Of a DNA stretch of 32,518 nucleotides, positions 1 to 32,518 are shown piece after piece. The notes below the pieces were generated by a model. It was not told where the DNA came from and made no database searches. It was given only the letters and a program-made list of their open reading frames with translations. The stretch's first letter is position 1, and each line of letters begins with the position of its first letter. The translations under genes were made by a program, and so were the position numbers. The DNA comes from a virus. The stretch covers positions 1 to 32,518 of IMG/VR virus record IMGVR_UViG_3300021368_001477; one strand, written 5' to 3'.

Positions 1-42
1 TGCTCTTCTTACCGTTTGTCTGAATTTGTCGATTGTTCTCAT
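1..42 (-). CDS. Partial 5' end of the small gene at 32190..32429 (duplicate)
   Basis: The ATG at 40..42 and the codons below it duplicate the first 14 codons of the 79-residue gene at the other end, then run off the window. It is the same gene cut by contig linearisation, not a second gene. Its promoter copy is at 77..107. Confidence 0.85.
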   Translation of the reverse strand, partial: MRTIDKFRQTVRRA

Positions 43-76
43 AATTTGTATTCTGTTTTGTTTTTTAAATCTTCTG

Positions 77-107
77 CAATATAAAATATTTTTTAACCAC
101 TGCAAAA
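77..107 (-). promoter_or_regulatory. Bacteroidota-type promoter, left copy
   Basis: Read on the minus strand: TTTTG (103..107), a 19-nt spacer, then TATATTG (77..83), followed by CAGAAG and an A-rich leader. This is the terminal-repeat copy of the promoter at 32464..32494. It resembles the -33 TTTG / -7 TAnnTTTG promoter of Bacteroidota. Confidence 0.75.
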
Positions 108-126
108 TTATTTTGTGTTTTTTTTT

Positions 127-157
127 AAAAAAAAAGAGCAGCCATTTCTGGCCGCTC
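127..157 (-). terminator. Rho-independent terminator after the major capsid gene
   Basis: On the minus strand the 8-bp stem GAGCGGCC / GGCTGCTC (one G-U pair, 6-nt loop) is followed by nine T. It ends the packaging and head operon. The stem closely resembles the terminators at 9977, 30861, 31303 and 32139. Confidence 0.85.
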
Positions 158-195
158 CTCTTTGTCGCTTATCCGTTGCCTAATGGCTAGGATGC

Positions 196-1401
196 TTATG
201 GTTTCTCTGTGTCGGTTATTGCGGTTGAGAATGTTCCCTGTACGATTGCGTTTGGTAAGTAGTTCGTGAGTGCGATGCGCTCTTGTACTCGAATCGTTAC
301 CAGGTTTTTCGTAAAGTTGACATTGTCGTCTCTTGAAAATTCAACGCTTAGGTTTTCTCTAACCCAAAGCTGAGACGCTTGTCTCAAGTTTCCTACTAAG
401 AAATTTCCGGCTGTTACTGCTGTGTTGGCCGTGATGTTAACTCCCATAATTTGAGGCACTAATCCGCTATAAATCTGCTGTCTTAGGTACTCGTTTTGAG
501 TCGACTTTAATAAAGCAATTTTATGCAGGTCTGTTGGGTTAAGCAGGATCGTGTCTGCCTGGTAGTTTGAAAGCGCAAGCTGATTCAAAGCTGCTACCAA
601 TACGTCGTATTCGTTTGAGTTCTCTATCGCATCAACAAATCCAGAAGTCGTAGCATTAAAGGCTGTTCCGTCTGTAAATAATCCGCTTTGGTTTGCTCCG
701 GATCCAGATCCGTTTAGTAATTGCGTGTCCTCAATTGAAAGGATTTTCTCTGGTACTCTTGCAGAAATGTAAGAGCTAAGCTGTGGCGTGTCGTTCAACA
801 TCTCCTCTGTAACTCGTAAAAATGTACCGATTCGGTTCACGTTTACTGAAGTTGCAGTAATATCAAAGTCTGTCTGCGCTAGTGCTGCTCCTTCCGCAGT
901 TGCTCCTACGCTTGTTTCGTCGTATCCGCTTTCCTTTGGGAATCTGATAACTTGAGCGTCTGTTGATCCGATTGGTAATAATTGGCGGATGTGAGTCGCT
1001 CTTGTTGGGTCAAACTTAAACTGAGGCACGATTGTTTCGTCTGCTACTACTCCTGTGAAATCTGCGGCGATGCTCATATCGTTTGCGCCTTTCATCTCGA
1101 ATCTAGCAGCGTTTGTGTTTCCGTTTTTGAATGACTCAATTGCTCCTTCGCTGATTGATTTTATCAATCCTCCGGCAAAGGTTAAAGGCTTGTTTGAAAC
1201 TGATTTTTGTGATGCCATTTCCATTGAGTCGAGTCTGTCGTGTGTCTCTACCCATTTGTTGGTTAAGGCGTCGATTTCGTTCTTTAATGCAGGGTCGATT
1301 TCGCCTCTGACATTTTCAGCAATCTGTCCTGCTGCTTTTTCTATTTTAGCGTCGATCAAGTCTCCGAATTGGTCGAGCTGTTTTTTAACGTCTTCGTTCA
1401 T
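196..1401 (-). CDS. Major capsid protein, HK97 fold
   Basis: A 401-residue protein that would form the icosahedral shell. Residues 1-63 are charged, helical and coiled-coil-like, as expected for an N-terminal scaffolding (delta) domain removed by the prohead protease. The rest has HK97-type features: the FPKESGYD region, then GAALAQTDFDI and NRIGTFLRVTEEML, with a C-terminal stretch containing VRIQERIALTNYLPNAIV-like residues (VRVQERIALTNYLPNAIV in frame). The start overlaps the stop of the protease gene as ATGA, which suggests coupled translation. It is the last gene of the packaging and head operon and has a strong terminator behind it. The exact cleavage site is not visible. Confidence 0.93.
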   Translation of the reverse strand: MNEDVKKQLDQFGDLIDAKIEKAAGQIAENVRGEIDPALKNEIDALTNKWVETHDRLDSMEMASQKSVSNKPLTFAGGLIKSISEGAIESFKNGNTNAARFEMKGANDMSIAADFTGVVADETIVPQFKFDPTRATHIRQLLPIGSTDAQVIRFPKESGYDETSVGATAEGAALAQTDFDITATSVNVNRIGTFLRVTEEMLNDTPQLSSYISARVPEKILSIEDTQLLNGSGSGANQSGLFTDGTAFNATTSGFVDAIENSNEYDVLVAALNQLALSNYQADTILLNPTDLHKIALLKSTQNEYLRQQIYSGLVPQIMGVNITANTAVTAGNFLVGNLRQASQLWVRENLSVEFSRDDNVNFTKNLVTIRVQERIALTNYLPNAIVQGTFSTAITDTEKP

Positions 1402-2078
1402 TTTAATTTGTGAATTAAGTAATTTAAAATTTGAGTGTCGTCGCTCTTCTCTTCTTTCGGCTCTGTGGTCTCTTCCGGCAGAGTGAAACTTGCGATAAAT
1501 AGTGACTTTAATTTTTGTATTTCTCCTTCTATGGCGTATCCTAGTTCATCTGAAATGTCGCCTTTCCGGATTAATTTGCATAAGTTGTCGTATCTCTTAA
1601 AGAGTTCCTCGTGGTTGTTCTGGCTCTTAACGTTTGTGATCTTGGCCTGGTCATTGGCTGCCATTGTAACGGCTGAAATCTCGTAAAGCTTAACCTCGGT
1701 TATCTCTCTTATGTTGTCGCTGTATCCTTTTTGGATTGGCAGGATTCCTACGCTGTTTTCGGTAATAACTCCGGCCTTCATTAATTCTATAACGTCCTTC
1801 CCTAGTCTGGTCTCTGGAACCTCGGCCACGAATCCTAGGCCTTTCTGGTCTTCGTAGAGCTCGGTCATCTTTCCGATGGGCTTGCTCATATCGTGTTGGT
1901 ATAAGTATTTAACTCGGTAGCCGTTCTCCTTGATCGTCTTGGCGTATGCTCCTGGCATCAGCATATCTCCGTCTGAGTCTATGTTTCCAAATACGGAGCC
2001 GTAGCCTTTAACGTATCGCTTGTCGTCGGTGTCCATTAGCTCTCCGACCGGTGCGGTTTTATAAATTAATTTCTCCAT
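1398..2078 (-). CDS. HK97-family prohead maturation protease
   Basis: A 226-residue serine protease of the herpesvirus/HK97 (U35) assembly type, which would cleave the capsid scaffold domain during head maturation. Visible features are the early GYGSVFGNIDSDGD segment, the histidine in YLYQHDMSKPIGKM (likely catalytic), the serine in ITENSVGILP (likely nucleophile) and the family signature LYEISAVTMAAN. The C-terminal tail is charged and low in complexity. It lies directly before the capsid gene with an ATGA overlap, the usual order. A perfect TAATTTTG box ends 4 nt before its ATG. Confidence 0.92.
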   Translation of the reverse strand: MEKLIYKTAPVGELMDTDDKRYVKGYGSVFGNIDSDGDMLMPGAYAKTIKENGYRVKYLYQHDMSKPIGKMTELYEDQKGLGFVAEVPETRLGKDVIELMKAGVITENSVGILPIQKGYSDNIREITEVKLYEISAVTMAANDQAKITNVKSQNNHEELFKRYDNLCKLIRKGDISDELGYAIEGEIQKLKSLFIASFTLPEETTEPKEEKSDDTQILNYLIHKLK

Positions 2079-2082
2079 TTCA

Positions 2083-2090
2083 CAAAATTA
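2083..2090 (-). promoter_or_regulatory. Possible -7 box (TAATTTTG) just before the protease start
   Basis: The minus strand reads TAATTTTG, an exact TAnnTTTG match, ending 4 nt before the ATG at 2078. Transcripts starting here would be almost leaderless. No clear -33 TTTG was found, so this is tentative. Confidence 0.3.
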
Positions 2091-2108
2091 GTAATTTTAA
2101 AATTGGGT

Positions 2109-3953
2109 TTAGTTTTCTTCTTCTGTTTCCGGATCCAGAATCATTGGCGGATTAAAAAATTGGTTTATCAAAATTGGCACTTGTATTCCGTCTATCTCGG
2201 TGTATGTAAATTCTTGATCTGCTTTTTTCTTCATCGCTTTGTTTAAATTTTTAAAGTATTCTTCCATTGCTCTTCCTATTCTTCTTGCGAGCTGTCTTGG
2301 TTCTGCTGCGCAGTTGTATTCTGCCCAGGCCTCAGCTATAATTTCTTTAAATGTTGTTCTTTCGCTTTCGTAGTGTACAGCGTACCTGCTTAAGCTTTTT
2401 TCGATTAAGTCTCGGTCTAAAACTTGGCGGCCGGTAAGCGGATCGATGGTGTAGTAATCCCTTATGGCGTTTTTAAATTGAATTGAATTAAAAAATTCGC
2501 CAGAGTTGTCCAGGGCGTGTCCTAGTTCGTGAGCTACAATATGCATTCCTCTGTCTCCGTTGCTGCTCCACCAATTTTTCCTATGCTGCCTAAATGTTTC
2601 GTATCTCCAGTCGCTCTTTCCTGCGTTGTATGTAAATCCTTGAACTCTACTGAATTCTATTGTTCCTCTTGAAGCTTTCAGATCGTCCGTTGGTGAGTAC
2701 CATCCCATTATTTCCGGTCTGTCTGTTTCATCAAACTCCATCTGTTTTTTAACTGCTCTCCTGGCAAATTTTTTGTTGTCTCTTGATATAACTCCGTAGT
2801 CTTCCATATCGATTTGGTCGTAGTAGTCTTCAAAAGCCTTAGCCATTGTCTTTTTGTAGCCTTTCGTGCTGCCCAGGAAGTTCATTTTTAGTTTTGGGTT
2901 GAGTTTCCTGGTTGCTTCAAATTGCTTTATCATTTCGTTTACAACGTCCATTTCAAGTCCTCCGAAGTCTGCGTATGGAATGTCTAGCTGTTCTCTGGCG
3001 TACTTGTTCGCTGCTCTAACGCTTTTGAATGGCTCCCTGGGCTTTGGTGTTCTTCTTGGTTTTGGTTGTTCTGGTTTTGGTTCTGGAGCTAGTTCCTCCT
3101 GTTCTACTACCGGTCTTTCTACCGGCTTCGGTCTTTCCTTTGGTATTGGTGCTATGGAGCATCGGCAGTTGATCACATTTTCAGCCGTGGCGTTTGGGTC
3201 TCCTGGTCTGTCCATCTCCTCGTAGCCTATAATAATTTGGCGGCCTTTCTTGGCTTTCGTTATGCCCACATTAAATTTTTCCTTGAAGTCTATTATTGTG
3301 CCGTTCATTTGGTTGTGGCTCAATCGCTCCCTTCCGTCCATCGCCGTCATCCATTCTTTGTCCAGGCCTTCCTCTCCGAACATATCCTTTGCTGTTGTCA
3401 TCGTCGCCTGGTTGGCTGCGTTGGTGCTTTCTGTTCGTACAAGTCTTACGGCTTCCTTTTGGCTGTAGTCGTCAAACCTGCGCCTAAAAACGCGAGCCTT
3501 GGCGTCTGCTCCCATCGATTGAAATTCGGCATCCATCATTAATCCGGTTATGATCTTGGTGAGCGTTTTCTTCTTGGTTCCGGCTACCAGGGTAACTCTT
3601 CCTCCGGCTACCATTGCCGCTTCTGATCTGAAAACTTGCCTCCATATGGAATCGTTGCCGCTTACGTCTGTCTGCTTCTCCACCAAGCTGTCAAAGTTCT
3701 TAGCGTACCAATTGGCAAACCTCAACCCTATGTTCTCGTATAAGTCCTGGTAAAGCTCGATGAGGTCTGCGGTCTTAAACAGGCCGTCTGTGCTTATTTG
3801 TCCGCTTCTTAAAAAGGTTTCGTAGCCTTTCTGGTATTCTCCTTTAAAAAAGTTATAAAAAGCTCTTATTTCGCTTCTCTCTGCTTTTTGGAGTTGGTTC
3901 TCGTAGCTGAGCGTCCAGTTAAGCTTTGCCTTCTTAAAGCTGTTTCCTTCCAT
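2109..3953 (-). CDS. Mu-F/SPP1-gp7-like minor head protein fused to an HExxH metallopeptidase domain
   Basis: A 614-residue protein encoded between portal and protease, the usual place for a minor head (head morphogenesis) protein. The Mu-F-type domain spans about residues 150-268: RLVRTESTNAANQA (171-184), WMTAMDGRERLSHNQMNG (201-218) and INCRC (261-265). A proline/lysine-rich linker covers about 270-308. The C-terminal part (about 310-590) has a zinc-peptidase signature, HELGH at 475-479, followed by EIIAEAWAEY (537-546), where E541 or E545 could be the third ligand. Mu-F proteins often carry variable enzymatic or toxin-like C-terminal domains. If packaged, this peptidase could be injected or act during assembly. 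The head role is well supported by context; the peptidase substrate is unknown. Confidence 0.85.
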   Translation of the reverse strand: MEGNSFKKAKLNWTLSYENQLQKAERSEIRAFYNFFKGEYQKGYETFLRSGQISTDGLFKTADLIELYQDLYENIGLRFANWYAKNFDSLVEKQTDVSGNDSIWRQVFRSEAAMVAGGRVTLVAGTKKKTLTKIITGLMMDAEFQSMGADAKARVFRRRFDDYSQKEAVRLVRTESTNAANQATMTTAKDMFGEEGLDKEWMTAMDGRERLSHNQMNGTIIDFKEKFNVGITKAKKGRQIIIGYEEMDRPGDPNATAENVINCRCSIAPIPKERPKPVERPVVEQEELAPEPKPEQPKPRRTPKPREPFKSVRAANKYAREQLDIPYADFGGLEMDVVNEMIKQFEATRKLNPKLKMNFLGSTKGYKKTMAKAFEDYYDQIDMEDYGVISRDNKKFARRAVKKQMEFDETDRPEIMGWYSPTDDLKASRGTIEFSRVQGFTYNAGKSDWRYETFRQHRKNWWSSNGDRGMHIVAHELGHALDNSGEFFNSIQFKNAIRDYYTIDPLTGRQVLDRDLIEKSLSRYAVHYESERTTFKEIIAEAWAEYNCAAEPRQLARRIGRAMEEYFKNLNKAMKKKADQEFTYTEIDGIQVPILINQFFNPPMILDPETEEEN

Positions 3954-3965
3954 TGGTGGTTGGCC

Positions 3966-5987
3966 TTATTTGTATTTCTCTACGATTCTTTCGCTCCAGG
4001 TTAGCATCGATGCTCCTCCCCATAAATTATAAGCTACGTATCCGTTATCTCTCCACGGCTCGTCTTTGTATTTTGGGTTGACTTTTGCGTTTTCTTTGTG
4101 CCTTGAAAGGAAAGAAAAAACCCGCTTGACTACATCAAAACTGATCGCTTCTTTGTTGGCGAGCTGCTGCGCTCTTCTCCATCCCACAATCGTTCCTCCG
4201 CTTACCTTGTCTCTTCCGTATTTGTCTCTGTACTCAATCATTCGCTTTGCGTTGTTTGAGGCCGATTCTGGGTAGTTGCTGAAGCTGTCCGGTATCGCTT
4301 CTTTAAACATCGATTTCTTCGAGCTTAATGGGTGCGCTTGTGGTAGGAGGTCTGTGTCGTATGGCTTGTTCTTAAACTTGCCGGTTCTCAATGCGTAAAG
4401 CAAGCCGTTAACTCTGGCGTATGCCCATTGCTCTTCGCTTGTAACTGATGGCCGGACGCTTTCTGGGTTGGTTCGGTATGCGCCTACTCCTCTTCTGAAT
4501 GATTCGGCAAGCATTCCGTAGGTGGCTCTCTTTCCTGGGTCGTCTCCGTGTTTGTCGTTGTGGTCTTTAACCTTGTCCTTTAGTCCGTTTTCTACTGCTT
4601 GGCTTATCTTGGCTCTCTTCTCTGATGGCTCCAATCCAACGCTCGCCAGGTCTTCTTCTGGTTGGTTGTTGATCGGCATCAAATTGGCAGGCACGTAGTA
4701 ATCGTTCATCTCTGGCGTGTCCTCGTCCTGTCCGTAGTTCATCGCTGCTCTCTTCTCGTTTGGCGTCAACCACCAGGCCTGCGTCATCTGCGCTACTACT
4801 TTTTCGGTCTCCTCCTGGAGTTCTGGGATAACGCTGTAGTCAAAATCGATGTAAAGCCTTTCTCCGTATTGCGGCGTAAGCCATCGGTTCAGTTCGTCCT
4901 TGATCTTGTTGAGTTCTGGTATAACTGCGTTCTGGTATAAGGCCTTCTTGGCCTCTTTCATATTGTTGTAAGTCGTGCTGTCGGTGTTGTTAAGCAATTG
5001 AACCGGTACGTTGTATATGTTGCACAAATCCTTTATTGTGCCGTTGTATTGTTCTATTAGCGAAAGGTCGGAGGCCGGCAAGCCAAAGTTTACCCAGGAC
5101 AGCTTTTTTGGTGTGATTATAACGTCTCCTGCGTTCTTGCTTCCTTGGTAGCTTTCTCTGAACTTATCCTTTAGCTGCATCGCTTGTACCTCGTTTAGGT
5201 CTCCTTCTTCGCTCATTAGTATTCCTCTTGCCATCTGGTTCTGGAGGTATTTCTTTCCTGTGCTTAGTGCCTCGTTGTTTGAGTCCATTGATCTGAGTCC
5301 GGCCTTGAGCGGCGACATTCCGTAAAGGTGGGAGCCTGTTCCGTCGTAGTAGAGGTTAACGTCTTTGATGTGGCATACGCAATCTGCCGGCATTCGGTAG
5401 GTTCCGTTGTAGCTCAGCGTGTATTCTTTAACCGGCTGCATTATTCCTCCGCTCTGTATTTCAACGTTTTGTGATGGCAAAACGTAGAGCTCTCGGTATC
5501 TGTTCTGGTTTGCTCCGGTCTCTGGTTTTATGCCGTAGATGTATCTGTTTCCGGTAAGCTTTCCGAAGGCGATTATTTCGCTTAGCCAGGAGTTGTAGCT
5601 TTGGCTAGGGTTCGGTCTAGCAAGCAATTGGTGCAGCTCTGTGTCGTCTAGTTCAACGAGTGCGTTCTTTCTGTGGATGTTTGTCTTGTGTATTAAGCTT
5701 GCGTCGTATCCGCTTGAGGTTATGGCTTTGTATTTCTTCAGCTCGTTTTCGTTCTTGATCTCGTAAACGCAGAGCGGTATGGTTCCTGCTGCTTTGTTGA
5801 TCAAGTTTACAATTGCATAAATCGTGGCGTTGGCTCGGTAGCCTTCGTTGATGTAGGTGTCGTCGTTCTCTGGGTTCCAGACCAGGGTGTCTCCTAGGTA
5901 GTTATAAATTGCCTTGTTAAAGTCGATGTGCGTGTTCTGGTTGTTCTTGGTCAGTAGTCCTTTTAGTCGGTCTAGAAATGTCGCCAT
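3966..5987 (-). CDS. Portal protein with two extra C-terminal modules
   Basis: A 673-residue protein whose first 440 residues match an HK97-type portal: YRANATIYAIVNLI (50-63), GNRYIYGIKP (146-155), a GLRSMDSNNEAL region and IYNVPVQLLN (324-333). The portal forms the dodecameric DNA channel at one head vertex and docks the terminase. Residues 457-557 and 575-671 form two added modules. The first contains GVGAYRTNPESVRP and WAYARVNGLLYAL; the second contains VGWRRAQQLA, FSFLSRH and GYVAYNLWGG. I recall similar modules in other phage head proteins, sometimes as separate genes or on proteases, but their function is not known to me. Gene order TerL-portal-MuF-protease-capsid supports the call. 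Confidence 0.9.
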   Translation of the reverse strand: MATFLDRLKGLLTKNNQNTHIDFNKAIYNYLGDTLVWNPENDDTYINEGYRANATIYAIVNLINKAAGTIPLCVYEIKNENELKKYKAITSSGYDASLIHKTNIHRKNALVELDDTELHQLLARPNPSQSYNSWLSEIIAFGKLTGNRYIYGIKPETGANQNRYRELYVLPSQNVEIQSGGIMQPVKEYTLSYNGTYRMPADCVCHIKDVNLYYDGTGSHLYGMSPLKAGLRSMDSNNEALSTGKKYLQNQMARGILMSEEGDLNEVQAMQLKDKFRESYQGSKNAGDVIITPKKLSWVNFGLPASDLSLIEQYNGTIKDLCNIYNVPVQLLNNTDSTTYNNMKEAKKALYQNAVIPELNKIKDELNRWLTPQYGERLYIDFDYSVIPELQEETEKVVAQMTQAWWLTPNEKRAAMNYGQDEDTPEMNDYYVPANLMPINNQPEEDLASVGLEPSEKRAKISQAVENGLKDKVKDHNDKHGDDPGKRATYGMLAESFRRGVGAYRTNPESVRPSVTSEEQWAYARVNGLLYALRTGKFKNKPYDTDLLPQAHPLSSKKSMFKEAIPDSFSNYPESASNNAKRMIEYRDKYGRDKVSGGTIVGWRRAQQLANKEAISFDVVKRVFSFLSRHKENAKVNPKYKDEPWRDNGYVAYNLWGGASMLTWSERIVEKYK

Positions 5988-6005
5988 TCGTTCTAATTTT
6001 AGTTA

Positions 6006-6013
6006 CAAAAATA
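6006..6013 (-). promoter_or_regulatory. Possible -7 box (TATTTTTG) upstream of the portal gene
   Basis: An exact TAnnTTTG match ending 18 nt before the portal ATG, in the short gap after the terminase gene. No convincing -33 element, so it may only boost an operon already transcribed from upstream. Confidence 0.35.
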
Positions 6014-6017
6014 TAAT

Positions 6018-7196
6018 TTATATAACAAAGAATTCCGTCCTGGTTCCGTATTGGCTATAAACGGCATATCTCAAGGCGTCGTGCAGGTGGTTGAACTTGT
6101 CCATTGGCCTGTTGATTATTGTTCCGTCTTTGAGTTCGTGCCAATAGTAGTTATGGTATTCCTTCTGGAAGTTCAAGCTCTCCTTGGAGCAGTAAATTTC
6201 AAATTCCTTTAATAAGCTAATCCCTGCGTTAACGCTTCCTTGTCCTTTCTTTGCTTCCTTGATCAAGCATCCCATTTGTCTTATCTCGGTGATGCTTTTT
6301 GGTTCTGCTGAATCGGCAAAGGCGAGCGTGTCCTGGAGTCCTTTGCTTTTTAAAAAGTTTGCAATGTCTTGGTTGGTCTTTCCGGTGTCGTATAGCAGCT
6401 CGTGTACGTATAGCCGGTCTCCTTGCTTTCCTACCAGGCATATCGCTGTTGGGTCGTTTGTAAATCCAAAATCCAGGCCTATCGTTTGTTGGTCAAATTC
6501 TGGAAAGTCTTTATAGCTCAGTTCAAAGTTCCAATTGCTGAAAATCTGCCTCTTGGAATAAACGGCTCTTTGTCCTTCTCCGTAAACTCTCCAGTAATCC
6601 GGATCTCGTTCTCTCATCCGTTCTATCTCAAAAATAAGCCGTTGGTCTAGAAATAGGTTATCCTGGTAAGTTGTTATCCAGGTGTCGCAGTCCTCTCTTG
6701 GTATGATGTCGTCATAAATCCAATGCACCGGATCTGAAGGGTTGAAATCCATTAAAATAAAATCCTCCGTTCTAAAGTTGATCTGTCTGAAGTCCTCTCT
6801 GGTCAGCTCGTTGGCCTCGTTCAAAAAGGCAATGCTTCGTTTTCTTCCTCTGAGCTTTTGTGGTTCGTCTGCTGATAAAAACTCTATTCTGTGCTGTCGG
6901 TATTGTATGGTGTTCTCTGCTTTGTTGTGCGTCGCTTTCTGGTAAATTTCAAAGTCCTGGAGTACTTGTATTAAATCTCGCATAACGGAGCCTCGTAAGG
7001 CCGGCAGCGTCTTTCTAACGACTGAAATCGTGAGCGGTTTTTCCGTGTTGATCAACAAAAAAGCAATGTATTGGCATACTGCGTATGTCTTTCCGCTTCT
7101 GGTTCCTCCCTGGTGTACTCTGAATCTTGCCGTTGAATCTTGGAGCTGTTTGAATTGAATGTTGGCTTCAATCGTTTTTGTCCTTGTTCCTCTCAT
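6018..7196 (-). CDS. terL: Terminase large subunit
   Basis: A 392-residue DNA-packaging motor with an ATPase and a nuclease domain. The Walker A motif GGTRSGKT is at 30-37 and the Walker B motif SIAFLNEANE at 121-130. The C-terminal RNase H-like nuclease has D242 in GLDFGF, D295 in FADSAEPKS and D373 in HLHDALRYA, the expected three acidic residues. It resembles the PBSX-type terminases. The start overlaps the small subunit gene by 29 bp. It would bind the portal and cut the concatemer; whether by headful (pac) or at fixed ends cannot be read from this gene. Confidence 0.95.
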   Translation of the reverse strand: MRGTRTKTIEANIQFKQLQDSTARFRVHQGGTRSGKTYAVCQYIAFLLINTEKPLTISVVRKTLPALRGSVMRDLIQVLQDFEIYQKATHNKAENTIQYRQHRIEFLSADEPQKLRGRKRSIAFLNEANELTREDFRQINFRTEDFILMDFNPSDPVHWIYDDIIPREDCDTWITTYQDNLFLDQRLIFEIERMRERDPDYWRVYGEGQRAVYSKRQIFSNWNFELSYKDFPEFDQQTIGLDFGFTNDPTAICLVGKQGDRLYVHELLYDTGKTNQDIANFLKSKGLQDTLAFADSAEPKSITEIRQMGCLIKEAKKGQGSVNAGISLLKEFEIYCSKESLNFQKEYHNYYWHELKDGTIINRPMDKFNHLHDALRYAVYSQYGTRTEFFVI

Positions 7197-7533
7197 TAAC
7201 TCGTATGGTTATAACCTCTGCGCTTAGGTCTCCTTCGTGGACGACCTCTTGGCGTTCAACGTATCCTCTCTTCTTGCCTTTGGTTTTTAGGTAAAAGAAA
7301 ATCGAGGCCTCCTTGCTCTTCTCTATGTTTTTAAAAAGTTTCGATTCTGCAAAGTCCAGGGCTACGTTTTCTATGTCTTGGACGGCTTGTCTGTATCTGC
7401 TGTCCTTCTTTAGCCAATTGTAATGCGTCTTGCGGTCTATTCCGGCTATGCTTGCTGCGGTGGTAACTACTCCCATTGATTGTTCCAGGGCTTTTAGCAT
7501 CGCTTTTTTACGTGTGGAATTTTGAGTATTCAT
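7168..7533 (-). CDS. terS: Terminase small subunit-like HTH protein
   Basis: A 121-residue protein with an N-terminal helix-turn-helix (about residues 15-45, with TTAASIAGIDRKTHYNWLKK). This is the DNA-binding layout of small terminase subunits that recognise the packaging site. It directly precedes and overlaps TerL, which supports the role strongly. A terminator at 7545..7575 separates it from the methyltransferase gene, and a TAATTTTG box sits 4 nt before the ATG, so the packaging operon may start here with an almost leaderless mRNA. Confidence 0.82.
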   Translation of the reverse strand: MNTQNSTRKKAMLKALEQSMGVVTTAASIAGIDRKTHYNWLKKDSRYRQAVQDIENVALDFAESKLFKNIEKSKEASIFFYLKTKGKKRGYVERQEVVHEGDLSAEVITIRVNERNKDKND

Positions 7534-7537
7534 ATTG

Positions 7538-7545
7538 CAAAATTA
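7538..7545 (-). promoter_or_regulatory. Possible -7 box (TAATTTTG) before the terminase small subunit
   Basis: An exact TAnnTTTG match ending 4 nt before the ATG and immediately downstream of a terminator, so it is a reasonable place for a new promoter. The same geometry occurs before 2078 and 27533. Confidence 0.38.
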
Positions 7546-7575
7546 AAAAAATCGGAGAACGCTTAAACTCCGATT
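7545..7575 (-). terminator. Terminator after the methyltransferase gene
   Basis: Minus strand: stem AATCGGAG / CTCCGATT with a 10-nt loop, followed by a T run. It lies between the methyltransferase stop and the terminase operon. Confidence 0.8.
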
Positions 7576-7666
7576 GGTTTTGTGCGTGGCCTTTCGCTGC
7601 TTTTAATCCCTTCAATCCTTTAACGATATGTTAATAATAATTGATTTAATAGGCCATTTAAGAACG

Positions 7667-8938
7667 TCAGCGTTTTTGGTATTCTTCTCCGTTAATCTTA
7701 ATTATTAAGTCCTGGTCAAGCTTCGCCATCCGGTCTATAACTACTTGGCAATATTTCGGATCAAGCTCAAATCCGTAGCATCTCCTGTTTAGTTGGTGCG
7801 CTGCTACCATCGTTGAGCCGGAGCCCAGGAATCCGTCGGCCACTATCTGTCCTTTCTTGCTGCTATTCTTGATCTGTCCGGCCACTAATGGTATCGGCTT
7901 CATTGTTGGGTGTTCTGCGCTTCTTGATGGCTTGTCTTGGTTTATTGTCGTTCCTGGTAAAAAGTCGCCGTAGAGCTTCTCTAAATGCTTCACAAGCTCC
8001 TGCTTCTTCATTGCTTCAAAGTCGAGCGGTTCTTCTTCGATGATTGTGCTGAGGTTTCTGTGATGCGTGAACCAATGCGCAGCTCCTTCCTTCCATCCGT
8101 AGAGGCAGGGTTCGTGTCTCCATTGGTAGTCTTGTCTTCCAAGTGTAAAGGTGTTTTTAACCCATATCAAGCATTGCTTTAGTAAAATACCGGAGTCAAT
8201 CATCGCCTTTCTAAAGTTCAAGCTTTCGGTGTCTGCGTGCCAAACGTACCAGGCTCCTCCTGGCTTGACGTGTTCGTTGGTTGCGGTGTAAAAGTCGAGC
8301 AGGAAATGATAAAAGCTGTTGTTCTCCATTTTGTCGTTCATTATCTTGAGTCCGGTTCCTCCTTGGTAGTCGATGTTGTATGGCGGATCTGTAACGACCA
8401 GGTCGATCTGCTGAGCGTTTAGCAGCTGCTTCCAATTTTCCGTTTTGGTGCTGTCCAGGCAAGCCATCCAATGTTCGCCTATCTGGATGATGTCTCCTTC
8501 CTTAACGTCAACGAATAAATCCTCCGGCTCTTGGTAGTCGTCATCGAATGCCTCCGGCTCTTCTTCTTCCATCTCTATCTCCGGTATGTCCATTCCCCAA
8601 TCTTGGAGCTGCTCCTGTTCCCAATGGTTGGCTATCATCTCGTAATCCCATTCTCCGTAGCTGAGGTTGTCCTTGATGATAAACTCTTTCTTTTGCTCCT
8701 CTGTCCATCCAAGCACTTGCTTTACCGGCACCTCTGTAACTCCTGCGGCTTGTAATGCCTTGAGCCTCATATTTCCTCCTAGGACAACGTTATTCTCGTC
8801 TATAACGAGTGGTCTTGCGTCTAGCATCTCTGGAAATTCTTTTATTGATCTGACTAGCTTTTTGAATTTCTCGTCTCGTATAAATCTTGGGTTTTCCTGG
8901 TTCGGCTTGATTGCCGCAATGTTGAGGGTGGTGTTCAT
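7667..8938 (-). CDS. ParB-like domain fused to an adenine-type DNA methyltransferase
   Basis: A 423-residue fusion. The N-terminal ParB/sulfiredoxin-like domain shows VLGGNMRLKALQAAG and a following IIKDNLSYGEWD segment. The C-terminal methyltransferase has motif IV VVTDPPYNIDYQG before motif I DGFLGSGSTMVAAHQ, the beta-class order, and DPPY suggests N6-adenine (or N4-cytosine) methylation. No partner restriction enzyme is adjacent, so an orphan enzyme protecting phage DNA from host restriction or marking it is likely. I chose the ATG at 8936..8938. The longer reading begins with TTG at 8989 inside the terminator hairpin. The gene is bracketed by terminators on both sides. Confidence 0.9.
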   Translation of the reverse strand: MNTTLNIAAIKPNQENPRFIRDEKFKKLVRSIKEFPEMLDARPLVIDENNVVLGGNMRLKALQAAGVTEVPVKQVLGWTEEQKKEFIIKDNLSYGEWDYEMIANHWEQEQLQDWGMDIPEIEMEEEEPEAFDDDYQEPEDLFVDVKEGDIIQIGEHWMACLDSTKTENWKQLLNAQQIDLVVTDPPYNIDYQGGTGLKIMNDKMENNSFYHFLLDFYTATNEHVKPGGAWYVWHADTESLNFRKAMIDSGILLKQCLIWVKNTFTLGRQDYQWRHEPCLYGWKEGAAHWFTHHRNLSTIIEEEPLDFEAMKKQELVKHLEKLYGDFLPGTTINQDKPSRSAEHPTMKPIPLVAGQIKNSSKKGQIVADGFLGSGSTMVAAHQLNRRCYGFELDPKYCQVVIDRMAKLDQDLIIKINGEEYQKR

Positions 8939-8965
8939 CGCTGTTGGTTTTGATTCTGCTAAATT

Positions 8966-9001
8966 AAAAAAGGCCTTGCTTTTAAACAAGGCCTTCTTTT
9001 T
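8966..9001 (-). terminator. Terminator between the small-gene cluster and the methyltransferase gene
   Basis: An AAGGCCTTG / CAAGGCCTT stem with an 8-nt loop, flanked by A on one side and T on the other, so it can work in both directions. It follows the small membrane protein gene at 9020..9187. Confidence 0.85.
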
Positions 9002-9019
9002 TAACCTAAAAATTAAATA

Positions 9020-9187
9020 TCAATGAATGATTAAATATAAAAAATAAATCAATACCAGGCTAGCTAGCATCGCTGTCAGCTCTGCTGCAAAGAGCAGCGT
9101 TCTGCTCTGTCTTGCTTTCCGGTAAAGGTAGGCCGGCAGCTTTACTAAAAAAATTAAAATCCATTGTTTTGTTGATCTTGTTTTCAT
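9020..9187 (-). CDS. Small two-helix membrane protein, 55 residues
   Basis: An unrecognised gene short enough to be missed by length cut-offs. The protein starts MKTRSTKQWILIFLVKLPAY. It has a hydrophobic stretch at residues 9-22, a basic turn (YRKARQSRT, 22-30) and a longer hydrophobic stretch at about 31-54 (starting LLFAAELTAMLASLVL). It lies 11 nt after the stop of the preceding gene and is followed by a strong terminator, as expected for the last gene of an operon. A holin-like or membrane-associated role is possible but not shown. A competing 45-codon frame from an ATG at 9197 gives a polar peptide and looks less likely. Confidence 0.55.
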   Translation of the reverse strand: MKTRSTKQWILIFLVKLPAYLYRKARQSRTLLFAAELTAMLASLVLIYFLYLIIH

Positions 9188-9198
9188 TTTGCTTCATT

Positions 9199-9417
9199 TT
9201 AAAAATTGTTTTCTCTGTTTGCTTTAAGCTTCAAGTTGTTCTTTGCCATCCAATTCTGGAGCCTTGTCCAGGAGGTCGTCTGGTATAAAAACTTGCAGTT
9301 TAGTTCTATTAAAAAATATTCCGTCCTTGGGCTGTACCAAATGGTGACCAGGTCTTCGGTCTGTTGTTCGGTGGTTATGTATCCTTGTTCTCTAACGAGC
9401 TGCGGTGTGATTTTCAT
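9199..9417 (-). CDS. Uncharacterised small protein, 72 residues
   Basis: Not recognised. The soluble protein MKITPQLVREQGYITTEQQT... contains DLVTIWYSPRTEYFLIELN and ends in a lysine/asparagine-rich tail (MAKNNLKLKANRENNF). No membrane segment or cofactor motif is visible. Its ATG overlaps the stop of the preceding gene by 4 nt, which supports coupled expression. It lies in the small accessory cluster between replication and packaging. Confidence 0.7.
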   Translation of the reverse strand: MKITPQLVREQGYITTEQQTEDLVTIWYSPRTEYFLIELNCKFLYQTTSWTRLQNWMAKNNLKLKANRENNF

Positions 9418-9608
9418 TTGATCTCGTTTCTATGTTTGTCTAGCCATTCGTTGAGTCGCTCCTCTTCTTCTTCGATTCTGTAAACCTCTTCTGCCTGGTC
9501 TTTGGTTATTGGTATTACTGATTTGGTTCCGATCTTGTTGATCGCTTCGATGTAAAAAACCGGCTGTCCGGTTAGGTAGTCTGTTCCTTGTAGTACTTGA
9601 AATTTCAT
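9414..9608 (-). CDS. Uncharacterised small protein, 64 residues
   Basis: Not recognised. It has a beta-rich N-terminal half (VLQGTDYLTGQPVFYIEAIN) and an acidic helical C-terminal half rich in E and R (EEVYRIEEEEERLNEWLDKH). It begins 12 nt after the terminator at 9621..9643, so it is probably expressed by read-through from the promoter at 9906, and it is coupled to the next gene by a 4-nt overlap. Confidence 0.7.
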   Translation of the reverse strand: MKFQVLQGTDYLTGQPVFYIEAINKIGTKSVIPITKDQAEEVYRIEEEEERLNEWLDKHRNEIK

Positions 9609-9620
9609 TTTGCTGTATTT

Positions 9621-9643
9621 AAAAAAGGAGGCCGGAGCCTCCT
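9621..9643 (-). terminator. Terminator after the 75-residue gene
   Basis: Minus strand: stem AGGAGGC / GCCTCCT with a 4-nt loop, then a T run. The same stem family occurs at 10285. Confidence 0.75.
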
Positions 9644-9650
9644 GTTTGTT

Positions 9651-9878
9651 TTATGCTTGATGTGTTTTTATTTTTTCGATTAGCGCTGTAATCTCCGGAG
9701 TGTTTAAGTCTTCTCTTTCAAGTCTTGCAGGAAGTTCTTTGTAGAGGTATCCGTCAAAAAGTCCGAAAAGCATATTTTCTGTTTCTAAGTCTTCTACCCA
9801 TCTTAATGCTTTCATTACTTTGCTGCGGTCTTCTGAGTTGAAAATTTCTTGTCTGTTGAATCTTGTGTAGTTTGCCAT
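9651..9878 (-). CDS. Uncharacterised small protein, 75 residues
   Basis: Not recognised. A soluble, mostly helical, charged protein (MANYTRFNRQEIFNSEDRSK..., then LRWVEDLETENMLFGLFDGY) with no known motif that I can name. It has its own promoter (9906..9936) and terminator (9621..9643) and an A-rich leader with no Shine-Dalgarno site. A small protein in an independent cassette is typical of early phage genes that act on the host, but that is inference. Confidence 0.75.
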   Translation of the reverse strand: MANYTRFNRQEIFNSEDRSKVMKALRWVEDLETENMLFGLFDGYLYKELPARLEREDLNTPEITALIEKIKTHQA

Positions 9879-9905
9879 TTTGTTTGTTTGTTTTTAATTC
9901 TTCTG

Positions 9906-9936
9906 CAATATAAAACTTTTTTTGTTTACACCAAAA
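9906..9936 (-). promoter_or_regulatory. Bacteroidota-type promoter of the 75-residue gene
   Basis: TTTTG (9932..9936), a 19-nt spacer and TATATTG (9906..9912), followed by CAGAAG and an A-rich leader. Identical spacing and boxes occur at four other sites. Confidence 0.78.
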
Positions 9937-9976
9937 ATATTTTATGTATAAATCAATTTTTTTTTAAGTCTGGAGC

Positions 9977-10002
9977 AAAAAAAAGCAGCCTGGGTGGCTG
10001 CT
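9977..10002 (-). terminator. Terminator after the 80-residue gene
   Basis: Minus strand: AGCAGCC / GGCTGCT stem with a 5-nt loop and a T run. A member of the recurring GCAGCC/GGCTGC terminator family. Confidence 0.85.
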
Positions 10003-10020
10003 CTTGTTTTGTTGATCGGT

Positions 10021-10263
10021 TTAAAATCCTTTTGTCTCTGCGAAGTTTTCCTGGAGGTATGTCATTAGCTCTTGCTCTGTTATGTCTTCGCAAATCTCCG
10101 TATAATACTTGTATTCGATTTTCATCATATAGTGGATGTCGTCTTCAATCTGTTCTTTTTCTGCCTTGCTGTCGGCAAATAATAATTTTTGGTTTAAGCC
10201 TTTGATTGTTCTTTTTAAAGCTGCGATCATTTCGTGCTGTTCTTTTGTAATTGTTGCTGCCAT
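10021..10263 (-). CDS. Uncharacterised small helical protein, 80 residues
   Basis: Not recognised. A coiled-coil-like N-terminal half (EQHEMIAALKRTIKGLNQKL) is followed by an acidic, tyrosine-rich part (DDIHYMMKIEYKYYTEICED). The leader is AAAACAAAACAAA directly before ATG. It follows the terminator at 10285..10305, so it is either read through from the promoter at 10549 or has a promoter I could not see. Confidence 0.72.
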   Translation of the reverse strand: MAATITKEQHEMIAALKRTIKGLNQKLLFADSKAEKEQIEDDIHYMMKIEYKYYTEICEDITEQELMTYLQENFAETKGF

Positions 10264-10284
10264 TTTGTTTTGTTTTTAAAAGTT

Positions 10285-10305
10285 AAAAGGAGGCCGAAGC
10301 CTCCT
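10285..10305 (-). terminator. Terminator after the 67-residue gene
   Basis: Minus strand: AGGAGGC / GCCTCCT stem with a 4-nt loop and a short T run (TTTT). Weaker than the others, so leaky termination into the 80-residue gene is likely. Confidence 0.68.
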
Positions 10306-10319
10306 GTTTGTTTTTATTA

Positions 10320-10523
10320 TTATTTCGCTTGTTCTCTGATTACCATTCTGTAGTCTCTAGCGTAGTCTCTTAAAGCTCGCAGCTTGTTGTCCATTTCTTC
10401 TGGAGTAAAAAATGTTTTTTCGATTTCTAAGTCTGCTAGGTTTGACTCTATTCTTCTTAAAACGTCTTCTGCGGTTGTGTAAAGGCTTTCGTTGTACTTT
10501 GCTTTAAATTCTTTGATGTCCAT
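10320..10523 (-). CDS. Uncharacterised small protein, 67 residues
   Basis: Not recognised. A charged helical protein (MDIKEFKAKYNESLYTTAED, later KLRALRDYARDYRMVI). I chose the ATG at 10521..10523 because the longer reading would begin inside the promoter at 10549..10579. Here the ATG follows the conserved leader GATTTAAAAAACAAAACAAA. It forms a promoter-gene-terminator cassette. Confidence 0.75.
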   Translation of the reverse strand: MDIKEFKAKYNESLYTTAEDVLRRIESNLADLEIEKTFFTPEEMDNKLRALRDYARDYRMVIREQAK

Positions 10524-10548
10524 TTTGTTTTGTTTTTTAAATCTTCTG

Positions 10549-10579
10549 CAATATAAAAAATATTTTACACCTACCAAAA
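10549..10579 (-). promoter_or_regulatory. Bacteroidota-type promoter of the 67-residue gene
   Basis: TTTTG (10575..10579), a 19-nt spacer and TATATTG (10549..10555), then CAGAAGATTTAAAAAAC. It is one of five promoters with the same spacing and leader. Confidence 0.8.
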
Positions 10580-10596
10580 ATATTTTAACTTTTTTA

Positions 10597-10630
10597 AAAG
10601 AAAAAAGCCAGGCTATGAGTTTCCTGGCTT
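10597..10630 (-). terminator. Terminator at the end of the replication operon
   Basis: Minus strand: AAGCCAGG / CCTGGCTT stem with a loop of about 9 nt, then TTTTCTTTT. It follows the last gene of the 16881-10688 operon. Confidence 0.82.
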
Positions 10631-10687
10631 CTAACTAAACTAACAAAACAAATTTTTCAAAAAAGATAAATCTTCAGAAGTTCAAAT

Positions 10688-10939
10688 TTACGGCTTATTT
10701 TTTTTCTCTGCCAAGGTCTCGTAAGTGAATAACCAAAAATCCCATATTGCCTGGTAGAGCTGTTCCCTGTCGTAAAGCTTGCCGCTTGTCCTTGGGTAGC
10801 CGTCCTTCTCGTATATTAAGTTGTATCCTCCGCTTAGCAGAGGTCTTGGGTATATCCGTATGTTGTTTTTAAGGCACCATTGGATGGCCTTGTAGTGTTT
10901 GTCCGTAACGTTGGCTCTTGGTGGTTTCTTAGCTTTCAT
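10688..10939 (-). CDS. Uncharacterised small basic protein, 83 residues
   Basis: Not recognised. A basic protein with aromatic residues (MKAKKPPRANVTDKHYKAIQ, later AIWDFWLFTYETLAEK). The lysine/proline-rich start and the RIYPRPLLSGGYNLIYEKDG segment do not identify a family. It overlaps the preceding zinc-ribbon gene by 11 nt and is the last gene of the replication operon, so a supporting role in DNA metabolism is possible. Confidence 0.68.
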   Translation of the reverse strand: MKAKKPPRANVTDKHYKAIQWCLKNNIRIYPRPLLSGGYNLIYEKDGYPRTSGKLYDREQLYQAIWDFWLFTYETLAEKKNKP

Positions 10940-11078
10940 CTAGGTCTGGGTGGTTTTCTTGGTTGTATTGGTATTCGCATTCGTCGCACCACATTCCTTC
11001 TTCTGGTGCTTGTGGCTTTAGGCAGTTTGGGCAAATCGGATCTGGTTCGTTGATTGGGTTATTAATGTTTGGATACAT
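10929..11078 (-). CDS. Small zinc-ribbon protein, 49 residues
   Basis: A short gene that length filters would miss. The protein MYPNINNPINEPDPICPNCL... carries CPNC (about residues 16-19) and CDEC (about 31-34), a spacing that fits a four-cysteine zinc ribbon, and an acidic C-terminus. It starts 11 nt after the primase-helicase stop and overlaps the next gene by 11 nt, so it sits tightly inside the operon. A role with DNA, RNA or a replication protein is plausible; none is shown. Confidence 0.65.
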   Translation of the reverse strand: MYPNINNPINEPDPICPNCLKPQAPEEGMWCDECEYQYNQENHPDLDES

Positions 11079-11089
11079 ATCTGAAAAAT

Positions 11090-12733
11090 TTAAAATGGTA
11101 ATATTTTTAAGTCCTGGTTCTCTAGCGGTTCGTAGTAGCCTCCTTGTTTAAAAACCGGAGCGCATAAAAAGCTACCTTGTTGTCCGTTCTCCTTCCTTTT
11201 AACCTTCTGTATGTAAACTCGAACTACGTCTGATCCGTGTTCGCTTTGGTTGTTCATTTCTCTAAATATCGTAATGCAATTATAAGCTTTATTAAAAAAG
11301 TCGGAGCTGCCGCTTATATCGTATGGCGTCGGTACTGCGTATCTGCCGTCCTTGGTTTCTAGTTTTCTTGGGTGTGCTACCAGAAATAAGTGAGTTCCTG
11401 TCTGCTGCACAAATTGTGTTATCTCGGATAAGATTCGGCCTACGTAGCTGTGGTCTTTTTGTGCTGAATGGTCGAGCATATTGTAGGGGTCAATAACCAA
11501 AACGTTAACGCCTTTGCTTAGTACTAGCTCTCTAAATTTGTCCAGGATTCCCTTCAGCGTGAGGTTTTCCAGGTCTATCTTTAAGAAGTGGAAGTGTTCC
11601 TTCACAAAATCTTTAACCTCGTTTAAATCGCTTCTGGTGCAGTTGGTCTTTTTGATCTTGTTTGCTATCCTTTTAACGTGTCCTTCGAATGGGAAGCTCT
11701 CCGGCGAGTAAAAGGCCGTCCTAAATCCGTTTTTCATCGCAAAGTTGACCACCACCTGGTCGAGCCAATCGCTTTTGCCGCTATTGGGTATGCCGGTTAC
11801 TATTGTCCATTCTCCAAAGGCCATTTTGAAGAATTTGTCTTCAAATCCTAGGCTGTAGTTCTGGATGCCATTTTCTGAAAAATCCAGGATTGCGTTCCAG
11901 TTCTTCTCCAAATCTATAACGCCTTCGATTGGATATTGCTTTGCTTCCTTCAAAACCTTTCTGAGGTATTCTGCTCCTTTGTCGATTAGGATCTCGTTTG
12001 CGTCTTTGTAGTTGGCGTTGTCAACGTATCTGCATTTGAATCTGCCGAGTCTTCTGGCGAGTTCATTTCTCAGCTGAATGCCTGCCTCGTCGTTGTCCGT
12101 GAATATGGTAATCTGTTCTTTGTCTTTAAAGTATTCGTAGCAGTTGTCCAGGTATTCTAGTTTGCCGCTTTTGGTCGCTCCGTTTGGCACCGAAACCACC
12201 GAATAAATCCCTGCTTCGTAAAGGCTCAAGGCGTCCATTTCGCCTTCCACAATGTAACAATGATCGACCTCCTTTATGTTGTCTAGGCCGTAAAAAATAA
12301 GCTCAGCGTTTTTAACGAGTTTAAAGTTCTTCTCTGCGTCTCGGTATTTAACGTTGATGAGCTTTCCGTCTCGGTAGTAATTAAAATTAATCGCTGATCT
12401 GTTTGCCTGGACTTGTGGGAAGTATTCTCTGGTTTGAGTTATCTGCCAATTGACCAGGGTGGTCTCTGATATTCCTCTGGTCTTAAACCATTCAATCATC
12501 CGGTCTGTGAGTGGTGCTTTTATTTCCTCTGGTAAAGTGTAGGCCTGCTTCTCTTTAAATTTAACGTTTCCGTTCCATCCGCAATGGTGGCAGAAGTAAG
12601 TACCTAGTTCGGTGTTAACTGATAAGCAGGGGTCGTTTTTCTTGGTTCGCTCTGGTGAGCATTTTGGGCATTTGACTTTTTGCTGTCCTTTGTTCGGTTT
12701 GATCTGGATGCCCAGGTCGATGAATTCTTGCAT
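11090..12733 (-). CDS. Primase-helicase (zinc ribbon, TOPRIM, RecA-like helicase)
   Basis: A 547-residue bifunctional replication enzyme of the T7 gp4/Twinkle type. The N-terminal zinc ribbon has C22, C25, C48 and C51. The TOPRIM primase core shows IVEGEMDAL (161-169, E163) and FTDNDEAG (211-218, D213/D215). The helicase has Walker A GIPNSGKS (314-321), Walker B VLVIDP (411-416), LVAHPRK (451-457) and a basic KVKRKENGQQG loop near 510-520. It would unwind DNA at the fork and prime the lagging strand. With no phage DNA polymerase in the window it probably recruits the host replicase. A TAAGTTTG box lies 22 nt before the start, within the end of the preceding gene. Confidence 0.93.
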   Translation of the reverse strand: MQEFIDLGIQIKPNKGQQKVKCPKCSPERTKKNDPCLSVNTELGTYFCHHCGWNGNVKFKEKQAYTLPEEIKAPLTDRMIEWFKTRGISETTLVNWQITQTREYFPQVQANRSAINFNYYRDGKLINVKYRDAEKNFKLVKNAELIFYGLDNIKEVDHCYIVEGEMDALSLYEAGIYSVVSVPNGATKSGKLEYLDNCYEYFKDKEQITIFTDNDEAGIQLRNELARRLGRFKCRYVDNANYKDANEILIDKGAEYLRKVLKEAKQYPIEGVIDLEKNWNAILDFSENGIQNYSLGFEDKFFKMAFGEWTIVTGIPNSGKSDWLDQVVVNFAMKNGFRTAFYSPESFPFEGHVKRIANKIKKTNCTRSDLNEVKDFVKEHFHFLKIDLENLTLKGILDKFRELVLSKGVNVLVIDPYNMLDHSAQKDHSYVGRILSEITQFVQQTGTHLFLVAHPRKLETKDGRYAVPTPYDISGSSDFFNKAYNCITIFREMNNQSEHGSDVVRVYIQKVKRKENGQQGSFLCAPVFKQGGYYEPLENQDLKILPF

Positions 12734-12749
12734 TGTTTTGTTTTGTTTG

Positions 12750-13154
12750 TTAATCCAAACTTAAGTAATAAGCGTGCTTCTCTGGTAATAAATAAACGCT
12801 TTTTTTTATTTTTTTTGTTTGCCATAGCGTTTTGTCTGGGCATTCTATTTGTTCCTCTTTTAAATTAAAAAGCCTGTTCAGCCAAAAAATAAAAACGCCT
12901 TTTGGGTCGCTTACTAAATATAGGGCGTGGTCTGATGCCTCCGTTAGTTTTTCGTATTTGTAGCGTTCTATCATTTTGGTTTGGTAGTACTGCTGTCGGA
13001 TCTTGATCTCAATTATGGCCTCTGTTCCTTTCGGAGTTCTGCCGTAAGCATCCCAATGTTCGAAGCTGTCGCCAATCCACCAGAGCTCCCATCCTCGGTT
13101 GTTGAGCATCTCGACCAGGGTTCGTTCTAGTATTTCGGTTATTTCCTTATTCAT
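12750..13154 (-). CDS. PD-(D/E)XK nuclease-like protein, 134 residues
   Basis: A small protein with a nuclease-like core. D35 in HWDAYGRT and E49-I-K51 in AIIEIKIRQ fit D-x13-E-x-K, and an early glutamate-rich helix (ITEILERTLVEML) fits the fold. The rest has alternating strands (HALYLVSDPKGVFIFWL). A junction-resolving, repair or restriction-type function is possible. It overlaps the preceding gene by 4 nt and lies directly upstream of the primase-helicase, which favours a replication or repair role. The fold call rests on motif pattern alone. Confidence 0.62.
   Translation of the reverse strand: MNKEITEILERTLVEMLNNRGWELWWIGDSFEHWDAYGRTPKGTEAIIEIKIRQQYYQTKMIERYKYEKLTEASDHALYLVSDPKGVFIFWLNRLFNLKEEQIECPDKTLWQTKKIKKSVYLLPEKHAYYLSLD
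12756..12763 (-). promoter_or_regulatory. Possible -7 box (TAAGTTTG) upstream of the primase-helicase
   Basis: An exact TAnnTTTG match ending 22 nt before ATG and followed by an AACAAACAAAACAAAACA leader like those of the small-gene promoters. No clear -33 box. Confidence 0.38.
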
Positions 13155-13417
13155 TTTATGCGTTGCAGTTCCTTGTCCTGGAAAGTCTCCAGGATGTCGT
13201 TCCTGTAAAGGTTTAAAAATATTTTGTAATAAGGGATGCCTTCCTTGTTGGTGTTCACCAATCTCTGAAGGCTAAAAAAGTGTTTTTTCCAGAACTTGTC
13301 AGCTCTGGCCTGCTTGCATAAAAAATAAGTCAGCCGGCTTGATATGCCTTGTTCTTGGTCAAGCGTTTTTATGATTCTTGTCCATTCGTGTTTCTGTCGA
13401 TCTGTTTTTGGCTGCAA
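13151..13417 (-). CDS. Uncharacterised basic protein next to the initiator, 88 residues
   Basis: Not recognised. A basic, aromatic-rich protein (MQPKTDRQKHEWTRIIKTLD, later KFWKKHFFSLQRL). Its start overlaps the initiator gene by 49 nt in another frame and its stop overlaps the next gene by 4 nt. A small basic protein directly after an initiator could be a helicase-loading or DNA-binding partner (compare the lambda O-P order), but nothing in the sequence proves it. Confidence 0.65.
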   Translation of the reverse strand: MQPKTDRQKHEWTRIIKTLDQEQGISSRLTYFLCKQARADKFWKKHFFSLQRLVNTNKEGIPYYKIFLNLYRNDILETFQDKELQRIK

Positions 13418-13860
13418 ACTTGGAGGAATAATTCGGCTATGTGCTGTAGGGCGGTGGTGTAAATTTCGGCAGTCGTTTCCTCTCTCTCCTCTATATTAAA
13501 TTTATTATTATAATATTTATTATTATTATATAAAGGGTGGACATTTTTGTCTAGGGGGGCAGGACGTTTTTGTCTAGGGAGGGTGGACATTTTTGTCGCC
13601 TCTATTTTTATGATCCGCTTCTTTTTTTCGGCATCAAATTCGGTTTTAACGTATGCCCTGTTTTCGAGTTCCGTCAGCCATCTGGTTATGGTTCTTTTTG
13701 AAACTTTGTAAAGTTTAGCAAAGTGTTGGTTTGTTGCCCAGGCGTATCCTTCCTTATTGGCTAGTGCTGTCAGCTCTGCGTAGAGCAGCTTCGCATTGGG
13801 CGTTAGTTGGTCATCGTATCTTACCTCAGCCGGTAGGATAGCATAATTCGAGGGCTTCAT
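13369..13860 (-). CDS. Replication initiator-like HTH protein with the origin inside its gene
   Basis: A 163-residue protein with an N-terminal winged-helix-like region: YDDQLTPNAKLLYAELTALA (about 15-34) and a recognition-helix-like HFAKLYKVSKRTITRWL (about 46-62) followed by LENRAYVKTE. This layout is common in phage replication initiators (HTH_36 / replisome organiser type). The middle, about residues 95-125, is low in complexity (ending YNNNKYYNNKF) because its DNA carries three iterons and a pure A/T tract, as in lambda O. The C-terminal segment is helical and may contact a helicase or loader. The leader is AACAAAACAAAACAAA before ATG. Confidence 0.75.
   Translation of the reverse strand: MKPSNYAILPAEVRYDDQLTPNAKLLYAELTALANKEGYAWATNQHFAKLYKVSKRTITRWLTELENRAYVKTEFDAEKKKRIIKIEATKMSTLPRQKRPAPLDKNVHPLYNNNKYYNNKFNIEEREETTAEIYTTALQHIAELFLQVCSQKQIDRNTNGQES
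13492..13597. other. Probable replication origin (iterons plus A/T tract)
   Basis: Three 17-bp iterons at 13535, 13558 and 13581 lie next to 13492..13534, which is 43 bp of A and T only. Iterons plus an easily melted tract inside an initiator gene is the lambdoid origin plan. The 23-bp period is not a multiple of three, so the repeat is not a protein repeat. Confidence 0.7.
13535..13597 (-). repeat. Three iterons at 23-bp spacing
   Basis: Units at 13535..13551, 13558..13574 and 13581..13597. On the minus strand the first and third are GACAAAAATGTCCACCC and the middle is GACAAAAACGTCCTGCC. Each contains a GAC(A)...(T)GTC half-palindrome, as expected for a dimeric HTH protein site. Confidence 0.85.
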
Positions 13861-13878
13861 TTGTTTTGTTTTGTTTTG

Positions 13879-14121
13879 TTATTTCTCTGGATTCCCTTTC
13901 ATCGAATTTAAAAAGTCATCCAATTCCTCGCATAAAAAGGCTACCTGTTCTGCCTCAATATCTCGGTCTTCAAATATAAAAAAAAGCAGCTCTATTATCA
14001 ATTCGTACTCGGTTTGGGTGTAGCTGCCGATGTATTCAAATTCTAAGTTTTCTATCGTTGCGTCGGTTCGCCATATCTTCTGTTCCGTCTGGTTGTAATA
14101 AATCGGTTTAGATTTTGGCAT
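13879..14121 (-). CDS. Uncharacterised acidic protein, 80 residues
   Basis: Not recognised. The C-terminal half is strongly acidic and helical (IEAEQVAFLCEELDDFLNSM) and the N-terminal part is beta-like (IYYNQTEQKIWRTDATIENL). It overlaps the VRR-NUC gene by 14 nt. A small acidic protein in a replication operon could be a DNA mimic or a partner-binding protein; this is speculation. Confidence 0.68.
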   Translation of the reverse strand: MPKSKPIYYNQTEQKIWRTDATIENLEFEYIGSYTQTEYELIIELLFFIFEDRDIEAEQVAFLCEELDDFLNSMKGNPEK

Positions 14122-14497
14122 TGGTTTGGTTTTTAAAGTAATTATCTATGATTTCTACTGCTTGCTCGAATGAGTTACACCATTGCGCTTCCCAATTGCA
14201 CCTTTTAATGCGTTCTAAGAAGACTTTTTGTTTTTCTGTTGGTTTGTTATACCCTACCTTGAGTTCTAACGCTAGGCCGCTTTTAAATCGGTTTGGTGTA
14301 AAACATAAAATGTCGCTTACTCCTGCAAGGCCTCCTAGAAATTTAAATTTAAATTGTTCAAACTTTGATCTGCGTCCTTCGTTCATTGGGTGAAAGATTA
14401 AGGCGTGTGGGTATTGCCATTGAATGTAAGCCATAACCTCATTCTGGAGCTTGTCCTCCTTGTTCATAAATTTTAGGTATGGGTTGGTTCTTCTCAT
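14108..14497 (-). CDS. VRR-NUC domain nuclease
   Basis: A 129-residue protein matching the VRR-NUC branch of PD-(D/E)XK nucleases: E20, HPMNEGRR (36-43), GLAGVSDILCF (56-66, D62), ALELKV (76-81, E78-x-K80) and KPTEKQ (85-90). Phage stand-alone VRR-NUC proteins are thought to cut branched or junction DNA in replication and recombination. An internal ATG at 14467 (MNKEDKLQNEV) would start exactly at the domain, has an A/T-rich leader and reduces the overlap with the upstream gene from 59 to 29 nt, so it may be the true start. Confidence 0.87.
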   Translation of the reverse strand: MRRTNPYLKFMNKEDKLQNEVMAYIQWQYPHALIFHPMNEGRRSKFEQFKFKFLGGLAGVSDILCFTPNRFKSGLALELKVGYNKPTEKQKVFLERIKRCNWEAQWCNSFEQAVEIIDNYFKNQTNAKI

Positions 14498-14801
14498 TGA
14501 GCTTGCTTTCTCTTGTGTATTCTGCTGTAAATTTAGCAGGTATTGTGTGTTCGATTTGGTGTTCTTGGCAAAACTTAATTATTTTTTGATAATCTGCCAA
14601 ATTAAAAACAATTCCCACCTCCGGTCTTGGCTGTGGAATTTGTCTGTTTTTAAATCGTTCTATAATCTGGCTTAGCTTTTTATCGTTAATCTGGTAGTGT
14701 TCCTTCAGTCGCTCTGCTCTTATGGTTTGGTTCCAATATTGCGCTCCTATCGTTTTGTAATTGAGCCTGGTTTTTTTAGAGGTAGATTTCTCCTTTTTCA
14801 T
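14439..14801 (-). CDS. Uncharacterised lysine-rich protein, 120 residues
   Basis: Not recognised. A basic protein with a lysine-rich N-terminus (MKKEKSTSKKTRLNYK), a possible helix-turn-helix-like part around ERLKEHYQINDKKLSQIIER, and a VGIVFNLADYQKIIKFCQEH segment. It overlaps the exonuclease gene by 26 nt upstream and the nuclease gene downstream, so it belongs to the recombination block. DNA binding is likely from composition but not shown. Confidence 0.68.
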   Translation of the reverse strand: MKKEKSTSKKTRLNYKTIGAQYWNQTIRAERLKEHYQINDKKLSQIIERFKNRQIPQPRPEVGIVFNLADYQKIIKFCQEHQIEHTIPAKFTAEYTRESKLNEKNQPIPKIYEQGGQAPE

Positions 14802-15537
14802 TGTATCGGTCTCCTCTTAATCCTGTAATGATTCCTTCTTCCTTGTAAAGCTTATAAAACTGCCAGGCTTCCTTTAATGCCTTTCCTCCTTCTTCGATGA
14901 GGTCGTCGTCTAAAACGTAAACCTCTACTCCGTATGGCGGTCTGGTTTCTACTGCTAAAAATCTAAACTCTCGCACCGGCACGTTGCAGACCTCTGAATA
15001 AAAAACGGCTTGTAATGGGTAGCCGTATTTCCTGGCATCTCGTTTAAAAGCTCTGCGTTCTGCGTCTTGGCAGGTCTTGATGTCGCTTATCCATTTTCCT
15101 TCTCTGCTGATGCAATCTGGGCGCACTCGCACTCCTATGCCGTCTATGTTTGTAATATGGCTCAGCTCGATGTGTCCGTCCATATATCGGTGCGCTGTTT
15201 TGTGATCCCAAAAGTTGCGCTCTATTTGTTGGTACATTTCGAGCTCTTCCTGTTTAATTATAATTTTCCCTGGATGTTCCTTTTCTATGGCTGCCTTTTC
15301 TTCCTTCCCTTTCTTGGTTCGAAGGTCTCCGTTGAAAGCTATAAATTTTCGCTCCAGGTAGGTGTTGTCCTGGAGGATGTCGTGTACGTTTGTTCCAATG
15401 GTTAGGCTTTTGGTTTCCATTGGTGGTTCGTTTAGCCAATGCCAAACGCTTTTTTTATAAATCTTTTTTAGAGCCGAGGAGGATACCTCGGCTCTTGTGT
15501 GGTAAGCCTGTATTGATTCATTTATTTTTTTGATCAT
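14776..15537 (-). CDS. RecE/Exo VIII-like PD-(D/E)XK exonuclease
   Basis: A 253-residue 5'-3' exonuclease candidate. Visible core: GTNVHDIL (48-55, H52), HIELSH (E124 region), VRVRPDCI (136-143, D141), SDIKT (151-155, D152 and K154) and YGYPLQAVFY (171-180, Q176 and Y180). These match the H, D, D-x-K and QxxxY motifs of RecB-like nucleases. It would resect double-strand ends to give 3' tails for the annealing protein encoded two genes upstream, with the SSB-like protein between them, a two-component phage recombination system. Confidence 0.88.
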   Translation of the reverse strand: MIKKINESIQAYHTRAEVSSSALKKIYKKSVWHWLNEPPMETKSLTIGTNVHDILQDNTYLERKFIAFNGDLRTKKGKEEKAAIEKEHPGKIIIKQEELEMYQQIERNFWDHKTAHRYMDGHIELSHITNIDGIGVRVRPDCISREGKWISDIKTCQDAERRAFKRDARKYGYPLQAVFYSEVCNVPVREFRFLAVETRPPYGVEVYVLDDDLIEEGGKALKEAWQFYKLYKEEGIITGLRGDRYNEKGEIYL

Positions 15538-15709
15538 TGTACAAGCTTTTTAAATTCTTGATGTGTTCTTTTTGTTCTCTGATCAGCCTGCGCTGCTGTC
15601 CTAGTTGGCCGTGCAAATCTTGCACCTCCATTAAAAGCCTTTTGGCCTTCTTCTCTAGGCGTTCGTTGTCTCTGATAAGCATTTGCTTTTGTTCGTCTGT
15701 GTATTGCAT
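15518..15709 (-). CDS. Small coiled-coil protein, 63 residues
   Basis: Not recognised as a family. Almost the whole sequence is charged helix with heptad-like leucines (RLEKKAKRLLMEVQDLHGQL, then RRLIREQKEHIKNLKSLY). No membrane segment. It overlaps the exonuclease gene by 20 nt. It may be an accessory dimerising protein for the recombination module. Confidence 0.7.
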   Translation of the reverse strand: MQYTDEQKQMLIRDNERLEKKAKRLLMEVQDLHGQLGQQRRLIREQKEHIKNLKSLYNDQKNK

Positions 15710-15719
15710 TCTGATCTGA

Positions 15720-16025
15720 TTAAAATGGCAAGTCCTCCGTGTCCTGTTCTGGTTGTACCTCTATCTGGTTGATCTGTTCCTGCTCCTTCGGTTGAGGCCT
15801 GTAGTCGTTAATCGAAAGGTAGAGCGTTCCTTTTTTTGAAAGGTTTAAATTCATTCTCATCTGGTTCACGCCTTTGGTGTTTTTAAAGCAGTTCTTTTTA
15901 AAGGTGTTTAAAAACTCTTCTGTGATAACCACATCTCCCTTGATGAAATCTGGAGCGTTTTGGTGTGGTTCGTAGATTGAGATTCCTTCTGCAAATTGGA
16001 TGCTGTTTTCTTTTTTAGTTTCCAT
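15720..16025 (-). CDS. SSB-like protein with acidic C-terminal tip
   Basis: A 101-residue protein with a beta-rich body (KGTLYLSINDYRP, FIKGDVVITEEFLNTF) and a glutamine/glutamate-rich tail ending DTEDLPF. That ending resembles the acidic-PF tip by which bacterial SSB recruits partner proteins. It lies between the annealing-protein candidate and the exonuclease gene. The fold is not that of a textbook SSB that I can trace, so single-strand DNA binding is inferred from tail and context. Confidence 0.7.
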   Translation of the reverse strand: METKKENSIQFAEGISIYEPHQNAPDFIKGDVVITEEFLNTFKKNCFKNTKGVNQMRMNLNLSKKGTLYLSINDYRPQPKEQEQINQIEVQPEQDTEDLPF

Positions 16026-16509
16026 TTAAATTAAATTTTGAGATTAGTAATTGTTTTTGATTTGGTGTTAAATCGAATTTTGCCATAACGTTCAAGGCTT
16101 GCTCCCTGGTTCCTTCCAAGGTCTTTTTAACTTGAGCGTCGGTCAGTTTTTGTCTTTTGAATAAATCCTGGTTTTTTACTGCGTTTCCTACCTCTTCGTA
16201 AGTCGCTATCGATGTGTCGATTCCAATGCCCAGATATCCCAAAGCTCGGCCTAGGGCGGAGGTCATTGCGTTCTCTAAAAAAGAGGTTTTGTTTATCATT
16301 GAGCTGTCTCGGTATTCGTGCGAGTGAGCGTTTACTCGGCAGCGTCCTTCTTGATCAATGATTGAAATCTTAACTAAAATTTCGGAGTCGTTGATGTCTG
16401 TGATTTCTTCTGCAATTGCCCAATTTTTAAATTGGTCGCTTGTTCTGAAATGTTTGAGCCGTTCGTTTACAGGGATGTACGGCTTCCCTTTGATTTGAAT
16501 TGTTTTCAT
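16015..16509 (-). CDS. Putative single-strand annealing/ssDNA-binding recombinase
   Basis: A 164-residue protein of a type common in phage recombination operons: an N-terminal YIPVNERLKHFR segment, a beta-rich middle and the conserved block NKTSFLENAMTSALGRALG followed by LGIGIDTSIATYEEV. ERF-like and related phage annealing proteins share the S-x-x-ENA-x-TSA-x-GRAL pattern. It would anneal 3' tails made by the exonuclease. It overlaps the SSB-like gene by 11 nt. Family assignment is moderate; a general ssDNA-binding role is the alternative. Confidence 0.68.
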   Translation of the reverse strand: MKTIQIKGKPYIPVNERLKHFRTSDQFKNWAIAEEITDINDSEILVKISIIDQEGRCRVNAHSHEYRDSSMINKTSFLENAMTSALGRALGYLGIGIDTSIATYEEVGNAVKNQDLFKRQKLTDAQVKKTLEGTREQALNVMAKFDLTPNQKQLLISKFNLNGN

Positions 16510-16520
16510 AGAAAATGGTT

Positions 16521-16637
16521 TTAAAAAAAAATCTTAATAAGTACGAAGCTGAAAAAGTAGCCCAAGGCGCAGCCCAAAACAAAAGCCAGGGCTATGGCAA
16601 TTATCGCCATTGCGTCTTCGGTCTCTTCCTTATTCAT
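16521..16637 (-). CDS. Tiny single-span membrane protein, 38 residues
   Basis: A gene short enough to be overlooked. The protein has an acidic N-terminus (MNKEETEDAM) and one long hydrophobic segment from residue 10 to the end (IIAIALAFVLGCALGYFF, then SFVLIKIFF) with small residues that favour helix packing. Its ATG overlaps the stop of the regulator gene by 8 nt (GATGAATAA), and its stop is 11 nt before the next gene, so it is translated in series. Possible roles are superinfection exclusion, membrane anchoring or a pinholin-like function; none is shown. Confidence 0.6.
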   Translation of the reverse strand: MNKEETEDAMAIIAIALAFVLGCALGYFFSFVLIKIFF

Positions 16638-16881
16638 CGTAGCTTAATGTGAAAAAGTGATCAAGGATTTTGTCTACATCTATGCCGATGAGTCCGAGTC
16701 CTATCAAGTCTTCAATCGTGAACTTTTCCGGTCTGTTGATTTTGTTGTACAAGGTCATCGTGGTGATGCCTAATTGGACGGAGATCTGTCGTCTCGTTAA
16801 GTTTTTTTCCTCAGCCATCTGGTTAAAGGCTTTGCGGAATTGTTGGCTCTTCTCAGAGCTTAAAAAAGAATTTTGTTTCAT
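16630..16881 (-). CDS. Cro/CI-type HTH regulator, 83 residues
   Basis: A small DNA-binding protein with an XRE-type helix-turn-helix: NLTRRQISVQLGITTMTLYNKINRP (about residues 28-52) shows the usual QxxxxxG(I/V)xxxTxxxxxN spacing. The C-terminal part (IGIDVDKILDHFF) may dimerise. It heads the replication operon and has an exact TAnnTTTG box and inverted repeats just upstream, so it probably regulates that operon, perhaps including itself. There is no integrase, so a full lysogeny switch is not supported. Confidence 0.82.
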   Translation of the reverse strand: MKQNSFLSSEKSQQFRKAFNQMAEEKNLTRRQISVQLGITTMTLYNKINRPEKFTIEDLIGLGLIGIDVDKILDHFFTLSYDE

Positions 16882-16884
16882 CTG

Positions 16885-16943
16885 CGTATAAATTAATTTT
16901 TACAAACATAAAATAAAATTTGTTATAAAAAAAAGTTTATACG
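16885..16943. promoter_or_regulatory. Promoter/operator region of the replication operon
   Basis: The minus strand has TATGTTTG (16903..16910), an exact TAnnTTTG box ending 21 nt before the regulator ATG. CGTATAAA (16885..16892) and TTTATACG (16936..16943) form an 8-bp inverted repeat around it, and TACAAA / TTTGTTA form an inner imperfect one. These are plausible operator half-sites for the HTH protein. Confidence 0.5.
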
Positions 16944-19444
16944 TCTTTTCTAATTTTTAGGTCGTTGGTTTGGTCGTCGTCTGGGTTCGGTAAATAAAAG
17001 CGCATCTTGATCTGATTCGATTTAACGCTGTATTTCATTTTTTTAATTATGGCAGAGAAGCGTTCCTGCAAAACTGCGGCTCCAAAGTTCAGCCATATTT
17101 TATTCCTGGGCGATACCGGTTCGGCATTGTTGTTGTAAAAAGTGCCTTCATAAATTCCCAGGTAATCCCTTCTGTCATTTAAAATCATTTGTGTAATCGA
17201 CTTTCCTAGGAAGTTTTCGTTCTCAAGCGATGGCTGCATATCTCTGCTTCGTTGTCCGTAAAGCAAATACATTTTGCTTTCTATGGCATATTTATCGGTT
17301 TGGTTTGCTTGTCGTCTTTCGAACTGATCGCCTTCAAAAAGGTCTCCATTCTTTTTAAATTGGACGTGATCCATATAAAGTTTAACCTCGCTCAAGTTGG
17401 AGCCTACAACGTAGGATTTGTAAAGGGTAAAAACCAGGTTGTCGGTCGCTGTGTTTATCGTAGATACCGGTATGGTCGCTGTAATTTTATTCCACCGGTC
17501 TTTTTCTAGTGTGGTTGTATTTCTATAAATCGTTGTTTGAAATGCCTGTGTTACATCATTATAATATTGCGTAACAGGTGCGCTCTGTGTGTTCTGTCTT
17601 CTGAGCTCCCATCTTGCGCTTATCGATGTCGCTGTGGTTATTGGTCTAAGCCGAAAACTAAACTCAATTGTGTCTTTAAAAGGTGTAGTTCCGGTAAGTG
17701 TTGAGGTGCTGTATTGCTGCACTAAACTTGTGCTGCTTGTAACGTATGAGTTGGATCCGGATGAAAGCCATACGTTTTGGCCTTGTACTGCGTATTCGTC
17801 TTGTATGATTTCTGTCCAGTTGTATAAAGAAATTGTGCCGACTGATTGGCTCTCGAAGCTTCCGTCAACGTTTAAGTATTTTCCTTCTTGGTCTAATCCA
17901 AGTATTACGCTAAACCTTCGGCTCGAGTTGAAGCTCTCCAGGTCGATCGTGTATTCTGTGGTTTTAACTCCTGGTAAATAATCCCGGATCAAGTCCTTGT
18001 TCAAAGGTGTTAGGTCGCTAGGTATTTGTATCAGCAGATTGTTCTCTTGGTTCGTCGATGGGCTTGCTACGGCTCCTGCGCTTGTAAAAACATTAAACTT
18101 TAAATGCTCGTTTCCGGAGTTTACCAGGTAGTCGTTTAAGTCGTCTCCTATGCCTGTTGGCGTTCCTCCTCCATTGGCTGTTGTGTAGCTTTGGTTCTGT
18201 ACCCTGGTGTCGTAATATGCGGAGTTGCTGATAACGTACCATTTTCCGTGTCCTTGGAAAACTTTAGCATTGAGTGATCTCAAAAGCTCTTTAACGTATT
18301 CCTTCGGCGTAAAAACGAGCCAGTCCTTTTTGTTGATGTTCCTGTTGTCCTGTTCCAGGACGTTTTTTAAAATGCCGCTTTGTTTGTATTGTAAGTCGAG
18401 CAATGCGTGAATCTCTAGGCTGTGTCCTGTTTTGCTCAAGGCAGCCGCTAAGGTCTCCGCTAGGGTGTCGTATCCTTCTGTCTGGTAGTTTATCTCTTCT
18501 GGTGTAAAAATTGCGCCTCCAAGCTCTCCTAATCCGTCCGTTGCGTTTACCTTTATGTCGTATGGTTTTGTAACGATTGCTTCCTTGTATACGTCCTTGG
18601 TTATAAAACCTCTCCAGTATTCTTGCCAGGAGCCGCTCTCCTGGTAGTATAGTTTTGCCAGGTATGTTCGGTCGTTCTGTTCGTAGAAGACGTCGTATTC
18701 GGTGTCGTTTGTTGTCGAGGTGGTGTGTATGTATTGTGTTGCTGCTGTTCCTTCTTCAATCTGCGCTCCCCAATAAATAGCAGAAGTAAAGGCGTTATTA
18801 ACTTTTATGGTGGCGTTGGTTACGCTAGATCCGGTTGTGCCTGTTACATAAATCCTGTACCATCCGTTTCCTACGTCCTCGTAGCCTCCTCCGTCTGCGT
18901 CCAGTGATATTGTGGTGTCTTTTGAGCTAAATGTAAAAGAATTCTGCATATCGTTGGTTTCGTCTGTATCGATCCCAATCGTTGCCTGGGCGTTGGTTAA
19001 GTATTGCTTAACGTAAACGCTAGCCGTGTATGTCGTGTTGGCGGCAAGAGTAACGCTTCGAGTCGCTCCTGGTGCGCCTCCGGCGTATTGCAATCTATCT
19101 GCCTCTTCTGTGTCTCCGCTTGTGAGCAGGTTTCTTCCATTAATATGTAAAAAAGGCGGATCTTCTTGGTTTGTGGTTACAAAGTTTCCGGTTGTCCATT
19201 GGTTAAATTCTGCGCTATAAGTGGCTAGGTTTGTTCTGGTGTCGGTAACCCATAGGTTGATTTCCATTCGGCTTCCCATAATTGGCGAGTCGTGGATGTC
19301 GTCGTCGGTATCGTAGTCAATTTCAACCGGTTCTTTTGTTCCTATTAATGGTTTTACTGCTCCTGTGTAGGTGCTGTCATCTATCATCAAAAGCTTTCTG
19401 TTTCCTTTTATGTCAGAAAATAATAAACCGAATTTTTCAGCCAT
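16937..19444 (-). CDS. Tail-tip/baseplate protein with an inserted carbohydrate-binding-like module
   Basis: An 835-residue protein right after the tape measure, the position of distal tail and tail-tip proteins. Residues 1-69 and from about 248 on (YDVFYEQNDRTYLAKLYYQE) read as one tail domain, interrupted at about 70-245 by a beta-sandwich module with NGWYRIYVTG (193-202) and IYWGAQIEEGTAATQYI (223-239), typical of CBM-like modules on phage receptor-binding proteins. A second jelly-roll-like stretch lies near 550-690 (FSFRLRPI, DRWNKITATIPV, VKLYMDHVQFKK). It probably joins the tail tube to the adsorption apparatus and binds host glycans. Exact structural homology is not determined. Confidence 0.75.
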   Translation of the reverse strand: MAEKFGLLFSDIKGNRKLLMIDDSTYTGAVKPLIGTKEPVEIDYDTDDDIHDSPIMGSRMEINLWVTDTRTNLATYSAEFNQWTTGNFVTTNQEDPPFLHINGRNLLTSGDTEEADRLQYAGGAPGATRSVTLAANTTYTASVYVKQYLTNAQATIGIDTDETNDMQNSFTFSSKDTTISLDADGGGYEDVGNGWYRIYVTGTTGSSVTNATIKVNNAFTSAIYWGAQIEEGTAATQYIHTTSTTNDTEYDVFYEQNDRTYLAKLYYQESGSWQEYWRGFITKDVYKEAIVTKPYDIKVNATDGLGELGGAIFTPEEINYQTEGYDTLAETLAAALSKTGHSLEIHALLDLQYKQSGILKNVLEQDNRNINKKDWLVFTPKEYVKELLRSLNAKVFQGHGKWYVISNSAYYDTRVQNQSYTTANGGGTPTGIGDDLNDYLVNSGNEHLKFNVFTSAGAVASPSTNQENNLLIQIPSDLTPLNKDLIRDYLPGVKTTEYTIDLESFNSSRRFSVILGLDQEGKYLNVDGSFESQSVGTISLYNWTEIIQDEYAVQGQNVWLSSGSNSYVTSSTSLVQQYSTSTLTGTTPFKDTIEFSFRLRPITTATSISARWELRRQNTQSAPVTQYYNDVTQAFQTTIYRNTTTLEKDRWNKITATIPVSTINTATDNLVFTLYKSYVVGSNLSEVKLYMDHVQFKKNGDLFEGDQFERRQANQTDKYAIESKMYLLYGQRSRDMQPSLENENFLGKSITQMILNDRRDYLGIYEGTFYNNNAEPVSPRNKIWLNFGAAVLQERFSAIIKKMKYSVKSNQIKMRFYLPNPDDDQTNDLKIRKDV

Positions 19445-21541
19445 CTATAAAAATTTTTCTCTTCTGGTGTTTGCTCTTTCCAAGGCGACCACTAGGTCTT
19501 GTCCTCTAACCACAAATTCTCCTCCTAGCGTCATTCCTCCTCCTCCTTGCGGCAGCAATGATTTTAGTTTGTCAAGCGGTGCGATAACTTCTGGGTTGCT
19601 TCTTGCTCCTGTGTATTCTCCAACAAGCCCAAGAGTCGGAGCACTAACGATTCCTCCGTCTGCAAACTTTTGGAATCCTTGCTTCTGTGTTTTGGTTGCC
19701 AATCCTTTAATCAATGCTCCGAGAGCTATTGCTGCGAAACCTGCCGCAGCTCCAATTCCTGGAATAGCAAATGTTTTAGCGAGTTCTGAAGCTGCCACGG
19801 CTGCTGTTCCCATTTGTATTAATAAATCTCCTATAACCGATAATATCATTTTTCCTAGTGATGAAAAGAAATTTTCGCCACTTGTTATTGCTCCTGCGAA
19901 AGCCTGGCCAATGCCTTGAGCGATCTGGGTAAAAGCGGAGCCTAGGCTCATTTGCACCTCTGTTGTTTTTTCTTTGACTTTTTCTGAGAATCCGTTTAAA
20001 TTCTCAGCCGTTGCGGCCATCGTGTTATTCAAATTGGCAATGCTTGCCTGGTCGGTTGCAATCGAAAAATTGAGCTGTTTGTCTTGTCCTATGATTTGAT
20101 CAAGGTTTGCTGAAATTTCGGCAGCGTCTTCCATCGCCATTTGTGCTGCTGCTTCTGTTTCAATGGCTCCCATATCTACCGATATAGTAGTGGCCTGTGT
20201 AGTCGTTTGGGTTGTAGTGGTTGTTGTGTCTCCTGCCTTTCCTGCCTTGGCTAGTTGTTTGTTGACTGCCTCTAGGTTTTTGGCGTTGGTCGCTAATTCG
20301 TTATTTAAAAAAGCGGTAAAGTTTCCACCGGACTTTAAAACGTTGAAAAATGTATCCCAAGAGTCGGATGTCGATCCGAGCTTCTTGGTCTCGTAGTTCA
20401 GTCCTTTAACAGCTCCAAAAAGAACGACTCCGATTCCTGTGGCTGCGGCTGCGGCAGGTGCTGCTATGGCCGATATCGCTGTTCTTAAAACCTTAAATGC
20501 TCCGGTTACTTTTGGTATAATTGTAACGCTTAAAAACTTAAAACCGGCTACTATTTTTGGCATTATTGATCCTATCAAATAAAGCACGACCGGTGTTAAA
20601 GCTGCAAAGGCTGTAGTTAGCAAGCTCAGCTTCTTTTTCGCCTCTGGCATCTGTGCAAAGCTTTTGCTTAAGCCTTTTATTTCTGCTGAGAGCGTTTTGG
20701 TTCTTTCTATTAAATCGAAATTGACTACAATCGCTTCTCCGAGCTCATTTAGGGCTAGTGATATGTTGTCCTTCAAGGTTGAAAAAACGCCTCCTAGAGT
20801 GCCGCTTAGCTGCTTCATTCCTCCTTCAAACATTCCTCCTTCTTTCGTGGCGTCTGCAAATGCTTTTTGTAAAACCGGAAAAGTTACAGCTCCCTGGCTT
20901 ACCAGTTCTTTAACTTGGTTTTCTGCCACTCCCATCGATGAGGCTAGTAGCTTTATGGCCGGTACTCCGTTATTAACTAATTGTAACAAGTCCTGCCCCA
21001 TCAGCCTTCCGGATGCTGCTGCTTGTCCGAAGGCTACCGATATTCCCATCATATCGCCTCCAGAAACGGCCGCTATGTCTCCGATCTGTCTTAAGCTTTC
21101 ATATGCTGCGTCGGAGCTTAATCCAAAACCAATAAGTGTATTATTGGCTCTTGCCAGGTCTTCTAGTTGGAATGGCGTTTCAGCGGAGAATTCTTTGAGT
21201 CGTTCAAAAGCTTTTGTTCCTTCCTCAACGGATCCGGTTAAAACGTTGAGCGATGTTTGGAGCTTTCCGAACTTGGCCGTTGTTCTTAGTGCCTGGATTC
21301 CTACTCCGGCTAGTGGTAGGGTTAATCGTGTTGTTAAGGTTCGGCCTAGCTTTTTGGTTGATGCAGAGAATTTCTTTATTTTCTCTTCGTTGTCAATTAT
21401 GGCTTTGCCTACTTTTTTAAAAGTTTTTGATGATTGGTTTCCGAACTTTTGCAGCGAAATAGCAGCCTTCTGCATCGCTAGTTTAAATTGTTCGGCGTCT
21501 GCAAATAGGTTAACTCTTAAGCTTTGATTGTTGTCTGCCAT
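19445..21541 (-). CDS. Tail tape measure protein
   Basis: A 698-residue protein. The N-terminal half carries the tape-measure signature region (TRLTLPLAGVGIQALRTTAK, then VSGGDMMGISVAFGQAAASG and VNNGVPAIKLLASSM). Hydrophobic segments near the middle (VLYLIGSIMPKIVAGFKFLS and a following alanine-rich stretch) and an alanine-rich segment near residue 600 fit membrane-active parts used in DNA ejection. It sets tail length; its size suggests a tail of roughly 100 nm by the usual residue-to-length rule. It follows the frameshifted chaperone genes, the standard siphovirus order. Confidence 0.93.
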   Translation of the reverse strand: MADNNQSLRVNLFADAEQFKLAMQKAAISLQKFGNQSSKTFKKVGKAIIDNEEKIKKFSASTKKLGRTLTTRLTLPLAGVGIQALRTTAKFGKLQTSLNVLTGSVEEGTKAFERLKEFSAETPFQLEDLARANNTLIGFGLSSDAAYESLRQIGDIAAVSGGDMMGISVAFGQAAASGRLMGQDLLQLVNNGVPAIKLLASSMGVAENQVKELVSQGAVTFPVLQKAFADATKEGGMFEGGMKQLSGTLGGVFSTLKDNISLALNELGEAIVVNFDLIERTKTLSAEIKGLSKSFAQMPEAKKKLSLLTTAFAALTPVVLYLIGSIMPKIVAGFKFLSVTIIPKVTGAFKVLRTAISAIAAPAAAAATGIGVVLFGAVKGLNYETKKLGSTSDSWDTFFNVLKSGGNFTAFLNNELATNAKNLEAVNKQLAKAGKAGDTTTTTTQTTTQATTISVDMGAIETEAAAQMAMEDAAEISANLDQIIGQDKQLNFSIATDQASIANLNNTMAATAENLNGFSEKVKEKTTEVQMSLGSAFTQIAQGIGQAFAGAITSGENFFSSLGKMILSVIGDLLIQMGTAAVAASELAKTFAIPGIGAAAGFAAIALGALIKGLATKTQKQGFQKFADGGIVSAPTLGLVGEYTGARSNPEVIAPLDKLKSLLPQGGGGMTLGGEFVVRGQDLVVALERANTRREKFL

Positions 21542-21543
21542 CT

Positions 21544-22271
21544 TTACTTTTTCCCAAAATTAGTTATTATTTTTTGCTCTTTGTTTTGAGCTGCTTCTGC
21601 TATCTTTTTAAAGGCCTCATACTGCTCTCTGGTGCTTCTTGGTTTGTTTATGGTCTGTTCGTCTGTTGGCAGCCTTATAAGGTCGCTAGGCTTCTTCATT
21701 TGGCTTTGTTTTTGGCATTGGACGTTGTGTACCATTGCGGCTATGTATCTGGTGTGTTCCCATTCTCGGTTTGCTGCAATAATGGCCGCTTCCGACACCC
21801 TTCTGTTTTCTGCAAATGTTTGGCTCCAAAAGGTGGCCGGCTTGATTCCAATTTGGCCGATGTAATAATCCATTATGTCCTCCCAGGTGTCTCTGGGAGT
21901 TTCTACTTTCCCTGCGGTTCCGGATTTCGCTTTATGCCTTGGTTTAAGTCGTTGCCTAGAATTCGGCTTTGACCCATCGTTTCTACGATTTCTTGTACTT
22001 GTTCTGCGGTGATGTCCTCCATCCAATTTCCAACCTTAAACTCGTTATAGTCGATTGGGTTTCCTTCCTCCTGGTCGTAGGCCAAAATTCCGGCATATAT
22101 CAGCGATCTCATCGCTTTAATGTTTAGGCCTTCTTGGAAGGTGTCGCCTATCTTGTCGATTCCTATTCCCATTTGTTCTGTGAAAATTGCCCAGAAGTTC
22201 ATTGAAAAATGCAGCGTCCTATTTCTGCCTCCTAGTTTAATGGTGATGTAACCTCTCTTTTTGTGTGCCAT
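21544..22271 (-). CDS. Tail assembly chaperone, -1 frameshift fusion (gpGT-like)
   Basis: A 242-residue product made when ribosomes slip -1 at GGGAAAG (21906..21912): 122 residues from the upstream frame (ending PQGK) continue into the second frame as VETPRDTWEDIMDYYIGQ and run to the stop at 21544. The second frame has no good independent start near the junction. In lambda the G and GT proteins, made at the same heptamer, load the tail tube protein onto the tape measure; location between major tail protein and tape measure supports the same role. The C-terminal domain is lysine/glutamine-rich and helical. Confidence 0.88.
21555..21562 (-). promoter_or_regulatory. Possible -7 box (TAATTTTG) before the tape measure gene
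   Basis: An exact TAnnTTTG match 13 nt before the tape measure ATG, but inside the end of the chaperone gene, where it also encodes N-stop sequence context. Weak support. Confidence 0.22.
21903..22271 (-). CDS. Tail assembly chaperone, unshifted form (gpG-like)
   Basis: A 122-residue protein, MAHKKRGYITIKLGGRNRTL..., with a helical body (MNFWAIFTEQMGIGIDKIGD, DYNEFKVGNWMEDITAEQV) as in gpG-type chaperones. It ends with TAG immediately after the slippery heptamer, the normal termination product. The ratio of this form to the fusion is usually fixed by slippage efficiency. It follows the terminator at 22281..22307, so its expression relies on read-through. Confidence 0.88.
   Translation of the reverse strand: MAHKKRGYITIKLGGRNRTLHFSMNFWAIFTEQMGIGIDKIGDTFQEGLNIKAMRSLIYAGILAYDQEEGNPIDYNEFKVGNWMEDITAEQVQEIVETMGQSRILGNDLNQGIKRNPEPQGK
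21906..21912 (-). promoter_or_regulatory. Programmed -1 frameshift site G GGA AAG
   Basis: On the minus strand the upstream frame reads CAG GGA AAG TAG. The heptamer G GGA AAG fits X XXY YYZ and is the heptamer of the lambda G-GT site. After slippage reading continues GTA GAA ACT. A stop directly after the site may add a pause. Confidence 0.9.
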
Positions 22272-22280
22272 AGTTTAATC

Positions 22281-22307
22281 AAAAAAAGGCACCGATGAGT
22301 GCCTTTT
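22281..22307 (-). terminator. Terminator after the major tail protein gene
   Basis: AAAAGGCAC / GTGCCTTTT stem with a 6-nt loop and a T run in the minus direction. It lies between the tail tube gene and the chaperone genes and probably lowers transcription of the latter. Confidence 0.82.
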
Positions 22308-22328
22308 GGTTTTTTATGTTGGTATGTT

Positions 22329-22736
22329 TTAGTTGGTCGATTTTGTAATTGAACCTGTTAAAGTAATTGATCCGGAATAGCTAACAGGCGACTCCATCTC
22401 TGCCGTTGTCTCAACGCTTGATAAAAATCCGTTTGCTGTGTATACGTCGTCTCCGGTTTCTGCTGTTCCAAAAACACAAGTTATTTCTGTTCTGGCTAGC
22501 AAGTAGTCGTTTAATTCAATTGCGTTTGCTGTGTCGTCATATGCTACAAGCCCATCAAAGCTTATTTCTCCGCTCATAACTCCTGCGATAACCTCTTGAA
22601 ATCCAGAGCTGTCTTTTGTCGTTGCTTCCGGTAGGTCATTGTTCAAAGTAAGCGTGCAGCTTGTAGTGTGTCCTAGTGTTTGGGTTTGTATCTTTAAAAT
22701 TAGATTAGTTCCAGAAAATACTCCAGTTGTTGCCAT
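22329..22736 (-). CDS. Major tail (tube) protein
   Basis: A 135-residue beta-rich protein with the look of a TP901-1-type tail tube subunit: an ATTGVFSGTNLILKI start, SCTLTLNNDLPEATTKDS, SGFQEVIAGVMSGEISFDGL and a C-terminal SYSGSITLTGSI strand pair. It stacks as rings to form the tail tube. Position just before the chaperones fits. It has a possible promoter (TACTTTTG, 22753..22760) in front and a terminator behind, so it can be made at a high level on its own. Confidence 0.88.
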   Translation of the reverse strand: MATTGVFSGTNLILKIQTQTLGHTTSCTLTLNNDLPEATTKDSSGFQEVIAGVMSGEISFDGLVAYDDTANAIELNDYLLARTEITCVFGTAETGDDVYTANGFLSSVETTAEMESPVSYSGSITLTGSITKSTN

Positions 22737-22752
22737 TTGTTATTCTTTTTTA

Positions 22753-22760
22753 CAAAAGTA
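22753..22760 (-). promoter_or_regulatory. Possible -7 box (TACTTTTG) upstream of the major tail protein
   Basis: An exact TAnnTTTG match 16 nt before the ATG, in the gap after the preceding gene; no -33 TTTG seen. With the terminator at 22281 it would define a single-gene unit for an abundant protein. Confidence 0.4.
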
Positions 22761-22761
22761 G

Positions 22762-23037
22762 TTATTTTGTTTTAATTCCTGCTTTGGCTGTTATCCTTCC
22801 CCATAAAGCTACGGCCTGGCCAATGAAAAATGTAACTGCGCTTATGATCTGATCTGCGCTTTGAGCTACCTCTCCTGCATTTAAAATTTCGCCTGCTGCT
22901 CCTTGGATGTCTACCTTGCCTTGTGTCAAGCTGTAAACGATCGCTGAGACCGATGAAATTATTAAGCCTATGATGGTCTTTGATTGGTACCAATTCTTAA
23001 AGTCTGCGAACTTGGTCTGTACTATTTTTTTTGCCAT
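22762..23037 (-). CDS. Holin-like small membrane protein, 91 residues
   Basis: The protein has a short basic start, then WYQSKTIIGLIISSVSAIVY (first membrane span), a polar middle (KVDIQGAAGEILNAGEVAQS) and a second span (IISAVTFFIGQAVALWGRIT). The W-x-SKT-x-x-G start of the first helix is common in small phage holin-like proteins. A 3TM-type holin is encoded at 27543, so this may be an antiholin, a second holin or a virion membrane protein. Start chosen at MAKKIVQTKF. Confidence 0.6.
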   Translation of the reverse strand: MAKKIVQTKFADFKNWYQSKTIIGLIISSVSAIVYSLTQGKVDIQGAAGEILNAGEVAQSADQIISAVTFFIGQAVALWGRITAKAGIKTK

Positions 23038-23039
23038 TT

Positions 23040-23351
23040 TTATTGATTTTTATTAATGATTTTTTCTATGTCTTCGCAGTCAATCTCAAGCTTAAAGCTG
23101 AGGTCTGCGTTCCATTGGTGCATCGGTTTGTTTCCTTTGTATAAAATAACGACCGGAACGGCATTTATTTTTTTCTTAATGTCTTCCTTTTGGTCTTCAA
23201 GATAAGCAAATCTATAGTCTACGTCCTCAAAAATGTTTAGCTCCAGGTTGTTCTTTGTGTTCCATTTTGCGTTGATCTGAACGAGCGTCATTTTTTGCGC
23301 CTGGGTTGAAAATGGTAATAAAAAGAAAAAGCCCAAAATTAAATTTTTCAT
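23040..23351 (-). CDS. Exported thioredoxin-fold-like protein lacking active-site cysteines
   Basis: A 103-residue protein with a signal peptide (MKNLILGFFFLLPFSTQAQ; likely cleaved near AQA-Q) and a small thioredoxin-like domain. MTLVQINAKWNTKNN aligns with the strand plus active-site helix, but the CxxC is replaced (WNTKN), and VPVVILYKGNKPMHQW matches the cis-proline strand region. It would act in the periplasm without redox chemistry. Neighbours are a membrane-anchored coiled-coil protein (4-nt overlap) and a holin-like protein, so a role in lysis, adsorption or superinfection is possible. Confidence 0.68.
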   Translation of the reverse strand: MKNLILGFFFLLPFSTQAQKMTLVQINAKWNTKNNLELNIFEDVDYRFAYLEDQKEDIKKKINAVPVVILYKGNKPMHQWNADLSFKLEIDCEDIEKIINKNQ

Positions 23352-23626
23352 TGGTTGATTATTTCGTAGAGCTTCTCGTCTATCTTGTCTAGCTTTTTGC
23401 TGTTCTCTTCGACTTGCTCTTGGGTGTTTATTATCGTCTGTCTTATAAGCTGATCCTTAAGGTCGTATTCGGTTCTGGTAATGCTTGGTTCTGGGAGTCG
23501 TTTTGCCTCGTCTATGTCCTTCTGTAAAGTAAGGTACATCGTGATCAAGCTTCCGGCTCCGGCTACTATTAAAGCTATCGTTTTTATGTCTAGTGTCAGT
23601 TTCGTGTTTTCGCTTATTTCCGGCAT
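23348..23626 (-). CDS. Membrane-anchored coiled-coil protein, 92 residues
   Basis: One membrane span near the N-terminus (TIALIVAGAGSLITMYLTLQ, about residues 16-35) followed by a conserved-looking polar part (EAKRLPEPSITRTEYDLKDQ) and a heptad-like helix (VEENSKKLDKIDEKLYEII). A Shine-Dalgarno-like AAAGGGAG precedes the ATG, unusual in this genome. It resembles small hemolysin XhlA- or spanin-like helper proteins only in layout. Overlaps the thioredoxin-like gene by 4 nt, so a lysis-related pair is plausible. Confidence 0.65.
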   Translation of the reverse strand: MPEISENTKLTLDIKTIALIVAGAGSLITMYLTLQKDIDEAKRLPEPSITRTEYDLKDQLIRQTIINTQEQVEENSKKLDKIDEKLYEIINQ

Positions 23627-23660
23627 CTCCCTTTTTTTTACAAATATCGAAATTTTAAAT

Positions 23661-24332
23661 TTATGCAGGCCTCATAGCAATCGTTATGGTTCTTGCGTTT
23701 CGTGTTGCGCTTATGCCAATAGCTCCAGGCGATTCTTGGTTTGTTGTGCTTACGCTTTTGTAAACTCCAAGCGTGTTAGATTGGAGTGTTGCAGTTCCTC
23801 CAAAACCTACGTCTGCTCTTGTGTATCCTGTTGGATCTGTAAAGGTAACCTCTGGAGCTTCGCATCCTGCTCCTATAAAAATCATTGATCCTGCTGTTGC
23901 CGGTGTTATGGCTGCCGGTGTTATTGAATTTAAGTCAGTAACTACGTTTTTCGTTGGTGTAACGTCTAATGGCGTGCTTGAGTCAACCCCAGAAAAAGCG
24001 GCTAAAACCATCGATCCGTTTGAGCCAGAGAAAAATGTAGCCGTGTATGTAACGTCTGCTCCTGTTGCGAAAATATAAGCTGCTCTTAGGGCGTGTGTTG
24101 TAGTGGTAACGTCTATGTTTGTCCATCCGGATGACAGCGGTGGTTCTGTTGTGCCAGAATCCGATAAAATCGCAATAACAAAATCTCCGCTTGTAAGTCC
24201 ACTTAAAGTTACCGATCCTGGATTAAATCCTCCCCTAAAAACTCCGTTTGTTGCTGCTCTAAATTGAATCGATGGCGTGGGCGTTATTCCAAGTTGAGAT
24301 TGCCTTAGCTTGTTAAAGTAATTGATTATCAT
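23661..24332 (-). CDS. Putative adsorption/tail decoration protein, beta-sandwich, 223 residues
   Basis: Not recognised by name. After a short helical anchor (MIINYFNKLRQSQLG) the protein is rich in S, T, G and V with repeated strand patterns: GSVTLSGLTSGDFVIAILSD, GSMVLAAFSGVDSSTPLDV and RNARTITIAMRPA at the end. These look like the beta-sandwich domain of phage virion surface proteins. It lies downstream of the fibre genes and overlaps the preceding gene by 4 nt, so a part in receptor binding is likely. Confidence 0.62.
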   Translation of the reverse strand: MIINYFNKLRQSQLGITPTPSIQFRAATNGVFRGGFNPGSVTLSGLTSGDFVIAILSDSGTTEPPLSSGWTNIDVTTTTHALRAAYIFATGADVTYTATFFSGSNGSMVLAAFSGVDSSTPLDVTPTKNVVTDLNSITPAAITPATAGSMIFIGAGCEAPEVTFTDPTGYTRADVGFGGTATLQSNTLGVYKSVSTTNQESPGAIGISATRNARTITIAMRPA

Positions 24333-25198
24333 TCCTCTAAGAAATAAAATAAATTTTCCACTCCGTCGTTATAAACAATCATTTTCATTGGCTGTGAGTA
24401 GGTTGGGCTTTGTAGCTTTGTCGCTCCTGTAACGCTTGGCTCTGTCGAGTTGGTAACGTTAACGTATGCAAATCCTCCGGTAACTGCTCCGGATGCTATG
24501 GTGTAGGTTCCTGTGGTGCTTGTTGTGTCTGTGTAGTAGGTTCCTGCTATGTTGCTCAAGTCTAGGCTTGTTGGGTTGTTCGTTGAGTCTTCGCTTGCTA
24601 TTGGTTCTGCAATTGCTGTAATTCCAAAAATTGCAAAGTGTGAGAGTTCGGTGTTGGCTGATGTCGCTACTCCAGAATCTCTTTGTACTCTAACTCTTAA
24701 AATGTCGCCTGCGTTTAAGCTTATAATCGAGCTTCCTTGCGTTGTACTTTCTTCTTGCGTCGTGTTCCTAGAATAGTCGTGTCCTCTGGTTCCTCTAACC
24801 TCTGAAAAGCTAGAGCCGCTATTTGTTGAAACCTCTATAAATCCGGTAACTATAACCCTGTTATTTCCTGTTTGATCTGAATCAATTGAGTAATTTATAA
24901 AGTAGTTTCCTTGGTTGGCAATCGTAACCTCTCCACTACTAATCGTAAAATGCGCAGCGTTTGAGGTCTCTCTTGTGGTGTCGAAGGGCATTGTTGTTGC
25001 GCTTTGTGTTATTGCGTGCGTCGCTCCATTCGCTCCTGTTAATTGCAAGTAATATGCCGTGGTTGAGCCTCCTCCTCCTCCTCCTCCAGAGTAGTTGTTC
25101 TCTGCGTAGTTTTTAGTGATCAACGCTTGAAGGCCTGCGCTATCTATTTGTGCGTCCGTTGCGTCCGATGTAACTGCGGTTTTGAATTTTGTAGCCAT
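24329..25198 (-). CDS. Tail fibre-associated protein with C1q/TNF-like domain, 289 residues
   Basis: Residues 1-36 are a short helical N-terminal module (DAQIDSAGLQALITKNYAEN). A run of seven glycines follows (about 39-45, encoded by a repeated triplet). Residues about 47-195 look like a C1q/TNF-type jelly roll: HFTISSGEVTIANQGNYFIN, IEVSTNSGSSFSEVRGTRGH and LNAGDILRVRVQRDSGV. A C-terminal part follows (about 205-289). Such domains form trimers in bacterial and phage adhesins. Position after the large fibre gene supports a host-binding role. The fold call is by pattern only. Confidence 0.68.
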   Translation of the reverse strand: MATKFKTAVTSDATDAQIDSAGLQALITKNYAENNYSGGGGGGGSTTAYYLQLTGANGATHAITQSATTMPFDTTRETSNAAHFTISSGEVTIANQGNYFINYSIDSDQTGNNRVIVTGFIEVSTNSGSSFSEVRGTRGHDYSRNTTQEESTTQGSSIISLNAGDILRVRVQRDSGVATSANTELSHFAIFGITAIAEPIASEDSTNNPTSLDLSNIAGTYYTDTTSTTGTYTIASGAVTGGFAYVNVTNSTEPSVTGATKLQSPTYSQPMKMIVYNDGVENLFYFLEE

Positions 25199-25201
25199 TT
25201 A

Positions 25202-26827
25202 TTAAACCACTTTTGTGATTAAAACCCTTACTGCTGTTGTTAAATTCGAGGCAAAATTTACGCCTATATTGTTGGTGTCGTCTCTTTCAACGTCAGCAAA
25301 TATCGTATTGTATGGCGAGGCGTTTTCGTAAAGCTGTACTATAACGTCTCTGGTTCCTAGGTTGTGTGTTATCGTGTAGGAGCTTGATCCTGTTGATAGC
25401 GTGCTTGCGAATGTCCGAGCATCTATCGCTGCTTTAACTCCGGCAGGTGTAGCTGCTCTTGTAGCGTCCGTTCCTGTCGTGTGTTCTGTGTTTGTAGCAA
25501 TCTCAATAATCCCCTTCGTCGTTGTACTTGCGTCTGGCTCGTCTCCTGTATTTGAACCACTAAGAGTAGTTATGCCGTCTAATAAGTTTATTTCTGTTGC
25601 ATTCGCTGTAACTCCTGTGAGGTCTGTTGGCGCAATATTAACATTTCCAGTTCCATCGAAGCTTTGCCCTGCTATGGTTACGGCTGCTTCTAGTGCTGTT
25701 GCGGTGTCTGCGTTTCCTGTAACATCTCCGGTAACGTTCCCTTCAATATTGGCGATCAAGGTTCCGGTTGTTACTGAAAGTGAGCCGGTTGATGCTCCGG
25801 TCGCTGTTGTTGTTCCTACTTTAAACTTATCGCTTCCTTCTTGAAATCCAATAAATCCATTATCTCCTGTGCTTCCTCTTTCAAGAATAAGCCCTAGGTC
25901 GTTGGTGTTTGCTCCTGCGTTTCCGGATCCTAATTCTATAAGGGCATCTGCGATGGTGGTGTTGGTTGAGTCTACCGTAGTTGTTGTTCCGTTAACATCT
26001 AGGTTTCCTTGGATAGTAACTCCTCCTGTGAACGTCATCGTAACGTCTGCGGCATCTCCTATCGATGTGTCATCGCTTATTTGTCCTAGCCTGGTTCTCA
26101 AATTGGCGACGCTGACATCCGTGTCGGTGTTTGTTTCGTGCGTGTCAATCATCGATTTTATATCGGCCGGTGCATATCTGCGGATGCCTGTTTCGGTTCC
26201 TGCGGTTCTCTCTGCGCTCGATACTTGAGCTACCTGGTTGTTGTATGCCGTTTCTATTTCTGAATCGCTTTGATCTGCCGTTGCACTTGTTTCAATGCCA
26301 TCAAGTTTTGTTTTGTCGTCATCGGTCATAGCTCCCCAGGCTGAAGTTGTGGCGGCAGGTACGCTTGCGTTGGTTCCGTCTGATGAGTTGATCGTCAGCG
26401 ATGAGTCTGTGGCTGTTGCGCTTAAGTTCGTAGTGACATTTGAAACCTTGGCGTTGTTGGTAGCTACATTGCTCTCTAGCGTGTCAAGGTCTACGGCCTG
26501 GGTAATGGTTATGAAATCCACTTTTGCAAGCTGTCCGGATGTAGCAAATTTATTTGTTGTGCTTGTGTCGGATATGTCGTCGGCATCTAAAACCACTACT
26601 CCTGTTAAGCCATTAACCGAATCTACGGCTCCGCTTCCTGTTCCTACCACCTGCCAGGCGTTTGTGTAATATTTTAGTTCGTCTGTGTCTGTTCTGTAGA
26701 AAAGCTGCCCTTCAACCGGCGAGCTGGGATCGGAATTTCCGCTATGTACTACTGCGTTAGTAAGTTGATTCTGGTTTAAGTCTATCGCCGCTTGTACGTC
26801 CAGGGCGGTTAAAAATTTCAATGCCAT
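25202..26827 (-). CDS. Tail fibre protein, 541 residues
   Basis: A long S/T/D/N-rich fibrous protein. The N-terminus (MALKFLTALDVQAAIDLNQN, then GQLFYRTDTDELKYYTNAWQ) is a typical fibre attachment module. The middle has SVNGLTGVVVLDADDISD, DLDVNGTTTTVDSTNTTIAD-like residues and ALIELGSGN, known from many phage fibres. The C-terminus (SSYTITHNLGTRDVIVQLYE) forms a small beta domain shared with the 112-residue protein encoded just upstream. It probably forms trimeric side or tip fibres for adsorption. Confidence 0.8.
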   Translation of the reverse strand: MALKFLTALDVQAAIDLNQNQLTNAVVHSGNSDPSSPVEGQLFYRTDTDELKYYTNAWQVVGTGSGAVDSVNGLTGVVVLDADDISDTSTTNKFATSGQLAKVDFITITQAVDLDTLESNVATNNAKVSNVTTNLSATATDSSLTINSSDGTNASVPAATTSAWGAMTDDDKTKLDGIETSATADQSDSEIETAYNNQVAQVSSAERTAGTETGIRRYAPADIKSMIDTHETNTDTDVSVANLRTRLGQISDDTSIGDAADVTMTFTGGVTIQGNLDVNGTTTTVDSTNTTIADALIELGSGNAGANTNDLGLILERGSTGDNGFIGFQEGSDKFKVGTTTATGASTGSLSVTTGTLIANIEGNVTGDVTGNADTATALEAAVTIAGQSFDGTGNVNIAPTDLTGVTANATEINLLDGITTLSGSNTGDEPDASTTTKGIIEIATNTEHTTGTDATRAATPAGVKAAIDARTFASTLSTGSSSYTITHNLGTRDVIVQLYENASPYNTIFADVERDDTNNIGVNFASNLTTAVRVLITKVV

Positions 26828-26833
26828 AATTTC

Positions 26834-27172
26834 TTAATTTAAAAAAGCTTTTCCTGCTGTTGCTAGCACAAAGTTAATAGTTATTTGGTTTATTGAATTG
26901 AAGGTTATTTCTCCAATTATCAAGTCGTGAGCCGTGTCGGTTATTTCAACGGCAGGGTATTTCTTTAGGTTGTGGTTTATAGTCCAGGTTGTGCTTGCTT
27001 CGGTTTGGGTGTGGGTGTAATGTTTGTCGGATTGAATCTTTCCAGAAACTACCACCTCTACCTCTATTGGTTGCGAAATGTCCACAAATTCAATCGTTGG
27101 TGTGTCGTTGATCTCGATTAAATTTATCGCTAGTTCGTTGGTGTGGTTTATTAAGCTTATTTCTGTCGCCAT
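26834..27172 (-). CDS. Small structural protein with fibre-type C-terminal domain, 112 residues
   Basis: Not named with certainty. The second half, TTWTINHNLKKYPAVEITDT followed by LIIGEITFNSINQITINF, has the same [ST]-x-T-I-x-HNL pattern as the end of the tail fibre. The first half is a beta-rich segment (ELAINLIEINDTPTIEFVDI). It is the gene just before the fibre and probably is a baseplate or fibre-connecting protein. Confidence 0.65.
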   Translation of the reverse strand: MATEISLINHTNELAINLIEINDTPTIEFVDISQPIEVEVVVSGKIQSDKHYTHTQTEASTTWTINHNLKKYPAVEITDTAHDLIIGEITFNSINQITINFVLATAGKAFLN

Positions 27173-27176
27173 TGGT

Positions 27177-27533
27177 CTAGTCTGCTATGTCTTCTATAAC
27201 TTGAAAAACTCCCCTTAAATATGTTTTAACGTCTGTTGCGTCGCTGTCGTTTGTAAGCTGTAAGTCATAGAAGTAGTTTCCTGCGTTAAAGTCGCAAATA
27301 AAAGAATCCACTTTCAGTATTCCGTCTGCCTGGTCAGTCCAGGTTAGTCCGCTTCCGATTGTCAGCGTTCTGGCAATGGTTCCTGTTTTGGAGCTTTCTC
27401 TTATAACCATTTTAGGAGAGTAGCCTGTTAAGTCCTTCTCGTTTCCTGCTGAGCTCTCGTCGTCGTAAAACTTAAAAGTTATGATTTCGAAGGTGTCGCC
27501 TTTGTATTGATTTGGTAAGTTATAAGTTGCCAT
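27177..27533 (-). CDS. Putative baseplate/upper-baseplate-like protein, 118 residues
   Basis: A beta-rich protein (MATYNLPNQYKGDTFEIITF, then LTGYSPKMVIRESSKTGTIA and FNAGNYFYDLQLTNDSDATD) of the kind seen at the N-terminus of siphophage upper baseplate (BppU-like) or other fibre-docking proteins. The match is by layout: a domain that states limits on a field and ends in a TYLRGVFQV strand. It opens the fibre cluster. A TAACTTTG box sits 4 nt before its ATG. Confidence 0.58.
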   Translation of the reverse strand: MATYNLPNQYKGDTFEIITFKFYDDESSAGNEKDLTGYSPKMVIRESSKTGTIARTLTIGSGLTWTDQADGILKVDSFICDFNAGNYFYDLQLTNDSDATDVKTYLRGVFQVIEDIAD

Positions 27534-27537
27534 ATTG

Positions 27538-27545
27538 CAAAGTTA
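27538..27545 (-). promoter_or_regulatory. Possible -7 box (TAACTTTG) before the 118-residue structural gene
   Basis: An exact TAnnTTTG match ending 4 nt before the ATG; the following bases CAATATG are the same as before the terminase small subunit. May give a leaderless mRNA. Confidence 0.35.
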
Positions 27546-28004
27546 ATTTTTTTTGATTTTAGCGTATTTCTCTATTGATCTGCCTCCGAAGTAGCTAACA
27601 TAAGTTGCTACCAGGATGGTTTCTAAAAGCGATCCCCATTGTTCCTTTATCGTCAAAATTCCGGCTGAATCCAAAATAACATAAATCGTCATCGAAATCG
27701 TTAGGTATAAAATAATAAGCGGCCTTACTAGCTTGGCAAGTTTAACGTCGCTCTGTGCGTCGGCTTCCCATCGCCGTGTAACGGCTTCGAGTTCCTGCTC
27801 GTCCATTTCAAGCATCTTTAAGGCGGTTTCTTTGTCCGTCTGGCTCATAACCTTGTCGTCGGTTATTAAGTTCTTTACAAGGCCTAATAATCCCTTATCT
27901 GGTATGCTGTCGCCTAGGGCTTGAACTACTCCGGATCTGCCGACTAAAAATTGGCCGACCTTGGTGTCTTTAAATTTCTTCTTGCTCCTCCTGGGTTGGC
28001 TCAT
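27543..28004 (-). CDS. Holin, 3TM-family-like, 153 residues
   Basis: The N-terminal part has VGQFLVGRSGVVQALGDSIP, the middle is acidic and helical (EMDEQELEAVTRRWEADAQS) and the conserved-looking SDVKLAKLVRPLIILYL leads into a membrane span, with a second span at LETILVATYVSYFGG. W-E-A-D..S-D..L...RP followed by membrane segments is the pattern of the phage 3TM holin family. It overlaps the M15 peptidase gene by 35 nt, forming a likely holin-endolysin pair that times host lysis. Confidence 0.8.
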   Translation of the reverse strand: MSQPRRSKKKFKDTKVGQFLVGRSGVVQALGDSIPDKGLLGLVKNLITDDKVMSQTDKETALKMLEMDEQELEAVTRRWEADAQSDVKLAKLVRPLIILYLTISMTIYVILDSAGILTIKEQWGSLLETILVATYVSYFGGRSIEKYAKIKKN

Positions 28005-28467
28005 AAAAATCGTATCTCGTGGTTCCTTTTTTGTCCTTGTATGCTCTTAGCGTTTGGTTCCGGTTTTGGCTAGGGCTAACGTAGCTTATGTGGATCCAAT
28101 CTGGATTTTCGTCGTCTCCGTATTCCCATATCAATTGGTCGTAGTCTAGCTCGTCATAAATGTAGCGGAACATTTCGGCATTGGTTTTATGCTTGAAGGT
28201 GTCGTCTATGTCCATCGCTTGTCCTCGGCAATGCTGCGATTTTATGTGCGAGCCTATCGCCTGGCATAATTCTTCGCTTCTATAAAAGCTTGTAACTTTT
28301 ATTGCTCCTCCTGCCCAATCTCGAAGCGGCTCAAAAACACGCTGCGCTAGTCGCTTCATATTTTTGATGTGCATTGGTTTTGGTAGGTTGTGTATTCCTT
28401 TTTCTTCTGCTGTTTGGCTGCTTGTTGCTTCCTCCCAGGATATGTGGTCGCTTATGTAATAACTCAT
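27970..28467 (-). CDS. M15-family peptidase, probable endolysin
   Basis: A 165-residue zinc peptidase of the D-Ala-D-Ala carboxypeptidase/endolysin type. Motif SQHCRGQAMDID gives S77-x-H79-x2-G82-x-A84-x-D86, and H126 in DWIHIS completes the zinc site, with E115 (LIWEYG) as probable catalytic residue. No signal peptide, so export would need the holin. It lies among neck and tail genes, so a virion-associated role (tail lysin) is an alternative. It overlaps both neighbours (4 and 35 nt). Confidence 0.88.
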   Translation of the reverse strand: MSYYISDHISWEEATSSQTAEEKGIHNLPKPMHIKNMKRLAQRVFEPLRDWAGGAIKVTSFYRSEELCQAIGSHIKSQHCRGQAMDIDDTFKHKTNAEMFRYIYDELDYDQLIWEYGDDENPDWIHISYVSPSQNRNQTLRAYKDKKGTTRYDFYEPTQEEQEEI

Positions 28468-28901
28468 ATCTGCTCTATTTTAATTGTAACATCGACTACT
28501 GCGTTGTGGTAGGTCTTGTCGTTTCGGTAGTCCTCGTCGTATTCAATGCCTTCTATTTCTGTTGTATAAACGTTTAAGTTGTTTGCGCTTAGGTCTATGT
28601 ATCCTGCGCTCCTTGTTCTTATCGATTGGGTGATGCTATCTACAATGCTGTTAACCTGGAGGTCTCCTCCGTCGTCTCCGTTGAAAGAAGTAAAAACTTC
28701 TATTCGTGTTGTGCTTTGTGTATTAAACTTGGTCTGGTTCTGGTCAATCTCTAAAGTTCCCACCGAGCTAATCTTAATAAACGGCTCCGTGGCCGTAGAC
28801 GGCACTTTATTATAAACCGGTACCTCAGCCCCATCGTACGTTATATTGCCGCTTAGGCGGTCTATAAATGCCTTTCTTATGTGGTGTTGTACCTCTTTCA
28901 T
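28464..28901 (-). CDS. Tail terminator/completion protein (DUF3168-like)
   Basis: A 145-residue protein with the DUF3168 layout: an N-terminal helix (VQHHIRKAFIDRLSGNITYD), VPVYNKVPSTATEPFIKISS, a polar middle and TRIEVFTSFNGDDGGDLQVN with the final strand VVDVTIKIEQI. This family caps the tail tube end at the neck. Start and stop overlap neighbours by 4 nt (ATGA). Confidence 0.85.
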   Translation of the reverse strand: MKEVQHHIRKAFIDRLSGNITYDGAEVPVYNKVPSTATEPFIKISSVGTLEIDQNQTKFNTQSTTRIEVFTSFNGDDGGDLQVNSIVDSITQSIRTRSAGYIDLSANNLNVYTTEIEGIEYDEDYRNDKTYHNAVVDVTIKIEQI

Positions 28902-29320
28902 TTTAGTATGTTTCCTATTTTGTTGTTTATGTCTTCGGCTATTCGCTTTATTCCTTTGTTTATGTTTTCAAAAAAAAATTCTTTAGCCTTCATCTTTCTG
29001 GTTCCAAATTCAATGAATCCGGAGTAGTCCGCTAAGCTCATTATTATAACCTTCCCTGCGTTTGGGTTGAGTTCTGTTTGTACCAGGTTTCTAAGATTTC
29101 CGCTTCGCAGGTATTTTGGCTTGCCGTTCTTGTCTGTTGGCACCGGTATGCTATAAATTTTGTCGCTGAGCGTTTTCTTGATGTCTCTGGTAATTAATAA
29201 GGCTCCTCCTCTCAGCGATTTTTGTACCTCTGTTCGGTCTAGTGCCTTAAGCTTTTTAAGCTTTGTCTGGAGCTCTAGGAAGTCTTCAGCGTTTAATGTT
29301 CCATTAAAAATCTTAGGCAT
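28898..29320 (-). CDS. HK97 gp10-like tail completion protein
   Basis: A 140-residue neck protein: ELQTKLKKLKALDRTEVQKS, GGALLITRDIKKTLSDK and the conserved MSLADYSGFIEFGTRKMKAK close to the family signature (YA..vEfGT...). It would help join tail to head. It shares a base with the preceding gene stop (TAATG) and overlaps the next by 4 nt. Confidence 0.88.
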   Translation of the reverse strand: MPKIFNGTLNAEDFLELQTKLKKLKALDRTEVQKSLRGGALLITRDIKKTLSDKIYSIPVPTDKNGKPKYLRSGNLRNLVQTELNPNAGKVIIMSLADYSGFIEFGTRKMKAKEFFFENINKGIKRIAEDINNKIGNILK

Positions 29321-29646
29321 CAGCTTATCTTGGTTGCTTTTATGGTTGTGTATTGATCAAGCGTGGATTGAAATCTTCCATTGATTCGAAACGTGCCACT
29401 AATTCCTTCTATTTCCAGGGTGTCGTTTTCTGTGATCAAGTCTGCGGTTCTCTTCCTCATTTTAAACTCCACCGACAGCTCTTGCTTTTGTCTTCCTTCG
29501 TTAAGTCCTACGCTTGCGTTTAACTCCTCAAATTCTGCCCATACCTCCTTGTATGTCGTTATAGTGGATGTTGTGCCTCCATAGCCGTCCGAAGTCTTCG
29601 CTAATCGCTTTATTTTGATTCTCTTGTTGAAGTTCCCTGCTTGCAT
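29320..29646 (-). CDS. Head closure / head-tail joining protein
   Basis: A 108-residue protein of the SPP1 gp16/Phage_H_T_join type: FNKRIKIKRLAKTSDGYGGT near the start, EVWAEFEELNASVGLNEGRQ in the middle, TLEIEGISGTFRINGRFQST near the end. It would seal the connector below the portal. One-base overlaps (TAATG) with both neighbours point to translational coupling. Confidence 0.9.
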   Translation of the reverse strand: MQAGNFNKRIKIKRLAKTSDGYGGTTSTITTYKEVWAEFEELNASVGLNEGRQKQELSVEFKMRKRTADLITENDTLEIEGISGTFRINGRFQSTLDQYTTIKATKIS

Positions 29647-30155
29647 TAAATGTATGGCACTTTATGGATTGATACTAGGCTTCGAGCTGAGGTTGGTAGC
29701 TCCTGGACGATTGTTCCTGTAGCGAAGTCTGCCCTGTTGTCGTAAAGCGTCGAAACCATTTGTAATATCGCTTGCTTGATTGAAGCGTCAACGAATCCCT
29801 GCGTTTGGTAGGTGATCTTGATTTTTTTTGCCGGCAGCTCGTCAAGTTCTATAACCTCTTTAAAAATTCCTATCTCGGTGTAGCTTGCTGTGCTTCCTTC
29901 TGCTGTTATGGTCTGGATGGTTCGAACCGGAGCAAAAGGTATATTGATGTAGCTTATGGCTTCGTCTAAGAAAAAAGTCCGGTCTTTGGCTACGATATCT
30001 CGGCAGATGTAATTCTCTATCGTGATTCGTGCCTGTTCAATCATATTTGTGATCAAGTAGTTGTCTGCGTCGGTGTCTACTCTCAAGTAGTTTTTTGCCT
30101 CGGCTAGCTCTACCGGCTCAGCTCCTAAAACGTGATTTATGTAGTTCTGTGTCAT
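29646..30155 (-). CDS. Head-tail connector (adaptor) protein, gp6-like
   Basis: A 169-residue helical protein with the hallmark VELAEAKNYLRVDTDADNYL, followed by ITNMIEQARITIENYICRDI and a second helical part (IKQAILQMVSTLYDNRADFA). This is the HK97 gp6/SPP1 gp15 adaptor layout that docks under the portal. It is the first of four neck genes in standard order. Confidence 0.9.
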   Translation of the reverse strand: MTQNYINHVLGAEPVELAEAKNYLRVDTDADNYLITNMIEQARITIENYICRDIVAKDRTFFLDEAISYINIPFAPVRTIQTITAEGSTASYTEIGIFKEVIELDELPAKKIKITYQTQGFVDASIKQAILQMVSTLYDNRADFATGTIVQELPTSARSLVSIHKVPYI

Positions 30156-30376
30156 TCTGCTTTAGGCTTTCTGGTTCTTCTTTTTGGTTTTTCTGCTTTG
30201 GTCTCAATGGCAGCCTTCTCTTCTTTGGTTTCTTTCCTGGCTTTCTCTTCTTTGTGTTCAATGCCTAGCCCTTTGTGAATGTAAAACCTAGCGGTGTCCT
30301 GGTCTAGGTTGTGTACCTCTCCTTCTCTGTGCCATTGGTTGTCGTTGAAAACGTCTTTAATGATTTTGATCTTCAT
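30152..30376 (-). CDS. Small lysine/glutamate-rich protein at the head of the neck operon, 74 residues
   Basis: Not named. The N-terminal part (MKIKIIKDVFNDNQWHREGE, then DQDTARFYIHKGLGI) looks like a small beta domain seen in short genes next to capsid or neck genes. The C-terminal third is a charged KE-rich tail ending KPKRRTRKPKAE. The ATG at 30374..30376 is chosen because the longer start at 30415 lies inside the terminator. A TACTTTTG box is 17 nt upstream. Confidence 0.7.
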   Translation of the reverse strand: MKIKIIKDVFNDNQWHREGEVHNLDQDTARFYIHKGLGIEHKEEKARKETKEEKAAIETKAEKPKRRTRKPKAE

Positions 30377-30393
30377 AATTTCTTGATTTAAAG

Positions 30394-30401
30394 CAAAAGT
30401 A
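30394..30401 (-). promoter_or_regulatory. Possible -7 box (TACTTTTG) of the neck/tail operon
   Basis: An exact TAnnTTTG match just after the terminator at 30403..30431 and 17 nt before the first ATG of the neck genes, a natural place for a late-operon promoter. No -33 TTTG. Confidence 0.42.
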
Positions 30402-30402
30402 C

Positions 30403-30431
30403 AAAAAAGCCGCATCCTTTCTTGGTGCGGC
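30403..30431 (-). terminator. Terminator after the 125-residue nuclease-like gene
   Basis: Minus strand: GCCGCA..TGCGGC stem with a mismatched upper part, then TTTTTTG. It separates the small-gene block from the neck operon. Confidence 0.78.
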
Positions 30432-30453
30432 CTTTTCTAAAAACAAAACCAGT

Positions 30454-30831
30454 CTATGAACAAAATTCAAAAGCAAAGTTATTAAAATATTTTGCCATCG
30501 TTTTTTTGTTGCCCAGGCGTATGCTCTTCTGGTCTTTGTATGGGAAAATGAAAAAACCTTCAAAGGCGGAGGAGTAAACTGCGAAAAAATCTACATCCTG
30601 TCTTTGGTATTTTTGTGCGTTTCGATCTGCGATGTTCAGCTTAACGTCTCCTTTCTTTCCTTTCTTTTGTCTTGTGCCTTTGATTTGAACTTTAACGATC
30701 CGTTCTCCGGTGTCTATGATGCAGTCGTAGGCCGAGTGCGTTTGTAGTGGAAATGAAACAGCGTAGCCTTCCTCAATGCATTTTATGGCTAGCAGGTATT
30801 CTACGTATGTTCCGAAGTCTTGCGGTGTCAT
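30454..30831 (-). CDS. PD-(D/E)XK-like protein, 125 residues
   Basis: E11 in the first helix (GTYVEYLLAIKCIEEGY), D36 in AYDCIIDTG and Q49-I-K51 in VKVQIKGTR give an E..D-x12-Q-x-K pattern, typical of small PD-(D/E)XK proteins of the intron-homing/transposase-related type, in which Q can replace the catalytic E. FFAVYSSAFEGFFIFPY forms later strands. It could be a DNA nuclease or an inactive DNA binder. It is the last gene of the small block and lies between two terminators. Confidence 0.68.
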   Translation of the reverse strand: MTPQDFGTYVEYLLAIKCIEEGYAVSFPLQTHSAYDCIIDTGERIVKVQIKGTRQKKGKKGDVKLNIADRNAQKYQRQDVDFFAVYSSAFEGFFIFPYKDQKSIRLGNKKTMAKYFNNFAFEFCS

Positions 30832-30860
30832 CGGTCTGGGTTGTTGCCTTAAATTTAGGC

Positions 30861-30888
30861 AAAAAAAAAGCAGCCGTTTCTGGCTGCT
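30861..30888 (-). terminator. Terminator after the 106-residue gene
   Basis: Minus strand: AGCAGCC / GGCTGCT stem with a 6-nt loop and a run of T. A member of the recurring terminator family. Confidence 0.85.
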
Positions 30889-30909
30889 CTTACTTCTGGT
30901 GTTGGTTTT

Positions 30910-31230
30910 TTAAATGTCCTTTAAAACCTCTCTTGCCCAATCGTTCAAGATCCACTCGTTCATATCTGCCGCTTTAATGCATTCTCTTGTTACTCGGCCT
31001 AGCTTTTTATCAAAACGTTGAGTTTTGTTATCTAAAATATCAAGCTTCGATAATTCGGCTCTGGGGGTAAACTGAAAGCTTCCGTATTTCTGCTTAAGCT
31101 CTTCTGCAAAATCTTTAGCTTTTTTTGCGCTTGTCTCGTAGTTGTAAAATGCTTCTTTAAATTTTTTCTCTAATTCAATCTTTAAGATTAATTCGTTTAG
31201 GGTGTCTGCTGTGATAATTCTGTTTTGCAT
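30910..31230 (-). CDS. Uncharacterised helical protein, 106 residues
   Basis: Not recognised. A lysine- and glutamate-rich helical protein (LNELILKIELEKKFKEAFYN, later KKAKDFAEELKQKYGSF) with a C-terminal DMNEWILNDWAREVLKDI. It has its own promoter (31254..31284), a conserved A-rich leader and a terminator. A small protein in an independent cassette is a candidate for early host takeover. Confidence 0.75.
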   Translation of the reverse strand: MQNRIITADTLNELILKIELEKKFKEAFYNYETSAKKAKDFAEELKQKYGSFQFTPRAELSKLDILDNKTQRFDKKLGRVTRECIKAADMNEWILNDWAREVLKDI

Positions 31231-31253
31231 TGTTTTTGTTTTTAAATCTCCTG

Positions 31254-31284
31254 CAATATAAAATATTTTTTATTAATACCAAAA
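31254..31284 (-). promoter_or_regulatory. Bacteroidota-type promoter of the 106-residue gene
   Basis: TTTTG (31280..31284), a 19-nt spacer, TATATTG (31254..31260), then CAGGAGATTTAAAAAC. One of the five matched promoters. Confidence 0.8.
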
Positions 31285-31302
31285 TTATTTTAACCTTTTT
31301 GT

Positions 31303-31331
31303 AAAAAAAAAGCAGCCGTTTTCTGGCTGCT
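31303..31331 (-). terminator. Terminator after the 102-residue gene
   Basis: Minus strand: AGCAGCC / GGCTGCT stem with a 7-nt loop and eight T. Nearly identical to 30861..30888. Confidence 0.87.
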
Positions 31332-31352
31332 CTTCTTGATCTGGTTTTGGTT

Positions 31353-31661
31353 TTAAACGCATTCTCTCAGTCGGAGCTTTGTTCTTTTGTGTTTGTAGTA
31401 GTCGGCTACTGCGTTTCCTTTGCCGTAGGTCTCTTCGCATTCGTCGATCCATCTGTCCTGGCGTTCTATGGCCTCGTCTAGAAATCCGACTATATCATCG
31501 TGCTTCTTTCCTGGCAAGGCGTCGTATCCATTTTTAAGCTTTAGGTTTCTGGCGGCGTGCAGAAGGTCTAGCAAGTTTGAAATTTCATTTTGTGCTTTTG
31601 CAATCATACTGCCCATATCTTCTAGGGCTAGTTTTGCGGTTTGTTTTGCTGTTTGTGTCAT
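31353..31661 (-). CDS. Uncharacterised protein, 102 residues
   Basis: Not recognised. Helical and polar (MTQTAKQTAKLALEDMGSMI, then ISNLLDLLHAARNLKLKNGY and FLDEAIERQDRWIDECEETY), with a basic end (YYKHKRTKLRLRECV). It starts 24 nt after the 125-residue gene without a promoter of its own, so the two are co-transcribed from 32088, and both end at the terminator at 31303. Confidence 0.74.
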   Translation of the reverse strand: MTQTAKQTAKLALEDMGSMIAKAQNEISNLLDLLHAARNLKLKNGYDALPGKKHDDIVGFLDEAIERQDRWIDECEETYGKGNAVADYYKHKRTKLRLRECV

Positions 31662-31685
31662 TTTGAAAAAAATTAAAGGTTAAAA

Positions 31686-32063
31686 TTAAAAGTCTGTTTC
31701 TGTTTCCAAGGCTCCGGCCTCGAAGTATTCGGCTACCCATTCGCAGTTGTTGGCTGCCTGCATCATCATTTTGTTTTGCTCAGTAAATCCGTCGATGGTA
31801 ACTCTGATCTCATCTCCTACTCGTTCCAGGATCTCCTCTATCTTCCATTCTGCTGCTTGTTCTTCTGTCAATCCGTAGGCTGCGTTCATTGCGAGCTGTT
31901 TTAGCTCCTGGAGCAATTCGTAGTTCTTGTCGTTTTTCATATGCAAAAAATCTATGGCGTCTTTCTTGTTTCTAAATTCTGCAATAGTCTGCTGAATTTT
32001 TTTGTCATAAACGTAGGTCTTGTTGCTTGTGGTTCCGTGGTCAATTTTAAATCTGTTAAGCAT
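31686..32063 (-). CDS. Uncharacterised acidic protein, 125 residues
   Basis: Not recognised. The first part is polar (MLNRFKIDHGTTSNKTYVYD), the middle is helical (ELLQELKQLAMNAAYGLTEE, QAAEWKIEEILERVGDEIRV) and the end is acidic (EYFEAGALETETDF). It has a matched promoter (32088..32118) and leader. No domain was recognised. Confidence 0.75.
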   Translation of the reverse strand: MLNRFKIDHGTTSNKTYVYDKKIQQTIAEFRNKKDAIDFLHMKNDKNYELLQELKQLAMNAAYGLTEEQAAEWKIEEILERVGDEIRVTIDGFTEQNKMMMQAANNCEWVAEYFEAGALETETDF

Positions 32064-32087
32064 TTGTTTTGTTTTTTAAATCTCCTG

Positions 32088-32118
32088 CAATATAAAAAAT
32101 ATTTTAACTACTGAAAAA
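32088..32118 (-). promoter_or_regulatory. Bacteroidota-type promoter of the 125-residue gene
   Basis: TTTTT in place of TTTTG (32114..32118), the same 19-nt spacer, TATATTG (32088..32094) and CAGGAGATTTAAAAAAC. The spacing is kept although the -33 box differs by one base. Confidence 0.76.
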
Positions 32119-32138
32119 TTATTTTATGTTTTTTTTTT

Positions 32139-32164
32139 AAAAAAAAAGCAGCCTCCTGGGCTGC
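32139..32164 (-). terminator. Terminator after the 79-residue gene
   Basis: Minus strand: GCAGCC / GGCTGC stem with a 5-nt loop, then a run of T. Confidence 0.83.
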
Positions 32165-32189
32165 CTTCCTTCTGGTGTTGATCTGTTAT

Positions 32190-32429
32190 TTAAACTTTTG
32201 AAAGTCTGATTATGTCTAGAAGTGTTTGCTGTGGTACTCCTTGTTCTAGTAGTTCGTCTACTAATTGCTCTTTCTTGCTGTGAAGGTAGTAAAGGGTATC
32301 TGATATTTCGTCTTCTAGCTTGTAGTTTGGTTTTGCTCTCCTTTTGTTTCTTTCCGATACCTCTGAAAATAATTTTTCAATGATGCTTGCTCTTCTTACC
32401 GTTTGTCTGAATTTGTCGATTGTTCTCAT
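32190..32429 (-). CDS. Uncharacterised small helical protein, 79 residues
   Basis: Not recognised. A highly charged helical protein (MRTIDKFRQTVRRASIIEKL, later TLYYLHSKKEQLVDELLEQG). The ATG at 32427..32429 is chosen because longer readings enter the promoter. Its 5' end and promoter are repeated at the left end of the window. It forms a promoter-gene-terminator cassette. Confidence 0.76.
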   Translation of the reverse strand: MRTIDKFRQTVRRASIIEKLFSEVSERNKRRAKPNYKLEDEISDTLYYLHSKKEQLVDELLEQGVPQQTLLDIIRLSKV

Positions 32430-32518
32430 AATTTGTATTCTGTTTTGTTTTTTAAATCTTCTGCAATATAAAATATTTTTTAACCACTGCAAAATTATTT
32501 TGTGTTTTTTTTTTAAAA
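32388..32518. repeat. Terminal direct repeat, right copy
   Basis: 131 bases that match 1..130 apart from one extra T in a homopolymer. Shows that the contig closes on itself. Confidence 0.95.
32464..32494 (-). promoter_or_regulatory. Bacteroidota-type promoter of the 79-residue gene
   Basis: TTTTG (32490..32494), a 19-nt spacer, TATATTG (32464..32470), then CAGAAGATTTAAAAAAC. One of the five matched promoters. Confidence 0.8.

Follow-up and report, generated by a model that had tools for sequence, protein, structure and literature searches.

The window, i.e. the whole 32,518-nucleotide stretch of viral DNA analysed here (IMG/VR record IMGVR_UViG_3300021368_001477), very likely contains a phage replication origin inside the phage's own initiator gene, with the initiator binding an array of iterons, an A/T tract opening and the phage primase/helicase being recruited. 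An iteron-type origin at this position had been proposed in a preliminary description, and the proposal is supported by the family matches of the encoded protein, by a reverse test in which 18 of 19 related initiator genes carried tandem repeats and by covariation between recognition helix and iteron half-site. As judged from sequence comparisons, the assignment as a putative intragenic iteron origin of an HTH_36 initiator is well supported.

In the proposed mechanism, the winged-helix domain would bind three GACA-N4-TGTC iterons, probably as one dimer per palindrome, and the 23 bp spacing, corresponding to about two helical turns, would align the occupied sites along the same side of the helix. 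Filled sites would then load strain on the neighbouring 43 bp A/T tract, which would open, and the primase/helicase encoded downstream would be brought in. That the initiator binds, that the strands open, that the helicase is recruited and that the site acts as an origin are all inferred by analogy with known systems.

Organization of the iteron array

The locus comprises the following features:
11090-12733, minus strand: primase/helicase with Toprim and DnaB_C domains (phrog_239 DNA primase/helicase, E 3.4e-88)
13151-13417, minus strand: open reading frame with the initiator C-terminal domain in another frame, similar to the relatives L590 and L050
13369-13860, minus strand: N-terminal initiator open reading frame, 163 residues, HTH_36 winged helix (Pfam, PHROG, AlphaFold)
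13492-13534, no strand: pure A/T tract of 43 bp, putative DNA-unwinding element, on the C-terminal-coding side of the iterons
13540-13551, minus strand: core of iteron 3, GACAAAAATGTC (unit 13535-13551)
13563-13574, minus strand: core of iteron 2, GACAAAAACGTC (unit 13558-13574)
13586-13597, minus strand: core of iteron 1, GACAAAAATGTC (unit 13581-13597)
13660-13698, minus strand: recognition helix, residues 55-67, with R56, T59 and the invariant R60 (AlphaFold model, residue-56 covariation)

On the plus strand, three 17 bp units occupy positions 13535-13551, 13558-13574 and 13581-13597, with start-to-start distances of 23 and 23 bp. The outer two units agree at all 17 positions (18 in the register of the repeat finder) and both contain an exact GACA-N4-TGTC palindrome, while the middle unit matches at 14 of 17 positions and carries one change in the palindrome (GACG...TGTC, plus strand). 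A comparable triple was absent from all 5000 dinucleotide shuffles of the gene and all 200 of the window. Elsewhere in the window, only scattered single iteron-like units with one mismatch are found. Directly beside the array lies the 43 bp run without G or C, which is the longest of the window; the next longest measures 24 bp, and the maximum in 300 base shuffles of the window was 32 bp. Read in gene orientation, the iteron cores begin in codon phases 2, 1 and 0, giving the peptides TKMS, RQKRP and LDKNV. The use of three codon phases argues that the iterons are not a peptide repeat and that selection acts on the DNA. The preliminary description had reported the coordinates and spacing of the units, the identity of the outer two with their GACA...TGTC halves, the G- and C-free stretch and the reading of the units in different codon frames, all of which was confirmed.

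As the gene is encoded on the minus strand, the order of elements is HTH, iterons, A/T tract, C-terminus. Two elements of a lambda-type layout are present, namely tandem palindromic iterons within the initiator gene and an A/T-rich tract flanking them on the C-terminal-coding side.

The initiator is an HTH_36 protein with a probably split reading frame

The 163-residue open reading frame matches PF13730 (HTH_36) with an E value of 2.6e-14 and 53.2 bits versus a curated cut-off of 25, as well as the replication-initiation families phrog_19658 (E 3.4e-26) and phrog_270 (E 2.9e-23); PHROGs annotated as replication initiation O-like gave weak matches only. The AlphaFold model consists of a winged helix spanning residues 11-86, with mean pLDDT mostly above 90 and a recognition helix at residues 55-67, followed by a low-confidence linker, which is the part encoded by the iterons and the A/T tract. 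Foldseek matches of the model are winged HTH proteins, the best including the Rep-type initiators 4pql, 4pt7 and 5kbj, which we take to be RepA_N proteins, and in a profile search the nearest solved structures are MarR/SlyA regulators. The Pfam scan returned no match of the 163-residue protein to PF04492 (Phage_rep_O), which lambda O does match, and none to PF06970 (RepA_N), the similarity to the latter family being confined to the fold. No near relatives of the protein were found in IMG/VR by direct peptide-based search. Matches among named phages are Cellulophaga phage phi39:1 and phages of Firmicutes, in which the neighbour of the initiator is usually a DnaB helicase gene or a DnaC/DnaI-type loader gene. 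Immediately before the start codon of the initiator, at 13861-13880, a five-base unit that is AACAA-type in coding-strand orientation is briefly repeated, and no clear Shine-Dalgarno sequence precedes the start codon.

The open reading frame at 13151-13417 is similar to the C-terminus of the initiators of L590 (33% over 80 residues) and L050 (36% over 74 residues), both of which are intact and encode this domain in one frame with the HTH. The 163-residue frame is itself 41% identical to the L590 initiator up to residue 145, and L590 retains iterons and a 39 bp A/T run. An apparent frameshift near 13414-13428 thus probably splits the initiator, the 163-residue frame being its N-terminal part. 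Given that the C-terminal domain of the relatives is found in the next open reading frame in another frame, the natural protein would probably comprise about 240 residues. The frameshift may stem from a mutation or an assembly error, a programmed shift being less likely. The identification of the gene product as an HTH initiator candidate is borne out by the HTH_36 and PHROG matches, while its given length of 163 residues probably covers the N-terminal part only.

Array design is shared among related initiators

Among the related arrays listed, unit spacing peaks at 21-24 bp, with a sharp fall at 20 and 25 bp, and again at 32-34 and 53-54 bp; these peaks correspond to two, three and five helical turns, which fits helical phasing. 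The commonest spacings, 22 and 23 bp, are not multiples of three, and all three codon phases are used by the units (178/53/97). When 45 bp flanks are compared, the 3' side exceeds the 5' side in A/T content in 78 of 102 related arrays (p 9e-13). The initiator linker that holds the repeats shows low conservation.

For a reverse test, 19 named phages were picked by protein similarity alone. Tandem repeats spaced 21-24 bp apart with at least 13 of 15 bases matching were present in the initiator gene of 18, compared with 3 of 37 other open reading frames of the same loci; in the remaining initiator gene, that of iLp1308, no repeat beyond chance was found. A comparison of related phages for conserved 23 bp spacing had been suggested earlier as a check; the spacing in these genes ranges from 21 to 24 bp. 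Half-sites vary, with GACA/TGTC in phi39:1 and LLC-1, TTAACA/TGTTAA in c5 and PMBT4 and others elsewhere.

The GACA/TGTC iteron is widespread

IMG/VR viral contigs were searched by DNA alone for two GGACA-N4-TGTC units, which yielded at least 107 distinct loci. In 72 of the 107 distinct loci listed, the pair lies in an open reading frame that an HTH-domain HMM detects. With a non-palindromic decoy composed of the same letters, all of IMG/VR gave 40 matches, and 3 of 26 distinct loci were in such frames. Replication-initiation families predominate in a PHROG scan of the open reading frames holding the listed pairs, and a Pfam scan agrees. In bacterial genomes, the triple pattern occurs inside HTH initiators of at least eight phyla, the bearers belonging to Pseudomonadota, Bacillota, Planctomycetota, Actinomycetota, Bacteroidota, Acidobacteriota, Nitrospinota, Armatimonadota and a Saccharibacteria bin. 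The GACA/TGTC unit is thus, as a predicted initiator site, widespread in phages and prophages of many phyla, which contradicts the earlier view that the iteron is specific to this phage group.

Bacterial GGACA-N4-TGTC triples also occur outside any detected HTH initiator frame (42 of 67 distinct arrays, within L242-L323), examples being L250, L259 and L308 from Prevotella/Segatella and L245 and L282 from Sulfurimonas. Several of these non-initiator arrays recur many times per genome at a spacing of exactly 22 or 23 bp, and they are perhaps another repeat system.

Residue 56 of the recognition helix covaries with iteron class

GGTCA-N4-TGAC, originally meant as a decoy, was found in HTH initiators at 44 of 88 distinct loci, with the same spacing as the GACA class. 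It is by its placement a second iteron class and was dropped as a decoy and reused as a contrast set. Initiators were grouped by iteron letters alone, both classes being retrieved by DNA, and compared after clustering at 70% and 50% identity. At 70%, residue 56 is Arg or Lys in all 76 representatives of the GACA class, and in the GTCA class (n = 30) it is Glu in 12, Ser in 10, Arg in 4, Lys in 2, Pro in 1 and Ala in 1. At 50%, the Arg/Lys counts are 53/53 (GACA) versus 3/21 (GTCA). The corresponding z score is 26 (18 at 50%), followed by residue 59 of the same helix with 10 (6). The two classes share a nearly invariant R60, and R56 lies near the start of the recognition helix in the AlphaFold model.

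Since shared ancestry should lift all columns, the gap between residue 56 and the rest points to contact of this residue with the site, and the six Arg/Lys exceptions in the GTCA class indicate that neighbouring residues matter too. The covariation with the half-site also supports the predicted binding of the iterons by the initiator. A tree-based test of independent switches was set aside as underpowered: the tree of the short HTH domain (57 remaining columns) has poorly supported branches, with 16 class switches on the best tree and 1 on supported branches. Independence of the covariation consequently rests on identity clustering and on the comparison with other columns.

Two further letter combinations were discarded. 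GGCCA/TGGC as an iteron class consists mostly of coding repeats (4 of 99 in initiators), and GGGCA/TGCC, considered for a rule for G, is found in initiators in 12 of 49 cases; as its loci come from few families, a rule for G was not derived. One related initiator set (L464, L471, L492, L503, L504, L518 and L521), with the recognition helix GRATLQRSL, represents a third half-site class, GGCA/TGCC.

We consider it fairly probable that a common origin design unites HTH_36 phage initiators throughout the bacterial tree, with palindromic iterons spaced by about 22 bp inside the initiator gene and a downstream A/T tract, together with a readable code in which residue 56 (Arg/Lys or Glu/Ser) and its neighbours contribute to whether the half-site reads GACA or GTCA, i.e. 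to its second letter. If layout and residue-56 rule are true, the origin and initiator specificity of many uncultured phages and prophages could be read from sequence, and origins, as well as competition between two elements for them, would become predictable. The odd recurring linker peptides in initiators (DKNV, TKMS, GQKCP) would then be by-products of the DNA site.

Alternative explanations for the repeats

Three other readings of the locus were weighed. The apparent frameshift could mean that this is a dead or damaged origin with a broken initiator and relic iterons, given that the C-terminal domain of the relatives is encoded by the next open reading frame in another frame. However, the array and its A/T tract are intact, as are the HTH and its recognition helix, and both halves of the initiator are still recognisably similar to intact relatives. 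The record derives from a metagenome, so that a single indel may reflect faulty assembly or, with lower probability, programmed frameshifting; we thus regard a dead origin as quite unlikely. There is next to no chance that the repeats serve the protein as a linker peptide repeat instead of acting as DNA. They do sit in the poorly conserved linker, but the three units are in three codon phases, relatives use all phases, and the commonest spacings of 22 and 23 bp do not preserve the codon phase.

The repeats might also be operators through which the HTH protein controls an internal promoter for the downstream replication genes, with replication starting elsewhere. Many winged HTH proteins are repressors, MarR/SlyA regulators are the closest solved structures by profile, and a promoter-like pair (TAGACA, 17 bp, TATAAT; 11 of 12 matches) on the coding strand, at 13553-13525, spans iteron 3 and the A/T tract. 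Sigma-70 consensus matches are, however, expected in any A/T-rich stretch (1.9 per shuffle), and the phage looks Bacteroidota-like, a group in which this consensus is not the usual one. The best PHROG matches of the protein are initiators, and lambda ori and pSK41 likewise have phased tandem arrays with one-sided A/T tracts inside the initiator gene (PMC7466680, PMC5703833). These points make control of a promoter a very improbable explanation. For the origin favoured here, transcription across the site could matter given the promoter-like pair at 13525-13553 (minus strand). Transcription through the origin matters in lambda.

Comparison with known replication systems

Lambda already provides an example of this layout, with a different initiator family and, as assigned here, a different site class. 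Four palindromic iterons within the O gene are bound by lambda O, and the smallest unit that supports unwinding comprises two of them together with the A/T tract (PMC7466680). Lambda iterons start at 39034, 39054, 39078 and 39101, i.e. 20, 24 and 23 bp apart. Similar to the origins of lambda and of Stx phages with their O proteins, the window combines a putative mid-gene origin, an N-terminal DNA-binding domain, palindromic iterons and an adjoining A/T-rich tract, a layout that has experimental proof in lambda (PMC7466680). The likeness to lambda O drawn in the preliminary description therefore holds for layout and working; it does not extend to the protein family, lambda O belonging to PF04492/TIGR01610 and the window initiator to PF13730, and the half-sites are of CCTC/GAGG type in lambda versus GACA/TGTC here.

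In the RepA_N plasmid pSK41, the origin also lies inside rep, and the ori-coding linker is dispensable as protein (PMC5703833). Unlike pSK41 RepA_N, the window initiator has no PF06970 match, and the Foldseek similarity has an E value of about 2e-3 and a TM of about 0.4-0.5. The initiator of pPR9 is a hybrid of an HTH_36 N-terminal domain and a pSK41-type C-terminal domain, in which a PF13730-assigned domain and a segment of about 500 bp carrying ori replace the pSK41 equivalent, with autonomous replication reported (PMC5703833). pPR9 has diverged too far to be detected by the local HMM, and even the best pair among its weak repeats matches at only 12 of 15 bases; it was therefore rejected as a sequence match and serves as a loose functional precedent only. 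Lactobacillus phage A2 was likewise set aside as a precedent, its annotated origin accompanying a primase system of another type.

The HTH_36 initiator of Cellulophaga phage phi39:1 is 50% identical over 107 residues and has Arg at the position of residue 56. Its gene contains GACA-N4-TGTC units 21 and 22 bp apart with an A/T-rich 3' flank and is directly followed by a DnaB-type helicase gene, whereas the primase/helicase of the window is encoded further down. Beyond the model phages, mapped origins are few. Neither these iterons nor a code of this kind were found to be described in the open literature searched. Specialist attention is best directed to the shared iteron and the residue-56 rule.

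Genomic surroundings

Lambda hands DnaB over through P. Unlike lambda, the window phage encodes a primase/helicase (11090-12733), which the origin would likely load, and the genes scanned included no P-like loader. Phages of Bacteroidota give the best matches to the terminase and, among named hosts, to the primase/helicase. The cumulative GC skew, proposed earlier as a check for an origin at 13.5 kb, was run and is shallow, lowest near 5 and 9 kb, with no sharp extremum at 13.5 kb.

Among IMG/VR relatives of the primase/helicase, the window-type HTH was found in L590 only. Phages whose primase/helicase is about 60% identical to that of the window (L566-L592) mostly lack this HTH. Upstream of the primase/helicase, the members looked at encode a similar C-terminal domain joined to another, diverged HTH at the N-terminus, as if N-terminus and origin were swapped together as a module. 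Upstream of the initiator, at 14776-15537 on the minus strand, a DUF3799/exonuclease VIII-like protein is encoded, which suggests a recombination module within the same early operon.
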